DNA of 64,000 nt from Chthonomonas calidirosea T49 (GTDB taxonomy: Bacteria > Armatimonadota > Chthonomonadetes > Chthonomonadales > Chthonomonadaceae): the NCBI RefSeq assembly GCF_000427095.1, contig NC_021487.1, positions 682,001-746,000 on the forward strand. The letters run 5' to 3'. The position numbers were made by a program, and so were the translations under genes. This document shows, piece after piece, positions 1-64,000 of the stretch. Position 1 is the first letter of the stretch. The number at the start of each line of letters is the position of its first letter. The notes under the pieces are model-generated. The model made no database searches, was not told where the DNA came from, and worked only from the letters and a program-made list of their open reading frames with translations.

Positions 1-1612
1 TCAGAAACTCGGCGTCTCGGAGGGCGAACTCGCTTTTTCTATTGCCACGCTTATTGCGCGCCTGCGTGGTATAGGTGCCCCGATGCAGCTCAAGATATAG
101 CTCCCCTACCCAAACAGGGAGATCCTTGGCCTCCGCCTCCGCTTTCTTAAAAAACTCAGAAGCCTTCTCTAGAGTAACTCGCGGCATGCCTTCCACATCT
201 TTAAGGCGAGCGGCGTTCTCGATCATCTCGATGGTCGGCCCTCCGCCCCCATCTCCATAACCGTAGACGTAAAGCGAGCGAGTGGCCCGATCGTTTTCCC
301 TAAAGTTGCGCACATTATATGCCAACTCTTTGGGAGTCATCATGGCGTTATAGGTATCCGCCGGAGGGAAATGGGTAAAGATCCGTGTGCCATCAATACC
401 CTGCCAGAGAAAGGTGTGGTGCGGAAACTTATTAAATTGGTTCCAACTGATCTTCTGAGTGAGAAAATAGTCTATCCGCGCCTTCTTGAGAATCTGGGGT
501 AAAGCCGCTGCGTAACCAAACACATCCGGCAGCCAAAGGTCTCTCGTTTCGATACCGAACTCGTCCATAAAGAAGTTCTTGCCATGCAAGATTTGGCGAA
601 CCAGGCTCTCACCGCTGGAGAGGTTGCAGTCCGCTTCCACCCACATGCTTCCTGTTACCTCCCACTGACCGCTCTTTATCTTCTCCCGTATGCGCTCATA
701 GAGCTTTGGCGCCATATGCTTGACCCACTCGTATTGAGCGGCCTGTGAACAGATGAATTTGTACTCCGGATAGAGATCCATGTAGCGCGTGGCCGTTGCA
801 AAGGTGTGAATGCATTTGTACTGCGTTCGCTCCAGAGGCCAAAGCCACGCCGTATCAATATGCGCATGGCCGATGGCACTGATCTGGTGGGCAGAAGGAG
901 AGGCCGAACGCTGATAGACCTCGGCCAATCTTCTGCGTGCCTCCCGCATGGTCTCACGATCGCCTGGCTCGTAGAGATTGACCACTTCATTCAGCGCATA
1001 AAGTAACTGTCCATAGCGAGGACTGTCTTGAGGCTGTTCTAGCATTACTTGATAGGCAATGTTGACATCGAAATAGAAGGCAAAAAGCTCACGATCATAA
1101 AGAGCTAGCTCCGCATACTGAAAGGTAAACGGAGTCGGGTCGGGATCGCGTGGTCGCCCGCTAACACTGACATACGGGTTCATGCCGGTAGCCTGAACAA
1201 AAAGCGTGATCTCCTCTCCCCCACGTGCCTCCTCGGTCACAAGCAACTCGCCATGATGATGATCTATTCCCTGCACGGGGTTATCCTCATCCCAAACAAT
1301 CGACTCGGCACCCGTGTTGATGCGGGCGACTACTGCCTGTCCGCGCCAAGCCTCCGGCACCCGTCCCTGAAGTCTAAACCAAGCGTCCGACCAAATAGGC
1401 CCCCAACGATAGCCGGGCGTTACCGGTGTGTACTCCGCTCGCTGTGCGGCTACAGGATCTATCTTCATCTCACGGTAGTCACGTGCCGATTCCCCATGTG
1501 GGCGATAGACAGCGGCCTCCATCGGCACGGTCTCTGCCCAAAGCAGAGGGCGCAGCGTACGTTGTAGAAACTGCTCAATGCGACGTTGTGTGATTTCGGG
1601 ATGCTTCAGCAT
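1..1612 (-). CDS. GH38 alpha-mannosidase, 3' part cut by window edge
   Basis: Class II alpha-mannosidase of glycoside hydrolase family 38, which removes alpha-linked mannose from glycans. Only the N-terminal 537 or so residues lie in the window; family members of this layout run to about 1000 residues, so the C-terminal sandwich domains are off the left edge. The zinc/active-site motif HAHIDTAWLWP starts at residue 249 (His249, Asp253) and the catalytic nucleophile is Asp328 in WVEADCN. I chose the ATG at 1612 because AGGAG lies six bases upstream; in-frame ATGs at 1687 and 1720 have no such site, and 1720 directly abuts the fliP terminator. It follows the flagellar operon in the same direction but is separated from it by that terminator, so it is probably transcribed separately. 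No signal peptide is visible, suggesting a cytoplasmic enzyme acting on imported oligosaccharides. Confidence 0.93.
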   Translation of the reverse strand, partial: MLKHPEITQRRIEQFLQRTLRPLLWAETVPMEAAVYRPHGESARDYREMKIDPVAAQRAEYTPVTPGYRWGPIWSDAWFRLQGRVPEAWRGQAVVARINTGAESIVWDEDNPVQGIDHHHGELLVTEEARGGEEITLFVQATGMNPYVSVSGRPRDPDPTPFTFQYAELALYDRELFAFYFDVNIAYQVMLEQPQDSPRYGQLLYALNEVVNLYEPGDRETMREARRRLAEVYQRSASPSAHQISAIGHAHIDTAWLWPLERTQYKCIHTFATATRYMDLYPEYKFICSQAAQYEWVKHMAPKLYERIREKIKSGQWEVTGSMWVEADCNLSSGESLVRQILHGKNFFMDEFGIETRDLWLPDVFGYAAALPQILKKARIDYFLTQKISWNQFNKFPHHTFLWQGIDGTRIFTHFPPADTYNAMMTPKELAYNVRNFRENDRATRSLYVYGYGDGGGGPTIEMIENAARLKDVEGMPRVTLEKASEFFKKAEAEAKDLPVWVGELYLELHRGTYTTQARNKRGNRKSEFALRDAEFL

Positions 1613-1720
1613 CAACCACTCCTGTTTTGGAATATATAGACGGTCATAACAGTTCCACGCTGCCCCCTCTAGTTCCTGCTTTCTCATGTAGATTTTCGCC
1701 AACTTCGGCAAGACAGGCAT

Positions 1721-1745
1721 AAAAACTGCGCCTATACAGGCGCAG
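1721..1745 (-). terminator. Intrinsic terminator after fliP
   Basis: Read on the minus strand there is a perfect 8-bp stem, CTGCGCCT paired with AGGCGCAG around a 4-base loop, followed at once by five T residues. It lies 33 bases after the fliP stop codon, so it should end the fliM-fliY-fliO-fliP transcript. The rest of 1613-1778 holds only the leader of the mannosidase gene. Confidence 0.8.
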
Positions 1746-1778
1746 CTTCGCTTCGGAGGAACAGTTAAAGGTGTCTGC

Positions 1779-2567
1779 TCAATGAAAACTATGTGCTAAC
1801 GAGCCAATAAGCAACGTCCACCCATCGGCAAGCACGAAAAGCAGGAGCTTCGCCGGCAAGGAGATAATGGTCGGCGGCAACATCATCATCCCCATACTCA
1901 TAAGGGTGCTCGCCACCACGATATCAATGACCAAGAACGGCAAATAGATGTAGAAGCCGATGATAAACGCCGTTTTCAGTTCGCTGGTGAGAAAGGCAGG
2001 GATCAGGGTTATCAGGCTTACATCCTCTGCGGTGCGCGGCCGGGGAGCGTGCGAGAGGTTGAGAAAGAAAGAGAGATCGCTTTTATAGGTCTGACGAATC
2101 ATAAAGGCACGTAATGGATCCTCCGCCCGCTGAATCGCTTGCTCGATGTTGATCTGCTTCCTCAAATACGGCTGAAATGCATCTTGATTGATAGCCTGTA
2201 GTGTCGGGCGCATAATGAAGAGCGTTAGAAACAGCGATAAGCCCACTAGCACCTGATTGGGCGGGATTTGGGGCGCCCCTAAAGCCGTCCGTAAGAGGGA
2301 GAACACAATGATAAGCCTAGTAAAAGAGGTCATCATAATGAGAATGGAGGGCGCCAACGAGAGCACTGTCAGCAGAATCAAGATCTGTACCGTGACGGCA
2401 ACATCCTGCGGGTTCTTGGCGCTCCCGATGCCGACTTGCAGGTGCGGTACGGGCACTCCATTCATCTGCGCGTGCACATCGGCACATCCTAACAACCCTA
2501 GCACTACCAAAGCTATCCAAAACGTGAGCTTTTGATAGAAGCCTCGATATGTGCCTCCCCTATTCAA
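1779..2567 (-). CDS. fliP: Flagellar biosynthetic protein FliP
   Basis: Integral membrane component of the flagellar type III export gate, built with FliQ and FliR. The 262-residue product has the family layout: an N-terminal signal-like hydrophobic segment, the LTVLSLAPSILIMMTSFTR region at about residues 66-84, the MRPTLQAIN stretch, a periplasmic loop, and the C-terminal GFYIYLPFLVIDIVVAS segment near residues 204-220. The start is a TTG at 2567: GGAGG lies six bases upstream and the family-typical signal peptide follows. It overlaps the end of fliO by eight bases. It is the last gene of the operon, and fliQ/fliR are not next to it, which is less usual. Confidence 0.96.
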   Translation of the reverse strand: MNRGGTYRGFYQKLTFWIALVVLGLLGCADVHAQMNGVPVPHLQVGIGSAKNPQDVAVTVQILILLTVLSLAPSILIMMTSFTRLIIVFSLLRTALGAPQIPPNQVLVGLSLFLTLFIMRPTLQAINQDAFQPYLRKQINIEQAIQRAEDPLRAFMIRQTYKSDLSFFLNLSHAPRPRTAEDVSLITLIPAFLTSELKTAFIIGFYIYLPFLVIDIVVASTLMSMGMMMLPPTIISLPAKLLLFVLADGWTLLIGSLAHSFH

Positions 2568-3429
2568 TATCCGCCTCCACTTCTCGCACGGTTCTCAAAC
2601 GTTGCGCTCTGCGCGCCAACTTGGAGCTAACCTCCTGCAATCGCTCGTCCAACTCTTCCACAATCTCGGAGTCAGGCACAGCGAGGCCTTGCACATCGGA
2701 GGCCTCCACGAGCGCATGGAAATCGGATGCAAAACCGGTCTCATCCCCTCTTTCAAACTCTTTCAGAAGAGTGACCCCAGCAGGTGCCGCTCCTATCAGC
2801 AGCAATCGGCCCCGAGCCTCTACAAGGTAGAGGGCTGCGTTTCCCAATGCTAAGCTCTCCATAACTCTCAAACTTCGTAGAGAGGGAGAGTGCAGAGGGT
2901 TTTTTAGGCTCTGCTGTAACCTCACCATGAGCCCGAGTGTGGAACCTCTCGACAGAGCCTTGGAACGTGCGGAGGAGAAGGAGAAGATTGTCTGGCCAGT
3001 TTGCAACTTCCGCGCTAACGCTACTCCCCCCACGATAAGCCCCAGTATTGGTATAAGATAGAGCAACATACGGCCACCATCGCTTATGGCGCTAACAGGG
3101 CTATCTAAAGGCCGTGCAGATTTGTCCGAAAGGGCTGGGTCATCGGGGCGCGCCTGACTAAGTGGATCGGTTCCTTTGGCCAAATTTGTGGTCCGCACTA
3201 TGGGCTTCGATTGGTTAGAAGGCAACGCCTTTTGAGCGTGTGAAAGGTTCGACAATGCACCTTTTCCGCTAGAATGAACCGCTGTCTTCGTCGCCGACGA
3301 ACTCTTGTTGGGCGCACTCGACTGGCCTTTTCCACTGGCTTGAGAGGGCTGCGCCAGCACCCCGTTCGCCAAGAGAGTGCATCCGATGAAGATCATCAAA
3401 ACAGATGTCAGAAAGCCTTTCCTTTTCAT
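2560..3429 (-). CDS. fliO: Flagellar biosynthetic protein FliO-like
   Basis: FliO helps assemble the FliP ring of the flagellar export gate. The 289-residue product begins with a signal peptide (about residues 1-26), then a long Ser/Lys/Pro-rich linker to about residue 110, one membrane segment (LLYLIPILGLIVGGVALARK, roughly 121-140), and a cytoplasmic domain containing RSLRVMESLALG and LYLVEARGRLLLIG, the typical FliO core. A GGAG site sits seven bases before the ATG. FliO is poorly conserved, so the name rests on both this core and its position between fliY/N and fliP. Confidence 0.88.
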   Translation of the reverse strand: MKRKGFLTSVLMIFIGCTLLANGVLAQPSQASGKGQSSAPNKSSSATKTAVHSSGKGALSNLSHAQKALPSNQSKPIVRTTNLAKGTDPLSQARPDDPALSDKSARPLDSPVSAISDGGRMLLYLIPILGLIVGGVALARKLQTGQTIFSFSSARSKALSRGSTLGLMVRLQQSLKNPLHSPSLRSLRVMESLALGNAALYLVEARGRLLLIGAAPAGVTLLKEFERGDETGFASDFHALVEASDVQGLAVPDSEIVEELDERLQEVSSKLARRAQRLRTVREVEADIE

Positions 3430-3440
3430 GTTGATGCTCC

Positions 3441-4412
3441 TTAACTAGCCTTGCCCAGACTTGTTACCCGTTCTTCTGGGCTGAGGATCTCTGTAACGCG
3501 GATACCGAAGTTGTCCTCTATAACCACCACTTCACCCTTGGCAATCAGTTTTCCATTTACGAGCAGGTCCACTGGCTCCCCGGCAACGCGATCGAGTTCG
3601 ACGATCGATCCGGCTCCTAGCTCGAGGACGTCTCGTATCAACATGCGAACGCGCCCTAACTCCACCGTTACCTCCAGTGGAATATCAAGCAGCAGCGAGA
3701 TGCCACGTGGAAGGTCTTCATCTTTATTTGGGTCAAAGGAAGGAAGTATAGAAAGACCCTCCAACCCAAGGGTTTCACCATCGCCCGCAGACGCGCTTCC
3801 CGCCGTTGTTAGTTCGCTTTCCTCTCCACTGAGGCTCTCCTCTGCCTCAACGGCAATGTTGAGCAGCGTTCGGGCAAGCTCTGGAGTAAAGAGTAGGGTG
3901 GCATCCAGGCTTTCGAGACCGGGGATGTTAATGGAAAACTGAGCCTGCACAGCGCCTTCGCTTAAGGCAAACACAGGAGGAAGGTTCAACGGACCAAGCA
4001 AAGTAGCGCAGCTCTCCACCTCAACAGTCTCGCCCTGCACGTTGCTTATAGCATTAGCAAATCCGCGCACAACACCGCGCAAGGTAGTGGAAACAGGCTC
4101 CAACTGCGTGGCATCTAATGCCGTTGGCTCGGTTCCCTCGTGTCCCGCCGCCAGGTCAGAAAGGATCGTGGCATCGCGCTCCGAAAACCAAAGTATCGCT
4201 TCAGAACTATAGGGTTGACTTAGGCTAAATGTGGTAGACAGCACGGTCTCCGTTCGGTTCAACAGACTCTGCACGGGAATTTCGTTGAACGCGATCAGTT
4301 CCCACTCAACCATCTGATTGATCTGCTCGGATAGACTTAAAGCAAGGGTCGAACATACATTTGAAAAAAGCTCTTTAAGTGTATCCAGCTCTTTTGGAAG
4401 AAGTTCAGGCAT
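3441..4412 (-). CDS. fliY: Flagellar motor switch protein FliY/FliN
   Basis: Switch-complex protein of the flagellar C-ring. The C-terminal 95 residues (about 228-323) form a clear FliN/SpoA domain, with LLDIPLEVTVELGR, VLELGAGSIVELD, GEPVDLLVNG and the GIRVTEI ending. The N-terminal 200 residues are a CheC-like region as in FliY, so the gene is a fused FliY-type protein rather than the short 100-residue FliN. A GGAGG site lies six bases before the ATG. It sits between fliM and fliO with 17- and 11-base gaps. Whether the CheC-like part still has CheY-P phosphatase activity cannot be told from the sequence read here. Confidence 0.92.
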   Translation of the reverse strand: MPELLPKELDTLKELFSNVCSTLALSLSEQINQMVEWELIAFNEIPVQSLLNRTETVLSTTFSLSQPYSSEAILWFSERDATILSDLAAGHEGTEPTALDATQLEPVSTTLRGVVRGFANAISNVQGETVEVESCATLLGPLNLPPVFALSEGAVQAQFSINIPGLESLDATLLFTPELARTLLNIAVEAEESLSGEESELTTAGSASAGDGETLGLEGLSILPSFDPNKDEDLPRGISLLLDIPLEVTVELGRVRMLIRDVLELGAGSIVELDRVAGEPVDLLVNGKLIAKGEVVVIEDNFGIRVTEILSPEERVTSLGKAS

Positions 4413-4429
4413 AGATAACCTCCTAACCG

Positions 4430-5536
4430 TTAAACAGCGTTTTTCATTTTGGAAGCGCGACGAGACGATGGGGATCTGTGCGTAAGCAGAGCTTCTTGCT
4501 CCGTCGCCGGCTCCACTCGAGTAATATGGATGGCAAGCTTCTTGCCGCGCACTCCTGGCTGGGCTCGAAATTTCACCCTATCGCCGATCAGAACCTCTAC
4601 CTCCTCGTTCTGCTTGCGACTGAGCGTTACGATATCTCCCTCCTTCAACTCGAGCAGTTGTTGTACCGTCATTTGGGTACTGCCAAGCCGAACGACGCAA
4701 GTGAGATAAGTTTTCGCCAGGCGTTGTGCTAAAACCGGTGCATGGCGGCCAACGTTTTTGCGCAAGCTGCTTGAGAACCACCTCTGGGCGCTGAGCTTGC
4801 CGGTAATGGGCTTCAGCAGCAAATAAGGGATACAGATAGACATCGCGCCTCGCAGTTCACCCACCTTAACCTCGAAAAGAATAGAGACGACAACGTCGTT
4901 CGGAGGGACGATCTGCACAAACTGCGCTTGCGTCTCCATGGTTTCCCGCTTAGGATTAAATTGGGCGATGCCCTCCCAGGCCGTTCGAAAGTCTTTCAAC
5001 GCTCGGTTGATGATCGAATCGGTAAGCGCTTTCTCGATATCGGTAAGCACGCTAGAGCTTTTCACCACACTACCGGGCCCACCCAACAGGCGATCGATCA
5101 TGCAGAGAATCACGTTCAGCTCCACCTCCAAAATCGCTTGACCAGCTAACGGTGCCATACTGAACACGTTAATGATGCTGCTAGAGAGAGAGCGGATGTA
5201 CTCCTCATAGGGCACCTGCTCCACAGAAACGAGGTCAACGTGCACCGGCACGCGCAAATAGGCTGAAAGCGATGAGGCGTAGAGACGGGCAAAGGTCTCG
5301 TGAAGCATTTGGAGTGTGCGTAACTGGTCTTTGGCGAACTTGTCGGGTCGGCGAAAATCGTAGATTTCGTAGGCGATCGGCCCGCGTTGATCGCGTCGTA
5401 GCGGCTCCGAGAGTGAGGAGGGTTTCGCCTGATTACCGCTCGAGCGACTTGCAGTAGGCGATGTGGTCTCCGTGCCGTCGCTTGATAAAGAGGCTAACAG
5501 CGCCTCAATCTCTTCTTGAGATAGAATTTCTGCCAC
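4430..5536 (-). CDS. fliM: Flagellar motor switch protein FliM
   Basis: Middle ring component of the rotor switch; binds phosphorylated CheY and controls the direction of rotation. The 368-residue protein opens with the CheY-binding motif, here ILSQEEIEALL at residues 4-14, followed by a Ser/Pro-rich linker, the FliM middle domain with the LLGGPG signature near residue 150, and a C-terminal SpoA domain (VQQLLELKEGDIVTLSR near 288). The start is a GTG at 5536 with AGGGG about nine bases upstream. It is the first gene of a four-gene flagellar operon and is divergent from the permease gene at 5779. Confidence 0.95.
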   Translation of the reverse strand: MAEILSQEEIEALLASLSSDGTETTSPTASRSSGNQAKPSSLSEPLRRDQRGPIAYEIYDFRRPDKFAKDQLRTLQMLHETFARLYASSLSAYLRVPVHVDLVSVEQVPYEEYIRSLSSSIINVFSMAPLAGQAILEVELNVILCMIDRLLGGPGSVVKSSSVLTDIEKALTDSIINRALKDFRTAWEGIAQFNPKRETMETQAQFVQIVPPNDVVVSILFEVKVGELRGAMSICIPYLLLKPITGKLSAQRWFSSSLRKNVGRHAPVLAQRLAKTYLTCVVRLGSTQMTVQQLLELKEGDIVTLSRKQNEEVEVLIGDRVKFRAQPGVRGKKLAIHITRVEPATEQEALLTHRSPSSRRASKMKNAV

Positions 5537-5720
5537 GGAAGCGTGCCCCTAGCGAATTTCTTCTGTCACGCAGAAAGTGCTCTGTGTGGCGTAGAGCGGA
5601 AAGCAGAGGTCGTTAAATGCAGCTCCTTTTGTCCATCACACATGCACCTTCCCAAACTATTATCGGCGAGTAGCCCTCCATTCTGCAGAGCCCTCCGCAT
5701 TGCAACCCAAACTAGCTCTC

Positions 5721-5749
5721 TAGACAATTCGATGAGAATGCGTTACAAT
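5721..5749 (+). promoter_or_regulatory. Sigma-70-type promoter for the permease/xylanase operon
   Basis: TAGACA (5721-5726) and TACAAT (5744-5749) are separated by exactly 17 bases; each hexamer matches the vegetative consensus at five of six positions. The predicted start near 5756 leaves a short leader of about 20 bases before the first permease gene. No terminator or tRNA is seen in the rest of 5537-5772. Confidence 0.65.
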
Positions 5750-5778
5750 ATGGCAAACTGAACTTAAGTAGGATGCTT

Positions 5779-6720
5779 ATGCTCACCGCCCGGAAAGCTC
5801 CGCGCGAGCTTCCTGTCCTTCTCCTGTTACTTATAACCCTGCTGATTATGGGCATTTTTGTGCCCGCTTTTCGCACGGAAAGCAACCTCACCGCCCTCGG
5901 TGAGAGCGCTGCCTACACTGGTATCCTCGCTTGTGGAGAGGCGTTGCCTCTTTTTACCGCAGGGCTTGACATTTCCGTCGGCTCTACGTTAGCTCTGTCT
6001 AGTTGCAGTGCGGCCAGCGTGCTTATGTTGGGCTGGCCCTGGCCAATAGCTGTAGCGATGGGTCTCTTTGCTGGAGCTTGTGCCGGCTGGTTCAACGGCA
6101 TGTTGGTTACTTGGCGGCGTATGCCACCGATTCTCGCCACACTGGCTACATTTCTCATCTTCCGACATGGGGCTGGCATTCTCACTCATGATCACAGTTA
6201 TGGCCCTTTTCCCCATGCCTTCAACCGCATTGGCTCTGGTTGGGTTCCCGTCCTCCTTCTTATAGCCGTTACGCTTCTCTTCACGGTTCTCGTCCAACGT
6301 GCCACCTTTGGGCGCTGGCTTCTTTCCATTGGTGGCAATGAGATGGCGGCTAGACTCTCCGCTGTGCCTATCGAGAAGATAAAACGACGCGCCTATCTAT
6401 TATGCGGCCTCTGTGCCGGTCTCGCCGGCCTCATCGTTATGGCCTTCAACAACGCCACCCAAGCCAGTGTTGGGCAAGGCACCGAACTCGACGCCATCGC
6501 GGCTTGTGTCGTTGGGGGAACCCGTATTACAGGCGGTGAGGGTTCCGTCATCGGGGCTGCTCTAGGGGCAGTGCTGCTTGCCTTGCTACGCGATGCCTTC
6601 GTGCTTACCGGGCGCCCGGTCAGCGAGTACGGAGTCATCACCGGCGGTGTCATTCTATTGACGGCCATTCTGGAGCGCCTCCGTAGGGCAAACACCAACC
6701 TGCAGGAGGAGACGGTTTAA
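5779..6720 (+). CDS. Ribose-type ABC sugar permease (RbsC family), first copy
   Basis: Inner-membrane permease of a CUT2-type sugar ABC importer (BPD_transp_2 family), about 313 residues with 8-10 hydrophobic segments. Family signatures are GLDISVGSTLALSS near residue 59 and GGTRITGGEGSVIGAALG near residue 248. The ATG at 5779 is preferred to that at 5773 because AGGA lies five bases before it. Its stop codon overlaps the next start by one base (TAATG), so the two permeases are translationally coupled and probably form a heterodimer. No ATPase or binding protein is encoded beside it. Substrate cannot be deduced, but coupling to a xylanase gene suggests xylan-derived or another plant sugar. 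Confidence 0.92.
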   Translation: MLTARKAPRELPVLLLLLITLLIMGIFVPAFRTESNLTALGESAAYTGILACGEALPLFTAGLDISVGSTLALSSCSAASVLMLGWPWPIAVAMGLFAGACAGWFNGMLVTWRRMPPILATLATFLIFRHGAGILTHDHSYGPFPHAFNRIGSGWVPVLLLIAVTLLFTVLVQRATFGRWLLSIGGNEMAARLSAVPIEKIKRRAYLLCGLCAGLAGLIVMAFNNATQASVGQGTELDAIAACVVGGTRITGGEGSVIGAALGAVLLALLRDAFVLTGRPVSEYGVITGGVILLTAILERLRRANTNLQEETV

Positions 6721-7670
6721 TGGGCAAGCTGCGCTCTCTTCCAGCAGAAACCGGTGTTGCCTTTGTCTTCATCTTTATTGTAGGCTTTTTGAGTTGGAGG
6801 GCACCTGACTTCGCAACGTGGGCTAATATCCGCCTCCTTACCAAACAGGCCGCCGAGCTGATGTTGGTCTCTCTAGGGATGACTTTTGTCATCGCTACCG
6901 GCGGAATTGACCTGTCTGTAGGCTCCTTACTTGGCCTCAGTGGGATGGTGCTGGGCCTCGTGCTGCTTCATGGCGGCACAATGATTACTGCGTGCCTTGC
7001 CGCGTTGGGTGTAGGCCTGCTCGTTGGAGCCTTGCACGGCGTGCTTATTGGGCGAGCCCGCATGCCAGCGATTCTTATCACTTTGGCAAGCTACGCCGCC
7101 GCACGTGCGGGAGCTACCATGATCTACAATGGTGGAAGCATTTCAGCGATTCCGCTCTCCATGAACGAACTTTTCGATAACACGCTCTTTGCCGGTTTGC
7201 CAGTTCTTTTGTGGGTCAGCCTTATCGCCATCGTTTTCAGTTGGGTTCTTCTACGACACACCTCTTTTGGCCGCAGTCTCCTTGCTCTCGGTGGCAACCG
7301 TCGAGCTACCTATCTCACCGGAGTCCCTACAGCGCGCATCGAGCTTTTGGTCTATATGCTTAGCGGCCTATGCGTTGGTTTGGCCGCCATCATTGATGTG
7401 GCATTAAAAGCCACAGCCACCCCTGATGCCGGCCAATATCTAGAACTACAGGCCATCACGGCCGTGGTCCTTGGGGGCACCTCGATCACTGGTGGCCAAG
7501 CCACCATACTTGGGACAGCGCTTGGTGTTGCGGTCATCACCGTACTGCTCAGCGGCGTGCGCCTGATGGGCATGGAAGATCGGGTGGGTTGGTTTTTTGT
7601 CGGCGTCGCGCTGCTGTTGGCCGTTGAGGCCCAAAGAGGATGGAGAAAGAAAGGAGATATCTCATCATGA
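6720..7670 (+). CDS. Ribose-type ABC sugar permease (RbsC family), second copy
   Basis: Second CUT2-type permease, 316 residues, with the paired family motifs GGIDLSVGSLLGLSG (near residue 60) and GGTSITGGQATILGTALG (near residue 251). It is a divergent relative, not a recent duplicate, of the preceding gene. It starts within the stop codon of the first permease and its own TGA overlaps the ATG of the xylanase gene (ATGA at 7667-7670), so three products are likely made from one message. As in its partner, only the membrane-spanning component is present; an ATPase and a binding protein must come from elsewhere. Confidence 0.92.
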   Translation: MGKLRSLPAETGVAFVFIFIVGFLSWRAPDFATWANIRLLTKQAAELMLVSLGMTFVIATGGIDLSVGSLLGLSGMVLGLVLLHGGTMITACLAALGVGLLVGALHGVLIGRARMPAILITLASYAAARAGATMIYNGGSISAIPLSMNELFDNTLFAGLPVLLWVSLIAIVFSWVLLRHTSFGRSLLALGGNRRATYLTGVPTARIELLVYMLSGLCVGLAAIIDVALKATATPDAGQYLELQAITAVVLGGTSITGGQATILGTALGVAVITVLLSGVRLMGMEDRVGWFFVGVALLLAVEAQRGWRKKGDISS

Positions 7671-9436
7671 CGCGCACAATACTAGAAACGGCAGTTATGC
7701 TGTTACTCGGTTTTTTCGTTATGCGATCGGCGGCGGGCCTTCCGCCCTACACCCGTATTCTGCCCGACGGCCCGCCTCAGCTAACTTGGCTAACCAACAC
7801 CCCGAACCTGCTTCAAGGCCAAGTGGTTTCGGTAGAAGGGCAGCCTTTCACCGAAGCCCTCGAACTACAGACCTTAGCAAAGCCCCAAAACCCGTGGGAT
7901 GCTCAGATCGTTATCCCCACCGTCGCCCCGGTGCACAAAGGAGATGTCCTGTTGGGCATCTTCTACGTCCGTTCCCTCAAGGCAGCCAACGCTCAAACCG
8001 AGTTCATCTTTGAGAGAGCAGGCGAACCCTATACCAAGTCGGTGGAATTTGATGTCCAATGTCAGGCTCAATGGCAGAAATTCTATGTCCCCTTCAAGTC
8101 CGTCGAAGACTACACTCCTGGAGAGGCTCATGTCTGTTTTCGGCTTGGCTACGCACCGCAAACGCTCCTCATCGGCGGCATTGAGCTACGAGACTACGGT
8201 CCTAATATCTCCCTAAGCGATCTGCCCACCACTCCTGTTCACTATGATGGAGAAGAGCCGAACGCAGCTTGGCGTAAAGAGGCCGAGGCACGTATCCGCC
8301 AGATTCGGATGGCCCCCATCACCATAGAGGTGCTTGATTCTTCAGGCAAACCTGTGCCCGGAGCCCAAGTACACATCGCGATGTTGCGGCATGCGTTTCC
8401 ATTTGGCTCCGCCGTCAATGCGGTGGATCTTTTGGGCAACACACCGGACGACGAGCAGTATCGGCAAACGATTCTCAAGCTTTTTAATCGCGCCACCATA
8501 GAAAATCAGCTGAAATGGCAGTGGTGGGTTTTCGACCGCCAGACTGGCCCTAAGGCAGTGCAGTGGCTCAACGACCACCATATCTCCGTACGAGGCCATA
8601 ACCTCGTTTGGCCGACCTGGCGCTATGTTCCAGCCAACGTAGCCGCCCTTAAAGACGACCCAAAGGCCTTGGCGCAAGCGATAGACGATCATATTCGTGA
8701 CGAGCTAGGCGCCCTCAAAGGCCAGTGCGCGGAGTGGGATGTCGTCAACGAGCCTGTAGACAACCATGAGGTTTACGATGCCCTTGGTGGGCTCGATGCC
8801 GTCGTACACTGGTACCAACTTGCCCATGAGATAGACCCGACCACTCGGTTGTTCATTAATGACTACAACATTTTAGCTGCCGGTGGCACCGATATTAATC
8901 ATCAGAACCGGTATGCCGAGATCATTCAATATCTGCTCGATCATCATGCCCCGCTACAGGGCATCGGAGTACAGTGCCACTTTGGCCGCAATCTTACCCC
9001 TCCCACGCGTATTCTTCAAATTCTCGATCGATTCGCCAAGTTTGGTCTTCCTATCGAGGTAACCGAGTTAGATATCAACGTCTCCGATCCGCAGACACAA
9101 GCACGATACATGCGCGATTTCCTGACGGCCGCCTTCAGTCATCCAGCAGTATCTGGCATCGTCATGTGGGGCTTTTGGGAAGGGGCCCATTGGATCCCTC
9201 AAGCCGCCCTCTTCTCCAAAGATTGGCGCATTCGACCGGTAGGTCAAGCTTGGGAGGATATGGTGTTTCATCGCTGGTGGACGGACGAAAAGCTTACCAC
9301 AAATGCGAAAGGTATTTGCACTACCCGCGGCTTCTTGGGCGATTATGTAATAACCGTCAACCAAAACGGCAAGGTGCAAACCATGAACGCAACGCTTGAG
9401 AAGCCCATGCTCCAACTCGTTATCAGAATGCCGTGA
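7667..9436 (+). CDS. Secreted GH10 endo-beta-1,4-xylanase
   Basis: Endo-acting hydrolase of the xylan backbone. The 589-residue protein has an N-terminal signal peptide (cleavage probably near residue 23), a carbohydrate-binding-like beta-sandwich up to about residue 185, a linker and a GH10 TIM barrel from about 215 to 545. Catalytic residues are visible: acid/base Glu362 in WDVVNEP and nucleophile Glu467 in IEVTELDINV; RGHNLVWP is the usual substrate-binding stretch. The ATG at 7667 is chosen because AAGGAG lies ten bases upstream and a signal peptide follows directly; upstream in-frame codons would add a charged segment before it. Translational coupling to two sugar permeases suggests joint degradation and uptake. 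Confidence 0.95.
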   Translation: MTRTILETAVMLLLGFFVMRSAAGLPPYTRILPDGPPQLTWLTNTPNLLQGQVVSVEGQPFTEALELQTLAKPQNPWDAQIVIPTVAPVHKGDVLLGIFYVRSLKAANAQTEFIFERAGEPYTKSVEFDVQCQAQWQKFYVPFKSVEDYTPGEAHVCFRLGYAPQTLLIGGIELRDYGPNISLSDLPTTPVHYDGEEPNAAWRKEAEARIRQIRMAPITIEVLDSSGKPVPGAQVHIAMLRHAFPFGSAVNAVDLLGNTPDDEQYRQTILKLFNRATIENQLKWQWWVFDRQTGPKAVQWLNDHHISVRGHNLVWPTWRYVPANVAALKDDPKALAQAIDDHIRDELGALKGQCAEWDVVNEPVDNHEVYDALGGLDAVVHWYQLAHEIDPTTRLFINDYNILAAGGTDINHQNRYAEIIQYLLDHHAPLQGIGVQCHFGRNLTPPTRILQILDRFAKFGLPIEVTELDINVSDPQTQARYMRDFLTAAFSHPAVSGIVMWGFWEGAHWIPQAALFSKDWRIRPVGQAWEDMVFHRWWTDEKLTTNAKGICTTRGFLGDYVITVNQNGKVQTMNATLEKPMLQLVIRMP

Positions 9437-9494
9437 AATAGAGGGAATACAGGAACTTTATTTCACTGGCTCAGCGTAGCGTGCTTTAGCGCAA

Positions 9495-9541
9495 TTGAAG
9501 CTGCAGGTTTGCGATCTATTATTATATTATAAACTACCTGC
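9495..9541 (+). promoter_or_regulatory. Probable promoter with flanking inverted repeat
   Basis: TTGAAG (9495-9500) and TATTAT (9517-9522) with 16 bases between them lie upstream of the zinc-ribbon gene. A 6-bp inverted repeat, GCAGGT at 9503-9508 and ACCTGC at 9536-9541, brackets the -10 element and its AT-rich downstream tract, which could be an operator. Both readings are by eye; the start site would leave a leader of about 90 bases. Confidence 0.4.
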
Positions 9542-9618
9542 AAAGATAGAAAGCTGAAACCTCATCCCTGTCCGCTCCGTACGGAAGCTATAGAAAAAGC
9601 ATAAAGAAGGGAACTGCT

Positions 9619-10266
9619 ATGAGAAAGCGCGGGTACAAAGCACGCTACGCCTACGAAGCGCGTGCCTCCCAAAACGAAGAGCCAACAGAAATAGCCTCTC
9701 TCATCGAAGGGCTGCAATCTCTACTCGCTCCAGATGAACATCTTCTCGGCTACACAAGAGCTTGGATCGCAGGAGGACTGAAAGGAAAACTGAATGTGTG
9801 TCCGGAAGCCCTTTTCGCCGCCCTCGTGAATGTGGGGCTTACCGATAAGAATTTGTATATCCAGCATGTCAACCTCGCCAATGGTGAACCCTCCAAGCTT
9901 TCGCCTCATCACTACCCCCTTACAGATGTCCTTCATATCCAATTTGCTGACAGCGAAACCTTCGGAGGGACGCCCGCGGGACGGCTTACCATACAAATTG
10001 CCGACAACCTTTGCTTGCGATTACGAGTATGGGGCTTCTTCAATGTAAGGGAAGCGCGCTCGCTAGCTAAAGTCTTTCAAGCCATTACAGCTCAACACCG
10101 CCAAGAAGAGCCACCGCTGTGGCATACTTGTAACGCATGTGGCGAAAAGCTCGATCAACCCTATCGCTTCTGCCCGTACTGCGGCCGGCCAAGTTCCCCT
10201 ATGATCGCCACGGATTCAACCACACCGCCCTCAACAGAAAATCAAGAGTCATCTCCACTTAACTAA
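9619..10266 (+). CDS. PH-like domain protein with C-terminal zinc ribbon
   Basis: I do not recognise a named family. The 215-residue cytoplasmic protein has a basic N-terminus, a central beta-rich region (about 30-150) of the kind seen in bacterial PH-like domains, with GYTRAWIAGGLKGKL and GLTDKNLYIQHV, and a C-terminal zinc ribbon with two CxxC pairs (CNACG and CPYCG, near residues 170-190). There is no signal peptide or membrane segment. AGAAGGGA precedes the ATG. The next gene, 29 bases away, ends in a very similar zinc ribbon, so the two proteins may act together. The promoter candidate at 9495-9522 would serve both. Confidence 0.75.
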   Translation: MRKRGYKARYAYEARASQNEEPTEIASLIEGLQSLLAPDEHLLGYTRAWIAGGLKGKLNVCPEALFAALVNVGLTDKNLYIQHVNLANGEPSKLSPHHYPLTDVLHIQFADSETFGGTPAGRLTIQIADNLCLRLRVWGFFNVREARSLAKVFQAITAQHRQEEPPLWHTCNACGEKLDQPYRFCPYCGRPSSPMIATDSTTPPSTENQESSPLN

Positions 10267-10295
10267 ACGAAGGAATATCCCAAGGAGCACTTATC

Positions 10296-11285
10296 ATGAG
10301 CACGACACCAAATACGGTTTTACCAGCACGCCTACGCTTTCCAGGCCTCTCAAGCACAGCTTATGAACACCCGGCTGACCGCGCTGCCCTCGAGGCCCTG
10401 AGGGCTACGCCAGGACTAGACCGCCTTTTTCGCTGGCTTTCCGATATTGGCTTTGAGCGCTATGCCAGACTGTTTTTTACAGCCGATAGCCTCCGCATTT
10501 CACCTAAACAGTGCCCTCGACTCTACAACGATCTCCGCGAAGCCTGTGCCATCCTAGATGTACGTGAACCGGAGTTTTACCTCATCCAATATCCTTACCC
10601 CGTTTCCTATGCCCTCGGAATGCAACGCCATATCGTCGTTATCTCATCAAGTCTCGTTGACCTGCTCAGCGACACAGAACGCCTCTTTATTATTGGGCGA
10701 GAAATCGGACATATCAAATCCGATCATATGCTCTACCGCACGATGGCACTCGTTCTAGCCAACCTGCTTGCAGCAAATAGCCCTTACCTCAATATTCCCG
10801 GAGAACTTCTCGTGCGTACCCTCCTCTATACGCTCTTCGCCTGGTTCCGCAAGTCAGAACTCTCTGCCGATAGAGCTGGCTTACTTGTGGTGCAAGACCC
10901 AGAGATCTGTATCAACGCCATCCTCAAACGAGTCGCCGGCACTCAAAAGCTGACTGATGACCTGGATTCCGCCGAATTCGTGCGTCAGGCCGATCTGTTC
11001 GATGATATGGAAGACGATCTCCTCGGCTTCTACTACAAATTCAAGATGCTCCGCTTTAACCCTGAACCTTTTCCCGCAGTGCGGGCCCGCGAGGTGCTCG
11101 ACTGGAGTCGCAGTCGTGAATATCAGAAGCTACTTCGAGGAGAGTACCCACACGCGCGCCCCAAGGCAGGCGAACGAGTCTGCACCCAATGCGGGCATTC
11201 CGTTACCAACGTCTCTTTCCGCTTCTGCCCAGAGTGCGGCACCTCGTTGCCTCCTCCGCTTCCGGAGTATCCAGAACCTATTTAA
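10296..11285 (+). CDS. M48-like protein with degenerate zinc site plus zinc ribbon
   Basis: The middle of this 329-residue protein follows the M48 (HtpX/Oma1-type) peptidase pattern: a YLIQYPYPVSYALGMQRHIV stretch, SSLVDLLSDTE, then the helix that should carry HExxH and a downstream SELSADRAG with the third zinc ligand Glu. Here the metal motif reads REIGH: the first His is Arg (codon CGA), so catalytic zinc binding should be lost or altered. The C-terminus is a zinc ribbon with CTQCG and CPECG. One or two hydrophobic stretches (ALVLANLLAANS, LLVRTLLYTLFAWF) may be membrane-associated. GGAG lies eight bases before the ATG. Best read as an inactive peptidase homologue working with the preceding zinc-ribbon protein. 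Confidence 0.82.
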   Translation: MSTTPNTVLPARLRFPGLSSTAYEHPADRAALEALRATPGLDRLFRWLSDIGFERYARLFFTADSLRISPKQCPRLYNDLREACAILDVREPEFYLIQYPYPVSYALGMQRHIVVISSSLVDLLSDTERLFIIGREIGHIKSDHMLYRTMALVLANLLAANSPYLNIPGELLVRTLLYTLFAWFRKSELSADRAGLLVVQDPEICINAILKRVAGTQKLTDDLDSAEFVRQADLFDDMEDDLLGFYYKFKMLRFNPEPFPAVRAREVLDWSRSREYQKLLRGEYPHARPKAGERVCTQCGHSVTNVSFRFCPECGTSLPPPLPEYPEPI

Positions 11286-11288
11286 GCC

Positions 11289-11921
11289 CTATTCGTCGTC
11301 CGGGCTTAATGTGTCTATCTTGCCGTTACGCCGGATAACAAGAGCATAGGTATGGCGCACCGGAGCAACCCAGCGTCCTCTCTGTCCCCAATTGAAAGCG
11401 CCAATGGGGGGTGGACGATGATACGCCGCCCAGTAAACCCCCTCCTCATGAGAGTAACAGACGACAAGAGGAGCGTTATCTCCCTCTTTTTTAATGTCGT
11501 AGGCATTCGTGCTACTAGCTAGCCAGCGAAAACCATAGCTTACCGGATAGATCCTCCGCCCAATCGTCACGGTGCCCACGGTAAAATGCACTCCCTTTTT
11601 AGCCCATCGAGCAACCGTTGGGCACACAAGCAGATTCGGGTCCGGAATATATTTTGGAATGAGAGACTCCAACGTAGGAGGCTCGGCCCCCTTGTGGTCA
11701 GCGCGATAGCGCTTCCATGCATTATAGAAAAGAAGGAGTCTCCGCTTACACTCCGAAATCTCTGCCTGCTCAAGGGCTATCTCGTGGTCAGCAGCATTGC
11801 GCTCCGCATAAACTTTCACCAAGTGTGTGACAAGCACATAGCCCCCCACGATAATCGCCACTAGAAAAATGACCCATGGAGGAATACGCTTCGATAAAAT
11901 ACCTGGCAGTCTTTTCTTCAT
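11289..11921 (-). CDS. Membrane-anchored pilin-like protein of unknown role
   Basis: A 210-residue protein with a basic N-terminus (KKRLPGILSKR), one membrane segment (WVIFLVAIIVGGYVLVTHLV, about 17-36), a helix (about 40-75) and a C-terminal region with LIPKYIPDPNLLVCPT, a pattern typical of type IV pilin/PulG-like pseudopilin tails in related bacteria. No canonical prepilin peptidase site is obvious. The start at 11921 is supported by AAGGGG ten bases upstream; the longer open frame reaches into the dam coding region and lacks a site. It converges on the M48-like gene, with only three bases between stop codons. Confidence 0.6.
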   Translation of the reverse strand: MKKRLPGILSKRIPPWVIFLVAIIVGGYVLVTHLVKVYAERNAADHEIALEQAEISECKRRLLLFYNAWKRYRADHKGAEPPTLESLIPKYIPDPNLLVCPTVARWAKKGVHFTVGTVTIGRRIYPVSYGFRWLASSTNAYDIKKEGDNAPLVVCYSHEEGVYWAAYHRPPPIGAFNWGQRGRWVAPVRHTYALVIRRNGKIDTLSPDDE

Positions 11922-11970
11922 CTTATACAAACCCCTTCTGATAGAGAATTTGTTAGAAGATACCCCATCG

Positions 11971-12777
11971 TTATTGCCCTCCAAAGAGCGCAAGCACTTC
12001 TTTTGCCTTGCCTCTATTGTTTCCATCACAGCTAATGAAGCGTGGTACCGACAGAAACTCCTGAATGGCACCAGCGTACACAACCTCGGTAAAGGGGGTA
12101 GCGTGGTTGGAAATCAACACGGGAATGCCGGCTTGTCCGAGTTGGTCGGCTAGCCGAGCCAGCTCCTCTTGATCTTTGACCCCGAATCCGCCTGCCGCGT
12201 AGTCTGTAAAGTTTGCCGTCGAGGACAACGGCACATAGGGTGGGTCGCAATAGATTACATCGCCAGTCTGTGCCGATCGCATCACTGTTCGAAAGTCCTC
12301 ATAGCGAAATTCGGCATATTGTGCCTTGTGCGCGAAGTACTGCATTTCGTTTTCAGGAAAGTACGGACGCGCATATTTGCCAAAGGGCACATTGAACTCA
12401 CCAATTGCGTTGTAGCGACACAAGCCATTGTATCCATGGCGGTTCAAGTACACGAAGAGCGCAGATCGGCGCCACGGGTCTTTCGAGGCGTTAAACTCGG
12501 CTCGCAGCTCGTAGTAACGTTCCGCGTTATTGTTTTCCGGTACAAATAGCTCTTTGCAGTATGCAATAAAGGCTTCTCCGTGTCGCTGCAAGGTCCGGTA
12601 CAAACAGACTAAATCCGAATTAATATCACTTAGCAAGTATCTCTTATAGTCTGTATTGAGAAATACAGCACCTGAACCTACAAAAGGCTCAATCAGCCGA
12701 GTCCCCACTGGCAATCGTCGCTTAATCTGTTCCACTAAGCGATACTTCCCACCTGCCCATTTCAGAAAAGGTCTCAC
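11971..12777 (-). CDS. dam: Dam-type DNA adenine-N6 methyltransferase
   Basis: Transfers a methyl group from S-adenosylmethionine to adenine in DNA, most likely at GATC. The 268-residue protein has the alpha-class order: FLKWAGGKYRL at the N-terminus, the AdoMet motif FVGSG (32-36), SDINSDLV, and the catalytic DPPY at 178-181 followed by VPLS. The start is a GTG at 12777 with AGGAG six bases upstream. No restriction endonuclease or modification partner lies nearby, so it looks like an orphan methylase with a role in repair, replication or expression rather than restriction. It lies 54 bases after the ASPIC/FG-GAP gene on the same strand. Confidence 0.92.
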   Translation of the reverse strand: MRPFLKWAGGKYRLVEQIKRRLPVGTRLIEPFVGSGAVFLNTDYKRYLLSDINSDLVCLYRTLQRHGEAFIAYCKELFVPENNNAERYYELRAEFNASKDPWRRSALFVYLNRHGYNGLCRYNAIGEFNVPFGKYARPYFPENEMQYFAHKAQYAEFRYEDFRTVMRSAQTGDVIYCDPPYVPLSSTANFTDYAAGGFGVKDQEELARLADQLGQAGIPVLISNHATPFTEVVYAGAIQEFLSVPRFISCDGNNRGKAKEVLALFGGQ

Positions 12778-12831
12778 GTTGTTCTCCTCGCTCGCTCATG
12801 GACATCATCTTGGTCTATGAATTGGCAATCG

Positions 12832-14574
12832 TCAACCGCTCGTACTATCTTTGAGCGATAAACGATTTGAGAGCGACATCCTGCCTTCCTTAATAGAATA
12901 GTATCTGTCTGCTGCCAAAGGCCCTAGACGCTCCCGTAGACCGGACAACCAATGGATTTCCACATCCTCCACCACGGTAGCCGTTCCAAGACCGAACAGA
13001 ACACGCCGATCGCTTTGCGAACAGTAGCTTGACGCCCCCCGTACCCAACGGGTCTGCACTCGATCTCCTACGCGGATTGTAACCCGTGTCCCAATGGCAT
13101 CTCGATTGGTATGCGTACCTTCAAGCTGAAAGCCTATCCAATGATGGCTGCTACCCCCTACATTGCGAAAAAGCGTGAGAGGCATCTTTGGCCCGCTAAC
13201 GAGAATATCAGGTCGCCCATCATTATTATAGTCTCCTACCGCCAGTCCGCGTGTTACGCGAGGTATCTGCAAATCGCCACCCCTATCTCGATCCTCTACG
13301 AAATGCCCATCGCCTCGATTATGTAATAAAATCTGGCGCTCTCGGTACGTCACCCGACCCCGATCCCCCAAAACATCGTTGATATGGCCGTTCCCCAAAA
13401 CTAAATCCAGATATCCATCAAGATCGTAATCGAGACATTCAAGACCAAAGGTCAAATAAGGCTGACTCGCATTGCCTACACTCACAGGATCGGGCATAAA
13501 CGAAAAAGTCCCATCCCCATTGTTTCGAAAGTAGGATCGTGGTTGATGGCTGAAGTTGCCGACGAAGAGATCAGGTAAACCGTGATTCGTTAGGTCTGCT
13601 GCCACAACGCCCATCCCAGATAGAGCCTCTCCCTCAGGCCCTACCGCAACTCCAGCTTGAACGGCCACCTCCTTAAAATGCCCGTTGTGTTGATTTTGTA
13701 ATAGCCAGTTCGGTAACATATCGTTAGTAACGTACAGATCGGGCCAGCCGTCGTTGTCGTAGTCCAAATCTACAACCCCTAAGGCTTTTCCAACGAGTTG
13801 AGCTAACCCCGCCTCCTTGGTTACATCCGTAAAGGTTCCATCTCGGTTGTTATGGTAAAGAACACAGGTGTCCCCTAAATACTCCGTCGGCAAACAGTAC
13901 ACCAGCTCCCCTCTTTCGTCGGCACAGGGCCGATCCACATCTGGAAACCAAGAGACATAATGACAGACAAAAAGATCAAGCCACCCATCCTTATCATAGT
14001 CAAACCAACAAGCGCTTGTTGCCCAGTGGGGCTCTCCCCTTTGTACCAGCCCTGCTTCCCGGGTTACCTCGTGAAAGTGTCCCTTATCGTTCCGAAACAG
14101 ACGAACTCCCCCATAAGTCGTCACCAACAAGGCTGGCCAACCCGTATTAAGATAGTCACCGACGGCTACTCCCTGCCCGTATCCCATATCCACCGCAAGC
14201 CCAACATCGGCCGTCACATCCTCAAACGTTCCATCCCCCCGATTCCGATAGAGTGCAGACGGAGGACGGGGCCTCGGCACACTTCCAGGTGCCGGGCCGC
14301 CTTGGACAGCAAAAATATCAAGTAGTCCATCTCTATCGAAATCGAGAAATGCACATCCTCCTCCCGTCGTCTCCACAAACCGATGCTGGGGAGAGGCGTC
14401 GTTATCATAACGAAAATGCAATCGGGCTTCTTTGGTGACGTCTCGAAACGGCCCTGGGTAGTGGGATGGATGCAGGGTCAGACGCCAGCGAATAAACCCA
14501 GCACAGGTTGCCCCAATAGCCAGTCCTAAGCTCCTCAGCATGTACCGGCGCGTCATTTTTGTAGACATAGGCAT
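12832..14574 (-). CDS. Exported FG-GAP (VCBS) / ASPIC-UnbV repeat protein
   Basis: A 580-residue secreted beta-propeller protein. The N-terminus (TRRYMLRSLGLAIGATCAGF) resembles a Tat signal. From residue 60 to about 470 there are repeated FG-GAP/VCBS blades with the calcium-binding pattern DxDxDGxxD or DYDNDGWPDL, for example LDFDRDGLLDIF, FDYDKDGWLDLF, LDYDNDGWPDLY and GDYNNDGRPDIL. The C-terminal 75 residues match the ASPIC/UnbV domain (IGTRVTIRVGDRVQTRWV, EIHWLSGLRERL). Family members are extracellular and their biochemical role is mostly unknown. The ATG at 14574 is used, although the in-frame Met 14556 just before TRRY is also possible. Confidence 0.9.
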   Translation of the reverse strand: MPMSTKMTRRYMLRSLGLAIGATCAGFIRWRLTLHPSHYPGPFRDVTKEARLHFRYDNDASPQHRFVETTGGGCAFLDFDRDGLLDIFAVQGGPAPGSVPRPRPPSALYRNRGDGTFEDVTADVGLAVDMGYGQGVAVGDYLNTGWPALLVTTYGGVRLFRNDKGHFHEVTREAGLVQRGEPHWATSACWFDYDKDGWLDLFVCHYVSWFPDVDRPCADERGELVYCLPTEYLGDTCVLYHNNRDGTFTDVTKEAGLAQLVGKALGVVDLDYDNDGWPDLYVTNDMLPNWLLQNQHNGHFKEVAVQAGVAVGPEGEALSGMGVVAADLTNHGLPDLFVGNFSHQPRSYFRNNGDGTFSFMPDPVSVGNASQPYLTFGLECLDYDLDGYLDLVLGNGHINDVLGDRGRVTYRERQILLHNRGDGHFVEDRDRGGDLQIPRVTRGLAVGDYNNDGRPDILVSGPKMPLTLFRNVGGSSHHWIGFQLEGTHTNRDAIGTRVTIRVGDRVQTRWVRGASSYCSQSDRRVLFGLGTATVVEDVEIHWLSGLRERLGPLAADRYYSIKEGRMSLSNRLSLKDSTSG

Positions 14575-14809
14575 GCAACTCGATCTACCGGAACAAGTTT
14601 CCCTAAGCTTTCAGCCCTTACTTCGACGCAGCTCCTACGACTTCCTGCTTCAACGCAACCTCAATGAACTTCTAATCGCTCTTAGCGCGTCATCTTCTAC
14701 AGAGCGTGCCAATGTGCGAGTGCCTTCTGGGTAAGCTCTTTCGACACCTCTTCCAGAAATACTGCGATGCACTCTTCGCATTTATTACCAACAAGGAGGT
14801 ACTCGAAAC

Positions 14810-15220
14810 ATGAAACGCTCAAAAGCAGCTGTCTTCTCCCTCTTGGGAGCAGTAGCCGTTCTTGGCGGATTGGCCTACGCCCAAGATCAGGGCGGCTCGC
14901 CAGACCAAAATACACCGCAACAAACGGCCGCCTCTAAAAAGGTGGAGGCGATGGTCAAAAAGATCAAGGACGGAGATAACTACAAGTGCTGCATCAAAGG
15001 AAAATGCGACTATTGTGCCGTGCATATGGGCATGTGCAACTGTGGCGACAACGCCGCAAATGGAAAGCCGGTGTGCATCAACTGCAAAGGAGGTTGGGAC
15101 ACCGGGTTAGGAGCCGTTATGGGGAAAACCAACGACGACATCAAACCCCTGCCCCAAAATGGCGACGTCAAACCGGATATGCCATCGGATAACGGCACAA
15201 ATAACGACGACAACAAGTAA
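14810..15220 (+). CDS. Small secreted cysteine-rich protein, unknown function
   Basis: A 136-residue protein with a clear signal peptide (cleavage after AYA, residue 24), a charged helix (about 42-55) and a compact Cys core: Cys60, 61, 66, 69, 76, 78, 89 and 92, with His72. The spacing CC-x4-C-x2-C-x2-H-x3-C-x-C and a later C-x2-C suggests a metal site or tight disulphide fold. The tail after residue 105 is Asp/Asn/Pro-rich and probably disordered. It is preceded by AAGGAGGT, a full anti-SD match, and followed by a strong terminator, so it is likely an abundant monocistronic product. I do not recognise the family. Confidence 0.8.
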   Translation: MKRSKAAVFSLLGAVAVLGGLAYAQDQGGSPDQNTPQQTAASKKVEAMVKKIKDGDNYKCCIKGKCDYCAVHMGMCNCGDNAANGKPVCINCKGGWDTGLGAVMGKTNDDIKPLPQNGDVKPDMPSDNGTNNDDNK

Positions 15221-15248
15221 CTCCCTTACCGATACTCCGACTATTTCA

Positions 15249-15280
15249 GGGTCAAGAGCGGTTAGCTCTTGACCCTTTTT
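15249..15280 (+). terminator. Strong intrinsic terminator
   Basis: A perfect 11-bp stem (15249-15259 with 15265-15275), five-base loop GGTTA, and a run of five T residues, starting 29 bases after the stop of the Cys-rich protein gene. It also separates that gene from the convergent BNR gene whose stop is at 15289. Confidence 0.93.
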
Positions 15281-15288
15281 GCAAACGA

Positions 15289-17994
15289 CTAGGGCCCGAT
15301 CTCGCTCTCCCCACCGCTATCTGGGTCGGTATACGGCTCGTCCGTCTCCTCTTCTGAGAGCGCCAGGTTGCCGGATATCGTCACTTTTTGCGACTGCTTG
15401 AATTTGCCGACCTGTAGCGTTATCGTGTAGACGCCTGGCTTCACGAACCGCGGGGGCGCTCCACGCCGCTCTGGGCCTCTCTCCTCCTCTTGCCTCTGCA
15501 ACATGTCCCAAATGAGTGTCTGCATCCCAGGATAACGTTCCCCAGAAAGTCTGGCCACCTCTTTATTCTGTGCATCCGTTATCACAAGCGTGGGGGTCAC
15601 ATCCTCCAGCCTCGGCAACCAAAACACGATCGGTACGCCCCGTGGAGGGTTGGGCGCCACAAAATCGTGTTGACCGCTGATCTCGGTGGTCAGGGTATAC
15701 CGATACTCCAACGCAGGAGCCAAAGGAAAGAGAATAGGCTGATCCTCCTTGGGATTGGAAGCGGCCGTCTCTAACGGCGCGATGTTGTCTAGCACCCATA
15801 GACTGCGCCCATGTGTTGCTGCCACAAGCGCGTGGTCGCGTGCCTGAATGGCAAGGTCGTCTACCGCTACAGTTGGCAAATTATCGCCCAGCTTTTGCCA
15901 ATGCTGACCGCGATCGAGACTCACCCATGCGCCGAACTCGGTGCCGCAAAACAGTAGATTCGGATTCACCGGGTCTTCTCGAAAAGCCTGGATCGGCCCT
16001 TCCTTTGGTAGGTTTCCTACAATGGAACGCCAGGTCTTTCCGTAGTCCTCTGTCACAAACAGATAGGGTGCCAAGTCATCGCTTCGATGCCCATCAATGG
16101 CTACATAAGCTCGTCCGGCCACAAACTGCGACGCCACCACCCGCGACACCCAATAGTTTCTCACCTTTTCCGGCAAGTTGTCGGTTACGTTCTCCCACGT
16201 CTTTCCCTCATCTTGGGTCAGCTGCACGTTTCCATCATCGGTTCCCACCCAAATCAAGCCGCGTTGCAGCGCCGAAGGTGAAATGGTCACAATGGTTCCA
16301 TAAATCTCCGCTCCCGATCCGGTGGTCGTAATGTGAGGACCCTCCTGCTTGGAGAGATCGGGACTAATAACATCGTAGTACTTGCATTCATCATAGAAAC
16401 GAAACAGGTGGTTTCCCCCCATGTATACCACATTGTGATCAAAAGGCGAGATAGCCAACGGCGTGTTCCAGTTGAAACGATAGTCCGGCTCCCCTTCGGG
16501 CGCTATCGGATGCATGCGCCGCAGTGTCATTGTGTGTCTATCCAACCGGTAGGCCTCTCCATTCTGCGACTCGGCATAGACAATCTGAGGATCGTCCGGG
16601 TCGGAAAGCACATAGAACCCGTCGCCGGATGGGAAAGAGATCCAATCACAGTTGGTGATCCCGCGCGCATTGGTGGTGGCACTAGGCCCTGTCCAACAGC
16701 CGTTATCCTGCAACCCCCCGTAGACCCAAAACGGTTTTTGGTTATCTACGCTCACCTCATAAAACTCGCCCATGGGGAAGTTATTCACAAACTCCCATGT
16801 AGTTCCACGATCGTGCGTAACGTATAGCCCCCCATCGGTTCCAAGCCACATGTGTTCCGGATGATGAGGGTCTATCCAAAGCGCATGAAGATCAGGGTGA
16901 ACCCCTGGCGAACCATAGCCCGGTATCGCAAAGTGTTTTCCGCCATCCTTTGATACCTCAAGCCCAAATCCACAAACGTACACATAGTTCGGATCTGTCG
17001 GATCAACCCGAATCTGGCCAAAGTAGAATCCACGTGGCACCGTGCTGTTGACCCGCTTCCAGGTCGCACCTGCATCATCTGATCGAAAAACGCCACCAAA
17101 ATTGCTGGTAGGGTCAAAAAGGTCTTTAGCTCCGCCCTCGTTACAGGCAACAACCGCATAGACAATATTCGGCTGACTGGCGCATACCGAAAGGCCTATG
17201 CGCCCCACCTTCTCTGTGGGTAACCCCTTCGTGATCTTGCTCCACGTCTTCCCCCCGTCTGTGGAGCGGTAGATGCCCGAGTCGGAGCTTTCATCGTAAA
17301 AACCCCAGGGAGTACGCAAGCGACGATAGGCTGCGGCTAACAGCACATCCCCTGTCTTTCCCGCCAAAGCCACATCTATAACTCCCGTCTTCTCGTTGAT
17401 GTAAAGAACCTTCTGCCAAGTTTTACCGCCATCGGTGGTCTTAAAAAGCCCTCTCTCAGCGTTATATCCCCATAGACGTCCGGCCGCAGCTACGTAGACG
17501 ATGTTGGGGTTGTTAGGGTCAATAACGATGCGCCCGATCTCGCGCGTATCCTCTAGCCCCATGTGCTGCCAAGTTTTGCCGCCATCGGTAGACTTATAGA
17601 CGCCATCGCCCCAAGAGGAGCTGTTGCGTCCATTGGCCTCACCCGTTCCTACCCACACGATATGAGGGTCGGATGGGGCTACTGCCACAGCCCCCACAGA
17701 ACCGACCGCCTCATGGTCGAAAATCGGAGTCCATGTGTTCCCATCGTTCGTGGACTTGATCACTCCGCCCGTCCCCAAAGCCACATAGATCGTGTAGGGG
17801 TCTTTGGGGTCTACGGCGATGTCCGATATCCTTCCGCCCATCACCGCTGGGCCAATGCTGCGCCAATGCATCGTTTGCAGTACGTCTGAACGGAGACTGT
17901 GAGGCTCTTGGGCTTGCACGATACCTAAAGAGAGAAACGACAGAAAAACCCATAAAAACAATAGATTCCGCAAAAGCACTTGTTTGAAATCCAT
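15289..17994 (-). CDS. Secreted sortilin/BNR-type beta-propeller protein
   Basis: A 901-residue exported protein related to VPS10/sortilin-type glycosyl-hydrolase-like propellers. A signal peptide (about residues 1-29, ending VQAQEP) leads into repeated BNR/Asp-box blades with the S-x-D-G-G-x-T-W signature: STNDGNTWTP, STDGGKTWQH, TTDGGKTWQK, STDGGKTWSK, SDDAGATWKR, THDRGTTWEF, TQDEGKTWEN and SLDRGQHWQK. The last 160 residues form a sandwich resembling the C-terminal domains of such proteins. GAGGTG lies nine bases before the ATG at 17994; the longer frame to 18072 adds a stretch with no signal features. Enzymatic activity is not implied; many homologues probably bind glycans or peptides. Confidence 0.9.
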   Translation of the reverse strand: MDFKQVLLRNLLFLWVFLSFLSLGIVQAQEPHSLRSDVLQTMHWRSIGPAVMGGRISDIAVDPKDPYTIYVALGTGGVIKSTNDGNTWTPIFDHEAVGSVGAVAVAPSDPHIVWVGTGEANGRNSSSWGDGVYKSTDGGKTWQHMGLEDTREIGRIVIDPNNPNIVYVAAAGRLWGYNAERGLFKTTDGGKTWQKVLYINEKTGVIDVALAGKTGDVLLAAAYRRLRTPWGFYDESSDSGIYRSTDGGKTWSKITKGLPTEKVGRIGLSVCASQPNIVYAVVACNEGGAKDLFDPTSNFGGVFRSDDAGATWKRVNSTVPRGFYFGQIRVDPTDPNYVYVCGFGLEVSKDGGKHFAIPGYGSPGVHPDLHALWIDPHHPEHMWLGTDGGLYVTHDRGTTWEFVNNFPMGEFYEVSVDNQKPFWVYGGLQDNGCWTGPSATTNARGITNCDWISFPSGDGFYVLSDPDDPQIVYAESQNGEAYRLDRHTMTLRRMHPIAPEGEPDYRFNWNTPLAISPFDHNVVYMGGNHLFRFYDECKYYDVISPDLSKQEGPHITTTGSGAEIYGTIVTISPSALQRGLIWVGTDDGNVQLTQDEGKTWENVTDNLPEKVRNYWVSRVVASQFVAGRAYVAIDGHRSDDLAPYLFVTEDYGKTWRSIVGNLPKEGPIQAFREDPVNPNLLFCGTEFGAWVSLDRGQHWQKLGDNLPTVAVDDLAIQARDHALVAATHGRSLWVLDNIAPLETAASNPKEDQPILFPLAPALEYRYTLTTEISGQHDFVAPNPPRGVPIVFWLPRLEDVTPTLVITDAQNKEVARLSGERYPGMQTLIWDMLQRQEEERGPERRGAPPRFVKPGVYTITLQVGKFKQSQKVTISGNLALSEEETDEPYTDPDSGGESEIGP

Positions 17995-18377
17995 CAAGGT
18001 ACTCACCTCACCAGGATTGAATGATCGGCTCTTTGGCGACGGGCCAACTAAAACATAGAATACCCAATGCAAGGGCCTTTCTCAGGTTTAGGGCTGCCCC
18101 TATGCTCCCTCCAGACAAGCGATAGAGAAGTTTGTTGTGCCATCAGCGCCGATAATTTTCTTGAAAGAGACCTCTACAATAAAAACTTTTTCCCGCGAAG
18201 TCGGCTAATGCCTTTTGAGGACGGGACAGAGCGTGGAATGGTTTTATCTATTAACATAGAGATCAGCCCTCATCTACCTGCAACGCTCAAATCGATAGCC
18301 CTCGCTCTCCTCTCCAGCGTCACCGTTGTCTACCCTCCCGACAAACTACTCAAGGTCTCCCTGAAACCTTCGACACG
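17995..18377. other. Divergent spacer without a recognisable gene
   Basis: Between the start of the BNR-propeller gene and the first recognisable part of the GloVer pseudogene I see no conserved coding sequence, RNA gene, terminator or convincing promoter. An open frame runs through it from 18067 but codes for nothing recognisable before about 18580; the lost 5' end of the pseudogene may lie here. Confidence 0.5.
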
Positions 18378-19373
18378 GTGTTCCCCTATGTTCACACTTA
18401 CGACATGTCTTTCCATCCTAATCCCTTGTTCTACTCTCCTCTCTCTCATCTGCTCTATGGCACCTTCACCTTCCATCGCTCCCTCGCCCCTGAGTTCCTC
18501 TTCGTCCTTGAGCCCAACGGCACTTACTTCCAAATCCTCCACTCCTTCGCTCCTCTGCATCCCGACTTCGTCTAATGCCGATGGTGCCTTCCCCTTCGCT
18601 CCCCTCACCCAAGATGCTAACGGTGCCCTCTACGGTACCACCTCCCTCGGAGACCCCGCCTGTGACGGTACCCTTTTCGCCCTCCAAACCCATGGTACCC
18701 ACTTCCAAATCCTCCATGCCTTCTCCGGACCTGATGCCGCTCTGCCCTATGGAGGGGTAGTGGAGAGCAAAGACGGTTGGCTGTATGGAGTGACCGAAGA
18801 AGGAGGCAAGTATGGCAAGGGAGTGGTGTATCGGGTTCGGACAGATGGGAGTGGGTATAGCGTGTTGCATGCGTTTTCCGGGGAAGAGGGCGCCTATCCG
18901 TTGTTGGTGGAGTTGGTGTTAGGGGAAGGAGGTTGGTTGTATGGGACGACGAGTGCTGGAGGGGTGAATGGGAAGGGAGTAGTGTTTGGTGTGAAGGTAG
19001 ATGGGAGTGGTTACAAGGTATTGCATGCGTTTGCTGGAGGCGAGAGCGATGGTGCCTATGGGATAGGGCAGTTGGTGTTAGTGGGGAAGAGATTATATGG
19101 CGTGACGGGAGGAGGGGGACAGAAGCAAGAGGGTGTGGTGTTTGGGGTGAGCGTGGATGGGGTGGGCTACAGGCTGTTGCAGCGTTTAGGGGAGAAGCAG
19201 AGGGGGAAGTGGCCTTTGGTCTAGTGTTAGGAGGCAATGGTAGATTGTATGAGGTAACGGAAGGAGGTGGGAGCCAGGATGCGGGATTAATCTATCGTTT
19301 AAGGTTAGACGGGAGCGGTTTTCAGGTGGTGTATGATTTTGGCAATAGGCTGAGCGCCAGATACTCCCACTGA
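18378..19373 (+). pseudogene. Frameshifted GloVer-repeat (beta-propeller) gene remnant
   Basis: Six recognisable repeats of the GloVer type (LYGTT..GG, then V/F..DG.GY/F..LHAF) are spread over two reading frames. The LYG landmark codons lie at 18453, 18628, 18781, 18937, 19093 and 19245. The four central ones are in phase and 153-156 bases apart; the first (175 bases) and last (152 bases) are out of phase. The first frame stops with TAA just before 18576 and the middle frame stops at 19222, so there are at least two frameshifts, near 18570 and 19200. No signal peptide or start is identifiable. Intact homologues are secreted repeat proteins of unknown role. The coding strand flips from C-rich to G-rich in the middle. 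Sequencing error in skewed DNA is the main alternative to true decay. Confidence 0.75.
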
Positions 19374-19429
19374 AAGGGCGCTTTCTACCATCTTCCGCTC
19401 CCCTACAACGCATCGGTGGCTCCCACCAA

Positions 19430-20482
19430 CTACTTTAGAAACTGAGCCACATTGGCCTTCGTCACGATAACACATGGAGTCTTTACCACTGGCGGGACCT
19501 TTTTGCCGCTGAGATAGTCGTTAATTGTGTCAATAACGGCCTTTCCTATCAGGTCAGGCTGGGTCGCCAAACAGGCCGTATACTTTCCATCGCGGATCGC
19601 CTCCAGTGAGGGTCTATTACCATCAATGCCGATGGTCAAAAGTTGCCTTCCGGCATCTCTCGCCGCCTTGGCCGCTCCAAGTGCCATCTCATCACTACAT
19701 CCAAAAACAAGGTCGAGATTTGGGAAACGCTGAAGCCAATCTCGTGTAATCGCCGTGCCATCGGCTCGAAGCCAATGACCGTTCTGCTCGGCGACGATGT
19801 GGATATCCGGGTACTTCTTAAGCGCGTCCTTAAATCCTCCCGCACGAAGGTTTGTGTGGTCTCCCGGCTCTCCATCGAGTATCGCCACGTTGCCCCGATA
19901 GGCTCCATACTTTTGCTTTAGTAGCTCTGCAGCCTCCTCGCCGCACTTGCGCCCACCCTCGTACTCGTCATAACCAATGTACGACACCACCTGCCCCCCG
20001 CCTTCAACTGGGGATATCTGATTGTGCACAAAAATGGGGATATGAGCCCGATTGCAGTTCTTAATAATATTGACCAGCGCCTGCGGATTGATCCCACATA
20101 CGCTGATCGCCGCCGGATGGCGCTGAATGATGTCTTGCACCAACGCCACCTGCCCCGTGTAGTCGCTTTCACTGGAAGGAGCCTGATCGATAATGGGAGG
20201 AAGCCCAAGACGTTTGGCCTCTTCAGCTGCAGCCGCCGCCAGGGTAACATGAAATGGACTTGTCTTTGCCGGTGAAACCACCGCAATGACGCGTTGGCTC
20301 AGAGCGCCGTTCCCTCCCTGTCTAGAGGAGGTCGCTCCCCCCGAGCCAGAAGGGTTACTGCTGCAGCCCGCTAGCGCAAAGAAGAGCAGGCCTATCATCA
20401 GACCTCTTTGGAAGGCAGTCCGCCTAGCAATAACGTCCCTCTCAACACGCAGCAGCTTTCCCTCAGCAAATGAACGGTTCAT
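19430..20482 (-). CDS. Sugar-binding lipoprotein of a ribose-type ABC importer
   Basis: Periplasmic or membrane-tethered solute-binding protein of the Peripla_BP_4 (RbsB-like) family, 350 residues. The lipobox LAGC places the lipidated Cys at residue 40, followed by a Ser/Gly linker; the two-lobed binding domain (about 65-350) has VIAVVSPAKTSPFHVTLAAA at its start, ISVCGINPQALVNI, and LDLVFGCSDEMALGAAKAA. Its ATG overlaps the TGA of the permease gene (ATGA), so it is translationally coupled. The n-region before the hydrophobic stretch is long, so an internal start cannot be excluded. Ligand is likely a sugar released by the upstream GH172 enzyme, but binding residues were not mapped. Confidence 0.92.
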   Translation of the reverse strand: MNRSFAEGKLLRVERDVIARRTAFQRGLMIGLLFFALAGCSSNPSGSGGATSSRQGGNGALSQRVIAVVSPAKTSPFHVTLAAAAAEEAKRLGLPPIIDQAPSSESDYTGQVALVQDIIQRHPAAISVCGINPQALVNIIKNCNRAHIPIFVHNQISPVEGGGQVVSYIGYDEYEGGRKCGEEAAELLKQKYGAYRGNVAILDGEPGDHTNLRAGGFKDALKKYPDIHIVAEQNGHWLRADGTAITRDWLQRFPNLDLVFGCSDEMALGAAKAARDAGRQLLTIGIDGNRPSLEAIRDGKYTACLATQPDLIGKAVIDTINDYLSGKKVPPVVKTPCVIVTKANVAQFLK

Positions 20483-21429
20483 AGTCGTGCACCTCTTCTC
20501 TTTTGGATTTCGTCGAACGCCACAGCCCCCATTATAATCGCCCCGATGGCCACTTTTTGCCAGTTCGAGTCGATGCCCGCAAGATCAAGCCCGTTGCGAA
20601 TGAGCCGCATGAGGAGAGCGCCCGCCAACGTGCCCACAAGGTTCCCGCGACCACCGCTCAGACTTGTTCCCCCGATAACGACCGCGGCTATGGAGTTCAA
20701 CTCAAGGTCAATACCGGCATCTGGTACGGAAGCACCCACCATCGCCGTTTCGGCCAAGCCAGCAAGCGCTGCCAAAATGCCACACAGAATATAGACACCG
20801 AGTTTGATCCGGTTCACCTTCAGGCCGGATAGATGCGCAGCTGTCTCATTGCCGCCAATGGCATAGATGGCCCGACCAGTGGCGGAACGCGATAACCAAA
20901 GGTGGCTAATCCCGTATAACACGAACATCAGCACCACTCCCACCGTTACCTGACCGGGGAGCGTGTGACCTAAAAAGGTGTAGCCATGTGGCAGATCAGT
21001 GATACCAGTTCCATGGGAAACAATGTAGGCTAGGCCGCGTACAATGGACATGGTGCCTAACGTGGCGATGAAGGGAGGCAAATAAGCCTGTGTGATCGCG
21101 AGCCCATTGATGAGACCAACAGCCCCACCCACAGCTAAGCAGCACAGCACGCCAATAACGGCGGAGTGCCAAAGGCCACCGGTATGCTGCGTAATCAACC
21201 AAGCCCCTAGAAACGGCGCCAAAGCAGCCAAACTTCCTACGGAAAGATCGATCCCCTCGGTGAGAATCACCATCGTCATCCCAACCGAGACGATCGCTAT
21301 CTCCACCGACTGATCGAGAACATTTAGCAGATTTGAAGGCTGCCGAAACTGCGGTAGCCAGATGGCAAAGAAAAATGCCACCACGATAACGGCAACGTAA
21401 ACGCCAGCATTACGAACGATCTCTCGCAT
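20479..21429 (-). CDS. Ribose-type ABC sugar permease (RbsC family), third copy
   Basis: CUT2-type permease of 316 residues with the signatures EGIDLSVGSLAALAP (near residue 61) and GGTSLSGGRGNLVGTLAG (near residue 250) and a C-terminus ending EIQKRRGARL. The start at 21429 (MREIVRN) is chosen because AGGAGG lies just upstream and it falls 20 bases after the GH172 stop codon; the longer frame would run back into that gene. It is flanked by the GH172 gene and a binding protein, but again without an ATPase, so the importer must borrow a nucleotide-binding subunit or use one encoded elsewhere. Confidence 0.92.
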   Translation of the reverse strand: MREIVRNAGVYVAVIVVAFFFAIWLPQFRQPSNLLNVLDQSVEIAIVSVGMTMVILTEGIDLSVGSLAALAPFLGAWLITQHTGGLWHSAVIGVLCCLAVGGAVGLINGLAITQAYLPPFIATLGTMSIVRGLAYIVSHGTGITDLPHGYTFLGHTLPGQVTVGVVLMFVLYGISHLWLSRSATGRAIYAIGGNETAAHLSGLKVNRIKLGVYILCGILAALAGLAETAMVGASVPDAGIDLELNSIAAVVIGGTSLSGGRGNLVGTLAGALLMRLIRNGLDLAGIDSNWQKVAIGAIIMGAVAFDEIQKRRGARL

Positions 21430-21449
21430 ATGCCTCCTAGAAATACGGG

Positions 21450-23855
21450 TTAGGGCAAAGGCTTTAGCCCTATCGCATCTACTCCAATAAGGTAGTTGGT
21501 GGAAGCCGGGTTCTTGCCTACCGCTCGAAACGTAAGCCGATGCACGCCCGCCGTTAGCATCACGTTCCCCAAAATGGTCTGGTCTTTGGCCTGAACATTG
21601 GGAGTGTAACAATCGGTTGGCTGCCCTATCGGGTTGCCATCAAGCAACACCTGCACAATGGCATAATCTCTCGCCGTCGTGTAGTAGACCGACAGCTCAT
21701 AGCTACCCGTTTTTTCCACAGGGAGCTCCACGGTCATCTGGGCACCCTGCCGATGGCCGGTAAACCAGAGCTGCTGGTTGTTATCCCAGTAGGGGCCAAA
21801 CCCGGTCATGTCTTGAATCTGGGCTTCGCCATCGGTTGCCTCCACGACTTTTAGGTCGGTTGCCGGAATGCTATTTGGATGCAGTAGGCGTCGTAACGTA
21901 AGATAGTCTAGATACAGCGTCTGCCCTGTGGGTATCTGAAAGAACAGGGTGTGATCGCCAGCTGTTAGATGAAGCGTTTGGTGCACACTATTTGTTTCAT
22001 CGGCCCGAATCGCTTCCGTTGGTGCAGGGCCGACCTGCTTAGGATCATCTACCGCCCAGTTCTGACCTAGTCGCGCTGTGCCCGCCAACGGTGGCTGCAC
22101 CAACGAGAGTATGTAGTCCCCCTCCTTGGCGACGGGCAGCACACAAGCGGCCGTTCCACCATGCAGCTCCACAACAGCACCACCGCTGGCTAGGACGGGC
22201 AGGTTCATGTCGTCTATTACCTGCGGGTCTCCGGAAGTCCACCGCAAGCTCTCCGCTTCTATAGCATCCTGAGCGTGCCAATGCGTCGGTGTCAGTTGTG
22301 TCGGATCCAGAGGCGACCAGTTGTCGTCAGGTGCTGTTTGGTACCAATAGGCCACACAGGCGTAGTCCGACCCAGGATAGTTGTCAATAGGGCCATGCTG
22401 AATATCCACACGAATAGATTTTTGGAAAGGAACGCAATCCGTGATCTGGTACCGGTAGGCATCCACCCTCGAGTGCGCCTCATCTTTGAGGATACAGCCA
22501 TGGAAGGCCTCGTTAAAGGGGCCTTCATCGAAATACCAGCCGGCGGTGTAGAAGTCCTCTGTCCCTGTTCCTATAATGGAGGGAAACGATTCTCCATCCA
22601 CCCAAATCTCTTCATTTCCTTCCAGAAACCAAATCCCCCTGTCGCCCTGCATGGCCGTGTGTTCACCCACATACAGGCCACGTCCCTGTACCTCGAGAAT
22701 ATGAAAGTTCTCCCCCTCTTTGTTGATCTGGCGGTGCCAGCGCGCGTGAAAATACCCTGCGTCTTTCAACGGCTGTCCCAAACGGTGATAACGCATCTGA
22801 AACAGTACGTTCACCGACCTCTGCCCATAGTTTATCAGCTCAATCCGTGCGCTCTTGGTAAAAGGCATCGGCCAGTAGCAAAAGCCACCTTGGTCGTTCA
22901 TAGCGTCCGGCAGTGCAGCAAACGTCTCCTTTCCGAAACCGGCGCCAAAGAAATCGCCTACAGGCGCCTCTACAGCCGGACGGGTGGCACCGTCCCAGTA
23001 GATACGTAGAACCGTTTGGCGAAGGGTGTATCTGTTCGCTGGATCAAGACGGATATGCAGAGCATCTATCTCTCCAGCTCCAGAAAGGTTCGCCAATGTC
23101 AATGGCTGTCCGGGCACACATTCCGTTTGAACATCTTGGGCCTGCTCTTCCACCACAGAGGGCTTTGGGTCTAGCCCGAGATGCCCCCACTGCTCTAAGA
23201 CCTCCCCAAGAGCAGCCAACTCTTTCTGATGAAGCTGCGGTGAAAAGGTGGCGATCCGTGTACTATCCGGATAGAGTTGGTACTCTACATGATAGTACAT
23301 CGGCCCCGGATCGGTCACCGTAATGAGGCAGTGCTTCTGGAAAGGCATCGGAAAGTAGCAGTACCATCCACCGCTTTTGTGTCCTACTAACGGCTGCAGA
23401 AAGGGGGGTACCTTGCCAAGAAAGAAGTCCTGCATGGCGCAATCTATGGTGGGCGTGGCTGCTCCATCAAAATAGATGCGCAGGTGCCCCGCTGCATTAG
23501 CCGACCAGAACCGATAGATGCACCCCGGCCCGCGAATATCGGCGAGCACCGCCGTATGTCCCTCAACCCTCAGAAAATGCCCAAAATCGGCGTTGTAAAA
23601 GTTCCGGTCATAGCTCGAATCCTGCACGCACCGACTATCGCGCAAATAGGGCAGTAGATCGAAACGCGAAAGCAGCTCCAAGCCGTAGGGCAATGGTGGC
23701 GAGTGGGGAAGTGCTGCCCGTGGCGCTAACGATAAGGTCGAGCCAGGCCCGTTAATAGGGTTTGGTAACGCGACGGGTGACTGTTGAGCATACAAAAATT
23801 CCGCGCCTAAGGCGAGTATTACCGCTATAAGCGCCTGACATAACGTTTGGTACAT
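21450..23855 (-). CDS. Secreted GH172 (DUF2961) enzyme with C-terminal sandwich domains
   Basis: An 801-residue exported protein (signal peptide about 1-23). The body carries DUF2961, now glycoside hydrolase family 172, whose characterised members act on alpha-D-fructofuranose or D-arabinofuranose linkages. Two jelly-roll halves are seen: the first with CIYRFWSANAAGHLRIYFDG (about 107-126), the second with the hallmark IIGTGTEDFYTAGWYF near residue 430. After about residue 560 come two carbohydrate-binding-like sandwiches, each with a LTAG(D/V)H(T/R)L-type strand. Coupling to a sugar permease and binding protein makes a uptake-linked exo- or transglycosidase likely. The exact substrate and catalytic Glu pair were not assigned. 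Confidence 0.9.
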   Translation of the reverse strand: MYQTLCQALIAVILALGAEFLYAQQSPVALPNPINGPGSTLSLAPRAALPHSPPLPYGLELLSRFDLLPYLRDSRCVQDSSYDRNFYNADFGHFLRVEGHTAVLADIRGPGCIYRFWSANAAGHLRIYFDGAATPTIDCAMQDFFLGKVPPFLQPLVGHKSGGWYCYFPMPFQKHCLITVTDPGPMYYHVEYQLYPDSTRIATFSPQLHQKELAALGEVLEQWGHLGLDPKPSVVEEQAQDVQTECVPGQPLTLANLSGAGEIDALHIRLDPANRYTLRQTVLRIYWDGATRPAVEAPVGDFFGAGFGKETFAALPDAMNDQGGFCYWPMPFTKSARIELINYGQRSVNVLFQMRYHRLGQPLKDAGYFHARWHRQINKEGENFHILEVQGRGLYVGEHTAMQGDRGIWFLEGNEEIWVDGESFPSIIGTGTEDFYTAGWYFDEGPFNEAFHGCILKDEAHSRVDAYRYQITDCVPFQKSIRVDIQHGPIDNYPGSDYACVAYWYQTAPDDNWSPLDPTQLTPTHWHAQDAIEAESLRWTSGDPQVIDDMNLPVLASGGAVVELHGGTAACVLPVAKEGDYILSLVQPPLAGTARLGQNWAVDDPKQVGPAPTEAIRADETNSVHQTLHLTAGDHTLFFQIPTGQTLYLDYLTLRRLLHPNSIPATDLKVVEATDGEAQIQDMTGFGPYWDNNQQLWFTGHRQGAQMTVELPVEKTGSYELSVYYTTARDYAIVQVLLDGNPIGQPTDCYTPNVQAKDQTILGNVMLTAGVHRLTFRAVGKNPASTNYLIGVDAIGLKPLP

Positions 23856-23971
23856 CCTTCTTTCCTTGTAGCATGAAAACCCGGTGTGTGGATAAGGGAT
23901 TTCGACAAGCAGGTAGAATATTCCTTCAGGGTACGGGAAAGAGACACTTCTTAATCTGAGTAACTTTCGGA

Positions 23972-23984
23972 TAAAATCCTATTC
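23972..23984 (+). promoter_or_regulatory. Possible -10 element of a leaderless transcript
   Basis: TAAAAT at 23972-23977 ends only seven bases before the ATG of the acyltransferase gene, which has no Shine-Dalgarno sequence. A start of transcription at about 23984 would give a leaderless message. A weak TTCTTA lies 18 bases upstream of it. Confidence 0.35.
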
Positions 23985-24836
23985 ATGCGGCCACGAAGCG
24001 AGCAACCGATCAACCCTAAAATCCCTTGGCTTAAAGAGGGGTTTATGCGATACTATGTGCCGCGCTATCTCAAACGACATTTCCATACCCTCTATCTCTA
24101 TGGCGACGCCCCCCGAATCCCTTTGGACGATTCGATTCCCCTTATCGTCTGTCTCAACCACAGCAGTTGGTGGGACCTTTTTGTGCCCGCGTTCGTCGAA
24201 CATCGTCTGTTCCATCATGATGTGTATACCGTGATGGACGCTCAACAACTCCAGCGCTATGCCCTCTTTTCCAAAATGGGCGTTCTCGGAGTCGATCGCA
24301 CAAGCCTTCAAGGCATCAAAGCCTTTTTAGATACGGTGGAACACCTGCTCAAAGATCAACCGCGCTCGCTTTGGCTTACCCCTCAAGGCGAAATGGTGAG
24401 CAACTATCAACGACCTATTCAGTTTCAACCAGGGCTCGCTCACATCGCCATGAGACTGCAGCGGTTTCATCTCCTGCTTGTGGCCGTACACTATGAGCTC
24501 TGGACAGAACGCTTGCCAGAGGCGTTTGTCCACTTCTCTGAACCGGCCTTCGTAGACGCTTCTGAACCGGCCTGGAATCCTCGCATGTTCCTTCGACAGC
24601 AAGAGGTACGGCTGCAAGGCTTACTCGACTCCTTGCTGATTGCCGTTCAACGGCGCGACACCACCTGCTTTCAACCGCTCTTACGGGGAGCAAGCGGCAC
24701 CGCCCCCCTTTACGACGCCTTACGCGCTCTACGCGCGCGATGGCAACATCGTCCCTTCTTCCAAGAGCATGGGGCCGTTGCCACTCCCTCTTGGAGACGG
24801 CGAAAAGGGAAATCAACCAACGATGAAGAATTTTGA
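23985..24836 (+). CDS. PlsC-family 1-acylglycerol-3-phosphate acyltransferase-like protein
   Basis: A 283-residue acyltransferase of the PlsC/LPLAT superfamily, expected to acylate a lysophospholipid or other membrane-lipid alcohol at the cytoplasmic membrane. The catalytic motif NHSSWWD (about 52-58) fits NHxxxxD; the second block is GVLGVDRTSLQGI and the third, usually EGT-like, reads LTPQGEM near residue 127. The C-terminal 120 residues are less conserved and basic at the end. It diverges from the GH172 gene, with 129 bases between. The usual phospholipid role is uncertain because the position beside an aminotransferase could point to glycolipid or envelope modification. Confidence 0.85.
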   Translation: MRPRSEQPINPKIPWLKEGFMRYYVPRYLKRHFHTLYLYGDAPRIPLDDSIPLIVCLNHSSWWDLFVPAFVEHRLFHHDVYTVMDAQQLQRYALFSKMGVLGVDRTSLQGIKAFLDTVEHLLKDQPRSLWLTPQGEMVSNYQRPIQFQPGLAHIAMRLQRFHLLLVAVHYELWTERLPEAFVHFSEPAFVDASEPAWNPRMFLRQQEVRLQGLLDSLLIAVQRRDTTCFQPLLRGASGTAPLYDALRALRARWQHRPFFQEHGAVATPSWRRRKGKSTNDEEF

Positions 24837-24904
24837 TCTGAAAAGCGTCCCCGAAACACTGAGGACCAGGTGTTCCTTCCCTAAGGGAAGAAAGGAGGCT
24901 GCTC

Positions 24905-26143
24905 ATGTTCGCAACGACTCAAGAACTGCTGGCTATTAACGGCGGCAAGCCTGTTCGCGACCGACAACGGCATCCCTGGCCACGATGGCCTATCTTCGGC
25001 CACGCTGAAGAGCAGGCGCTGAAACGAGCACTTCAAAGCGGTCAATGGTGGTATGTCGGCGGAGTAGAGGGCGTTAGCTTTGAAAAAGAGTTTGCTACGT
25101 TTCAGCAGGCTCAATACGGTGTCGCCTGCACGAATGGAACGGCGGCCATCGAGATCGCCATCCGTTCTCTTAACATCGGCTACGGCGACGAGGTCATTGT
25201 CCCCTCCTATACCTTCATCGCCTCGGCAAGTGCGCCTCTCATGGCTGGCGCCCTGCCCGTGTTCGTAGATGTAGACCCACAAACCTACAATATAGACCCC
25301 GATCAGGTAGAGGCCGCAATAACCCCAAGGACGAAAGCGATTATCGCCGTTCATCTCACCGGTCGCCCTGCCGACATGGACAGGCTTTTGGAAATAGCGA
25401 AGCGTCACAACCTCTATCTTATTGAGGATGCTGCTCAGGCTCACGGCGCTGAATGGCGTGGGCGTCGTGTAGGAGCCCTGGGCGATCTTGGCACCTTTAG
25501 CTTTCAAGCCTCGAAAAACCTGAACGCGGGCGAAGGCGGCATCGTTCTCTCGAATAATGAGGCGCTTGCTGATGCTGCCTGGTCCATTATGAACGTTGGA
25601 CGCTCTCGCGGCGGGCAATGGTACGAACATCCCTTCCCTGGTAGCAACTATCGTATGACGGAGTTTCAAGCCGCCCTTCTGCGCGTTCAGCTGCAACGCC
25701 TCCCCCAACAGATTCAGCTCCGTTCGCGCAATGCTGCCTATTTGCGTCAACTGCTCGCGCAGATTCCCGGCATACTGCTGCCCATCGAAGATGAACGGAT
25801 CACCTGCCAGTCTTATCACCTGTATGCCTTTAGGTACCAAAAAGATGCCTTCGGAGGCCATAGCCTTGAGGAGTTTCTGCGCGCCCTGAACGCCGAGGGC
25901 ATACCGAGCATGTCCACCTATCGTCCCCTCCATCAACAACCGATCTTCGCTCACCATGCAGCACGTCTCGCCGCCCTCACCGATGGCAAAATCACCATGG
26001 ACTATACAAAAATCCATCACCCCGTCTGCGAGCAACTCTGCGCGGAATGCGTCTGGCTTCCTCAATATGTGTTGCTCGGCACGCAACAAGACGTGGAAGA
26101 TATCGCAACCGCCATCGCGCGCATCCAAAAAGCTTGGACATAG
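24905..26143 (+). CDS. DegT/DnrJ/EryC1/StrS aminotransferase
   Basis: PLP-dependent sugar aminotransferase family, 412 residues; such enzymes transaminate keto-sugar nucleotides or keto-inositols. The Schiff-base lysine is Lys204 in SFQASKNLNAGEGG; other family blocks are ACTNGTAAIEIAIRSL, GDEVIVPSYTFIASA, AVHLTGRPADM, LIEDAAQAHGAEW and SNYRMTEFQAALL. AAAGGAGG lies seven bases before the ATG. A 6-bp hairpin (CTTCCC-TAA-GGGAAG, 24876-24890) stands immediately upstream of that site and could mask or expose it. Downstream genes (secreted proteins and a Gfo/Idh/MocA dehydrogenase) suggest a carbohydrate-processing unit; dehydrogenase and DegT pairs often act in sequence. Confidence 0.92.
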   Translation: MFATTQELLAINGGKPVRDRQRHPWPRWPIFGHAEEQALKRALQSGQWWYVGGVEGVSFEKEFATFQQAQYGVACTNGTAAIEIAIRSLNIGYGDEVIVPSYTFIASASAPLMAGALPVFVDVDPQTYNIDPDQVEAAITPRTKAIIAVHLTGRPADMDRLLEIAKRHNLYLIEDAAQAHGAEWRGRRVGALGDLGTFSFQASKNLNAGEGGIVLSNNEALADAAWSIMNVGRSRGGQWYEHPFPGSNYRMTEFQAALLRVQLQRLPQQIQLRSRNAAYLRQLLAQIPGILLPIEDERITCQSYHLYAFRYQKDAFGGHSLEEFLRALNAEGIPSMSTYRPLHQQPIFAHHAARLAALTDGKITMDYTKIHHPVCEQLCAECVWLPQYVLLGTQQDVEDIATAIARIQKAWT

Positions 26144-26162
26144 CTTAGAAGGACACAAAACG

Positions 26163-27347
26163 ATGAACTTAAAAACTTCCCTACTGATCGCGCTAGCCTT
26201 CTGCTTGGCTGGCTCTGCGTCGAAAGCCCAGTCAACAGCTCTTCTCACCGACACCTTCACGGAGAATACGGCTCCGTGGACGAACCTGGGGGGTGTCGGC
26301 ATCCGCGTAACTCATCAGGCTACCGAGCTTCCACCCAATGCAAAAGGGGCGCTGGTATTTACCTACACCGTGAATCCTCAAAAGCAGGAGGCCAACAACG
26401 CACTGCCCTTTCAGGCGCTCATTCGCCCTGTGAAACCGGGCACGCTCGCCGCTCTTCAAGCCATCCGGTTTCAAGCCTACAGCGATATCGGTGCCCCCTT
26501 TATTTGCGTTCTCTCCGAACATCAGGGTGGCCGCTATCTACAGATATTTTGGCTCCCACCTAAAACCTGGCAGTCCATCACCCTCTACCCCAAAGACTTT
26601 TGGCTTTCCGATAATAAAGGCGACCCGCCAGACCCCGACGGGAAGCTCGACCTGGATCAGGTAGAGGCCATTGGCATCGTTCCGATGAATACCTTACTTA
26701 CTTCCTTCATGAGCACCGATCCCCAAATGGTGGGCCTGCTGCAGCCTAGCTCCGGCCAATATACGTTTCGCCTCGCCGATTTTGAGGCGCTCTCCAATAT
26801 AGCTGCAGCTCCACCTCCAAAGCTACCGGATGACGAAAAAGGTGTCTGGATTGACCCACTTAATGAAGAGATCATCCATTGGCTCCTCATCGGCTCGCAA
26901 GAGATGCAGTACGATCTCCATCCTCCTTTTCCTGGCCACGCTATCGCAGTTCACTATCAACAAGGTCCCACCCGCCTTATCCTGCTGCTACACGACCTCC
27001 ATCGCGTCGCAATGGAGAATACCGATCGCATCGTCTTTCAGGCGGCTGCAGAAAAGGGGGTCCGCCTTGCCGTTTCGCTTCAGATGAAGGATGGGGCTCG
27101 CTATTTCCAGCTCGTAGACATTCCGGGCGATTCCAAACCAACAACCGTCTCGGTCAACATCGCCGCCATGCAGCCCGAGCCCGACTCGCAAGAGGCCCTG
27201 AACCACCCCATAGATACCGGCCAACTTACGACTCTGATCCTCGCCGACGTCTCTTTCTTGTTCGGTCAACCCGAGCAGCAGAACACCATCTGGATCGGGC
27301 CGGTGCGTGCCGTTCAACAGACTATTGGCCCCAGAACAAGCAAGTAG
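26163..27347 (+). CDS. Secreted beta-sandwich protein, unknown function
   Basis: A 394-residue protein with a signal peptide (about 1-21). Two similar halves are apparent, each with an F/Y-rich strand pattern typical of CBM or CIA30-like galactose-binding folds: first half with ALQAIRFQAYSDIGAPFICV and GRYLQIFWLPPKTWQSITL, second half with IVFQAAAEKGVRLAVSLQM and GARYFQLVDIPGDSKPTTV. No catalytic motif was recognised. The start at 26163 has GAAGGA upstream and gives the signal peptide; the longer frame overlaps the aminotransferase gene. It lies 19 bases after that gene and 9 bases before the large exported glycosidase-like gene, so a carbohydrate-binding accessory role is likely. Confidence 0.75.
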   Translation: MNLKTSLLIALAFCLAGSASKAQSTALLTDTFTENTAPWTNLGGVGIRVTHQATELPPNAKGALVFTYTVNPQKQEANNALPFQALIRPVKPGTLAALQAIRFQAYSDIGAPFICVLSEHQGGRYLQIFWLPPKTWQSITLYPKDFWLSDNKGDPPDPDGKLDLDQVEAIGIVPMNTLLTSFMSTDPQMVGLLQPSSGQYTFRLADFEALSNIAAAPPPKLPDDEKGVWIDPLNEEIIHWLLIGSQEMQYDLHPPFPGHAIAVHYQQGPTRLILLLHDLHRVAMENTDRIVFQAAAEKGVRLAVSLQMKDGARYFQLVDIPGDSKPTTVSVNIAAMQPEPDSQEALNHPIDTGQLTTLILADVSFLFGQPEQQNTIWIGPVRAVQQTIGPRTSK

Positions 27348-27356
27348 GCGCAACCG

Positions 27357-30300
27357 ATGACTTCAAGACAACGGCCAGACGGCGCCCAAAACCCGCGTGT
27401 TCTATCACGTCGCGCCCTCTTGGGCAGTGCGGCCTGGAGCGGCCTCTTCTTGTTCTCTGGCAATGGTTTTGCAAAGGAGCAGGTTATGACGAGTTCTGTG
27501 TCTAACAACACCCCTCTTGTTGCCTTTCCAGGCCCCTGGAGCTTCCTCTTACCAAAATCGAGCATTATTCTGGTCAGCGACCAAGAGCTAGAAACCCTTG
27601 CACGAGACCCCGATCAGCCTATCAACCTCAGCCTAGATACGACTCCACGGATGCAGAGCCTCCGTTCCGTCTGTGAAGCAGCTCAAGCAGCCGGCCATCG
27701 TACCCTTATCGTCGCCTTCGACCAGTTTTTCACTCAATATCGCCCGGGCCAAAATGCCCCTCGCAAGCTAATGCCCGATAGCGAAGAGTATATCAAACTT
27801 ATTGCGACCATCGGCCAATTCGCTCAAAAGTATGGGCTTGCGTTAGAGCTTAGCCTGCTCAGTCCCCTGGAAATTGGCCCCTCCTACGTGAAGCAGACCG
27901 GTGAATCGGGCATCTGGATGCACTACCGAAAAGGCCTGCGCGATCCAGCCACTGGTGCCTACAGCGTTCAGCTTTGGCGACAACAGCGCTGGACCAACAA
28001 CAAAGGCCCCATCCGCGTAGAAGATGCCGGCGTGCGCGTTTTCGCCTTCCGTCAAAACCCCCTCTACGGCACCCCCTATCTCGTTGTAGACCCGAAAACC
28101 ATTGTGGAGATCACAGACACAGCCCACGTCGAGATTATGGGTCCCACCGAAGGCAGCGTCGAGGCCGTGCGCGTGCGGATCTATGGAAGAGGCCAAACCG
28201 ACATCGGCCCTCTCGATCGCGTTCTCGTCGTCCAAATCTATCGCACCCCAGAAATGGACTACTTTAGTGAAAAGGCGCTTCCCTACCTAAAAAACCTCGT
28301 GGACCGCTATGTAGACGCGGGAGTAAAGCTGAACGGGCTTTACTCCGATGAGATGCATATCCAGCAAGATTGGGACTACTTCCATCATCACGATCATGGC
28401 GAATTCGCCATGCGCTACGTGAGTCCAGGCCTGGTTCGTGCCTTTGCCGCCAAATATGGTAACGAGTACCAGGATTTTGCAAAATATCTGCTCTATTTCG
28501 TCCATGGTCAAGAGGATAAGGCGCTCGACCTCACCGCAAAAGAGGGAGCGATGCACGTCTTTGGCTCAACACCAGAGGATATCCATGCCACCGCGCTTTT
28601 TCGTGCCCGCTACTATCATCTCCTGCAAGATGGCGTTGTCGCCCTCTTTACCGAAGCGAAGCGCCATGCCGAACAGCGGATGGGACATCCTCTTGAGGCA
28701 CGAGCGCATGCTACCTGGGCCGAAAGCCCTACCATTGACTACTGGCGGGTAGGACAGGAGCCCGACAACCCGGCAAAATACGAGTACACCTCAAACTTCG
28801 TCTGGTCGAATACCGTTCAGCAGGCGGCAGCAGCCTGCTACGACTACTTCTCTTGGGGCGACTTCCTCACCGGCAACGGCAACGATCATGCCGAAGGCGG
28901 CTACGCCGATCGTGACTACTTCGCACTTGCCCTCGCCTGCTCAACCGGTATCCTTAACACCATCCCTTACTCGTACGCTGCCTACTGGGGAATGCCAGGG
29001 CCCGTGGCCGACCGAAGAGGCGCTTTGGTAGATACCTATGGAGACGCCGGCTCTCCTTTCTACGGCATGGTTCAAGACATGCAACATCGCGATGTAGATG
29101 TCCTTATGCTCTATCCTATAGATCTTGTGGCTGTAGAAGAGCGTTTTGGCAGTTGGATGACGCTCTATGGCTACGCAAACTACGTGACCCAAGCCAAACT
29201 TTTAGAAAGGGGCAGAGTTGTCGGCGGCGCTATCGAGATGGCAGGCCGACGTTTTTCCACACTGGTTACCCTTTTTGAACCGTTTCCCTCGCAGCAACTC
29301 CTCTCCCTGATTCGGCAGATGTTGCAAGCAGGAGGACGTGTCATCTGGTCAGGCCCGCCTCCTCTGCTCTCGAATGAGGGGCAACCTATCCTTACCACAT
29401 GGAGCGAGATCTTCGGGGTCTCCTACACCCCCTCTCAAGAATGGGGCAAGATGGTGCCAGGAAGGGAAGTTCGCTTCGCCGGCCTACTCAAAAACGTTAG
29501 CCCGCAGATCATTCTTACCCACCTGCTTCCCGATCGCATCTATCCCGTCATTCCTCAGAAGAGCGTCGAGGCGATTGCTTCCGTTCAAAACCAGGTTGTT
29601 GGCACACACCGCTCGTTTCCGAACGGTGGCTCCGCCGTTTTCCTCGGCTATCGCCCTCGAGACGATCAGGCAGCCAGTCTCGGCTACGAAACGCGAAACT
29701 GGTTCGAGGTGCTTACGGCCCTCGGCGCCTATCCACCCACCGGCCGCTTTGCCCACACGAACGACAACACCGAGTACCTTTCGCGCACAACCGATTACCT
29801 TTGCTGTCGTTTCCCCAACGGAGCGATCGCTATCGCGCGGCATTTTCGACACACGCCTGAGCTATGGCAAGGCGGTTTTGCACGAGATCCTAAAGCGGAT
29901 CAGGACTACCTGCAGCAACATCCGCTACCTTCCTCACAACTGCAGCTAAAAAATTTTCATGTTCATGGCCACACGATAACCTACGAAGGTGACCTGGCGG
30001 TTACTTTCCGCGTTGACGATCGTCATCGCATGGTTGCTTTTGCCGGTCGGAACGCCAACCGCATCGAGGTGGATGGACATACAACCGTTTTTGCGGATAC
30101 CCCCATGCCTCTAGTCGCCTGGGCACCCGTACCTCCCGAGTGTCGGGTGCCACATGGGGCCATTCTCCGTATTTTTGCTGTCGGTGAAGGCACGGTTCGA
30201 ATCCCTCTTCTCCAATCGCTGCGAGAGGTACAGCTCTTTGTCGAAGGCCCTCAGCCTGGCAGTCGTGGCGATGCCCTGCCGGTCCGCATCGAAGGGGACG

Positions 30301-30365
30301 TTCTTGTCTTTACCTTAACATCTGCCCACTCCGGCCGCTGGCTCTACGCCGTCCCGCAATCGTAG
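27357..30365 (+). CDS. Large Tat-exported glycoside-hydrolase-like protein
   Basis: A 1002-residue protein with a Tat-type N-terminus (SRRALLGSAAWSGLFLFSG). Residues of about 90-560 look like a TIM barrel: LYSDEMHIQQDWDY near residue 320 places acidic residues where clan GH-A enzymes have theirs. From about 580 there is a glutamine-amidotransferase-like domain as in the GH42 trimerisation region (VDVLMLYPIDLVAVEERFG, then GGRVIWSGPPPLLSN). The last 230 residues are sandwich-like. I could not place it in a numbered family, so the function is inferred as a beta-glycosidase-like exported enzyme. It forms a run with the aminotransferase and the secreted sandwich protein; the 169-base gap after it separates the oxidoreductase. 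Confidence 0.7.
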   Translation: MTSRQRPDGAQNPRVLSRRALLGSAAWSGLFLFSGNGFAKEQVMTSSVSNNTPLVAFPGPWSFLLPKSSIILVSDQELETLARDPDQPINLSLDTTPRMQSLRSVCEAAQAAGHRTLIVAFDQFFTQYRPGQNAPRKLMPDSEEYIKLIATIGQFAQKYGLALELSLLSPLEIGPSYVKQTGESGIWMHYRKGLRDPATGAYSVQLWRQQRWTNNKGPIRVEDAGVRVFAFRQNPLYGTPYLVVDPKTIVEITDTAHVEIMGPTEGSVEAVRVRIYGRGQTDIGPLDRVLVVQIYRTPEMDYFSEKALPYLKNLVDRYVDAGVKLNGLYSDEMHIQQDWDYFHHHDHGEFAMRYVSPGLVRAFAAKYGNEYQDFAKYLLYFVHGQEDKALDLTAKEGAMHVFGSTPEDIHATALFRARYYHLLQDGVVALFTEAKRHAEQRMGHPLEARAHATWAESPTIDYWRVGQEPDNPAKYEYTSNFVWSNTVQQAAAACYDYFSWGDFLTGNGNDHAEGGYADRDYFALALACSTGILNTIPYSYAAYWGMPGPVADRRGALVDTYGDAGSPFYGMVQDMQHRDVDVLMLYPIDLVAVEERFGSWMTLYGYANYVTQAKLLERGRVVGGAIEMAGRRFSTLVTLFEPFPSQQLLSLIRQMLQAGGRVIWSGPPPLLSNEGQPILTTWSEIFGVSYTPSQEWGKMVPGREVRFAGLLKNVSPQIILTHLLPDRIYPVIPQKSVEAIASVQNQVVGTHRSFPNGGSAVFLGYRPRDDQAASLGYETRNWFEVLTALGAYPPTGRFAHTNDNTEYLSRTTDYLCCRFPNGAIAIARHFRHTPELWQGGFARDPKADQDYLQQHPLPSSQLQLKNFHVHGHTITYEGDLAVTFRVDDRHRMVAFAGRNANRIEVDGHTTVFADTPMPLVAWAPVPPECRVPHGAILRIFAVGEGTVRIPLLQSLREVQLFVEGPQPGSRGDALPVRIEGDVLVFTLTSAHSGRWLYAVPQS

Positions 30366-30534
30366 GGCACCCCGATCCCTCCACAGCTGTTACCCCTTAT
30401 CGCCGCCAATGACGCGATGGATAAGGCCTTGCTGTGCTTCAACATCGGAGAGACACCCTCCTCAAAGCAGGGAATTGTCGCAGAAACGGCGAAAAAACAG
30501 GTAGATTCTATGCTTAAGGTAAGGAGTTTTCTCT

Positions 30535-31686
30535 ATGACTAGTGAAGTTGTTCGCTTTGGGGTGATCGGTGTAGGAGGGATGGGAGCAGGACACTGCAAC
30601 ATGCTTTCCAAAATCCCCGAAGCAAAGCTTACGGCGGTGGCCGATGCCGATGAGGCGGCCGTGAAGGCAGCCTCTGAAAAGTTTGGCGTCCCCGGCTTTA
30701 CCAACCACCTTGCGCTGCTGGAAAGCGGCCTTGTAGATGCAGTGATCATCGCAACCCCTCACTATTTCCACCCTCCTATTGCCATAGATGCATTTGAACG
30801 GGGTATCCATGTGCTTTCCGAAAAACCGCTGGCCGTCACCGTCTCTGCCGCAGACGCAATGATCGCTGCCGCTCGCCGTTCCGGCCGCAAATTCGGCATC
30901 ATGTACCAGATGCGCTCCGAGCCGCATCACCTCGCGGCAAAACAGATCGTTGAGAGCGGTGCACTTGGCGAAATCTATCGTACAAGCCTCGTTATGGGTT
31001 GGTATCGCAGCCAAGCCTACTACAACTCCGGTGGCTGGCGTGCCACATGGGCGGGTGAAGGAGGTGGCGTGCTGATCAATCAAGCCCCTCACTACCTTGA
31101 CCTGTTTTGCTGGCTCGCCGGACTTCCTGCATCGCTTATCGGCACGACCCGCACGCGTCTTCACGACATTGAAGTGGAAGATGAGGCCTATGCGTTCCTT
31201 ACCTATAAAAATGGGGCCCATGGCTACCTCTATGCCTCCACAATGGAGGTTCCGAATCACAATCTACTCGAGATTTGTGCCGATCGCGGCAAGATCGTTA
31301 TTCATGGTAGCCGCCTCCAGTACTTTCGCGTTGAAAGCTCCATTCGTGAATTTACCTACACCACCAAAGAGATGTGGGGCAGCCCCAAAGTCACCGAAGA
31401 GCCGGTCACCCTACCAGAGGAAAAACCCCTTAAAGGTCATGCCGCGATTACCCAGAACTTCGCCCGTGCCATCCTCTATAATGAGCCGCTGCTAGCTCCA
31501 GGAGAAGAGGGCTTAAATGCTATGGAGCTCATTAATGGCATCATTCTCTCCAGTAAAACCCAAAGCCCTGTAGAACTACCCGTCAATAGGGCGGCCTACG
31601 ACCAGCTTATCGAGCAGCTGAAAGCAGCATCGAAAGCGAAAACGAACGTTGAAACCCAACGCGTCACCGATCCAAACTTTGTATGA
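30535..31686 (+). CDS. Gfo/Idh/MocA family oxidoreductase
   Basis: NAD(P)-dependent sugar or cyclitol dehydrogenase family, 383 residues, cytoplasmic. The N-terminal Rossmann fold has FGVIGVGGMGAGHC (about 7-20) and the EKPLAVT motif near residue 97 with the conserved Lys; the C-terminal domain contains GGGVLINQAPHYLDLFCWL, the usual catalytic His region. TAAGGAG lies ten bases before the ATG. The stop codon overlaps the start of the dCTP deaminase gene (ATGA), so the two are co-translated although functionally unrelated at first sight. Substrate is not deducible; the neighbouring exported hydrolases suggest a hexose derivative or inositol. Confidence 0.93.
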   Translation: MTSEVVRFGVIGVGGMGAGHCNMLSKIPEAKLTAVADADEAAVKAASEKFGVPGFTNHLALLESGLVDAVIIATPHYFHPPIAIDAFERGIHVLSEKPLAVTVSAADAMIAAARRSGRKFGIMYQMRSEPHHLAAKQIVESGALGEIYRTSLVMGWYRSQAYYNSGGWRATWAGEGGGVLINQAPHYLDLFCWLAGLPASLIGTTRTRLHDIEVEDEAYAFLTYKNGAHGYLYASTMEVPNHNLLEICADRGKIVIHGSRLQYFRVESSIREFTYTTKEMWGSPKVTEEPVTLPEEKPLKGHAAITQNFARAILYNEPLLAPGEEGLNAMELINGIILSSKTQSPVELPVNRAAYDQLIEQLKAASKAKTNVETQRVTDPNFV

Positions 31687-32882
31687 GGAACTACACAGAC
31701 CCCAATAATGGGGTTTTTCCGGCTCAGTGGATACGTCAGGCTTTCGAAAAAGGCTGGATCGATGCCGAAGAGCCGCTTCGATCCGGCCAAATCCAGCCTA
31801 ATAGCCTCGATCTGCGACTGGGCACAGTGGGCTATCGGGTTCAATGTAGCTTTCTCCCCGGCGAAGAGGGAATGGCACAAAAACTGGCACGCTTCGGTTG
31901 GTACCGTTTCTGTCTTCCGGAGGAGGGCGTGGTCCTAGAGAGAAATCAGGTCTACATCTTTCCTTTGATGGAACGCCTTGCCTTGCCACAAAACGTGCGT
32001 GGCCGCGCGAACCCGAAATCCACCACAGGACGCCTTGACGTATTTTGCCGTCTCGTTACGGAACATGGGGTCGCCTTCGACGAAACCCCACAGGGCTATC
32101 AAGGCCCCCTCTACCTGGAAGTGGTACCGCGCTCGTTTGCTATCCGAGTACGCGCGGGTGACGCTCTCGCACAAATACGTTTCCAAACCGGTGAACCCCG
32201 CCTCTCTGCCGAGGAAACCCGCGCTCTTCTCGATGAGGTTCCCATCATTCTCAGTTCCGAACTGCTGCCGCTCCGCTCCCGAGATCTGGCCATCTCTAAC
32301 GGAATCCTCCTCTCTATCTACCTCCCACGTTATAGCGGCCAAGGCCGACAGGCTACCATCGGCTATCAAGCGCGCAAGAATACCCCTCCCATTGACCTCC
32401 GCGCCATTGGTCAAGCGCGCAAACGCCACTACTGGGATCGACTCTACGCCGACGGAAAGCCCATTATCCTGGAGCCGGACGAGTTCTATATCTTTCGCTC
32501 TCGTGAGCTTGTTTGCCTCCCACCCACTATCTGTGCGGAGATGGTGGCCTTCGACGCCGGCAGCGGAGAGCTGCGTACCCACTATGCGGGCTTTTTTGAT
32601 AGCGGATTTGGCTATGCCGCTGCTCTCCCGGCCACCGAAACGGCAGCTGCTGTGGTGCTCGAAGTGCGCAGCCGTGATGTCCCCTTCCTTATTGAAGATG
32701 GACAACCCCTCTTTCGCATTCATCTCCTGCGCTGCACCGAAGAGCCTGAATTTCTCTATGGCGCCCAGGCCGGCTCTAGCTACCAATCCCAACGCGATGT
32801 GCGGCTTAGTAAACAGTTTACCGGAGCTCAAGAAGATGAGGATGATGATAAACCTCAACAGCGCCTTAACTTGCTTTCTTAA
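31683..32882 (+). CDS. dcd: Two-domain dCTP deaminase (DCD family)
   Basis: Deaminates dCTP to dUTP, feeding dTMP synthesis. The 399-residue protein has two tandem trimeric dUTPase-like halves, as in the long alpha-proteobacterial-type DCD family rather than the 190-residue E. coli enzyme. Half one includes QIQPNSLDLRLGTVGYRV, ANPKSTTGRLDVFCRLV and GYQGPLYLEVVPRSF; half two includes DEFYIFRSRELVCLPP, HYAGFFDSGFGYAA and LEVRSRDVPFLIEDGQPLF, ending SSYQSQRDVRLSKQF. The C-terminal tail is acidic. It starts inside the stop codon of the oxidoreductase and its 3' end overlaps the next gene by 47 bases. Confidence 0.9.
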   Translation: MRNYTDPNNGVFPAQWIRQAFEKGWIDAEEPLRSGQIQPNSLDLRLGTVGYRVQCSFLPGEEGMAQKLARFGWYRFCLPEEGVVLERNQVYIFPLMERLALPQNVRGRANPKSTTGRLDVFCRLVTEHGVAFDETPQGYQGPLYLEVVPRSFAIRVRAGDALAQIRFQTGEPRLSAEETRALLDEVPIILSSELLPLRSRDLAISNGILLSIYLPRYSGQGRQATIGYQARKNTPPIDLRAIGQARKRHYWDRLYADGKPIILEPDEFYIFRSRELVCLPPTICAEMVAFDAGSGELRTHYAGFFDSGFGYAAALPATETAAAVVLEVRSRDVPFLIEDGQPLFRIHLLRCTEEPEFLYGAQAGSSYQSQRDVRLSKQFTGAQEDEDDDKPQQRLNLLS

Positions 32883-34209
32883 TCGCCTTCTTATCGCCAA
32901 ACAGAAGGCAGGCTCTTCCTTCAGCCGCGCTATCTCCATCGTCCTCTTGGGAGGATCACTCCTCGCAACTTCCCTCCCTTGCCGAGCCGATACGTTCCAT
33001 TTCGATCTCGTTACCGGCCCTGAAGTTCGCGAAGTTGTTCCAGAAACCACACCAAGACGCGCTCCGCTGTTCCCACAATGTCCGCCTCAGGTCACAAAAC
33101 TGCCTTCCAATCTCGTCAATCCCTACTTTGCCTTCATTCCACTTTGGCCTAATGGCAAAGAGATAGACTACGTCGCCCTCGTTCAATTTCCACCCCATAA
33201 ACCACCTATTCTCATTGTGGACGCAGACCTCGATGGCGACCTTACCAACGATCCGCCCGTCCAATGGAAAACGTTTCCCTATAAGGCAGCAAACGGCCAA
33301 CAGCTCACGCGCTACGAGGGCGATGCGGTGCTTCATGTGCACTACAGCCCCGATCACGTCGTAGATCTTCCCATGCATTTCATCCTGCTCGACCCCAACG
33401 ATCCCAATGCGGCCGCCTACGGCCAGTATCTGATCTACCTTCCCGACTATATTCGTAAAGGGGAACTTATCCTCAATAACGTCAAATATACAGCCTACCT
33501 CTACGACCTCCTTGCCCGAGGCGACTTCAAATGCGATGTTAGCGCCTCCTTTCCCGGCAGCCTCCTTCTCATTGACGTGAACCATAATGGCAAAATTGAC
33601 GCCCGCGGCGAGATCTATCGTGCCGACCGACCATTTAACATCGGCGGGATCACCTATCAACTTACTATCCCTGACTACGACGGCAGCACGGTGGTGGTGG
33701 AGCGCTCCCCAAAATCGGTTCCAGAGATTCCCCCTCCACCCGATCTAAGCATCGGGCAAATAGCCCCTGCGTTCACCGCCACAACGCTTAACGGCACCCT
33801 CGTCCATTTCCCACAAGACTACCGGGGGAAACGCGTGCTGCTCTACTTCTGGGGCTCCTGGTGCCCCCATTGTCAAGCACAACTTCCGTATGTAATCGCC
33901 GCTTATAAAAAATACCACTCCAAAGGCCTTGAGATTTTAGGTATCTGCATCGAGCCGGCCAACTATCGAAAGCAGCTGAAGGATTTCCTCACAGCACACC
34001 ATATGACATGGCCAGAAGTCTACGACGGAAAGTATTGGGAAACAGCTGAAGCCCAGCTCTATTTCATCCATATCGTGCCTTACCCTATCCTCATTGATGG
34101 CGATAGTGGGCGCATTCTGGCAGGTAGAGAGCAGCTTCTCGGCACGGAACTCGACAAGACGCTTGCTCATTTTCTGCCCCCTCAACCCTCTTCGGTATCA
34201 TCACGTTAA
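32836..34209 (+). CDS. Exported TlpA-like thioredoxin-fold protein with N-terminal sandwich
   Basis: About 457 residues. The N-terminus carries a signal peptide or anchor (about 25-48, SIVLLGGSLLATSLPCRA). Residues 50-300 are a unique domain with Asp-rich calcium-like loops (DADLDGDLTND, DVNHNGKIDARGE). The C-terminal 150 residues are a TlpA/ResA-type thioredoxin: IGQIAPAFTATTLNG, then FWGSWCPHCQAQLPYV with the redox pair CPHC, and YPILIDGDSGRIL with the cis-Pro. It likely works in extracytoplasmic disulphide handling. GGAG lies nine bases before the ATG at 32836; a longer frame runs back over the deaminase gene in another phase and is not coding. It overlaps that gene by 47 bases. Confidence 0.85.
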   Translation: MRMMINLNSALTCFLNRLLIAKQKAGSSFSRAISIVLLGGSLLATSLPCRADTFHFDLVTGPEVREVVPETTPRRAPLFPQCPPQVTKLPSNLVNPYFAFIPLWPNGKEIDYVALVQFPPHKPPILIVDADLDGDLTNDPPVQWKTFPYKAANGQQLTRYEGDAVLHVHYSPDHVVDLPMHFILLDPNDPNAAAYGQYLIYLPDYIRKGELILNNVKYTAYLYDLLARGDFKCDVSASFPGSLLLIDVNHNGKIDARGEIYRADRPFNIGGITYQLTIPDYDGSTVVVERSPKSVPEIPPPPDLSIGQIAPAFTATTLNGTLVHFPQDYRGKRVLLYFWGSWCPHCQAQLPYVIAAYKKYHSKGLEILGICIEPANYRKQLKDFLTAHHMTWPEVYDGKYWETAEAQLYFIHIVPYPILIDGDSGRILAGREQLLGTELDKTLAHFLPPQPSSVSSR

Positions 34210-34223
34210 AGGAGACGAAAGCC

Positions 34224-35732
34224 TTGACCCATGCTCTCGACCAATTAAAAAGCTACCTCGCATCCATCACGCGCCTCCAACAGATCGGCGGTCTGCTGTC
34301 ATGGGATCAACAAACCATGATGCCTCCTAAGGCAACAAACGCGCGCGCTGAACAGATGGCAACCCTTGAATCCTTTATACATAACCTATTTACTTCTCAA
34401 AAGACGGCCGAGCTGCTCGCCAAATGTGAATCGGAGCTCACAGAAGCCGATCCGGATAGCGATGAAGTGCGGCTCGTACGCGTTACCCGCCGTGATTATG
34501 ATCAAGCCACAAAAATACCGGCAGCCCTCGTTGAGGAGCTAGCCAGACATCAAGCCCAATCTCATGAAGTTTGGGTACAAGCACGACGTGAGAACAATTT
34601 TTCGCTTTTTGCCCCCGCCCTCGAAAAGATGTTTGCGCTCACTCGGCAAAAGGCGGAAAGCCTCGGCTATCAACACCACCCTTACGATGCACTTATCGAT
34701 CTTTACGAGCCGGGCATGACCTATAACGATACGGTGGCTCTTTTCGATTCCCTTAAACCTGCTCTCGTCGAGCTTGTAAAAAATATCGCCGAGACAGGAC
34801 GCCAATTTGATGATTCCTGCCTGCAGGGCGATTTCCCTATTGCAAAACAACATACCTTTACACAAGAGGTCGTGCAAGCTCTGGGTTATGACCTCACCAG
34901 GGGTCGCCAAGATCCTGCCCCTCACCCATTCTGCTCTGGCTTCTCTCGCGATGACGTACGTATTACCACCCGGTTTGATACGCATCTGCTCATCAAGGCG
35001 CTTTTTGCCTCGATTCATGAGGCTGGGCATGCCATGTACGACCAAGGAACGCCTGAAGCCTACGAGGCTACCCCCCTCGCTGGAGGCGCAAGTCTGGGCG
35101 TGCACGAAAGTCAGTCCCGCTTTTGGGAAAATATGGTCGGCCGTAGCTACGCCTTCTGTAAATGGATTTTGCCGCGGCTTCAGGAGGTCTTTCCCGATCC
35201 CTTCGCAAACTTGAACGCTTTGGAACTCTACCAAGCCATTAACCGTGTCCAGCCTTCCTTTATTCGCGTAGAGGCCGATGAGGTCACCTATAACCTCCAT
35301 ATCCTCCTTCGTTTCGAGTTAGAAACCCAACTACTCGACGGCACGCTGTCGGTTAGGGACTTACCCGATGCTTGGAACGCGAAGATGCAGGAGTATCTCG
35401 GCATTACACCGCCCAACGATGCGCTAGGCTGCCTCCAAGATATCCACTGGGCTGAGGGGCTTATCGGCTATTTCCCCACCTACACCATCGGCAACCTGCT
35501 CTCAGCCCAGCTGAGGGAGGCGATGCTACAAGACCTTCCAAACCTAGAAACGCTTATCGAACAGGGAGAGTTCTCGCCTATTCTTCAATGGCTGCGTCAG
35601 CATATCCACGTCTATGGCCGTAAATTCCTGCCACAAGAGCTCGTTATCCGCGCAACCGGCAAGCCCCTCTCTGCGGCTCCCTACCTCGCTTACCTGCAGA
35701 CCAAATTCAAAGAGCTTTATGCCTTTAAATAA
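34224..35732 (+). CDS. M32 carboxypeptidase (thermostable carboxypeptidase Taq family)
   Basis: Zinc metallocarboxypeptidase that removes C-terminal residues broadly, usually sparing Pro. The 502-residue protein has full family length; the active site HEAGH is at His265, Glu266 and His269 within SIHEAGHAMYDQG, and the further M32 motifs HESQSRFWEN and IRVEADEVTYNLHILLRFE are present. It is all-helical, with no signal peptide, so cytoplasmic. It follows the TlpA-like gene by 14 bases and precedes dnaG by 11 bases on the same strand; a GGAG site lies ten bases before the start codon, which is probably a TTG. Confidence 0.96.
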   Translation: MTHALDQLKSYLASITRLQQIGGLLSWDQQTMMPPKATNARAEQMATLESFIHNLFTSQKTAELLAKCESELTEADPDSDEVRLVRVTRRDYDQATKIPAALVEELARHQAQSHEVWVQARRENNFSLFAPALEKMFALTRQKAESLGYQHHPYDALIDLYEPGMTYNDTVALFDSLKPALVELVKNIAETGRQFDDSCLQGDFPIAKQHTFTQEVVQALGYDLTRGRQDPAPHPFCSGFSRDDVRITTRFDTHLLIKALFASIHEAGHAMYDQGTPEAYEATPLAGGASLGVHESQSRFWENMVGRSYAFCKWILPRLQEVFPDPFANLNALELYQAINRVQPSFIRVEADEVTYNLHILLRFELETQLLDGTLSVRDLPDAWNAKMQEYLGITPPNDALGCLQDIHWAEGLIGYFPTYTIGNLLSAQLREAMLQDLPNLETLIEQGEFSPILQWLRQHIHVYGRKFLPQELVIRATGKPLSAAPYLAYLQTKFKELYAFK

Positions 35733-35743
35733 AGTAGGAACCT

Positions 35744-37795
35744 ATGCTTCGCGATCTACAAGCTTTAAAAGAGGAGATACGCGCTCATAACGACATTGTA
35801 GACGTTATCGGCACCTACGTTCGCCTGCAACGGGCAGGCAAAGACTACAAGGGGCTTTGTCCTTTCCACGATGACAAACGCCCTTCCTTCCACGTTAGCC
35901 CCACCTTACAGATATACAAATGCTATGCATGTGGTGAGGGAGGGGATGTTTTTAAATTCATCCAGAAAATGGAGAATCTGGAGTTCCTCGAAGCCATGGA
36001 GTGGTTGGCCAAAAGGGCAGGTATTCCATTCGACCGACATCGCCTAAGCGGTGAGGGCACGAGCCGACGCGAGCAGATGCTGGCGCTTAACCGCCTTGCC
36101 TTAGAGTTCTTCTGCCAACAGCTGCAGCAGCATGAAGAGGCCAAAGCCTATTTGCTGAACCGCGGCGTGCTCCACGAAACGCAAAAGCTTTGGGAGCTAG
36201 GCTATGCCCCCGCGAGTTGGGATGCCCTTCTTACCTATTTAAAAAAGAAGGGCGCCGACCTCTCCTTAGCCGCCGCTTTGGGGTTGATCAAATCGCGAAA
36301 ACTTGAGGGAAGCGGCTTTTACGATACCTTTCGCCATCGCATTACCTTTCCTATCCACGATATTGGCGGCAACATTATTGGCTTCGGAGGGCGCGCATTA
36401 GACCCCGCAGAGCCAGCAAAATACATCAACTCCGATGCTTCCCTTCTCTTCGATAAATCACGCGTTATTTATGGACTCCATTTTGCGCGTCGCAAGCTTG
36501 CACGCGACGTGCCGCCGGTTTTTGTAGAGGGCTATCTCGACGTGATCGCAGCCCATCAAGCCGGTTTCACCCAATGTGTAGCCACATTAGGCACTGCGTT
36601 TACCGAACATCACGCGCGTATTCTCTCTCGCTATAGCCCCAAAGTTATTATTTGTTACGATAGCGATGAGGCCGGTCTACGCGCCACCTTTCGTGCCGCC
36701 ATTATCTGGGAAAGTCTTGGCATCGAGGGTGCCGAAGTGCGCGTCGCGCGCCTACCTACAGGGGAAGACCCCGCCTCTCTCTTACAACAGCCAAACGGGA
36801 TCGAAGAGTTTCAACGCGCCCTCGATCATGCCGTTCCACGCATAGATTTTCTTCTGGAACGCATTTTGGAAAGGCACAACGTGCAAACGGAAACAGGCCG
36901 AAGCGATGCCCTCGCCGAAGCGATAGCCCTCCTCGCTACCGTTGAAAAGCTATCGGTACGAGCGCGCTATGCTGATCGCATTGCCTTTCTTCATCCGCTC
37001 TTTGGAAAGACGGGAGTTGAGCGGGTCATCGAACAGATATTGGCCGATATCGAGACGGCAGCCCTCCATCTTCGAGGAGGCCAAGCCCCCCGAACACTAG
37101 GCTACCCGCTTACTGAGGAAGCGAACAGAGGCCCCCTTCGAGAGCAACCCCCCTTGCCCGCATTTCGACCCACATCGCTACCACAGGCGCCAGCGTCTTC
37201 TCTACGCAATGCCCTGCCTGGGCGAACCACAAAGCGTGGCCCGTCTAGCACCCCGCAGAGCCCGTCAAACGTCCAGGAACCGTTACCACCGCAACAGCTT
37301 AGTCGGGTAGAAAAAGCAGAACGCCAGCTGCTGCGGGCTCTCTTCAGCGCCGAATGGCGGCTGCGCCTTCTGGAATACCTGCGTCCTGAGCTGATGGTGA
37401 CTCCCTACGGCGTCAAGCTTTTGGACTGGATCGCCCATACACCTCCGCAAGCCGACGGCACCATAGACCCGCGCCCCCTCCTCGATCGGGCACTTGCTGA
37501 AGAAGCGCAAAGCAGTGAGAAAACAAGCTCGCAAAATTCTTTTCCGTTTTCCCGATTTCTGCTAGAAATCTTGCAGGATTCTGCTTACCTCGTGTCGAAT
37601 GAAGCGTTACGATCAGAGGTGGTAGATGGGTGCCTCCAACAACTGCAAAGTTACCTGTTGGAACGAGAGAAGCGTGAGCTTGCTCAGCGACTGCAACAGG
37701 CCGTGAGTGAGGCTGAACGTCGAGACCTCCTCGAACAGTATCACCAGAAGGTGCGCCTCATCCGAGGCTCTCTTAACAAAGCGCCGAATCTTTAG
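35744..37795 (+). CDS. dnaG: DNA primase DnaG
   Basis: Makes RNA primers for lagging-strand and origin synthesis. The 683-residue protein has the CHC2 zinc-binding domain (Cys39, His42, Cys60, Cys63), the primase N domain, the Toprim catalytic core with Glu262 in VFVEGYLDV and the DSD acidic motif at 306-308, and a variable C-terminal helicase-binding region from about 520. A Pro/Ser-rich linker lies between about 445 and 515. AGTAGGA is eight bases before the ATG. The gene directly precedes the primary sigma factor, as in the classical macromolecular-synthesis operon, here without rpsU. Confidence 0.97.
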
Positions 37796-37836
37796 ATGCA
37801 GAGCCTCATGCGCCCCCTCTGAAGGAGAGTGTGAGC

Positions 37837-39048
37837 ATGACCGGCGCCGCCGCAGATACAACCTATCCGTCGGACGATACGACAAAAACACGAAAACAAC
37901 GCCGTCGTTCGCTTTCCCTAAACGGCCAGCAAGTCTGCCTGGCCTCCGAGAGAAAGGTTAAGCCCACCAACACAGAAGCCGAAATGGTTCCTCTACCCCT
38001 TCAAGAGGATATCCAAACCCTTCCTTGTCTCCAACCCGGAGACCTACTGCCCGGTGTCGAAAATGCCAAGCCTTGGCCCGATCCCGATGACGGCGATGAG
38101 GGGCTTTTTGCTTGCGATGAAGAGATAGCTTCTCTGCCTTACCCCGACACACAACTCTCCGACGATGTTGAAACCTTTACTCCCGACGACTCGGTGCACG
38201 CCTGGTTACGTGAAATAGGAAAATTTCCTCTTCTCACGGTGGAAGAAGAGATACGTCTCGCTCAATGCATTCTGCGTGCTCGCGAAAACAAGGACGACCC
38301 GGAACTGAAACGAGCCGCCCAACAGGCTCGCGATGCCCTCACTCGTGCGAACTTGCGCCTCGTGGTCTCTATTGCCAAACGCTACCATGGACGGGGCATG
38401 GCCCTCTCTGATCTGATCCAAGAGGGCAACATCGGCCTGCTTCGTGCCATCGAAAAGTTCGACTATCGTCGTGGGTATAAGTTCAGCACCTATGCTACAT
38501 GGTGGATCCGGCAAGCTATCACCCGTGCCATCGCCGATAAAGGCCGTACGATCCGTATCCCTGTTCATATGGTAGAAACGATCAACAAACTCGTTCGCGT
38601 CTCGTCTCAACTTCTGCAAGAGAATGGCCGTGAGCCAACCGTTGAGGAAATCGCCCGCGCGATGAACCTGTCGCCGGAAAAGGTGGCCGAAATTATTCGT
38701 ATCGCCCCTGAACCGCTCTCGCTCGAAACGCCTATTGGTGAAGGAGAAGAGAGCTGCTTGGCCGACTTCGTGGAGGATAAAGAGCATAGCTCCTTGCCCG
38801 AAATCGCCTCTCAAAACATTCTTCGTGAGAAACTAGCCGATGCCCTCAATATGCTCGAAGAGCGCGAACGTGAGGTGCTCATTATGCGCTACGGCCTCGA
38901 AGATGGCGACCCCAAAACCCTCGAAGAAGTAGGCCGACACTTCTGCCTAACGCGAGAACGCATCCGACAGATCGAGCTAAAAGCCCTCCAGAAGCTACGT
39001 AGCCCCCGCTATAGCCGCCATATTAGAACCTATCTTGAATGGCAATAG
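37837..39048 (+). CDS. rpoD: Primary RNA polymerase sigma factor (RpoD/SigA)
   Basis: Housekeeping sigma-70 family factor, 403 residues. After an unconserved acidic N-terminal part (to about 120) come region 1.2 ([19 protein letters not shown]), region 2 ([40 protein letters not shown], then [16 protein letters not shown]), region 3 ([20 protein letters not shown]) and region 4 with [20 protein letters not shown] and [21 protein letters not shown] lies nine bases before the ATG at 37837, which makes it preferable to the GTG at 37831. It lacks the large insert of proteobacterial RpoD. Promoters in this window with TTGACA/TATAAT-like boxes agree with such a factor. Confidence 0.97.
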
Positions 39049-39075
39049 GTTCTACCAAATGCCATCGCTAAAGAA

Positions 39076-39519
39076 ATGGAAAACCCTATGTCGGAAGAAG
39101 ACGAAGTACAAGTTAGCTACTTTGTTATCTGCGATCTCGTCATCACAGAAGAACATACGCGCAAACAATCTCTTATTGGCATCTACTCCGCGCTTACGAC
39201 GTCTCAGTTGCCACTCCATGCCAACATGGCCGTGGCCTTTAGCCTTCGCCTGCAATCGGCTACGCCACGCCGTCTACGAGTGCGGCTGCTCGACCCAGAC
39301 GGCGGCACCGTGCTAGAAACCCCAGATCTCCCCTTCGAATGGCAAACCGTGCTACATAGCCTCGAACGCTCGGCATTTGCAACTATTCAAATTGGGCTCA
39401 ATCTGCGCATGGTGCCCATTACCAAGGCGGGGGTCCACGTGGCAGGTCTTCTCTGCGATGATCGCCTCATCGCCTCCTATCCCCTCCAAGTTTTTTTGCA
39501 ACAACCTATCGGTGGCTAA
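39076..39519 (+). CDS. DUF6941-like protein, unknown function
   Basis: A 147-residue cytoplasmic protein. SYFVICDLVITEEHTRKQS followed by LIGIYSALTTSQLP matches the start of the DUF6941 pattern, which runs through a short beta-sandwich; VAFSLRLQSATPRRLRVRLL and LPFEWQTVLHS are typical later strands. No function is established for the family. The gene follows the sigma factor by 27 bases. Either the ATG at 39076 or that at 39088 may be used; neither has an unambiguous ribosome site. Confidence 0.65.
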   Translation: MENPMSEEDEVQVSYFVICDLVITEEHTRKQSLIGIYSALTTSQLPLHANMAVAFSLRLQSATPRRLRVRLLDPDGGTVLETPDLPFEWQTVLHSLERSAFATIQIGLNLRMVPITKAGVHVAGLLCDDRLIASYPLQVFLQQPIGG

Positions 39520-39595
39520 ATAAGTGCGCCCTTCAATGGTAACCTAAAGAAAACCCTAGCGTCTAACGTATATAAGAACTAATGAGGCTATCGCC

Positions 39596-42500
39596 ATGGA
39601 AACACCAAATAACCTATTGCAGGCCAAACTTCAGGCTGCGCGCACACGTCATCGTCTGCTCACCGGCCTAGCTGGCCTTTTTTGGACGTTGAGCCTATCT
39701 ATCCTCTTTGTGCTCATAGGGTTCTATGTTGACCGCGCCATCACCCTCTCCTACATCGGGCGTGTCGTTTGGCACGATCTTCTTATTGCGCTTGCTCTAC
39801 TTTCTCTTGCCATAACGCTTGTCGCTGCCTTGCTTCGCAAACTGCCCGACACCCAATTGGCCGTTCGAGTGGAACGTCGCTTTCCTGTATTTGCAGAGCG
39901 GCTTCTTACCAGCCTTAGTCTTATGCCCGCTCTGGCATCCGACGCCGCCGGTTTTTCACCTACCCTAGCTCAATCTCTTCTTCACGAAACCCACCAGATC
40001 GCAGCAGACCTCGATTTTCGGAAAGCCATTAATACCGCTCCATTACAACGGGCTGCTCTGGTAGCTTTTGCATGCCTCCTTCTTCTGTTGCTGCATATCC
40101 TGCTCGCCGGTCAAGCCTTTGGTGTTTGGATACTACGCCTTTCCTATCCAAAACAAGATATCGCTCCCTTCGCCGCAACTCGTCTGCAGGTGCTTCCCGA
40201 AAAAACCCTCCTGCCTGAAGGGGCTTCCACATGGATTACCGTTAAAACCTGGGGCAAACCGGCCACCCAATGCACGCTTCGCATCCATCGGCAAACCGAC
40301 CCGCCCGACGTTTGGCAAACGATAGCGCTCGACAAGCCTGCTAGCATACAAACTGCTGGTTCTCTAAAAAGTTCCCTTTTTCGTTATCGTCTTGCACATC
40401 TCACACAAAGTGTGTCTCTCATGGCCCTCGCCAACGATGGACGTTCAAATACGCGTGATATTACGGTTGTGCCGCTTCCTACCGTTGTGAACGTCCGCCT
40501 GCGCATTCAGTTTCCGGCCTACACCCATCGTCCAACGCAGATCATCAGTGCGCCAACAGGTAGTTTCACCGCTCTCAAAGGCTCACATATTCAAGTGAGC
40601 GCTACTACGAATACTCCGTTACGCTCAGCCCTCTGTTACTTCAACGGGGTGCCATCGCTTTGGCACATTAATGGAAAAACTCTTTCCGGCGCTTTCAACG
40701 TTATGCAAAACAGCACCTATCGCTTTATTCTGACCGATCAGCATGGATTTACTAACCCCAATAGTCCCCTCTATACCATTCGAGTGGAACGCGATCAGCC
40801 TCCATCCGTCCAGATACTGCGACCGGCCACCGACCTTGAACTCGTGCCCAACGGCTCGCTGCCGTTGGTAGCTCACGCCTCCGATGACTTCGGTATTGAC
40901 CACATGGATCTGAACTATCAAAAAGCACATCAAGATCCTACGCAACTCTCAACGGCGGTGCCAAAGGGACTACCTTTCCATCAGCTTCGCCTGCCAGGTC
41001 CTACAGGCACTCCCTCGGCCGATATTCGCCTGCGCTGGCATTTGGAAAGCATTCGGCCTCAGGTGGGCGACGTCATCACCTACAACGTAAGCGCCACAGA
41101 TAACGATGCCGTGGATGGTCCCCACACAGCCTATTCGCTCTCCTATCATATCCACATCGTTAGCCTGCCGGAAATGCAGCAGAGGCTGAAAGAAGCGCTA
41201 GATGAAGAGCAGCACGCGCTGGAGGAGTTACGACGCACACAAAACGAGGCGCAACAACAGACCCAGCAAGCCCGCCTTCGTCCCGACGCCGATCGCATTG
41301 CACGCGCTTCTCAAACACAGATGGCAGCCGCCGAACAGGCTCGGTCTTTAGCTCAAGAGGTCCAAAACCTTACCCAACAGCTCCAAAATAACGAAATGGC
41401 CACGCCCTCTGAGCTGAACCGACGCCAACAGGCGGTAGATGCCCTCCAAGCCCAAGCCAACCAGAAAATGCCCTCCACAGCGCAAACACTCCAGCAAGCG
41501 GAATCGGCAAAATCCCCGCAGCGTCTCAATGACCTCAACCAGGCCGGTCAGCAACAAAACAGCATCCAAAAAGATCTCGATCGCATACAGCAACTTCTAT
41601 CCCGTACCCCCTCAGCCGATCAGTTAGCGCAAAAGGCTGCCTCTCTTGCCCAACAGCAACAACAGCTTGCCGATAGCTCCCGAGCCATCGCCGAAGATCT
41701 CCGTTCGAGCAACAAGACGATGGCACCTGAGGATAAGATGGGCCTGCAGGTAGAGCGTCAACAGCAAGCCCAGGTCAACAAAGCGACACAACAACTCGAG
41801 CAGCAACTGCAGCGCGCAGCGCAATCTGCCCAAGAACGCGGCGATCAACAGACCGCCCAAGCGCTTAAACAAGCGGAAGAAGCTCTTAAACAGGGCCAGG
41901 TGCAATCTAACCAACAACAGGCTCAGCAAAATCTACAACGAAACAACCCACAAAATGCGGCTCCGCACCAGGATCGGGCAGCTCAAGCGCTCCAAAAGGC
42001 TGCCGAGGAGGCACAACAGGCTGCGGGTCAGCAAAACCAGATGACCTCCGCCGAGCAACTCGAGCAAGAGGCTCAGCGCCTCCAAGAGCTAGCCCAACAG
42101 CAACAGCATGTAGCTAACCAGATTCAGCAGCACCCTAATTCCTCTCAAAGCCATGCCCTGAGCCGTCAAGAGCAGCAGATACAACGTCAAGCACAGCAAG
42201 CACAAAACTCCCTACAAGGCGTGCCCCAAGCCCAACAAAACCTACAAAACGCCCAACAGAACCTTCAGCAATCGGGTCAACAGCTGCAACAGAACCGTCC
42301 GCAGCAAGCCCAGTCTCCCGCTAACCAGGCGGCACAAGACCTTCAAAAAGCAGCCCAGAACGCCAAGAGAGCAGCCCAACAGCTTCGTCAAATTCAAGCC
42401 GCCCAACAACTTGCCGAAAAGGTGCAGGAGCTTGCTCAACTGCAACACGGCCTGCTCGATACGACACGCCGACTCGATAAGACGGCTCAACAAGGCAACC

Positions 42501-43477
42501 TCGACAGCAACGACATGCGGGAGCGAAGGCAGGTGGGCGCTCGTCAAGAGGAAGCCGAAAACCAAGCCAACGAACTGGCAGGAAAATTCCCGTCGCCCGC
42601 CTTTCAACGTGCTATGCGCATGGCGGCAGGCCAAATGGATAAAGCAAGTAAAAACCTCAATCAGGACGAGCCAAACACTGGTGCCTCAACCCAACAAGCC
42701 CAAGAAAATGCCGCTCGCACCCTCGATGCCATTGCGAAAGCTCTGCAAATGCAGGCCCAAAACAGTAGCGGGCAGCAGCAGGCCGATCAACAAAACAGCC
42801 AAGAGGCCGCAAACGCCGCCCAACAAGATGAGATGGCGGAAACCCTTGGTGAACTGATGCTGGGGCGCTCCCTCCAGAATCAACTTCGCCAAGAAACCGG
42901 GCAACTAGACAGAGAGCGCGACCAACGGCCCGATCGCTCTCTAACCCCTCAACAACAGCAACAAGCAGAGCATCTCGATCGAGGCCAGCAGATGACTCAA
43001 GAGATCACCAACGAGGCCGCTCAGCACCTCCAGCAGATGCCCGATGCCCAAAGAGCTGCACAACAAGCAGGCCAACATATGCAACGTGCAGAACAACAGT
43101 TGAGCCAAAAACAGACAGGCCGTCCTACTCAGCAACAGCAAGATCTAGCCCTACATAGCCTTGACCAGGCTATACAACAGGTGCAGCAGGCCTTGCAACA
43201 ACAGCAGCAACAGCAACAGGCTATGCAGCAAGCTATGCAAGGCGCTCCACGCCCTATGCAACGTCCGGGTAGCCAACCACAAATACAGCCCTTTACTCGC
43301 CTCGAAGGTGTTCAGCGTGGAGCCCTCCTTAGCCCGAATATGCTGGCCAGCAAGCCCTCTCTTGATCCGCGCGCCCAACGCGCCCTCCAACAGGGTCGGC
43401 GCGAGAAAATCCCACCCGAGTTCCAAGATTTCGTCTACCGATACTACGAGAGTCTTGCGGAGAAAAAAGGAAAATGA
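39596..43477 (+). CDS. DUF4175-like membrane protein with giant Gln-rich coiled region
   Basis: A 1293-residue envelope protein. Two membrane helices are seen in the first 80 residues (about 22-45 and 55-80) and a third at about 155-185; these and the following Ig-like sandwiches (about 195-520, including VRLRIQFPAYTHRPTQIIS and PPSVQILRPATDLELVPNG) match DUF4175-type proteins of planctomycetes and relatives. From about residue 524 to 1230 it is a Gln/Ala-rich coiled coil, including eight Gln in a row near residue 1210. The C-terminus (IPPEFQDFVYRYYESLAEKKGK) matches the conserved tail of these proteins. Its stop overlaps the next start. GAGG lies 9 bases before the ATG. Function unknown. Confidence 0.85.
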   Translation: METPNNLLQAKLQAARTRHRLLTGLAGLFWTLSLSILFVLIGFYVDRAITLSYIGRVVWHDLLIALALLSLAITLVAALLRKLPDTQLAVRVERRFPVFAERLLTSLSLMPALASDAAGFSPTLAQSLLHETHQIAADLDFRKAINTAPLQRAALVAFACLLLLLLHILLAGQAFGVWILRLSYPKQDIAPFAATRLQVLPEKTLLPEGASTWITVKTWGKPATQCTLRIHRQTDPPDVWQTIALDKPASIQTAGSLKSSLFRYRLAHLTQSVSLMALANDGRSNTRDITVVPLPTVVNVRLRIQFPAYTHRPTQIISAPTGSFTALKGSHIQVSATTNTPLRSALCYFNGVPSLWHINGKTLSGAFNVMQNSTYRFILTDQHGFTNPNSPLYTIRVERDQPPSVQILRPATDLELVPNGSLPLVAHASDDFGIDHMDLNYQKAHQDPTQLSTAVPKGLPFHQLRLPGPTGTPSADIRLRWHLESIRPQVGDVITYNVSATDNDAVDGPHTAYSLSYHIHIVSLPEMQQRLKEALDEEQHALEELRRTQNEAQQQTQQARLRPDADRIARASQTQMAAAEQARSLAQEVQNLTQQLQNNEMATPSELNRRQQAVDALQAQANQKMPSTAQTLQQAESAKSPQRLNDLNQAGQQQNSIQKDLDRIQQLLSRTPSADQLAQKAASLAQQQQQLADSSRAIAEDLRSSNKTMAPEDKMGLQVERQQQAQVNKATQQLEQQLQRAAQSAQERGDQQTAQALKQAEEALKQGQVQSNQQQAQQNLQRNNPQNAAPHQDRAAQALQKAAEEAQQAAGQQNQMTSAEQLEQEAQRLQELAQQQQHVANQIQQHPNSSQSHALSRQEQQIQRQAQQAQNSLQGVPQAQQNLQNAQQNLQQSGQQLQQNRPQQAQSPANQAAQDLQKAAQNAKRAAQQLRQIQAAQQLAEKVQELAQLQHGLLDTTRRLDKTAQQGNLDSNDMRERRQVGARQEEAENQANELAGKFPSPAFQRAMRMAAGQMDKASKNLNQDEPNTGASTQQAQENAARTLDAIAKALQMQAQNSSGQQQADQQNSQEAANAAQQDEMAETLGELMLGRSLQNQLRQETGQLDRERDQRPDRSLTPQQQQQAEHLDRGQQMTQEITNEAAQHLQQMPDAQRAAQQAGQHMQRAEQQLSQKQTGRPTQQQQDLALHSLDQAIQQVQQALQQQQQQQQAMQQAMQGAPRPMQRPGSQPQIQPFTRLEGVQRGALLSPNMLASKPSLDPRAQRALQQGRREKIPPEFQDFVYRYYESLAEKKGK
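41166..43280 (+). repeat. Gln/Ala-rich low-complexity coding region
   Basis: Within the DUF4175-like gene, about 705 codons are dominated by CAA/CAG and GCN with heptad-like hydrophobic positions. Longest pure run is eight Gln codons, mixed CAA and CAG, at about 43195-43218. The synonymous mixing argues against recent triplet slippage and for selected composition. Confidence 0.8.
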
Positions 43478-44583
43478 AGCGCTCTTTCTGGAGTGCGCTC
43501 TTAATTGCTGTTTCTCTCTCTTTAACAACAATAACGGCTTTTGCCGGCCAACAACGAACAAAACGACCGGTATCGCCCTGGGATGTCGAGGCGCGCCTCT
43601 ACCTTGGCACGCCACAATCGGAACGCGCTGTAGAACGCGGCCTTAAATACCTGGCCGCTCAGCAAATGCCCGACGGCCATTGGGCGAGTGGAGGCTACCC
43701 TGAAGATGTGGCCATTAACGGTCTTTGCCTCCTCGCTTTTCTCTCCGCAGGTTACCAACCCGGCCGCGGTCCCTACGGCACCAACCTCGATCTGGCCGTG
43801 GACTGGCTCGCCAAACAGATACAGATGAGCGGCCAATTCGCCCCACCAGGCCTCATTCGCAGCGCCAGTGGAGGCCCTCCCATGTACGGTCAGGGCTTTG
43901 CCCTGCTCGCTCTCGCGGAAGTTTACGGAATGACGCGCCTACGCGGGCTCAAACCGAAATTGGAAGCGGCTATCCGCCTATTGGAAGATACGCAAAACCA
44001 AAACGGCCAACCCTGGTTGGATGGAGGCTGGCGCTATATGCCTCGTCCAGGCGATGCCGACCTCTCTGTAACAATTGTAGAGTTTATGGCTCTTAAGGCC
44101 TGCCAAAACGCAGGACTGGCCGTTTCTAAAGAGACCCTCGATCGCGCTATCGGCTATATCCGCCGTGCTGCCAACCCCGACGGCGGTTTCAGCTACCAGA
44201 TCGGCCAAAATCAATCAAATGTGGCTCGAACCGGCGCCGGTGTGCTTGCCCTTTATCTCTCCCATCTCAGCAACACTCCAGAATGTCAGAACGGCCTTCG
44301 TTATCTTGCCGAACATCCTCTCGATGCGCGTAACTTCTGGCTCTATCGGGAACATTTCCACTATGCGATCTACTACATAACCCAGGCGGCCTACCAGGAA
44401 GGCGGCACGTTCTGGCGCACTTGGTACCCCGCCATCCGCGATGAACTCGTTCGCACCCAGAATGCAAACGGCAGCTGGGAAGATACCCCGTTCGGCTCGG
44501 ATGCTGGAGGCGTCTATGCCACTGCGATGTCTATTCTCGTGCTTCAAGTTCCTGCCGGTTTACTGCCGATCTACCAAAAGTAG
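43474..44583 (+). CDS. Secreted alpha/alpha-toroid (prenyltransferase/squalene oxidase repeat) protein
   Basis: A 369-residue protein with a signal peptide (about 1-25, ending AFAGQQ) and repeated terpenoid-cyclase/prenyltransferase-like helical hairpins: RGLKYLAAQQMPDGHWASGG, ALAEVYGMTRLRG, DTQNQNGQPWLDGGWRY, IGYIRRAANPDGGFSYQIG and RTQNANGSWEDTPFGSDAGG. The QW-like G-x-W and G-G-F/W elements are retained but the cyclase DxDD motif is not seen, so it is unlikely to be a hopene synthase; in planctomycetes and relatives such secreted toroids accompany DUF4175-type proteins. Its start overlaps the previous gene's stop by four bases. Confidence 0.85.
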   Translation: MKRSFWSALLIAVSLSLTTITAFAGQQRTKRPVSPWDVEARLYLGTPQSERAVERGLKYLAAQQMPDGHWASGGYPEDVAINGLCLLAFLSAGYQPGRGPYGTNLDLAVDWLAKQIQMSGQFAPPGLIRSASGGPPMYGQGFALLALAEVYGMTRLRGLKPKLEAAIRLLEDTQNQNGQPWLDGGWRYMPRPGDADLSVTIVEFMALKACQNAGLAVSKETLDRAIGYIRRAANPDGGFSYQIGQNQSNVARTGAGVLALYLSHLSNTPECQNGLRYLAEHPLDARNFWLYREHFHYAIYYITQAAYQEGGTFWRTWYPAIRDELVRTQNANGSWEDTPFGSDAGGVYATAMSILVLQVPAGLLPIYQK

Positions 44584-44593
44584 GCCTGCCACG

Positions 44594-45361
44594 ATGAGGT
44601 TTTTCAAGCTATCCTGCTTTGGTCTGAGCGGTGTCATTCTCTGTACTGTATCCTATCTGAGAGCCATACAGGCCTCCCCCCCACCAGCAAACCCACCGAC
44701 GCCGAAGGCCTCTGCGGCTAAAGCGGCTCCTATTGAGAAAATCACGGATAACCTCTATCGGCTCGGCACCTTGCTCATTGACATGAAGGCCCATACCCTA
44801 ACGTGTCCCGGCGAGATCAACATGGATTCAGGCGATGTAGAATATCTCGCCGTTACCCCCATGGGCAAGACTTACGAAAGCTTGCTTCGCCTCAACGTCA
44901 GGCCGCTTTACCTTCAAGTGGGCCTCCTGCTGCTAGGCCTCGAACCGAAAAATGTGCTGCGATATCAAGGCGACCCTACGTCGCCTCAAGGCGATCCGGT
45001 GGACATCCTAGTGCGTTGGGAAGACCGCAATGGCATCGAACATCAAGTCCGTGCGGAAGATCTCCTTATGGAAGGTTCCAAAGGAAGCCCAATGCCCCAC
45101 CATCCTTGGGTCTTTACAGGCTCTCGTATTTTGCCGGAAGGTTTCGAGGCCGATCTCTGTGGCTCGCTTGTAGCTGTCTGGCATGACCCTGCCGCCATCC
45201 TAGATAATCCTATGCAGGAAATACAAAACGACTGGATGGTCAATCCTGCTAAAACCCCACGTAGAGGCACTTCCATACGAGTTATCTTCAAGGCGATCCA
45301 TGTCCCCAAGCAGACTTCCCCATCTTTGCCACAGCACACTGATCCGGATGCGAAGCGTTAG
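44594..45361 (+). CDS. YdjY-like exported protein
   Basis: A 255-residue protein with a signal peptide (about 1-27), a Pro/Ala-rich linker and a domain matching YdjY: IDMKAHTLTCPGEINMDSGD, VEYLAVTPMGKTYESLLRLN, VRPLYLQVGLLLLGLEPKN and PVDILVRWEDRNG. The family's function is unknown but it is found with secreted toroid and DUF4175 proteins. The start at 44594 lies ten bases after the preceding stop; the longer frame overlaps that gene without a signal. Its last 14 bases overlap the next gene. Confidence 0.85.
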   Translation: MRFFKLSCFGLSGVILCTVSYLRAIQASPPPANPPTPKASAAKAAPIEKITDNLYRLGTLLIDMKAHTLTCPGEINMDSGDVEYLAVTPMGKTYESLLRLNVRPLYLQVGLLLLGLEPKNVLRYQGDPTSPQGDPVDILVRWEDRNGIEHQVRAEDLLMEGSKGSPMPHHPWVFTGSRILPEGFEADLCGSLVAVWHDPAAILDNPMQEIQNDWMVNPAKTPRRGTSIRVIFKAIHVPKQTSPSLPQHTDPDAKR

Positions 45362-46235
45362 ACCTCCACGGCCCCAGGCCCTCATCGCTGTCGTAAAACG
45401 CCAGTGGCGTGGAAAGGCCTGGTGGCAGGAAGCAGGCACGGCAGCACTGCTCTTCGGCCTGTTGCTTCTCATTGCATTAGGGCTCCAGAAACTATGGTTA
45501 GAAACGCCGTGGCAACATACAAGTAGTGTGGGAGATCGTTGGAGTGGCTGGCTACAACAGTGGGCGTCCGCTGCCTTTGTCGCCATCGCTTTGCTTCTCC
45601 CCTTATCCGGCGTCACGCTAGGCGCTTATGCCCAACCCGCGGCTGTCGAGACCGTTGATTTTAAAGCCTCCTTGCTAACAGGCCTTACGCCTTTTGAACT
45701 TCTTCTGGGGCGTCTTTTCGCCCAGCTACGGCTCCCTCTCCTCTGTTGGCTTTGCAGCCTTCTGTTCTGGAGCTATTTGCAAAGAGCCTTTCATCCACTA
45801 CCGGATGTTCACATGCTCGCTATCCTCAAAGCTCACGTGGCTCTCCTCTCCACACTCTTTCTATTTGCCTCCATCGGCTGTCTTGCCGCGGGGAAAGCGT
45901 CACCCGGACGCTCTATCACCCGTAGCCTCATCGTGGGCTATCTGCTCTTTTTCCTTCTCATCACCGATCTCTTCGTGTTCAACCCCGTTTTAAATACCTT
46001 GCAAAATCCTACAGATTTCTTTGTCGCTTTGCTCTTTATGAACCCTGTTGTCGCCGTCACAACCCCCATCAAATTCGACCTCTTGCGTACCCAATGGGTC
46101 TACGATCACACGAGCGCTCCAGACTATCCCTTCCAATATCCATCATGGCTCCATCAAGGGCTAGTTTTCTTTGGAATAACTCTCCTCCTGCTGCTCATCG
46201 CCCAAAAACGTTGTGCCAAAGCCTACTTTTCTTAA
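45348..46235 (+). CDS. Multipass membrane protein, ABC-2-permease-like
   Basis: A 295-residue protein with six or so hydrophobic segments: AALLFGLLLLIALGLQKLW (about 32-50), AAFVAIALLLPLSGVTLGAY, LRLPLLCWLCSLLFWSY, LLSTLFLFASIGCLAAGK, SLIVGYLLFFLLITDLF and GLVFFGITLLLLLIA. The stretch ETVDFKASLLTGLTPFELLLGRL resembles the coupling part of ABC-2 type permeases, but no ATPase is adjacent. The ATG at 45348 lies inside the YdjY-like gene, an overlap of 14 bases, which suggests translational coupling. It is the last gene of the envelope block and converges with the kinase gene. Confidence 0.7.
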   Translation: MRSVRPPRPQALIAVVKRQWRGKAWWQEAGTAALLFGLLLLIALGLQKLWLETPWQHTSSVGDRWSGWLQQWASAAFVAIALLLPLSGVTLGAYAQPAAVETVDFKASLLTGLTPFELLLGRLFAQLRLPLLCWLCSLLFWSYLQRAFHPLPDVHMLAILKAHVALLSTLFLFASIGCLAAGKASPGRSITRSLIVGYLLFFLLITDLFVFNPVLNTLQNPTDFFVALLFMNPVVAVTTPIKFDLLRTQWVYDHTSAPDYPFQYPSWLHQGLVFFGITLLLLLIAQKRCAKAYFS

Positions 46236-46290
46236 ATCACATACTATTGTATGGCCCCATCGCCTGACCGAATCCCTTGATCATCCGACA

Positions 46291-48198
46291 CTACGACCTT
46301 TTTAACCACCACATCACGCGCCGACCTTGGCGCTCTCTCTCCCATCCCTGCATCGTCTTGCTTGAGGCGTCAATATACCCCTTGAACTGACGTATACGCC
46401 CCCTACCAGCACGCGGAACGATCTTGAGAACCACCGAATTGCCATTTAACCTCCCCTCCACCCGCGCCGTAACATGTCCAGGAAGTCCCTCCATCTTTCC
46501 CATAAAACGATTCGAACCCAACGCCTCGAGGATCACCCGCACACGTTGCCCTTCAAGCACTCCCTGCCAACGGCCCGCCAATGTTACCGGTGATCTCGAG
46601 CCCTCCGTCGTCCAAACCCACCGTTGTACAAAGGTTGGGTTGGAAAAAACTGTTTTCTGAGCGATTAATGCTACTAATGCGATCAAAGCTAAAATACTCG
46701 CCGTTCCAATACGCCACCAACGCCGCAGTTCTTCCACCTCGGGCAAAGCACCTTTGCGAAAACCACCCACAACGGCACCTCCAATCACCCCTAGTGCCCC
46801 CCACGCTAATGCGGGCACGGTGATGCCAAGAAAGCAAAAGGCGCTCGCCAACGAGTCGCCAAGCGATACAAAAAGGAGCCCAGAGAGCGCCGCTCCAAAG
46901 GCTAGATAGCGTAAGCCTAAGAGGGTTGCCTGCTGCACCAATACAATCCACCCTAACGAATCATGTGCGGTCACCAGTGGCACATGAAAGAGAAAGCTTA
47001 ATCCCCCAATACATAACAAAATGCAGACCAAGGAGATCAACAGAGAGATAGGAAAGAGCAACCACTGGGTTTTTCCAAACGTCCCCAAAACTCGGTAGAG
47101 TATCCAAAGAACAGCTACCTCCAAAACAGCTCCAAAGGCCATGTAGGGTGCCACGAGCGCATAGAAGTAGGAGGGCGACCAACTGCGTATTACCGGATCA
47201 TACCAGAGTGAGCTTCGCTCCGGAAAGAGAAATAACGGATTCCATCGGCTACCGCCAGGCAACCAAAAAGAGAGAAGGCCCCTCAACACTAAAAGGCTCC
47301 CACCCCCGAAGGCAGCTGCTTTTACCAGCGAGCGCCAAGATATCTCCGTTTGAGGAGGTTTTGGCGGCGCATCCAGTAATGCTAATACGCCTCGAGGAGT
47401 TAAACGATCCCGCGGGTTCTTCTCTAAACACCCCTCTGCAATCGTCCGAAAGGGCTCCGGCAACCGATGAAGATGGGAGGGTGGTAAGTGCAAAACCGCA
47501 TGAATCTTCTCCTCAATGCTCTGCCCTTCAAAAGGCAAATGCCCCGTGAGCGCCTCGACCAACACCACGCCTAACGACCAAATATCCCAGGCCGGAGTCA
47601 CATAGTTGCGGAACGCTTCTGGCGGCGCATAGGCCGGGGTACCCATTACGGTAGTCGCTGTGGTCATATCCCCCCGCGGCCCCAGCTCGCGCATCAAACC
47701 TAAATCGGCTAGCTTCCACCTTCCCTCACTCCATAAGATATTGGCTGGCTTCACATCCCGATGCACCCAGTGTTCCGGACGTTCGTGAAGATAGAGCAGA
47801 ACATCGCACATCTGCCGTAACAGCGTTTCCGCTTCCTCAGGTGTCAGTAAACCCCGCTTCAGCCGTTGCTCTAAGCTCTCATCTGCACGCTCCATCACCA
47901 AATAGAGCATGGGAATCGCCTTATTTTGAAAAGAGTAAGTGAACTGACCAGGAGCAAAATATCGAATGAGGTTGGGATGATGAAGCGTGGTTGAGGTCTG
48001 CAACTCGCGCAGCTGCTGCTCTCTGTGCTCCTCCGCCACACGAAAGAGCTTCACCACAACCTCGCGCAGAACACGCCCAGCAACAACCTCATCTGCCAAG
48101 AAAACGGCTCCATATCCCCCAACTCCTATCCGTTGGCGAAGATGGTACTTTCCGTCTAAAACTTGCCCTTCAAATAAGTCCCCAAAAAGATCGCTCAT
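46291..48198 (-). CDS. Membrane serine/threonine protein kinase
   Basis: A 635-residue Hanks-type kinase. The N-terminal kinase domain (about 15-275) has the Gly loop GVGGYGAVF, Lys50 in VVVKLF, HRDVKPANILW with Asp148, DLG (165-167, in place of DFG), the activation segment TTATTVMGTPAYAPPEAF, and DIWSLGVVLVEALTG. Six membrane helices follow between about 290 and 535, then a C-terminal 95-residue domain rich in beta strands (VTLAGRWQGVLEGQRVRVI). Most bacterial kinases have one helix; six is unusual. With an even number, the C-terminal domain would lie on the same side as the kinase if the topology is correct. It ends a long minus-strand gene run. Confidence 0.93.
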   Translation of the reverse strand: MSDLFGDLFEGQVLDGKYHLRQRIGVGGYGAVFLADEVVAGRVLREVVVKLFRVAEEHREQQLRELQTSTTLHHPNLIRYFAPGQFTYSFQNKAIPMLYLVMERADESLEQRLKRGLLTPEEAETLLRQMCDVLLYLHERPEHWVHRDVKPANILWSEGRWKLADLGLMRELGPRGDMTTATTVMGTPAYAPPEAFRNYVTPAWDIWSLGVVLVEALTGHLPFEGQSIEEKIHAVLHLPPSHLHRLPEPFRTIAEGCLEKNPRDRLTPRGVLALLDAPPKPPQTEISWRSLVKAAAFGGGSLLVLRGLLSFWLPGGSRWNPLFLFPERSSLWYDPVIRSWSPSYFYALVAPYMAFGAVLEVAVLWILYRVLGTFGKTQWLLFPISLLISLVCILLCIGGLSFLFHVPLVTAHDSLGWIVLVQQATLLGLRYLAFGAALSGLLFVSLGDSLASAFCFLGITVPALAWGALGVIGGAVVGGFRKGALPEVEELRRWWRIGTASILALIALVALIAQKTVFSNPTFVQRWVWTTEGSRSPVTLAGRWQGVLEGQRVRVILEALGSNRFMGKMEGLPGHVTARVEGRLNGNSVVLKIVPRAGRGRIRQFKGYIDASSKTMQGWERERQGRRVMWWLKRS

Positions 48199-48258
48199 AT
48201 GTCCAGAAAAAGGTCTGCTTCCCCTCTACGGACATAATAACACCAATCAGGGAATTTT

Positions 48259-49527
48259 TCAAATGCTTTCCCGAAGACAGCGCCTCCATAGCGCTCCATA
48301 CCAAACTACGCAAAACCCCCAAAGCGGTAACATCAACAAGGTCGTGCCAAAGTGTGCATGCAGCGAAAGATAGTTGTGATAATACGACATGGTGTGCTGA
48401 TGGCTTAAAAAGTCAAAATGCTCTCCGTTGAACGGCCAGAGATAGTAGTAGAGCAACAGCGTTGCTCCAGCCACTACCGTGTAGAAACGTAACCAGCCGA
48501 TGTCGGCCAGCACGGCCATCGGTACGATCCATTCAAAATGCTGTTGCCCGGCATGAGGCGTAAAAACATAGTAGTTCGCAATCGCCAAACAGACCAATTT
48601 CCCCATATCTACGCGCCTCCGCCAAAAGATAAGATAGAGCGTCAACCAACCTAGATAAAGCAGCTTGCGGACAATCCATCCGTTCACCGCACGCCACCAC
48701 GGCCGAGTGGGCAACAGATTCGCCGTGCTCGCTAACCCCCAATCCCCAATATCTCCTCTATAGTACACAACATCGTGCAAAATAACGTGCGGCGCCTGCA
48801 GATACAGTATCCAGAGGCTAACAGCCGATGGCACAAACACGATTGCGAGAAACAAAAGCCGCCGCGCCCAACCTTGAATTCTCGGTAGAAACAGTGGCGC
48901 TAACACCCCCGGCCATGTGCGCGCAAGCACTCCTAATGAGAGCCATAGCGATGTAACAACCGGAAATCGCTCTTCTGAACAGCGTTCAAGAGCGATAACG
49001 GCTAACAAGGTAAACAGTGCGGGAATACAGTCAAACTGCCCATGTACGGCACAGGTAAAGATGGCTACAGGATTAAGAATGTACCAAAGCGCTCGTCGAA
49101 AAGCCAAATGCGGATACGCGGAATTTTTAAAAAAGCAGTAGAAATACAGGGCAAACCCAACGGCGACATCACAGAGAATCGCCGGGAGCTTCACAGCAAA
49201 GTAGTCGGGCAGATGGTACACCGCTTCTAATCGGCCAGCCCACAACAGGAGGGTAGGCCATAAAGGCGGCCAGTTCAGCTTGTGGGTAAGGTAGGGATTC
49301 TTCCCCATGCCCTGATACATCAATACAGTGCGCCAAGCCCCCACATCGTAAGAGCCATAAATAAGATAGGCCGGCACTAGCCGAATAACCAACCCTAGCA
49401 CGAGGAGAAGCAAAACATAAAGCCCACTTTCCCTCTCAAAGGCAGTGCGCCACAGAGTTTTATGCGGACTTGCGCCCTCATGCGCTACCGAGAAGGTAGG
49501 CAGAGATGCATCCTCACATCGAGCCAT
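48259..49527 (-). CDS. GT-C type polyprenyl-sugar glycosyltransferase-like membrane protein
   Basis: A 422-residue integral membrane protein with about ten hydrophobic helices. The luminal loop after the first helix has YGSYDVGAWRTVLMYQGMGK with an acidic residue at the position used for catalysis in GT-C enzymes, followed by NPYLTHKLNWPPLWP and later LNPVAIFTCAVHGQFDCIPA, both typical of GT87/mannosyltransferase-like families using lipid-linked sugars. The gene sits upstream of the kinase, 61 bases away. Substrate is unknown; glycosylation of cell-surface polymers is probable. Confidence 0.8.
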   Translation of the reverse strand: MARCEDASLPTFSVAHEGASPHKTLWRTAFERESGLYVLLLLVLGLVIRLVPAYLIYGSYDVGAWRTVLMYQGMGKNPYLTHKLNWPPLWPTLLLWAGRLEAVYHLPDYFAVKLPAILCDVAVGFALYFYCFFKNSAYPHLAFRRALWYILNPVAIFTCAVHGQFDCIPALFTLLAVIALERCSEERFPVVTSLWLSLGVLARTWPGVLAPLFLPRIQGWARRLLFLAIVFVPSAVSLWILYLQAPHVILHDVVYYRGDIGDWGLASTANLLPTRPWWRAVNGWIVRKLLYLGWLTLYLIFWRRRVDMGKLVCLAIANYYVFTPHAGQQHFEWIVPMAVLADIGWLRFYTVVAGATLLLYYYLWPFNGEHFDFLSHQHTMSYYHNYLSLHAHFGTTLLMLPLWGFCVVWYGALWRRCLRESI

Positions 49528-49554
49528 GTTCTCTCTATCTATGAGCGAAGACCT

Positions 49555-50286
49555 TTAGTTAAGGCTATTCTTAAGAAAATCTTGCCAGTCCGAGTCAGCG
49601 AGGTTGACAGGTTTTGCGAGTTCCTTCTTCCCTTCAGAACCCTGCTCGGCATTAAGCTTCTCCATATCTTCCAACAGCGTCATCTGGCCTTTCAACCACA
49701 AAATCTCATGCTCGATCCGCTGCGCCGTGTCGGTTAACTCTAGGAGAATCTGCTTTTCTTCGGCGTCCTGCAATAGCACCGAAGCTGCGCAAAAGGAGAG
49801 CGTCACCGGATCGCCAGGAAGTTGTACCGGCGGCAGAACCTCTCCAGAACGCGTGGCCAGCATCTCTAGATAGCGAACAAAAAGGGCAGCAAGCTTTCCC
49901 GTCAGCGGCGCTATCCGCCGCGAGTCATAGGGCCTGTCTTCAAGTAATTCGGCTTTTCCAACTAAGTAAGGCAGGTCGGCCTCCGCATATTCTATCAGCC
50001 GAAACCGATATCGTCCGGCCACCACCAGTTTCATTCGGCCATCTTCAAAGCGCTCCATTCCAAGTATCTGGGCGGTACATCCTACATCAAACGGAACAGC
50101 AGGTGCTCCAACCTCATCCCCCTCACGAATAAGCACCACACCGAATGGACTACCCTGCTGCAAGCAGCGGTCAATCATCACCTTATAGCGCGTCTCAAAG
50201 ACATGCAACTGCAGTGGCATGTGCGGAAACAGCACGGTATGTAGCGGAAACAGCGGGATATCGAAGATCTTTTTGTCCATTTCCAT
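49555..50286 (-). CDS. LON N-terminal substrate-binding domain protein
   Basis: A 243-residue protein comprising only the Lon N-terminal (PUA-like plus helical) domain: FPLHTVLFPHMPLQLHVFET at residues 12-31, then FGVVLIREGDEVGAPAVPFD, VGCTAQILGMERFEDGRM and YRFRLIEYAEADLPYL. The ATPase and protease parts of Lon are absent, as in the stand-alone family. The role is not well defined; such proteins may bind damaged or disordered polypeptides. The gene follows the TPR gene by 11 bases. ATGs at 50286 and 50280 are both possible. Confidence 0.9.
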   Translation of the reverse strand: MEMDKKIFDIPLFPLHTVLFPHMPLQLHVFETRYKVMIDRCLQQGSPFGVVLIREGDEVGAPAVPFDVGCTAQILGMERFEDGRMKLVVAGRYRFRLIEYAEADLPYLVGKAELLEDRPYDSRRIAPLTGKLAALFVRYLEMLATRSGEVLPPVQLPGDPVTLSFCAASVLLQDAEEKQILLELTDTAQRIEHEILWLKGQMTLLEDMEKLNAEQGSEGKKELAKPVNLADSDWQDFLKNSLN

Positions 50287-50297
50287 CTACTTGTCTC

Positions 50298-51083
50298 TCA
50301 TTGATGCCTTTCATATCTCGTAAGCAAATCGGCGAGGGTCTTTTCACATGCGTTTATCACCGCCTTCTCCCTCTCCCCATTCAGTTCACTTGTTCGATAG
50401 AGAGCCAGTGCCGCCCGATAGTGGAACAACGCCCGCTCTAAATTTTCGAGAGCCTCCGCGTGCAACCTCCCCAACGCTTGGTGGCACTCCCCCATCGCAA
50501 AGAGATGGGCCGGTGTGGCTGGTGCAGCTGCATAAAGCTCTATCGCTCTTTCGTAGCGGGGTAACGCCTCGAGCGCATAACCCCGTCGAAAAAGGGTGGT
50601 CGCAATGCGTACACAGAGATAAGCCTGCTCTGCCTCCGTATCCGTCCTCAGCGCGAGCAAATTCAGCTGATGCTCATAATGTACGAGCAAAAGGGCTAGT
50701 CTTCCGAACGGATGTCCCTCTAAAGTGCGGCAGCACGCCACAGCGCGATGAGCGCATTCCTTCATGCGTTCTCGCGAATCGGGCCACCCCGCCAATTGGC
50801 CCCACACATCGGTGGCCTCCTGGTAGGTTCGCGCAGCCTCTGCCGGCCTATCCTCTTGTTCGAGCCACTCGGCACAGAGTGTGCACGCCTCGGCTCTGGC
50901 ACGAAGCCATAACTCATTCGGCTCTAACCCCTCACACCCAGCCAACCGCTCTGCCTCAGCATAGCGTAACAAGGCGAGCTGAAGCAGCCGCACACTCTCG
51001 CGGTTGCCTCCATGTGCACGAATGACGCGTGCCTCTTCGGTGAGACGAAGAGCCTCTTGATGCTGTCGTTCGGCAGTTTCCAT
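50298..51083 (-). CDS. TPR-like helical repeat protein
   Basis: A 261-residue, all-helical, Ala/Glu/Arg-rich cytoplasmic protein. Repeated helical hairpins are visible with TPR spacing, for example LLQLALLRYAEAERLAG, WLEQEDRPAEAARTYQEATD, RGYALEALPRYERAIELYAA and LHAEALENLERALFHYRAAL. There is no catalytic motif or signal. It starts three bases after the rRNA methyltransferase stop codon, and GAGTAA precedes the ATG weakly. Specific partners are unknown. Confidence 0.75.
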   Translation of the reverse strand: METAERQHQEALRLTEEARVIRAHGGNRESVRLLQLALLRYAEAERLAGCEGLEPNELWLRARAEACTLCAEWLEQEDRPAEAARTYQEATDVWGQLAGWPDSRERMKECAHRAVACCRTLEGHPFGRLALLLVHYEHQLNLLALRTDTEAEQAYLCVRIATTLFRRGYALEALPRYERAIELYAAAPATPAHLFAMGECHQALGRLHAEALENLERALFHYRAALALYRTSELNGEREKAVINACEKTLADLLTRYERHQ

Positions 51084-51086
51084 CGG

Positions 51087-52490
51087 TTACTCGCATCGGC
51101 GCAAAAGCGCCACGAAAAAGGCATCGAGATCATGCCTATGCGGCCAAGTACGTATAAAATCCTCCACACACAGCGCCTCGAGAGGCGGCATATCCTTCGT
51201 GTCGTGGCTTGGCTTGCCATGCGACTTTTCCTCGGCTAAAACCGCCGCGTTCTTCCAAGCACCTCTAAGCGCCTCTAAAATCGGCTCCTTACGAAACCCC
51301 CGGCCTTCCGGAGCACTTAGAAACCACTCCACCACCTCTTCGTTTTGTTGTGGCTCGAATGCACAGGTAACGTAAACGATTCGCCCTCCCGGAGCCACTA
51401 GCGAGGCCGCTTCTAATAGCAGATTTCGCTGTATCTGTGAGAATTCCTCTATGCGCACCTCCCGCCAACGGGCATCGGGGCTGCGTCGGAGCACACCGCT
51501 TCCACTACACGGTGCATCGAGGAGCACACAATGAGCACGACCGTGTATTTTTTCTATTCTACGCCAGCTTCTCCCCCGGTGTTGCCACCGACCGGTTGTA
51601 TCCGCCTCCATCAAGAGAGGTTCCACACAGCGAATCTGAGCATGTCGTGCACGCTTTATTAGCTCCTTTAGTCGTCCTTCATGCACATCTATCGCAAGAA
51701 TGCGCCCTCTGTTTTCCATCAATGCGCCTAAAACGAGCGTTTTTCCCCCACCCCCAGCCCCAATCTCGACCACGGTATCGCCTGGCCTCACGCCAGCAAG
51801 AATGGCGCTCAGCTGGCTCGCCTCCTCTTGAATTTCGAACCATCCCTCCCGATAACCCTGCAGCGTGTAAACATTGACACCGGCAGGCGCATAGACTCCC
51901 CAAGGAGACCAAGGAGTCGGTCTAAGATCAGGATGTAGTTTCAGAAACGTCTCTCGCGATATCCGTAGAGGATTTATCCGCAGAGTCGTCGGGGCCCGCT
52001 GATTGAATGCCTGGGCAGCCCGAATCGCCTCCTCGACCGGAAAGATTTGAAGAAGCGTCTGAACAAGCGAGTCGGGGAAAGAGAGCACAAAACGGATATA
52101 GTCCTCGGGAGATTCTGGTGTGGGCAGATCGGCAACGGCTGCATGCAAGCGCTCCTCCTCAGTAATGCCCTGGAAATGAGGAGGCCGAGTTGAAGCAGGA
52201 GACAGGCTTAGGTGGAGCTGTAAAAGAGTGTTAGGATTCTCTTCTAGCCCCAACCGCTTCAAAAGCCACTGATACTTACGCCGAAAACGAATGGCATTGA
52301 AAAAATGCCCGGCACACCACCTACGTTCATGCGCATTCAGATAACGCCGAGCGCGGAACTCTCTATTGGCAAGTCGATCTGCAGGGATATGGACTTTGTT
52401 GGCCTCCCAAGCCGAGTAGATCTCTTTTAGTGCCTGCCATGCCCTGCCTGTAGCTCCACGCTCATGCTGTTCTTCCGCGAAGGCCGTCAT
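51087..52490 (-). CDS. RsmB/NOP-family rRNA (cytosine-C5) methyltransferase
   Basis: A 467-residue AdoMet-dependent RNA m5C methyltransferase. The catalytic domain (about 165-465) has the AdoMet motif VVEIGAGGGGKTLVLGALM, AIDVHEGRLKELIKRA, the release Cys in DAPCSGSGVLRRSPDARW and the nucleophile Cys in VTCAFEPQQNEEVVEWF. The last motif differs from the usual TCSxxPxENE in having Ala-Phe after the Cys. The N-terminal 160 residues are helical, with no NusB-like signature identified by eye. No specific rRNA position can be assigned. It starts nine bases after the sucC stop. Confidence 0.92.
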   Translation of the reverse strand: MTAFAEEQHERGATGRAWQALKEIYSAWEANKVHIPADRLANREFRARRYLNAHERRWCAGHFFNAIRFRRKYQWLLKRLGLEENPNTLLQLHLSLSPASTRPPHFQGITEEERLHAAVADLPTPESPEDYIRFVLSFPDSLVQTLLQIFPVEEAIRAAQAFNQRAPTTLRINPLRISRETFLKLHPDLRPTPWSPWGVYAPAGVNVYTLQGYREGWFEIQEEASQLSAILAGVRPGDTVVEIGAGGGGKTLVLGALMENRGRILAIDVHEGRLKELIKRARHAQIRCVEPLLMEADTTGRWQHRGRSWRRIEKIHGRAHCVLLDAPCSGSGVLRRSPDARWREVRIEEFSQIQRNLLLEAASLVAPGGRIVYVTCAFEPQQNEEVVEWFLSAPEGRGFRKEPILEALRGAWKNAAVLAEEKSHGKPSHDTKDMPPLEALCVEDFIRTWPHRHDLDAFFVALLRRCE

Positions 52491-52498
52491 CTACCCTG

Positions 52499-53650
52499 CT
52501 AACGGGTTAGCGCTACGATCTTCTCGGCTGCCTCGGGCATCGTCGCCGCTGGCGTAATACCCTCTTGTGCAAGGATGGCCGCTCCCTCTTCAGCTCGCGT
52601 ACCGGCCAAACGAACCACTAAAGGCACCTTCACCTCTAATGAATTCTTGGCCATTACAATGCCTTTGGCAACTTCATCGCAGCGCGTGATCCCGCCAAAA
52701 ATATTGATTAAAACGCCGCGAACCTGCGGGTCGGAAAGCACAATGCCCAAGCAGGTCTTCACCCGCTCCGACTGCGCCCCACCTCCAACATCCAAAAAGT
52801 TGGCAGGGCGGCCTCCAGCTCTTTGAACGGCATCCATTGTTGCCATCGTTAGCCCTGCTCCATTGCAAATAATTCCTACTTCCCCCTTAAGCCGTACATA
52901 GGCGATATCGAGACGATGGGCCTGGGCCTCTAAAGGGTCTTCCTCGCTCTCCTCGGCGAAAGCGGCCAGATCGGGATGCCGAAAGAGCGCGCTGTCGTCT
53001 ATCTCGATTTTGGCATCGGCCGCTAAAACACGTCCATCTTCCGTTACGGCCAAGGGGTTGATCTCGGCTAAGGATGCATCCACCCCCACAAAAGCGTTCA
53101 AAAGTCCACGGAGTGGACCAACTAAACGATTGACCAAAACAGGGTCCAAACCCGCCTTATAGCAGGCCTGCCTAATCTCAAAATCGTGAGGGCCTTCCAA
53201 TGGGTCAATGGGTAGGCGCACCACTGCTTCTGGCTCCTCCGCTGCCACCGTCTCAATATCCATACCCCCTCTAGCGCTCACAATAAGCACGTTGCATCTA
53301 CTAACCCTATCCGGCACGACCCCAGCATAGATCTCCTGCTGAATGCTTATCGGCTCCTCAATGAGAAGTTTCTCTACTTTCAAACCCGCCGGCGCTTGGT
53401 GGGTCTTTAAGAGCATTCCCAGCATCTGTTGGGCCAACCTCTCTGCCTCTTCCGGTGACGAGGCAATACGGATACCGCCAGCCTTTCCTCGGCCCCCCGT
53501 ATGCACCTGTGCTTTTAAAACCCCCTTGCCACCTAATTGGGCGACCTTCTCGCGCACCTCCTCCGGCTTAAAGGCTACACCGGCGTTACGCGGAATAGGA
53601 ACCCCGAAGCGGGCTAAAACCTCCTTCGCTTGATACTCATGTATCTTCAC
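52499..53650 (-). CDS. sucC: Succinyl-CoA synthetase, ADP-forming, beta subunit
   Basis: ATP-grasp subunit of the citric-acid-cycle enzyme converting succinyl-CoA to succinate with ATP formation. The 383-residue protein has the family start MKIHEYQAKEVLARFGVPIP, the ATP-binding GGKGVLKAQVHTGGRGKAGG, EINPLAVTEDGRVLAADAKI and the C-terminal phosphohistidine-facing region NGAGLTMATMDAVQRAGG with ANFLDVGGGA. Full length compared with E. coli SucC (388). The alpha subunit gene sucD is not adjacent in either direction, which is uncommon; the neighbours are a TPR protein and an rRNA methyltransferase. Confidence 0.97.
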   Translation of the reverse strand: MKIHEYQAKEVLARFGVPIPRNAGVAFKPEEVREKVAQLGGKGVLKAQVHTGGRGKAGGIRIASSPEEAERLAQQMLGMLLKTHQAPAGLKVEKLLIEEPISIQQEIYAGVVPDRVSRCNVLIVSARGGMDIETVAAEEPEAVVRLPIDPLEGPHDFEIRQACYKAGLDPVLVNRLVGPLRGLLNAFVGVDASLAEINPLAVTEDGRVLAADAKIEIDDSALFRHPDLAAFAEESEEDPLEAQAHRLDIAYVRLKGEVGIICNGAGLTMATMDAVQRAGGRPANFLDVGGGAQSERVKTCLGIVLSDPQVRGVLINIFGGITRCDEVAKGIVMAKNSLEVKVPLVVRLAGTRAEEGAAILAQEGITPAATMPEAAEKIVALTR

Positions 53651-53676
53651 TTCACCACTTCCCTTCTATTGAAAAA

Positions 53677-54582
53677 CTAGACGCCGCCCGTCCGGCGCGA
53701 AATCAGACGCATGTCTATTAACACGAAACAGTAGTAGAGCAACGCCAACAACGCTACTCCTAGCAATCCCACGGTTATCCCACGGGAATGGGGCACTAGC
53801 CATAGGAGAATAGCCAGCAGAATGGCATCTATCACGAAATAGATAAGCCCCCTGATAGTCTCTCCGTAGTAGCAATGCCCAAGTCCGGGCAGCAGCGCCG
53901 AGAGCAACAGCCCCACGAAGGGATGTTTCTCCACGTCCTCGGTGATCACCGCGCCCCAATCTTGCTGCTTTACCAAAAGATCGCCAAACTTTTTCTCCGC
54001 TGAAGCGCGCCTCGGATCGGCCAGCGTGGCACGATAGTAGGCCGCCATCGCCTCGTCCACGCGACCTAGCCCCTGGAGAATATCGCCTAACAGCTCCAAA
54101 CCCAAAGCATCTTTTGGGTTTTTAGACAACGCCTCTCGGCATTTGGCCTCGGCCTCCCGATAACGTTCCCGGCGACGTAAAAGCTCGGCTTCACGCTGAA
54201 GGCGTTCAGCCTCATACTTCTCTTGTAAAGTCGCCTCACGAAAGTCGGGCAAACCTAAATCTATCTTCTTGACCGCCTCCGCCTGAGCCTCGATCTTGCG
54301 CGCAATAAGCTCGCTTAACGAGACTTCAGCTCCCGATCCTCTCGTCGTTTGGCTAGCCCCGGTAGGCGACGACCCGTCGTTGCCAGGTCCGCCCGCTACC
54401 AGAAGCTTTTTGGCCTGCTCCGGTGTAATGCCCTGCTGTATCAGCTCTTGAGCTACCTCTAAAACCCGCTCATCCATTGGCGGCGAAGCCTTTATCTCCG
54501 GCCCGTGCAAGGGCGACATCGCCTGAGTCCGCTCAGTACTACTCGACGGTGTCTTGGTGTCGTGTTCTTCGTTGGGACTCAT
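53677..54582 (-). CDS. TPR protein with C-terminal membrane helices
   Basis: A 301-residue protein. The first 50 residues are Ser/Pro-rich; ERVLEVAQELIQQGITPEQA (about 38-57) is a UBA-like helical hairpin; about 130-215 hold two TPR units (AELLRRRERYREAEAKCREA and LGLELLGDILQGLGRVDEAM); and three membrane helices follow (FVGLLLSALLPGLGHCYYGE, GLIYFVIDAILLAILLWLVP, VGLLGVALLALLYYCFVLID). The start at 54582 has GGAGGGG four bases upstream and overlaps rsfS by 44 bases. Role unknown; possibly an assembly platform at the inner membrane. Confidence 0.8.
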   Translation of the reverse strand: MSPNEEHDTKTPSSSTERTQAMSPLHGPEIKASPPMDERVLEVAQELIQQGITPEQAKKLLVAGGPGNDGSSPTGASQTTRGSGAEVSLSELIARKIEAQAEAVKKIDLGLPDFREATLQEKYEAERLQREAELLRRRERYREAEAKCREALSKNPKDALGLELLGDILQGLGRVDEAMAAYYRATLADPRRASAEKKFGDLLVKQQDWGAVITEDVEKHPFVGLLLSALLPGLGHCYYGETIRGLIYFVIDAILLAILLWLVPHSRGITVGLLGVALLALLYYCFVLIDMRLISRRTGGV

Positions 54583-54958
54583 GTTGCCCCTCCAATAATC
54601 TCTCTATGGAGATACGTGGCGCTGCCGACCAGAACGACTCGATGTCGTAAAAAGCTCGCTGCTCAGCTGCCATAATATGCGCTACAACATCTCCATAATC
54701 CAGTAATATCCAAGTAGCCTCCTGATATCCCTCGACGCGCAACTTGCGCAGACCACGCTCCTCCATCTTCTCTTCTACTTTATCAGCAATGGCCCGAATT
54801 TGGATCGATGACTTTCCAGTGCAGATAAAAAAATAGTCTGCAATAATCGTTAGATCGCGCAGATCGAGGGCTACCATCTCCTCTGCCTTCACGGAATCGG
54901 CAGCGCTGGCAATAACTCGTAACTTCTCTTCGGCTGTAATGACACCCGTTTTTTTCAT
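54539..54958 (-). CDS. rsfS: Ribosome silencing factor RsfS
   Basis: Binds ribosomal protein uL14 and blocks subunit joining in stationary phase. The 139-residue protein has the family core LDLRDLTIIADYFFICTGKS, IRAIADKVEEKMEERGLRK, VEGYQEATWILLDYGDVVAH and MAAEQRAFYDIESFW. The C-terminal 25 residues are an unconserved Arg/His/Gln tail that overlaps the following gene by 44 bases. It lies downstream of nadD by 62 bases, the conserved nadD-rsfS order found widely in bacteria. Confidence 0.97.
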   Translation of the reverse strand: MKKTGVITAEEKLRVIASAADSVKAEEMVALDLRDLTIIADYFFICTGKSSIQIRAIADKVEEKMEERGLRKLRVEGYQEATWILLDYGDVVAHIMAAEQRAFYDIESFWSAAPRISIERLLEGQHESQRRTRHQDTVE

Positions 54959-55020
54959 AAATCCACCGGATAACCTTTCCGCTCTGCTAATATAGACGCC
55001 CTGCGCCTCTCACGCGTTCC

Positions 55021-55611
55021 TCACTTATAAAGCCGATGTTTCCGAATATACTCTACCACACCGTCTGGTGTTAGGTAGCGAATAGGTAGGTTATGGCGAA
55101 CCCGATGGCGGAGTTCAGTAGAAGAGATGTCGAGCATGGTGGAACCGAGCAACAGAATGTTTTCTAGATACTCCAACGGCAAGCGATCGCGCAGACGATT
55201 GAGCGAATACCCAGGACGAGCTGCTGCGATGAACCGCGCCATCCGCATCACGTCCGAATGCCGATGCCAAGTCAGCAGATCACATATAGCATCAATTCCG
55301 GTAATGTAAAAAAACTCATCCTGTGGATATTGCTCGCGCAGACTGATCAAAGTATCTATCGTATAGGAGACTCCACCTCTCTCAATCTCAATAGGAGAGC
55401 ATTCGAACGCCGAATTGCCATGAATGCCAATAACTGTCATTGCATAACGATGTTTTGCTGGGGTGATCTCCTCATTTTTCTTGTGCGGCGGAATGCCGGC
55501 CGGCACAAAAAGGATCTTATCTAACCGAAAGCGGACACGCGCCTCCTCAGCTACAAACAGATGCCCATAATGAATCGGGTCGAAAGTGCCTCCGATAATT
55601 CCCAATCGCAT
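55021..55611 (-). CDS. nadD: Nicotinate-mononucleotide adenylyltransferase NadD
   Basis: Adenylates nicotinate mononucleotide on the way to NAD. The 196-residue protein has GIIGGTFDPIHYGHLFVAEE at its N-terminus (nucleotidyltransferase HxGH site), FVPAGIPPHKKNEEITPAKH, and the C-terminal ISSTELRHRVR that closes the active site. The ATG at 55611 is preferred; an in-frame GTG at 55626 would overlap the upstream deacetylase gene and add five residues. It precedes rsfS in a conserved arrangement. Confidence 0.96.
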   Translation of the reverse strand: MRLGIIGGTFDPIHYGHLFVAEEARVRFRLDKILFVPAGIPPHKKNEEITPAKHRYAMTVIGIHGNSAFECSPIEIERGGVSYTIDTLISLREQYPQDEFFYITGIDAICDLLTWHRHSDVMRMARFIAAARPGYSLNRLRDRLPLEYLENILLLGSTMLDISSTELRHRVRHNLPIRYLTPDGVVEYIRKHRLYK

Positions 55612-55618
55612 AGCCCTC

Positions 55619-57151
55619 TTACCCACCCCTTAACATCGTGAGGGCATGATCGTTTTTATTAGCGGGCTTCACAGAGAGCAAGCACATGCCGCTTTGATCG
55701 ATGAGAACCCGCGACAGATAGGCTTTAACTCCAAAACTAATATTCGCTACTTGCCTATTCCCTGTCTCTTGCTCCAGCAATCGCCAAGGCAACACCACCG
55801 TCAGATGCCGTCCATCCACACGCACCCAGCCGCCTTCTGGCAGCGCTTGGTTGGTCACCGGCAGCCTTAGACGAAGGGCTGTTGCCGCAGAGTGCCCATC
55901 CTCATCAAAAGCCCGCAATTGCAATACGTACCGATAACGAGCGCTGACCGGCTGACAGAACTCTAAATCGAGGCAAAGCGTTTCTCCTCTTCGGCATGCA
56001 CAGACCGCCCGTAGATCAGCACCGCCCTCTAGCGTTCGTAGCAGATTATCTCCAACGGCATCGAGAAAGACGGGAGTCGTTGCCTGCCACCAATGCCCTC
56101 CGTTGCCCCCTGATGCTAATCGCGTACGCCCTTCCAACTGTGGCAAGGTCTCGTTAGGCAACACCCCGAAAAGCTCGGTACGACGCGCAAAAGAGGTTAA
56201 AAACCTCGCCATCATCATCGTTTGACTATGATAGGCCTCGATCCCCTCCAGTTTTCGTCGTTCCTGCACCACGGTTAGGGGCAACGACATCCATTGGGTA
56301 CCAAGATGCAACATACCGCGTGGCGGAATTAGCGGAAAAGTTAAGGCGATCCCCTGAGGCTGAGGCCAATCGCCACGATGCACCAGATAGTGTACCAAAA
56401 GCACCCGATCAGCCCAATTTACCGTGCTTGGCTGCCGCCTTAACTCCTCAAGGGCTAGCGACACGAAATAGGAGGCCGCTCGATGATCGGGATGATCCTC
56501 TTGCGGGTCGGTAACCGCAATAAGGTTGGGCTGGAAATCGCGCATTATCTGCTCTATGGCCTTTAAAAGCTTGATGCCGCAGTAGGGTGCATTGGGGTAC
56601 AGCGCTTTAGAGTAGGGCACTCTATTTGCCCGTGTGTAAGGAGAGGTGTAGAGTCGCTCCGGCGTCCAGAAATCCAGCCAAAGCTTCTCTAAACCCTGAT
56701 CAGGGTAGCCAAGAAAGAGTACATTGTTTGCTGAAAGACCAAGTTTAGAGAGCGCCGTTAACGACTCTTGCTGGCGATGAGCGGCAAACTGGAGGAAGTC
56801 TGCTGGCCCCACGCGCATCTTGTGGGTGTCACACTCCACTGCGGTACGAAACCCATCGCCATTGGTTAAAATAACGACCTTCACCCGTCCACCGGCTGCA
56901 AGAGTCTGTTGGATAAGCCCAGCACACCCTAATGTCTCATCATCCGGATGAGGCGCAAACACCAACAGCCGTGTTTGGGCGGTCGGTGCTGACATTCGAG
57001 GCAGATGCAGCTCGGCAAAATTCGCATTGGCCTCGTGTTCATGCCAAAGGAGCGCTAAACAAACCCCACCCATATAAACGCAGGGTAAGGCGATTAACAT
57101 AAGTAGATAGCGCACGCAGAAGCGCACACGCTGTATGGGGTTCAATGTCAC
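55619..57151 (-). CDS. LmbE/PIG-L family deacetylase with membrane anchor and C-terminal sandwich
   Basis: Zinc-dependent N-acetylglucosaminyl deacetylase superfamily member, about 510 residues. After one N-terminal membrane helix (YLLMLIALPCVYMGGVCLALLW, about 16-37) the catalytic domain has the metal motif APHPDDETLGCAG and, near residue 230, the further His/Asp cluster DPQEDHPDHRAASYF. About residues 360-500 form a sandwich-like domain. The start is probably the GTG at 57151 with GGAGG eleven bases upstream; the frame is open to a TTG at 57235. The tRNA-Ser gene lies 115 bases before it. The active site probably faces the periplasm and acts on a sugar or glycolipid. Confidence 0.85.
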   Translation of the reverse strand: MTLNPIQRVRFCVRYLLMLIALPCVYMGGVCLALLWHEHEANANFAELHLPRMSAPTAQTRLLVFAPHPDDETLGCAGLIQQTLAAGGRVKVVILTNGDGFRTAVECDTHKMRVGPADFLQFAAHRQQESLTALSKLGLSANNVLFLGYPDQGLEKLWLDFWTPERLYTSPYTRANRVPYSKALYPNAPYCGIKLLKAIEQIMRDFQPNLIAVTDPQEDHPDHRAASYFVSLALEELRRQPSTVNWADRVLLVHYLVHRGDWPQPQGIALTFPLIPPRGMLHLGTQWMSLPLTVVQERRKLEGIEAYHSQTMMMARFLTSFARRTELFGVLPNETLPQLEGRTRLASGGNGGHWWQATTPVFLDAVGDNLLRTLEGGADLRAVCACRRGETLCLDLEFCQPVSARYRYVLQLRAFDEDGHSAATALRLRLPVTNQALPEGGWVRVDGRHLTVVLPWRLLEQETGNRQVANISFGVKAYLSRVLIDQSGMCLLSVKPANKNDHALTMLRGG

Positions 57152-57266
57152 GCGGGAGGGTTCCTCCAATTCAACCCACAGCTGTTTCGGGGAGCTGAAT
57201 GCTGCCTCACTTTCCTCTATACCCCGAAACAACAAATGCTTACACCAACTAGGGACGATAGCGAAG

Positions 57267-57356
57267 CGGAGTGAGAGGGATTCGAACCCTCGAATGGTCT
57301 TTCGACCATTACACGATTTCCAGTCGTGCTCCTTAGGCCAGCTCGGACATCACTCC
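57267..57356 (-). tRNA. tRNA-Ser(GGA)
   Basis: Ninety bases fold as a class II tRNA: acceptor stem GGAGTGA with TCACTCC, anticodon arm ACGACTGGAAATCGT with anticodon GGA, a long variable arm (TGGTCGAAAGACCA) and T-arm GAGGGTTCGAATCCCTC. Discriminator is G, as expected for Ser. The 3' CCA is not encoded. A full-consensus promoter lies 17 bases upstream, on the minus strand. Confidence 0.97.
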
Positions 57357-57372
57357 GTACATCGTTGCTTTT

Positions 57373-57403
57373 ATTATACACTCAACCCTAGGGAACCTGT
57401 CAA
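57373..57403 (-). promoter_or_regulatory. Consensus promoter of tRNA-Ser
   Basis: On the minus strand TTGACA (57398-57403) and TATAAT (57373-57378) both match the sigma-70 consensus at all six positions, with a 19-base spacer (two longer than optimal). The start would fall near 57366, about ten bases before the mature tRNA end. No terminator is seen after the tRNA, so readthrough into the deacetylase operon is possible. Confidence 0.8.
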
Positions 57404-57477
57404 ACAGACGGACAAGCAAAAATATGGGCTTCCTTCTCAAGCGGCCATCGAGCCTGCTTTTGAGACTATGACTATCT

Positions 57478-60400
57478 ATGATTCGACAGCATATTCATGT
57501 TTTGAGTAGAATCGCAGTTGCTATGGAACCCGTAGACACGCCGATGGCCGCACTACAATCGCTCGGCATCGAAGACCCACACCAAGCTTTCCAGCGCCTT
57601 ACCCAGCTTGCCGGTCGGGGCGTCACCGATGACGATCTGGAGCGCCTCTACCCAATTCTGTTTAGAGCGCTTCATGAAAGCCCCGACCCAAATCGCTCTC
57701 TCCTCGCCTTTTGTCGCTGGTTTGAGGCCACTGGTAATCCCATCGCCTATCTGAATCTGCTCTCTGCTCATCCCGTTGCCCTCGAAATCTTCTGCATCGT
57801 TACCGGCAGTAGTCAGGTCTTTGCCGATCTACTCGTACGTCAGCCAGAATGCTTTGAACTTATTGCCGACCCAGGTCAGCGTGGCGAAAGGCGTCCGGTC
57901 GCGACACTTACACGCGAGATTCGTAACCTTGTAGAGGCCTGCCGCTACCCTGAACTGAAACGAGAGGCCCTGCGACGATGGAAAGCACGCGAGATGCTTC
58001 GCATCGGCGTGCGCGATCTCGCGGGCATTGCCAGCCTAGCGGAGACCGCCCGCGCCTTCTCCGACCTAGCTGACGCTTGCCTGCAAGCGGCCCTCGACAT
58101 CGCTTACACCACCTTACCAAAGCTGGCGCAGCCTCCTCCCTCCTTTGCGATCATCGCTATGGGCAAATTGGGTGGCCGCGAACTGAACTACAGCAGTGAC
58201 ATAGACTTGATGTTTGTTCATGCCGACGATCTGCCTGAAACCCTTCTTCTCGAGGATGGGACCTCTATCAATGCACTTGCTTGGCTCAACCGCCTTGCCG
58301 AAACCCTTATCAAAATCCTAGCCGAAGAGGGCGCCCACGGTCATGTGTTTCGTGTGGACATGCGCCTTCGCCCAGAAGGCCGTTTTGGCCCCCTTGTTCG
58401 CTCACTCTCAGCCTATCGCTTCTACTATGAAAACTGGGCGGAGCCTTGGGAGCTACAGGCGCTGATCAAAGCCCGCTTTGTTGCCGGCAACCGGGCTCTT
58501 GGCGAAGAGTTCCATCGCCTGATCACTCCCTTCGTCTATAATCCCTTCCCGCCTCCAGAGCTTATCGCCTCTATCGTCGAAAACAAGCGCCGTATCGAAC
58601 GCAAATGCGCTCTTGAAAGACAAACCGAAAGCAATATCAAAGTAGGCTACGGTGGCATTCGCGATATTGAGTTCATTGTTCAACGCCTTCAGCTTCTTCA
58701 CGGCGGCAAACTACCCTCTCTACGCACGTCAAATACCCTTCAAGCGCTTCAACGCCTCCATCAAGCCGGTGTTTTGTCCAAAGAAACTCATCGCGATCTG
58801 GCCGAGGACTACGTCTTTTTAAGAACTTTGGAGCATCGTCTTCAACTGCTTCACGGCCACCAAACCCAAACACTCCCTCCCCCGCACTCACCCGAACGTC
58901 TGCGCCTAGCGCGTCGAATGGGTTTTGACTCGTCGGACGCTTTTGAAACGGAGCTGGCCCAACGACGTAGCCGCGTGCATACCTATCTTCAGAATCTGTT
59001 CTATGGAGAAATGCCGCTCTCAAGTCCTCCAGCCACTGCGGGGTCCGATCTTGCCATCCTCCTTGACACCATAGACAGCCCGGCCTCTCACGACCAGCTC
59101 ATTCAACTTCTCCAAGGGCATGGCTTCCACCATCCGGAAAAGCTTATCCCTCTGCTGCAGATGCCGATGCGAGGAAATGAATATGGGGGTATGCCCCCCG
59201 ATACCCCCATCGAGTTCAAGAATATCGCAGCGCGTCTTCTCGAAATGGCCGCTCGAGCTCCTAATCCCGATGCCGCACTCTTTGGCTTCGAGGCTCTCGC
59301 CATCGCTGTGCCCAACCGCGCTCAGCTCTATGCCGCCTGCGATGACAGCCCACAGATGTTGGATAAACTGTTGCGACTTGCCGGAGGCTCTCCCCCGTTG
59401 TTTCAGCGCCTAGTCAGGCATCAAGAATGGCTAGAAAGTCTCATTAACCCTGAAGAGGAATCGCGTGACTGGTGGGCACCTCTGCTAAAACTACAAGGCT
59501 ACAGCGCTCAAATAGAGGCATTAGCCACCAATCTCGAAAGACAATGGCTTGAGATCGGCGCACGAGATATTTGGGGCGAGGTGGATGTGCTCGAAGTGCA
59601 ACACCGCTTAACGCAACTCGCTGAACAGACGATCCAGATACTATTGGAACTCTGCGCCCAAGAACTTCTAACCCGCAATAGTGCCGATACACGGCAAGTG
59701 CTTGCCCCATTAGCTGTATTTGGCCTGGGGAAGTTGGGCGGGCAAGAGCTAGGGTACGCCAGCGATTGGGATGTCATTTTCCTCTATGACGAATCTTTCC
59801 TCCACGATACGGCTCGGTCGCAGACCCTACAGCAAGCCATCGAGCTCTTTGAAGAGGCTATAGCCCATCTCACGACACATAATTTGCCGATCGCACTCGA
59901 TTTGCGACTTCGTCCTTGGGGAAAAGATGGGACGCTGGTCACAAGCCCGAAAGCTCTGTATCACTATCACAAAACGAGCGGTGAAATTTGGGAGAAGCAG
60001 GCGCTCCTAAAAGCGCGTTTCGTCGCTGGTAACGCCAAACAGGGGGCCTACGCGACCCAAGTTCTGCAGGCGATCAGTTACCCTAACCCCTTCCCCAAAA
60101 ACTACACCGACGCCATGCGCACCATGAAGCATCGTATCGAAACAGAGCGTCTTGAACCACATCTTCGTACCAGTGACCTAAAGCTCGGTCACGGCGGCCT
60201 ACTCGACATCGAATGGCTTGCCCAATGGCTCCAAATGCAGTATGGACGCCGCAATCCCAGCCTACGATGCCCGAATACCGTGCAAACACTCGGCCATCTC
60301 GCCGACGCGCATCTCCTCGATAACGCCGAAGCCGATGTGCTCATCGCCACCTATCTGCAGCTCGCACGTGCACGAAATGCCCTCTGGCTCTATACCGGCC

Positions 60401-60561
60401 GATCGCAAGATCGGCTTCCAGAAGATAAAATATCTGTATGTGCACTGGCTCGACTTCTTGGCTATGTGGACGATCAAGAAGGTTCACAAGCCCTAAACGA
60501 TATCCGTAGTGCGATGAAGGAAGCCCGTCGCATTTTCGAAAGCCGATTCTATGCCGACTAG
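57478..60561 (+). CDS. glnE: Bifunctional glutamine synthetase adenylyltransferase/adenylyl-removing enzyme
   Basis: Controls glutamine synthetase by adding and removing AMP on a tyrosine. The 1027-residue protein has two nucleotidyltransferase halves: the N-terminal, adenylyl-removing half with GKLGGRELNYSSDIDLMFV (Asp241, Asp243) and the C-terminal, adenylylating half with GKLGGQELGYASDWDVIFL (Asp763, Asp765); each is followed by a family helix with RFVAGN. Length is similar to E. coli GlnE (946). Either 57478 or the ATG at 57523 could be the start; neither has a clear ribosome site. The presence of glnE implies a PII-type nitrogen control; glnB and glnA are not in the window. Its 3' end overlaps plsY by 11 bases. 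Confidence 0.95.
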   Translation: MIRQHIHVLSRIAVAMEPVDTPMAALQSLGIEDPHQAFQRLTQLAGRGVTDDDLERLYPILFRALHESPDPNRSLLAFCRWFEATGNPIAYLNLLSAHPVALEIFCIVTGSSQVFADLLVRQPECFELIADPGQRGERRPVATLTREIRNLVEACRYPELKREALRRWKAREMLRIGVRDLAGIASLAETARAFSDLADACLQAALDIAYTTLPKLAQPPPSFAIIAMGKLGGRELNYSSDIDLMFVHADDLPETLLLEDGTSINALAWLNRLAETLIKILAEEGAHGHVFRVDMRLRPEGRFGPLVRSLSAYRFYYENWAEPWELQALIKARFVAGNRALGEEFHRLITPFVYNPFPPPELIASIVENKRRIERKCALERQTESNIKVGYGGIRDIEFIVQRLQLLHGGKLPSLRTSNTLQALQRLHQAGVLSKETHRDLAEDYVFLRTLEHRLQLLHGHQTQTLPPPHSPERLRLARRMGFDSSDAFETELAQRRSRVHTYLQNLFYGEMPLSSPPATAGSDLAILLDTIDSPASHDQLIQLLQGHGFHHPEKLIPLLQMPMRGNEYGGMPPDTPIEFKNIAARLLEMAARAPNPDAALFGFEALAIAVPNRAQLYAACDDSPQMLDKLLRLAGGSPPLFQRLVRHQEWLESLINPEEESRDWWAPLLKLQGYSAQIEALATNLERQWLEIGARDIWGEVDVLEVQHRLTQLAEQTIQILLELCAQELLTRNSADTRQVLAPLAVFGLGKLGGQELGYASDWDVIFLYDESFLHDTARSQTLQQAIELFEEAIAHLTTHNLPIALDLRLRPWGKDGTLVTSPKALYHYHKTSGEIWEKQALLKARFVAGNAKQGAYATQVLQAISYPNPFPKNYTDAMRTMKHRIETERLEPHLRTSDLKLGHGGLLDIEWLAQWLQMQYGRRNPSLRCPNTVQTLGHLADAHLLDNAEADVLIATYLQLARARNALWLYTGRSQDRLPEDKISVCALARLLGYVDDQEGSQALNDIRSAMKEARRIFESRFYAD

Positions 60562-61225
60562 CCTTTTGCCGATACTTCTACTGGTTGGTAGCTACCTAAT
60601 GGGTTCCATCCCCTTTGGCTACATCGTTGTTCGCCTGCTGAAAGGTGTGGATATCCGCACCCTTGGCAGCGGCAACATTGGCATGACGAACGTATGGCGC
60701 ATCTGCGGTAAGGGGCCTGGCCTTGCCGTATTTCTACTCGACGTCCTTAAAGGCGCAATTCCACCGCTACTGGCCTCTCAATGGCATCTTTCTTCACTCT
60801 ATCAGGTGCTCGCAGGGCTGTTTGCTATTATTGGGCATAACTACTGCGTCTGGCTTGGCTTTCGAGGAGGCAAGGGCATCGCGACAAGCGCCGGTGCTCT
60901 CATCGGCATCGCCCCCAAAGTGATCCTTCCAGAATTCGCTGTCTTTTTTGCCGTCCTGCTGGCTTTTCGCTATGTCTCTTTAGCCTCCATTAGTATCGCT
61001 ATCGCACTGCCGATCTGGACTGCCCTCTTCTACCCTCACGACTCGCCACGCCTCTTTTTCAGCTTGGCCGCCGGCCTGCTCGCTCTTTATCGCCATAAAC
61101 CGAATATGCAACGGCTACGCGCTGGCACAGAGCCGCGTGTTCCCCTACGAATTCCCAAACGATCCGCTGCAACCGCGTCTAGCGTAGACGATGCGACCTC
61201 ATCCGATCCCTCCCAAAGCCCATGA
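60551..61225 (+). CDS. plsY: Acyl-phosphate glycerol-3-phosphate acyltransferase PlsY
   Basis: Inner-membrane enzyme that transfers an acyl group from acyl-phosphate to glycerol-3-phosphate, the first step of phospholipid synthesis. The 224-residue protein has the three family signatures: GSIPFGYIVVRLLKG, GSGNIGMTNVWRICGKGPG and GHNYCVWLGFRGGKGIATSAG, with about five membrane helices. The C-terminal 30 residues are basic and Ser/Thr-rich and go beyond the family core. It overlaps glnE by 11 bases and its TGA overlaps the priA ATG (ATGA). Its partner PlsX is not in the window. Confidence 0.97.
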   Translation: MPTSLLPILLLVGSYLMGSIPFGYIVVRLLKGVDIRTLGSGNIGMTNVWRICGKGPGLAVFLLDVLKGAIPPLLASQWHLSSLYQVLAGLFAIIGHNYCVWLGFRGGKGIATSAGALIGIAPKVILPEFAVFFAVLLAFRYVSLASISIAIALPIWTALFYPHDSPRLFFSLAAGLLALYRHKPNMQRLRAGTEPRVPLRIPKRSAATASSVDDATSSDPSQSP

Positions 61226-63732
61226 TCCAGCCCGATGCTCATAGCCAGACCGGCAGTCTTTGGGAAGAATACGCCGTCTACGATATTGCCGAAGTTGTCG
61301 TGGATGTGGAGGCGCCAGACCTGGCACCCACCTATAGCTATCTCATTCCCGAATCTCTGCGGAATCAACTGAAGGTCGGTCACTGCGTACACGTTTCGTT
61401 TGCCGGCAGGGAGGTACTGGGCTACGTTCTAGAACGTAAAACGTTGCCCCAAGACGATCCTCTTTGCGCGAAACTGAAGCCGATTCTCGGCATTGTGCCC
61501 GAAGCCATCTCCATAACCGCTGAACAGATCGCGCTGGCGCGTTGGATGGAAGAGCACTACGTCTGTAGCCTTCAGGACGCCCTGCGCTGTGTGGCACCCA
61601 ATGCGCTAGGGGCTCGGCTTACGATCAAGGTTCGCCTTCGCGACCCTAATCTGCGCGGTAGAGACCTCGGCAAAGCGGTAAAACAAGCCCATCTCATCGA
61701 GACCCTCTACTCCCTTGGCGGAGAGGCCGAACTTGAAGAGCTACGCAAAGCGGCGGCTCTCGACGACTTTCGCACGGTCTACAAAACTCTTCTGTCGAAG
61801 CAGCTCCTCCTAGAGAAGCGCGAGATCGTGCGAAGTGGCACCGCACTCCAAAAAATTAAACTCTACTCCCTTGGCCCAGCTGCTGAGGTCATTGGGCTGG
61901 CAGGCTTAGGGCGCAGAAGTCCTCAACAACAGCAGATTCTGCATGTTTTGCAGGAGAACACGCGTGCTGGTCAAGCAGAGATGACGGCGGCAGAGATCAT
62001 CGAAGGCAGCGGCGCTTCCTACGCCTCTCTGCGCGCCTTAGTAAAACAAGGCATTCTCTCGGTACGTGAAACTACTCGTTATCGCCTACCCTATAAGGCC
62101 ACTTCGAGGCGCACCGCTCCCCCTTCCCTTACTCAATCCCAACAACAGGCAACACAACGAATACGTTCCTTCCTACAATCTCGCTCCCCAAAAACGCTTC
62201 TGCTTTTCGGTGTTACCGCCAGCGGCAAGACCGAGGTCTACCTAGATGCTATCTCCTATACCCTTTCCCAAGGGCTTAACGCCCTTGTTCTCCTGCCAGA
62301 GATCGCCCTCACCACCCAGGTGGCCGACACGTTCATCGGTCGCTTCGGCGAGCAGGTCGCCCTCCTACATTCGAGGCTGTCGGAAGGCGAACGCTACGAT
62401 GAATGGCGCCGTGTGCAAAGCGGTGAAGCGCACATCGTCATTGGTGCTCGGTCTGCCATCTTTGCTCCCCTTCAGAACATCGGGCTTATCATTATGGATG
62501 AAGAGCACGAACCATCCTATAAACAGGAGAAAGTACCGCGCTATAGTACGCGTGCGCTGGCCGAGGAGCGCGCACAATACAACAATGCCGTGTTGCTGTT
62601 GGGTAGTGCCACACCAGCACTAGAAAGTTTCTACGCTTCGGAGTGCGGCACAATAGAGCGTATCGAAATGCTAGAGCGAGTAGATAACCGCCCCTTGCCT
62701 CACGTCCACATCGTTGATATGCGTCAGGAGTTTCAGAAGAAGCCGACACTCTTCGCTCAACCTCTTGTTGAGGCCATTGCCGACCGACTATCCAGGCGCG
62801 AGCAGGTCATCCTTTTTTTAAATCGGCGCGGCTACTCCCAGTTCGTTCTCTGTAGAGATTGCGGCTGGACGGCACGTTGTCCGAACTGTGCTATCTCTTT
62901 AGCTTTCCATCTAGCCGACCGCTCTCTTAAATGCCACCATTGTAACTATCTGTCGTCGGCTCCTCTGCTCTGCCCCCAATGCGGTGGCAATCGGGTAAAA
63001 GGTTTTGGGCTGGGAACTGAACGTGTGGAAGAGGAGGCCTTGCTCCGTTTTCCGCAGGCTCGCATAGCGCGGCTCGACCGCGATACTACTACGCGGAAAG
63101 AGGCGCATGCGCGCATCGTGCGCGATTTTCGACAGGGAGAGGCCGATATTCTCATCGGTACTCAAATGGTCGCGAAAGGCCTCGATTTTCCGAAAGTTAC
63201 CTTAGTTGGGGTCATTAACGCGGACACCGCCATCAATATGCCAGACTTCCGTGCAGCGGAACGTACCTTTCAACTGTTGACCCAAGTGGCGGGCAGAGCC
63301 GGTCGCGGGGATATCGCTGGCGAGGTCATCATCCAAACCTTCTGTCCGGAACACTATGCCATTCAAGCGGCGAGCCGGCACGACTACATTGCCTTTTACC
63401 GCCAGGAGCTGATCTATCGCAAGGAGCTTTGTTACCCGCCTTTTAGCCGCCTCGCCAACCTGATCTGCGCTTCCACAAATGAAGAGGTGGCTGCATCCGG
63501 AGCGGAACGATTGGCAGCTGTGCTTGCTCGTCTTCGTCCTGCCTCCGTGGAGATCATTGGACCGGCACCAGCCTCTATCCCCAAACTCAAGACGCAATTT
63601 CGCCATCATGTAGTCCTCCGCACTTCCGTCGAGTTCCCGCTGCATCTCCTCATTCGTCAAGCGCTCGACTCACTGCCCTCTTCCCTGCGCCCTCTCATCA
63701 TGGTTGATATAGACCCCATCAGCATGGCATAA
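61222..63732 (+). CDS. priA: Primosomal helicase PriA
   Basis: Superfamily 2 helicase that restarts collapsed replication forks. The 836-residue protein has the N-terminal DNA-binding domain (VDVEAPDLAPTYSYLIPESL), a winged-helix region, Walker A with Lys336 in GVTASGKTEVYLDAI, the DEEH box at 426-429, the eight-Cys zinc module (CRDCGWTARCPNCAISL, then CHHCN and CPQCGG, about 544-600) and the C-terminal motifs GTQMVAKGLDFPKVTLVG and QVAGRAGRGDIAGEVIIQT. Length is longer than E. coli PriA (732) because of an extended N-terminal part. It is co-translated with plsY and converges with the peptidase gene four bases away. Confidence 0.97.
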   Translation: MIQPDAHSQTGSLWEEYAVYDIAEVVVDVEAPDLAPTYSYLIPESLRNQLKVGHCVHVSFAGREVLGYVLERKTLPQDDPLCAKLKPILGIVPEAISITAEQIALARWMEEHYVCSLQDALRCVAPNALGARLTIKVRLRDPNLRGRDLGKAVKQAHLIETLYSLGGEAELEELRKAAALDDFRTVYKTLLSKQLLLEKREIVRSGTALQKIKLYSLGPAAEVIGLAGLGRRSPQQQQILHVLQENTRAGQAEMTAAEIIEGSGASYASLRALVKQGILSVRETTRYRLPYKATSRRTAPPSLTQSQQQATQRIRSFLQSRSPKTLLLFGVTASGKTEVYLDAISYTLSQGLNALVLLPEIALTTQVADTFIGRFGEQVALLHSRLSEGERYDEWRRVQSGEAHIVIGARSAIFAPLQNIGLIIMDEEHEPSYKQEKVPRYSTRALAEERAQYNNAVLLLGSATPALESFYASECGTIERIEMLERVDNRPLPHVHIVDMRQEFQKKPTLFAQPLVEAIADRLSRREQVILFLNRRGYSQFVLCRDCGWTARCPNCAISLAFHLADRSLKCHHCNYLSSAPLLCPQCGGNRVKGFGLGTERVEEEALLRFPQARIARLDRDTTTRKEAHARIVRDFRQGEADILIGTQMVAKGLDFPKVTLVGVINADTAINMPDFRAAERTFQLLTQVAGRAGRGDIAGEVIIQTFCPEHYAIQAASRHDYIAFYRQELIYRKELCYPPFSRLANLICASTNEEVAASGAERLAAVLARLRPASVEIIGPAPASIPKLKTQFRHHVVLRTSVEFPLHLLIRQALDSLPSSLRPLIMVDIDPISMA

Positions 63733-63736
63733 CTTC

Positions 63737-64000
63737 TCACTTCACCTGCGCCAACAAAAAGCGTGGCCAATGCGGGGCCGCACGGGTGATGGCGAGATTG
63801 TAGTAGGAGTTGATAAAACCACTTGGTGCTGGCACATAGACCGCCAGCCCATGAGAACCATCTTGCCCTGCTGGACCGTGCATCGATTCAAGAATAGCTC
63901 CGTCTGGCCCGGTAAGTGCATTCTCCATAGCAATGGCCGCTTGCTGCATGTCCGTATCGGATGTCCCCGTTCTTACCAGCTCCGCATAGTCCCACAAGTC
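63737..64000 (-). CDS. C-terminal end of a probable C11 (clostripain-like) peptidase
   Basis: Only the last 87 residues lie in the window; the frame stays open to the right edge. DLWDYAELVRTGT and the ending HGLAVYVPAPSG, SYYNLAITRAAPHWPRFL match the C-terminal part of clostripain-type Cys peptidases, in which this region closes the caspase-like fold. Catalytic His and Cys would be off the window. The call is tentative, since the match is to the end of the fold alone. Confidence 0.55.
   Translation of the reverse strand, partial: DLWDYAELVRTGTSDTDMQQAAIAMENALTGPDGAILESMHGPAGQDGSHGLAVYVPAPSGFINSYYNLAITRAAPHWPRFLLAQVK

Follow-up and report, generated by a model that had tools for sequence, protein, structure and literature searches.

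A two-armed strand-composition island in a broken GloVer repeat gene of Chthonomonas calidirosea T49 and its possible link to recombination

The locus and its two arms

The window that we analysed is a stretch of 64,000 nucleotides (positions 682,001 to 746,000) of the genome of the thermophilic soil bacterium Chthonomonas calidirosea T49, a genome that forms one contig of 3,437,861 bases. Between two minus-strand genes it holds a GloVer gene, a member of the Gloeo_Verruco family of choice-of-anchor tandem repeat proteins (TIGR03803), in which the plus strand changes from extremely C-rich to extremely G-rich (Table 1). The only tRNA of the window, a tRNA-Ser (gga), lies at 57266-57356 on the minus strand.

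Table 1. Features of the island and its neighbours (positions in the window)
Feature	Position	Strand	Remarks	Basis
C-rich (pyrimidine-rich) arm	18290..18747	+	skew about -0.54; GloVer repeats coded in two frames	G-C walk, block list
G-rich (purine-rich) arm	18748..19357	+	skew about +0.62; codes GloVer repeats	G-C walk, block list
Switch point	18747..18748	.	15 bases past one GloVer repeat match (end 18732), 8 into the next (from 18739)	
GloVer-like coding piece	18375..18572 (also given to 18575)	+	frame 3	
Main GloVer coding piece	18574..19224	+	frame 1; ORF listed as 18067-19224	
Last GloVer repeat	19215..19373	+	frame 3, past the second frame change	
Sortilin/BNR-type repeat protein gene	15289-18072	-	island neighbour	
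Periplasmic sugar-binding-type protein gene	19430-20482	-	island neighbour	

A profile search placed one TIGR03803 match in the left arm (18583-18732, 54.3 bits) and four on the right side (18739-18885, 18910-19041, 19063-19179 and 19218-19343). Taken together, 18613-19224 reached 150.3 bits (E 8.8e-45), which lies above the curated cut-off of 44 bits and makes the gene a GloVer member. The last repeat stayed under that cut-off (39.4 bits, E 3.7e-10). The first coding piece alone gave no TIGR03803 or other NCBIfam match, and resembles the GloVer gene L034 of the same genome (phmmer E 5e-22 in a small set). Indeed, among the GloVer loci of this genome and of relatives that we compared, L034 is the nearest gene to all four coding pieces. 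The right-arm repeats are identical to one another at 16-30 of 48-50 residues with moderate codon agreement, and a recent duplication of repeats within each arm was therefore rejected.

The gene is broken in frame at no fewer than two places, near 18573 and 19210, and possibly at a third near 18375. GloVer-type proteins typically carry an N-terminal export signal and a C-terminal anchor; a single intact frame with both was not found at this gene. It could be a GloVer remnant or a gene that bears errors, decayed in the one case and mis-sequenced in the other. The second frame change is close to a run of G, where a 454 error is likely, and the other frameshifts in the island may be 454 errors as well.

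The cumulative G-C walk of the plus strand falls steadily from about 18290 to its minimum at 18747 and then rises steadily to a maximum at 19354. The preliminary description of this DNA had reported an extreme flip from C-rich to G-rich within a single repeat family, and this is real, with GloVer repeats coded in both arms; its hand counts (27 C and 8 G at 18481-18540, 31 G and 4 C at 19081-19140, plus strand) are exact. Its boundaries had to be moved: the switch lies at 18747 and not near 18765, and 18378, the start that had been given, is about 90 bp inside the left arm. With arms of 300 bp the flip measures 1.12, while the next in the 64-kb window reaches 0.476, the right edge of the island itself excepted. 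The G+C content of the arms remains at 0.52-0.65.

The two halves had also been proposed to pair with each other as single strands. They can do so, with a folding energy of -294 kcal/mol where 20 other windows of 740 nt average -231, but no better than their composition gives. When synonymous codons were shuffled within the arms, 14 of 100 shuffles folded at least as well, and a dinucleotide shuffle within the halves gave z -1.95. In the reverse-complement alignment 35 of 200 synonymous shuffles were at least as good for this island, and 80 of 200 were as good for the second island described below. We consequently rejected selection for a palindrome or hairpin, the arms of neither island being complementary beyond composition. 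Inverted repeats between 17900 and 19600 amount to two 12-nt pairs, neither of them at the switch. G-quadruplexes were rejected as well: one four-run G3 motif lies in the left arm on the minus strand, and none in the right arm or in the arms of the second island.

Reach of the flip and its rarity

The fourfold degenerate sites carry C43 T22 G5 A2 in the left arm and G53 A21 T16 C14 in the right arm. The best-split test finds G:C ratios at these sites of 5:43 (skew -0.79) before the flip and 49:11 (skew +0.63) after it. The pattern is a switch from pyrimidines to purines, with G+C little altered. Split into codon positions 1/2/3, the skews of the left arm are -0.33/-0.74/-0.65 in one frame and +0.10/-0.48/-0.94 in the other; those of the right arm are +0.71/+0.60/+0.64 and +0.57/+0.65/+0.12. 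In this island and in the second one the skew changes at codon positions 1, 2 and 3 alike, with a single exception: in one frame of the left arm, position 1 is near zero. A change of synonymous choice, as the preliminary description had it, is hence borne out, but the change is not confined to synonymous sites. Because all codon positions and the fourfold sites shift, synonymous and amino-acid-changing sites both follow the flip.

For a measure of rarity we surveyed 80 stretches of 20 kb from the same genome together with the window, giving 81 stretches and 1.664 Mb, or 48% of the genome. Five stretches (L087-L091) had been chosen for C-poor 60-mers; one of them, L090, is where the second island first came to light. 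No fewer than six stretches taken later were placed to include C-poor 78-mer sites, while the other copy of the second island came from an evenly placed stretch, L113. Scored by the weaker of two adjacent 200-bp arms, the three strongest islands in the 1.664 Mb are those in L090 (0.593, genome position 118,950), in L113 (0.585, 466,672) and in the window (0.491, 700,727). The next flip from C to G reaches 0.345, and the best flip in the reverse order, at 0.348, is the edge of the L090 island. All three strong islands are C-rich and then G-rich; none is reversed. Since L090 and L113 are copies of each other and homologues are counted once, the class comprises two cases. Similar flips in many unrelated genes, which would have spoken against a special feature, were not seen: there are three in 81 stretches, two of them mutual copies.

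Synonymous sites were compared over frames of at least 150 or at least 200 residues, picked mechanically and without curation. In these tests the window ORF 18067-19224 was replaced by in-frame pieces, except that the permutation scan of 1,149 frames kept both; among the 1,133 rows of the best-split test are the window pieces, and the L090 gene is entered there twice, once at full length. At fourfold sites the window island has the highest best-split score of the 1,133 frames (z 7.36), and the L090 gene scores 6.04 over its full frame and 5.26 over a shorter ORF. The next unrelated frame, flagellin-like, has z 4.96, and all remaining frames stay at or below 4.30 in size. In the permutation scan an RHS-type gene (5.82) outscores the window island (5.55), which ranks second, and in a purine/pyrimidine scan with short arms of 24 sites the island leads narrowly (0.566 vs 0.539).

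Beyond the neighbouring codon the synonymous G/C choice shows almost no correlation (1,013 frames), so that block switching is not a general habit of this genome. A genome-wide drift of G/C choice from the 5' to the 3' end of genes was rejected, the change going from C to G in 514 of 1,014 frames with a mean half difference of 0.003. One-sided skew blocks elsewhere follow protein composition, as in a Pro/Ser/Thr-rich tail and a HEAT-like repeat protein (names read from translations); amino-acid composition accounts for such blocks, but not for the fourfold sites of the island. The one-sided blocks in L131 and L089 have no near-identical copies and code for proteins of biased composition.

Two further genes with uneven skew were seen on the way. 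A frame that reads as flagellin-like in translation (L127 8404-9615) passes from a fourfold skew of -0.64 to +0.83 and contains a masked N run. RHS-repeat genes at L106 10976-14203 and L135 about 14289-17239 share near-identical parts (98% over 1.9 kb) and have the strongest codon-skew unevenness of the 1,149 frames, from C-ending to G-ending codons.

No such flip occurs in the genome's five other GloVer genes. Of the GloVer loci in relatives, L055 ranks highest both by raw score (0.333) and by synonymous split (z 4.86); it joins a C-ending block to a neutral one. The paralogue L034 has a split of 4.50. The family is somewhat uneven, yet without a flip of the strength seen here. Over 400 kb drawn from four genomes in the same family the best arm score is 0.253, and among 284 frames from these relatives the best split is 4.30, with no case of island strength (0 of 284). 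This rate does not differ significantly from that of the T49 genome, as two loci per roughly 1,130 frames predict about half a case in 284.

A search of the genome with window 18250-19400 returned the self-match and no DNA-similar second copy. There was no protein match in the plasmid collection, no relative in a scan of genome contigs and no RNA family match in Rfam at the island. Among the literature entries listed, none reported an intragenic strand-composition flip of this kind, and none dealt with Gloeo_Verruco.

The second island and other duplicated tracts

The second island exists in two copies, at L090 8684-9314 (genome 118,684-119,314, in a minus-strand gene) and at L113 16304-16938 (genome 466,304-466,938). 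The blocks of 631 and 635 bp are about 99% identical, differing by three substitutions and six single-base gaps. All of these differences lie beyond the first 358 bases, and in five of the gaps the single base is G. The flanks are only 50% and 55% identical, and the genes are membrane-protein paralogues. The L113 gene has a PMT_2-type match (3.6e-07), while that of L090 (0.0022) is below the cut-off; of 17 genomes of the family that were searched, T49 among them, 16 contain relatives of these genes. This near-identical block between diverged homologous flanks is an ectopic gene-conversion tract with sharp edges, of the kind known between paralogues. The island fills this tract and is coextensive with it. 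In L113 the tract ends in a short third block, C-rich, at about 16885-16938, and thereby departs from a pure two-arm shape.

None of 20 orthologous loci in relatives carries the second island. At the switch point the relatives have the motif ALMDxP, or one near it, wherever their frame was recovered; at about half of their loci the wrong frame had been picked, and those rows are uninformative. L113 has the motif and L090 lacks it, while the L113 gene is frame-broken in its G-rich arm. Both copies are thus damaged, at different places, and the damage may be real or technical. The C-rich arm of both copies also holds an identical acidic antisense ORF of 105 residues (L090 8989-9306, plus strand; L113 16312-16629, minus strand), probably a by-product of the C-ending codons.

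A further ectopic conversion tract, between two FG-GAP/ASPIC genes (L095 10208-10681 and L132 2531-3004), with about 350 bp at 98-100% identity between flanks of about 50%, is equally sharp, and its skew is ordinary. Conversion alone therefore does not make an island. Of the six duplicated locus pairs with at least 88% identity in the surveyed stretches, only one carries an island; a seventh row of that comparison is a single place covered by two stretches and was not counted.

Possible origins of the islands

Bias in strand composition is normally attributed to replication or transcription acting over long distances. The order of the arms, C-rich to G-rich on the plus strand, is also that of an origin-type GC-skew minimum, but the island is about 1 kb long, has sharp edges and exceeds the mean skew over 20 kb (about -0.11 to +0.14) several times in amplitude. 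A two-armed island of a kilobase inside one gene, with a second case in a conversion tract, suggests a local process that can overwrite codon choice. A closer likeness is found in the vls system of Borrelia (vlsE and its silent cassettes). The part of PMC11499132 that deals with the cassettes describes a high GC skew (mean 0.52), a G-rich coding strand, gene conversion and frameshifts in cassettes. Our island likewise is locally skewed coding DNA out of line with its genome and has frameshifts, and its right arm has vls-like skew. Its left arm is opposite in sign, however, and as far as that account describes vls, a cassette array of one sign with an expression site and inverted repeats stands against two arms of opposite sign in one gene without an array. 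There are no additional DNA-similar copies in the genome and no inverted repeats at the switch, as a head-to-head junction would have.

We tentatively favour, with a probability of roughly 0.3, that the island is a rare strand-asymmetric feature at the nucleotide level which is tied to recombination and reminiscent of the skewed vls cassettes. This reading builds on the flip, its reach into synonymous and non-synonymous sites, its rarity, the common C-to-G order and the conversion tract of the second island. In both islands the flip takes in every codon position, as expected of a process at the DNA level. Two observations make recombination the likeliest setting: the second island coincides with a conversion tract, and in Borrelia vls conversion and skewed DNA occur together. 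Single-base indels or frame changes are present in the islands. A strand-asymmetric process would have shifted the sites that the protein spares toward pyrimidines left of 18747 and toward purines right of it. On both sides the purine- and G-rich strand would then be the one whose 5' to 3' direction leads away from the switch. The segment would be, or would have been, prone to gene conversion, with recombination as the most likely driver, and repeated repair synthesis or strand exchange starting near the switch point could leave opposite biases on its two sides. Recombination may cause the composition or be favoured by it, and the window island would have the same history as the second one. 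Gene conversion, named as a possible cause in the preliminary description, is seen for the second island; the window island lacks a partner in the genome, which counts against the recombination reading. One may further speculate that the mirrored islands, always C and then G, mark recombination-coupled synthesis that runs outward repeatedly from a fixed point and rewrites synonymous sites oppositely, but this stronger form is doubtful. If the tie to recombination holds, conversion-prone sites could be found from sequence, and the finding would bear on the skew of the vls cassettes.

A strong rival, nearly as likely as the recombination reading, is a chimaera formed at a repeat boundary from two GloVer genes, or parts of them, whose codon preferences were opposite; the flip would be the fusion scar, and a clear case of codon bias recording gene mosaicism. 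The switch at 18747 is close to a repeat boundary (18732/18739), the left repeats r0 and r1 are identical at 18 of 42 aligned residues compared with 8 to 18 of 43 to 49 in left-right pairs, and the genome does contain mosaic genes with codon heterogeneity (the RHS-type gene in L106, the conversion pair L095/L132). The common nearest gene of all four coding pieces weakens this origin, which had also been raised in the preliminary description. Additionally, whole-frame fourfold skew spans -0.60 to +0.61 in 1,137 frames, leaving no uniformly C-ending frame to match the left arm, whereas the right arm has a near match, and it would be a coincidence if near mirror-image arms had arisen twice. That the island is simply the tail of ordinary variation, the most uneven of about a thousand genes aided by clustered amino acids, is unlikely. 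Amino-acid use does contribute strongly, as positions 1 and 2 flip too, protein composition explains the one-sided blocks elsewhere, and short-window purine flips come nearly as large, with an RHS-type gene slightly higher in the permutation scan; but the gap that separates the two islands from all other frames, in fourfold z as in raw arm score (0.49-0.59 vs 0.345), largely refutes it.

Selection on the RNA or on one DNA strand, for a giant hairpin or a two-way Rho-type terminator, is quite improbable. Rho prefers C-rich, G-poor RNA, and transcripts entering from either side would first expose such a stretch; the island sits between two minus-strand genes, its fold is much more stable than the average of the 20 other windows, and a 2026 paper (PMC13323073) links purine bias to premature termination. 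Against this, the arms pair no better than expected from composition, termination would harm the translated gene that contains the second island, and Rfam has no matching family. Cytosine deamination on exposed strands, at a local origin, in divergent transcription or in an R-loop, is very improbable as the maker of the arms. Bidirectional origins and divergent non-template strands do show a C-poor strand that leads outward from one point. Changes from C to T, however, would lower G+C and yield strands rich in G and T, while the arms keep their G+C and their fourfold sites are pyrimidine-rich on the left and purine-leaning on the right. Directional mutation in this simple form, which the preliminary description had also listed, does not fit. 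Least probable is an artefact of assembly or sequencing. The genome was built from 454 Titanium and Sanger reads at 20x (Table 1 of PMC4959169), the gaps of the second island are mostly single G, the L113 copy is frame-broken and each copy leaves the family consensus at a different place. Yet both arms code recognisable GloVer repeats, the copies of the second island code conserved family motifs, and artefacts do not rewrite hundreds of sites, though the frameshifts may well be of that kind.

Besides the tracts described above, the surveyed stretches contain many segments of 100-200 bp (about 165 bp) that are 75-83% identical to each other (L088, L093, L096, L102, L105, L112, L115, L131, L135, L140 and others). 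They are probably pilin-like leader segments, given that the one in L112 starts a frame with a prepilin-like N terminus.

What the first reader, a model, noticed from the sequence alone, without database searches (positions are those of the whole stretch)
39596..46235. Candidate undescribed envelope system: Gln-rich DUF4175-like protein, secreted toroid, YdjY-like protein and multipass protein
Four genes are packed with overlaps or a ten-base gap: 1293-residue membrane protein, exported alpha/alpha-toroid, exported YdjY-like protein and an ABC-2-like membrane protein. Three are membrane-bound or exported and two belong to families with no assigned function. Family knowledge: such toroid, YdjY and DUF4175 proteins co-occur in planctomycete-type genomes. 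Inference: the coiled Gln region spans or scaffolds the envelope and the toroid binds its substrate.
Basis: partly seen in the sequence, partly recalled or inferred. Interest (0 to 1): 0.62.

Follow-up and report, generated by a model that had tools for sequence, protein, structure and literature searches.

The report
Scattered MoxR-linked cell envelope gene cluster
The four genes are real but are only part of a larger, widely conserved bacterial gene set (a MoxR ATPase, its membrane partners and an exported ring-shaped protein, probably for looking after the cell envelope), which in this genome has been broken into three distant pieces.

Summary
The four genes exist as described: DUF4175 (39596-43477), exported alpha/alpha-toroid (43474-44583), YdjY (44594-45361) and a multipass protein (45348-46235). 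They do not form a self-contained new system. In relatives of the same family they run directly into toroid-2, MoxR (AAA+), DUF58 and BatA/VWA genes. In the sister family and in Planctomycetota the core is MoxR, DUF58, BatA, a second VWA protein, DUF4175 and toroid, without YdjY or the multipass gene. In the window's genome the missing genes are present but scattered: toroid-2, MoxR, DUF58 and BatA near 0.145 Mb, and the second VWA gene at 2.978 Mb. The finding is therefore the extracytoplasmic arm of a Bat/Cmd-type MoxR system. DUF4175-toroid linkage recurs in at least 39 of 118 sampled planctomycete genomes, always on the same strand. A conserved C-terminal tail of the DUF4175 protein is a separate, mostly exported protein in Planctomycetota (profile match 97.9%; shuffled controls at most 1.4%), so tail and toroid probably meet outside the cytoplasm. 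The toroid has the squalene-cyclase fold, but no toroid-1 relative carries the DxDD motif. The proposed work (an ATPase-driven tether-plus-toroid envelope device) is inferred. New variant of a known kind.

The parts
39596..43477 (+). DUF4175-type membrane protein, 1293 aa: 3 TM helices, Ig-like array, Gln/Ala-rich tether, conserved tail
   Evidence: PF13779 40.4 bits over cut-off; AlphaFold2 model of residues 1-540, pLDDT 88; hydropathy
39668..39835 (+). TM helices 1 and 2 (residues 25-43 and 62-80)
   Evidence: hydropathy; long helices 4-49 and 53-80 in the model
39836..40051 (+). Helical segment between TM2 and TM3, predicted cytoplasmic, with conserved ERRxPxLxERLL motif
   Evidence: alignment A6, model; the side of the membrane is inferred from positive charge
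40052..40108 (+). TM helix 3 (residues 153-171)
40172..41158 (+). Array of Ig-like beta domains (residues 193-521), holds the Pfam DUF4175 match
   Evidence: Ig-domain matches up to Z 12; Pfam residues 304-518
41183..43285 (+). Gln/Ala-rich tether (27% Q, 16% A)
   Evidence: similar length (about 620-760 aa) in near relatives although Q content varies from 7 to 28%
43358..43474 (+). Conserved C-terminal tail (VPxEYxxLVxxYYxxLSE type)
   Evidence: homologous to the end of the separate planctomycete protein, hhalign 97.9% against at most 1.4% for 20 shuffles
43474..44583 (+). Exported alpha/alpha-toroid 1 (squalene-cyclase fold, no DxDD), N-terminal signal region
44594..45361 (+). Exported YdjY-domain protein, 255 aa
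   Evidence: NF040466 141.9 bits, cut-off 50; 38-54% identical to relatives, most of them linked to a toroid; export inferred from the N-terminus
45348..46235 (+). Multipass membrane protein, about 7 hydrophobic segments, weakly ABC-2-permease-like
   Evidence: hydropathy; relatives' weak PF12679 hits; conserved NP and D.LR motifs

Best explanation
The four genes are the extracytoplasmic arm of a Bat/Cmd-type MoxR system. SHOWN: the same genes are contiguous with toroid-2, MoxR, DUF58 and BatA in close relatives; the sister family and Planctomycetota keep the core MoxR, DUF58, BatA, VWA, DUF4175 and toroid; the window's genome holds all of these parts at three distant sites. SHOWN: the DUF4175 protein is predicted to have three TM helices, Ig-like domains, a long low-complexity tether and a conserved tail, and that tail is a separate gene product, usually with a signal-like N-terminus, in Planctomycetota. 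INFERRED: the cytosolic MoxR ring, helped by DUF58 and the membrane VWA proteins, acts through the membrane on the DUF4175 anchor. The tether's tail docks the exported toroid (or another exported partner). The toroid holds an envelope polymer or protein, and ATP-driven cycles assemble or release that complex to keep the envelope sound. YdjY and the multipass protein are lineage-specific accessories.
For: Contiguous order in G043, G044, G051 and G053. Sister family order DUF4175, toroid, MoxR, DUF58, BatA, VWA. Own-genome partners: MoxR, DUF58, BatA and toroid-2 at C1:142.9-148.1 kb and VWA at 2.978 Mb, 887 bits. Toroid-1, toroid-2 and YdjY occur in the same 15 of 17 family genomes, and the other two lack all five families searched. 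In Planctomycetota, 46 of 112 strong DUF4175 loci in 118 genomes have a same-strand toroid within 10 kb and none on the opposite strand; DUF58, BatA and VWA genes, and MoxR where the locus reaches far enough, precede them. Tail homology and fused form L120. Linked toroids are clustered on the tree, deep branches included. Envelope and morphology defects of mutants in the R. leguminosarum operon are cited in PMC5700661 and PMC3893208.
Against: No interaction, location or phenotype is known for these proteins. Leptospira bat deletion had no growth, morphology or oxidative phenotype (PMC3557215), so 'envelope integrity' may not carry over. Planctomycetota have many toroid paralogues without DUF4175 nearby, so the toroid may serve several systems. 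No NPCBM, YdjY or ABC-2-like partner is universal. The complex of tail and toroid could not be modelled.
Confidence: 0.6

Rival explanations
1. A stand-alone four-gene envelope system, independent of any MoxR module.
For: In this genome and its nearest clade (G045, G047-G050) the four genes stand apart from MoxR.
Against: Contiguity with MoxR genes in other members of the same family and in two other lineages; YdjY and the multipass gene are missing from the sister family while DUF4175 and toroid stay with MoxR. The species is known for dispersed operons (PMC4959169).
Confidence: 0.1
2. A classical MoxR maturation system: MoxR and VWA proteins insert a cofactor into, or activate, an exported enzyme, here the toroid; DUF4175 only holds it at the membrane.
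For: MoxR-family proteins mature enzymes such as CO dehydrogenase and usually occur with VWA proteins (PMC3893208). Several planctomycete toroids carry twin-arginine-like signal regions, hinting at export in folded form.
Against: No invariant Cys or His in toroid 1. No known enzyme motif (DxDD absent).
Confidence: 0.2
3. The toroid is a terpenoid (hopanoid/sterol-like) cyclase and the locus makes or moves envelope lipids.
For: Closest fold is squalene-hopene cyclase, Z 27.6, 287 residues at 2.8 A; profile match E 1.5e-23.
Against: No toroid-1 relative has a DxDD motif; the few in toroid-2 fall in two other sequence contexts. The protein is exported and single-domain, and no isoprenoid genes were recognised in the operon itself.
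Confidence: 0.05
4. An ABC exporter module: the multipass protein is an ABC-2 permease and the others are its periplasmic partners.
For: Weak PF12679 and PF12730 hits in relatives.
Against: No ATPase gene recognised beside it in the inspected loci; the permease-like gene is not found in genus g2 or in the sister family while the rest stays.
Confidence: 0.05

Closest known systems
Bat (Bacteroides aerotolerance) / CmdA-D (R. leguminosarum RL3499-RL3502) MoxR-DUF58-VWA operons
   Same: MoxR AAA_3 ATPase, DUF58 and BatA-type VWA membrane proteins in one operon.
   Different: Here joined to a DUF4175 tether and one or two exported toroids, with YdjY and a multipass protein in Chthonomonadaceae. 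In the window's genome the genes lie in three pieces. BatD/BatE-like parts were not looked for.
DUF4175 family (PF13779), including A. baumannii AdvA
   Same: Significant domain match; AdvA is also a membrane protein with a DUF4175 region and TM helices (PMC7481262).
   Different: The match covers only profile positions 190-389 of 825; the tether and tail are not in the Pfam match. AdvA is described as a division protein; no such operon is mentioned in the passages read.
Squalene-hopene cyclase and class II terpene cyclases
   Same: Alpha/alpha-toroid fold.
   Different: Single exported domain without DxDD.
MoxR-vWA ternary conflict systems (PMC7159879)
   Same: MoxR plus VWA logic; the MoxR here scores against the bpMoxR model.
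   Different: The third component here is a DUF4175-toroid set; DUF58 and BatA are not named in that paper and its one 'toroid' mention concerns STAND ATPases.

Membership tests
Bat/Cmd-type MoxR-DUF58-BatA operon | MoxR-family AAA+ ATPase (AAA_3) | tested here: met
   Own genome C1:146 kb, 208-210 bits, cut-off 27; contiguous in relatives
Bat/Cmd-type MoxR-DUF58-BatA operon | DUF58 protein next to MoxR | tested here: met
   170 bits, cut-off 23.4; adjacent to MoxR
Bat/Cmd-type MoxR-DUF58-BatA operon | BatA N-terminal domain plus VWA membrane protein(s) | tested here: met
   BatA 60 bits, cut-off 25.9, and VWA_2 39 bits; second VWA protein at 2.978 Mb
Bat/Cmd-type MoxR-DUF58-BatA operon | One contiguous operon together with the window's genes | tested here: not met
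   Not in the window's genome, where the set is in three pieces; met in G043, G044 and f2 relatives
Bat/Cmd-type MoxR-DUF58-BatA operon | Envelope or aerotolerance phenotype | not testable with these tools
   Needs mutants
DUF4175 (PF13779) | Score over Pfam gathering cut-off | tested here: met
   40.4 against 27.3 bits, partial profile coverage
YdjY domain (NF040466) | Score over curated cut-off across the domain | tested here: met
   141.9 against 50 bits, profile 1-179/181
Squalene-hopene cyclase | Alpha/alpha-toroid fold | tested here: met
   Z 27.6, 287 residues
Squalene-hopene cyclase | Catalytic DxDD motif | tested here: not met
   None of the toroid-1 proteins has D.DD; 10 toroid-2 proteins have it only in two other contexts
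ABC-2 permease | Significant family match | tested here: inconclusive
   Own protein none; 4 of 13 relatives E 5e-4 or weaker; GldF 13.8 against 288.5 bits
ABC-2 permease | Cognate ABC ATPase gene nearby | tested here: inconclusive
   None recognised in the inspected neighbourhoods, but not every flanking gene was scanned

The most novel reading that the evidence does not exclude
DUF4175, its detachable tail and the toroid form a distinct, so far unnamed periplasmic effector set driven by a MoxR-DUF58-VWA machine: a tether that an ATPase moves or remodels through the inner membrane to load or unload an exported toroid on an envelope polymer.
Probability: 0.25. Interest if true: 0.65.

Novelty: new variant of a known kind. 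Interest (0 to 1): 0.42.

Why it matters
MoxR-DUF58-VWA operons are very widespread, yet what they act on is unclear, and studies of the related Bat/Cmd operons have given conflicting results. A conserved extracytoplasmic partner set, with a short tail that exists both fused and free, gives a concrete and testable candidate for the client. It also shows how a species with a scrambled genome can hide half of a conserved system from neighbourhood-based annotation.

Tried and rejected
A genome-contig scan with the single toroid protein found nothing; the alignment scan then gave hundreds of relatives. A pfam family search for DUF4175 in the own genome missed the protein although hmmscan finds it, so its zero was not used. 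Sequence searches of YdjY against solved structures gave nothing, and those of the multipass protein gave only chance-level hits. Ig-receptor matches for the DUF4175 array (Z up to 12, large rmsd) are taken as a common fold only. LexA, LD-carboxypeptidase, MqnC and HtrA beside the second module are not conserved beside it in relatives and were dropped as partners. The full text of Vanderlinde 2011 is not held.

Full report
OBSERVATION. The DUF4175 gene is 39596-43477, toroid 43474-44583 (4-base overlap), YdjY 44594-45361 (10-base gap) and the multipass gene 45348-46235 (overlap). Domain calls hold for DUF4175, the toroid and YdjY. The fourth protein has no significant family match itself; four of 13 relatives weakly match ABC-2 permease models. 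It has about seven hydrophobic segments.

GENOME. The window is C1:682001-746000 of a single-contig genome of 3,437,861 bases. Size, composition and relatives suggest Chthonomonas calidirosea; the name is my inference, as the tools give none.

CONSERVATION NEARBY. In the same family (17 genomes), toroid-1, YdjY and toroid-2 are found in the same 15 genomes. DUF4175 is found in 13 of these; in the other two the toroid's contig is short and ends nearby. G046 and G054 lack all five families searched. The multipass gene is found in 11. Gene calls on the fetched loci show DUF4175, toroid-1, YdjY, multipass, toroid-2, MoxR, DUF58 and BatA in one run in G043, and much the same in G044, G051 and G053. 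In the sister family f2 the run is DUF4175, toroid-1, MoxR, DUF58, BatA and a second VWA protein, and neither YdjY nor the multipass gene is found. So the window's four genes are one end of a larger locus.

WHERE THE REST IS. In the window's own genome, family searches found MoxR and DUF58 side by side near 146 kb. Reading that stretch gave toroid-2, MoxR, DUF58 and BatA in the order seen in relatives. The second VWA protein is at 2,977,904-2,980,270 (887 bits). The set is complete but in three pieces. G045 and G047-G050, the nearest clade on the toroid tree (G049 is not in that tree), share the split between the window's four genes and the toroid-2/MoxR piece. The published description of C. 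calidirosea as having many normally operonic genes dispersed (PMC4959169) fits.

PLANCTOMYCETOTA. An alignment scan of genome contigs brought 80 loci, nearly all from Armatimonadota and Planctomycetota. Of 56 planctomycete toroid loci, 26 have DUF4175 within three genes upstream, 15 lie near a contig edge and 15 have none. Full loci read MoxR, DUF58, BatA, VWA, DUF4175, a 210-360-aa low-complexity protein, toroid and often an NPCBM-domain protein. In 118 planctomycete genomes, 63 have 112 strong DUF4175 loci. 46 of these, in 39 genomes, have a same-strand toroid within 10 kb, and none has one on the opposite strand. The toroid list was cut by the tool, so the linked counts are lower bounds. 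Two arrangements exist: toroid downstream of a long DUF4175, and toroid just upstream of a usually shorter one. A toroid tree groups linked members and has linked members on its deepest branches, which suggests that linkage is old.

THE TAIL. The DUF4175 proteins of Armatimonadota end in a conserved motif (VPxEYxxLVxxYYxxLSE type). In Planctomycetota the DUF4175 protein usually lacks it, and the small protein encoded between DUF4175 and toroid ends with a related sequence. Profile comparison gives 97.9% probability; 20 column-shuffled controls reach at most 1.4%. In L120 the DUF4175 gene carries the tail itself and no separate gene is present. Most of the separate proteins begin with a signal-like segment. 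A domain that is fused in one lineage and separate in another points to a working connection, and the signal-like segments point to a place outside the cytoplasm.

STRUCTURES. The DUF4175 protein (residues 1-540, pLDDT 88) is predicted as three membrane helices, a short helical segment between helices 2 and 3, and an array of Ig-like domains. The tether follows: 27% Gln in the window, but 7-28% in near relatives at similar length, so length rather than glutamine itself seems kept. The toroid (pLDDT 88) is closest to squalene-hopene cyclase (Z 27.6), but the DxDD motif is absent from all toroid-1 relatives. No cysteine or histidine is invariant among the 15 Armatimonadota sequences. A cyclase role is unlikely; a binding role is more likely.

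MECHANISM. Shown: gene linkage, complete parts list, tail fusion/fission, predicted anatomy. Inferred: MoxR with DUF58 and the VWA membrane proteins acts on the cytoplasmic segment of DUF4175; the tether reaches into the space outside the inner membrane and its tail meets the toroid; the toroid holds an envelope component. Literature on related operons is mixed. MoxR-operon mutants of R. leguminosarum have envelope and shape defects as cited in PMC5700661 and PMC3893208. Deleting bat genes in Leptospira had no such effect (PMC3557215). A DUF4175 protein, AdvA, is a division protein in Acinetobacter (PMC7481262). Only that one paper in the searched library names DUF4175, so I found no description of the DUF4175-toroid pairing.

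VERDICT. It is a Bat/Cmd-type MoxR system extended by a DUF4175 tether and exported toroids, broken up in this genome.

Noticed in passing
39076-39519 (+): A DUF6941 protein (76 bits) sits between a sigma-70-type factor gene (37831-39048) and the DUF4175 gene.
   Followed up: partly
46291-48198 (-): Ser/Thr protein kinase with a multipass C-terminal half, convergent with the operon.
   Followed up: partly
5773-6720, 6720-7670 (+) and 20479-21612 (-): Three paralogous window genes that grouped together in the all-against-all comparison.
   Followed up: no
L043 (own genome C1:775000-794900): A second MoxR and DUF58 pair in the own genome; further MoxR genes at 980 kb and 1758 kb and DUF58 genes at 420 kb and 1728 kb.
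   Followed up: no
Planctomycetota, e.g. G302:C58, G324:C22, G326:C39, G306:C6: A second arrangement: toroid directly upstream of a DUF4175 protein, usually a shorter one of about 700-800 aa.
   Followed up: partly
L106:10934-12139, L028:4018-5208: NPCBM (putative carbohydrate-binding) protein directly after the toroid in Planctomycetota; in one Armatimonadota genome, between toroid and YdjY.
   Followed up: partly
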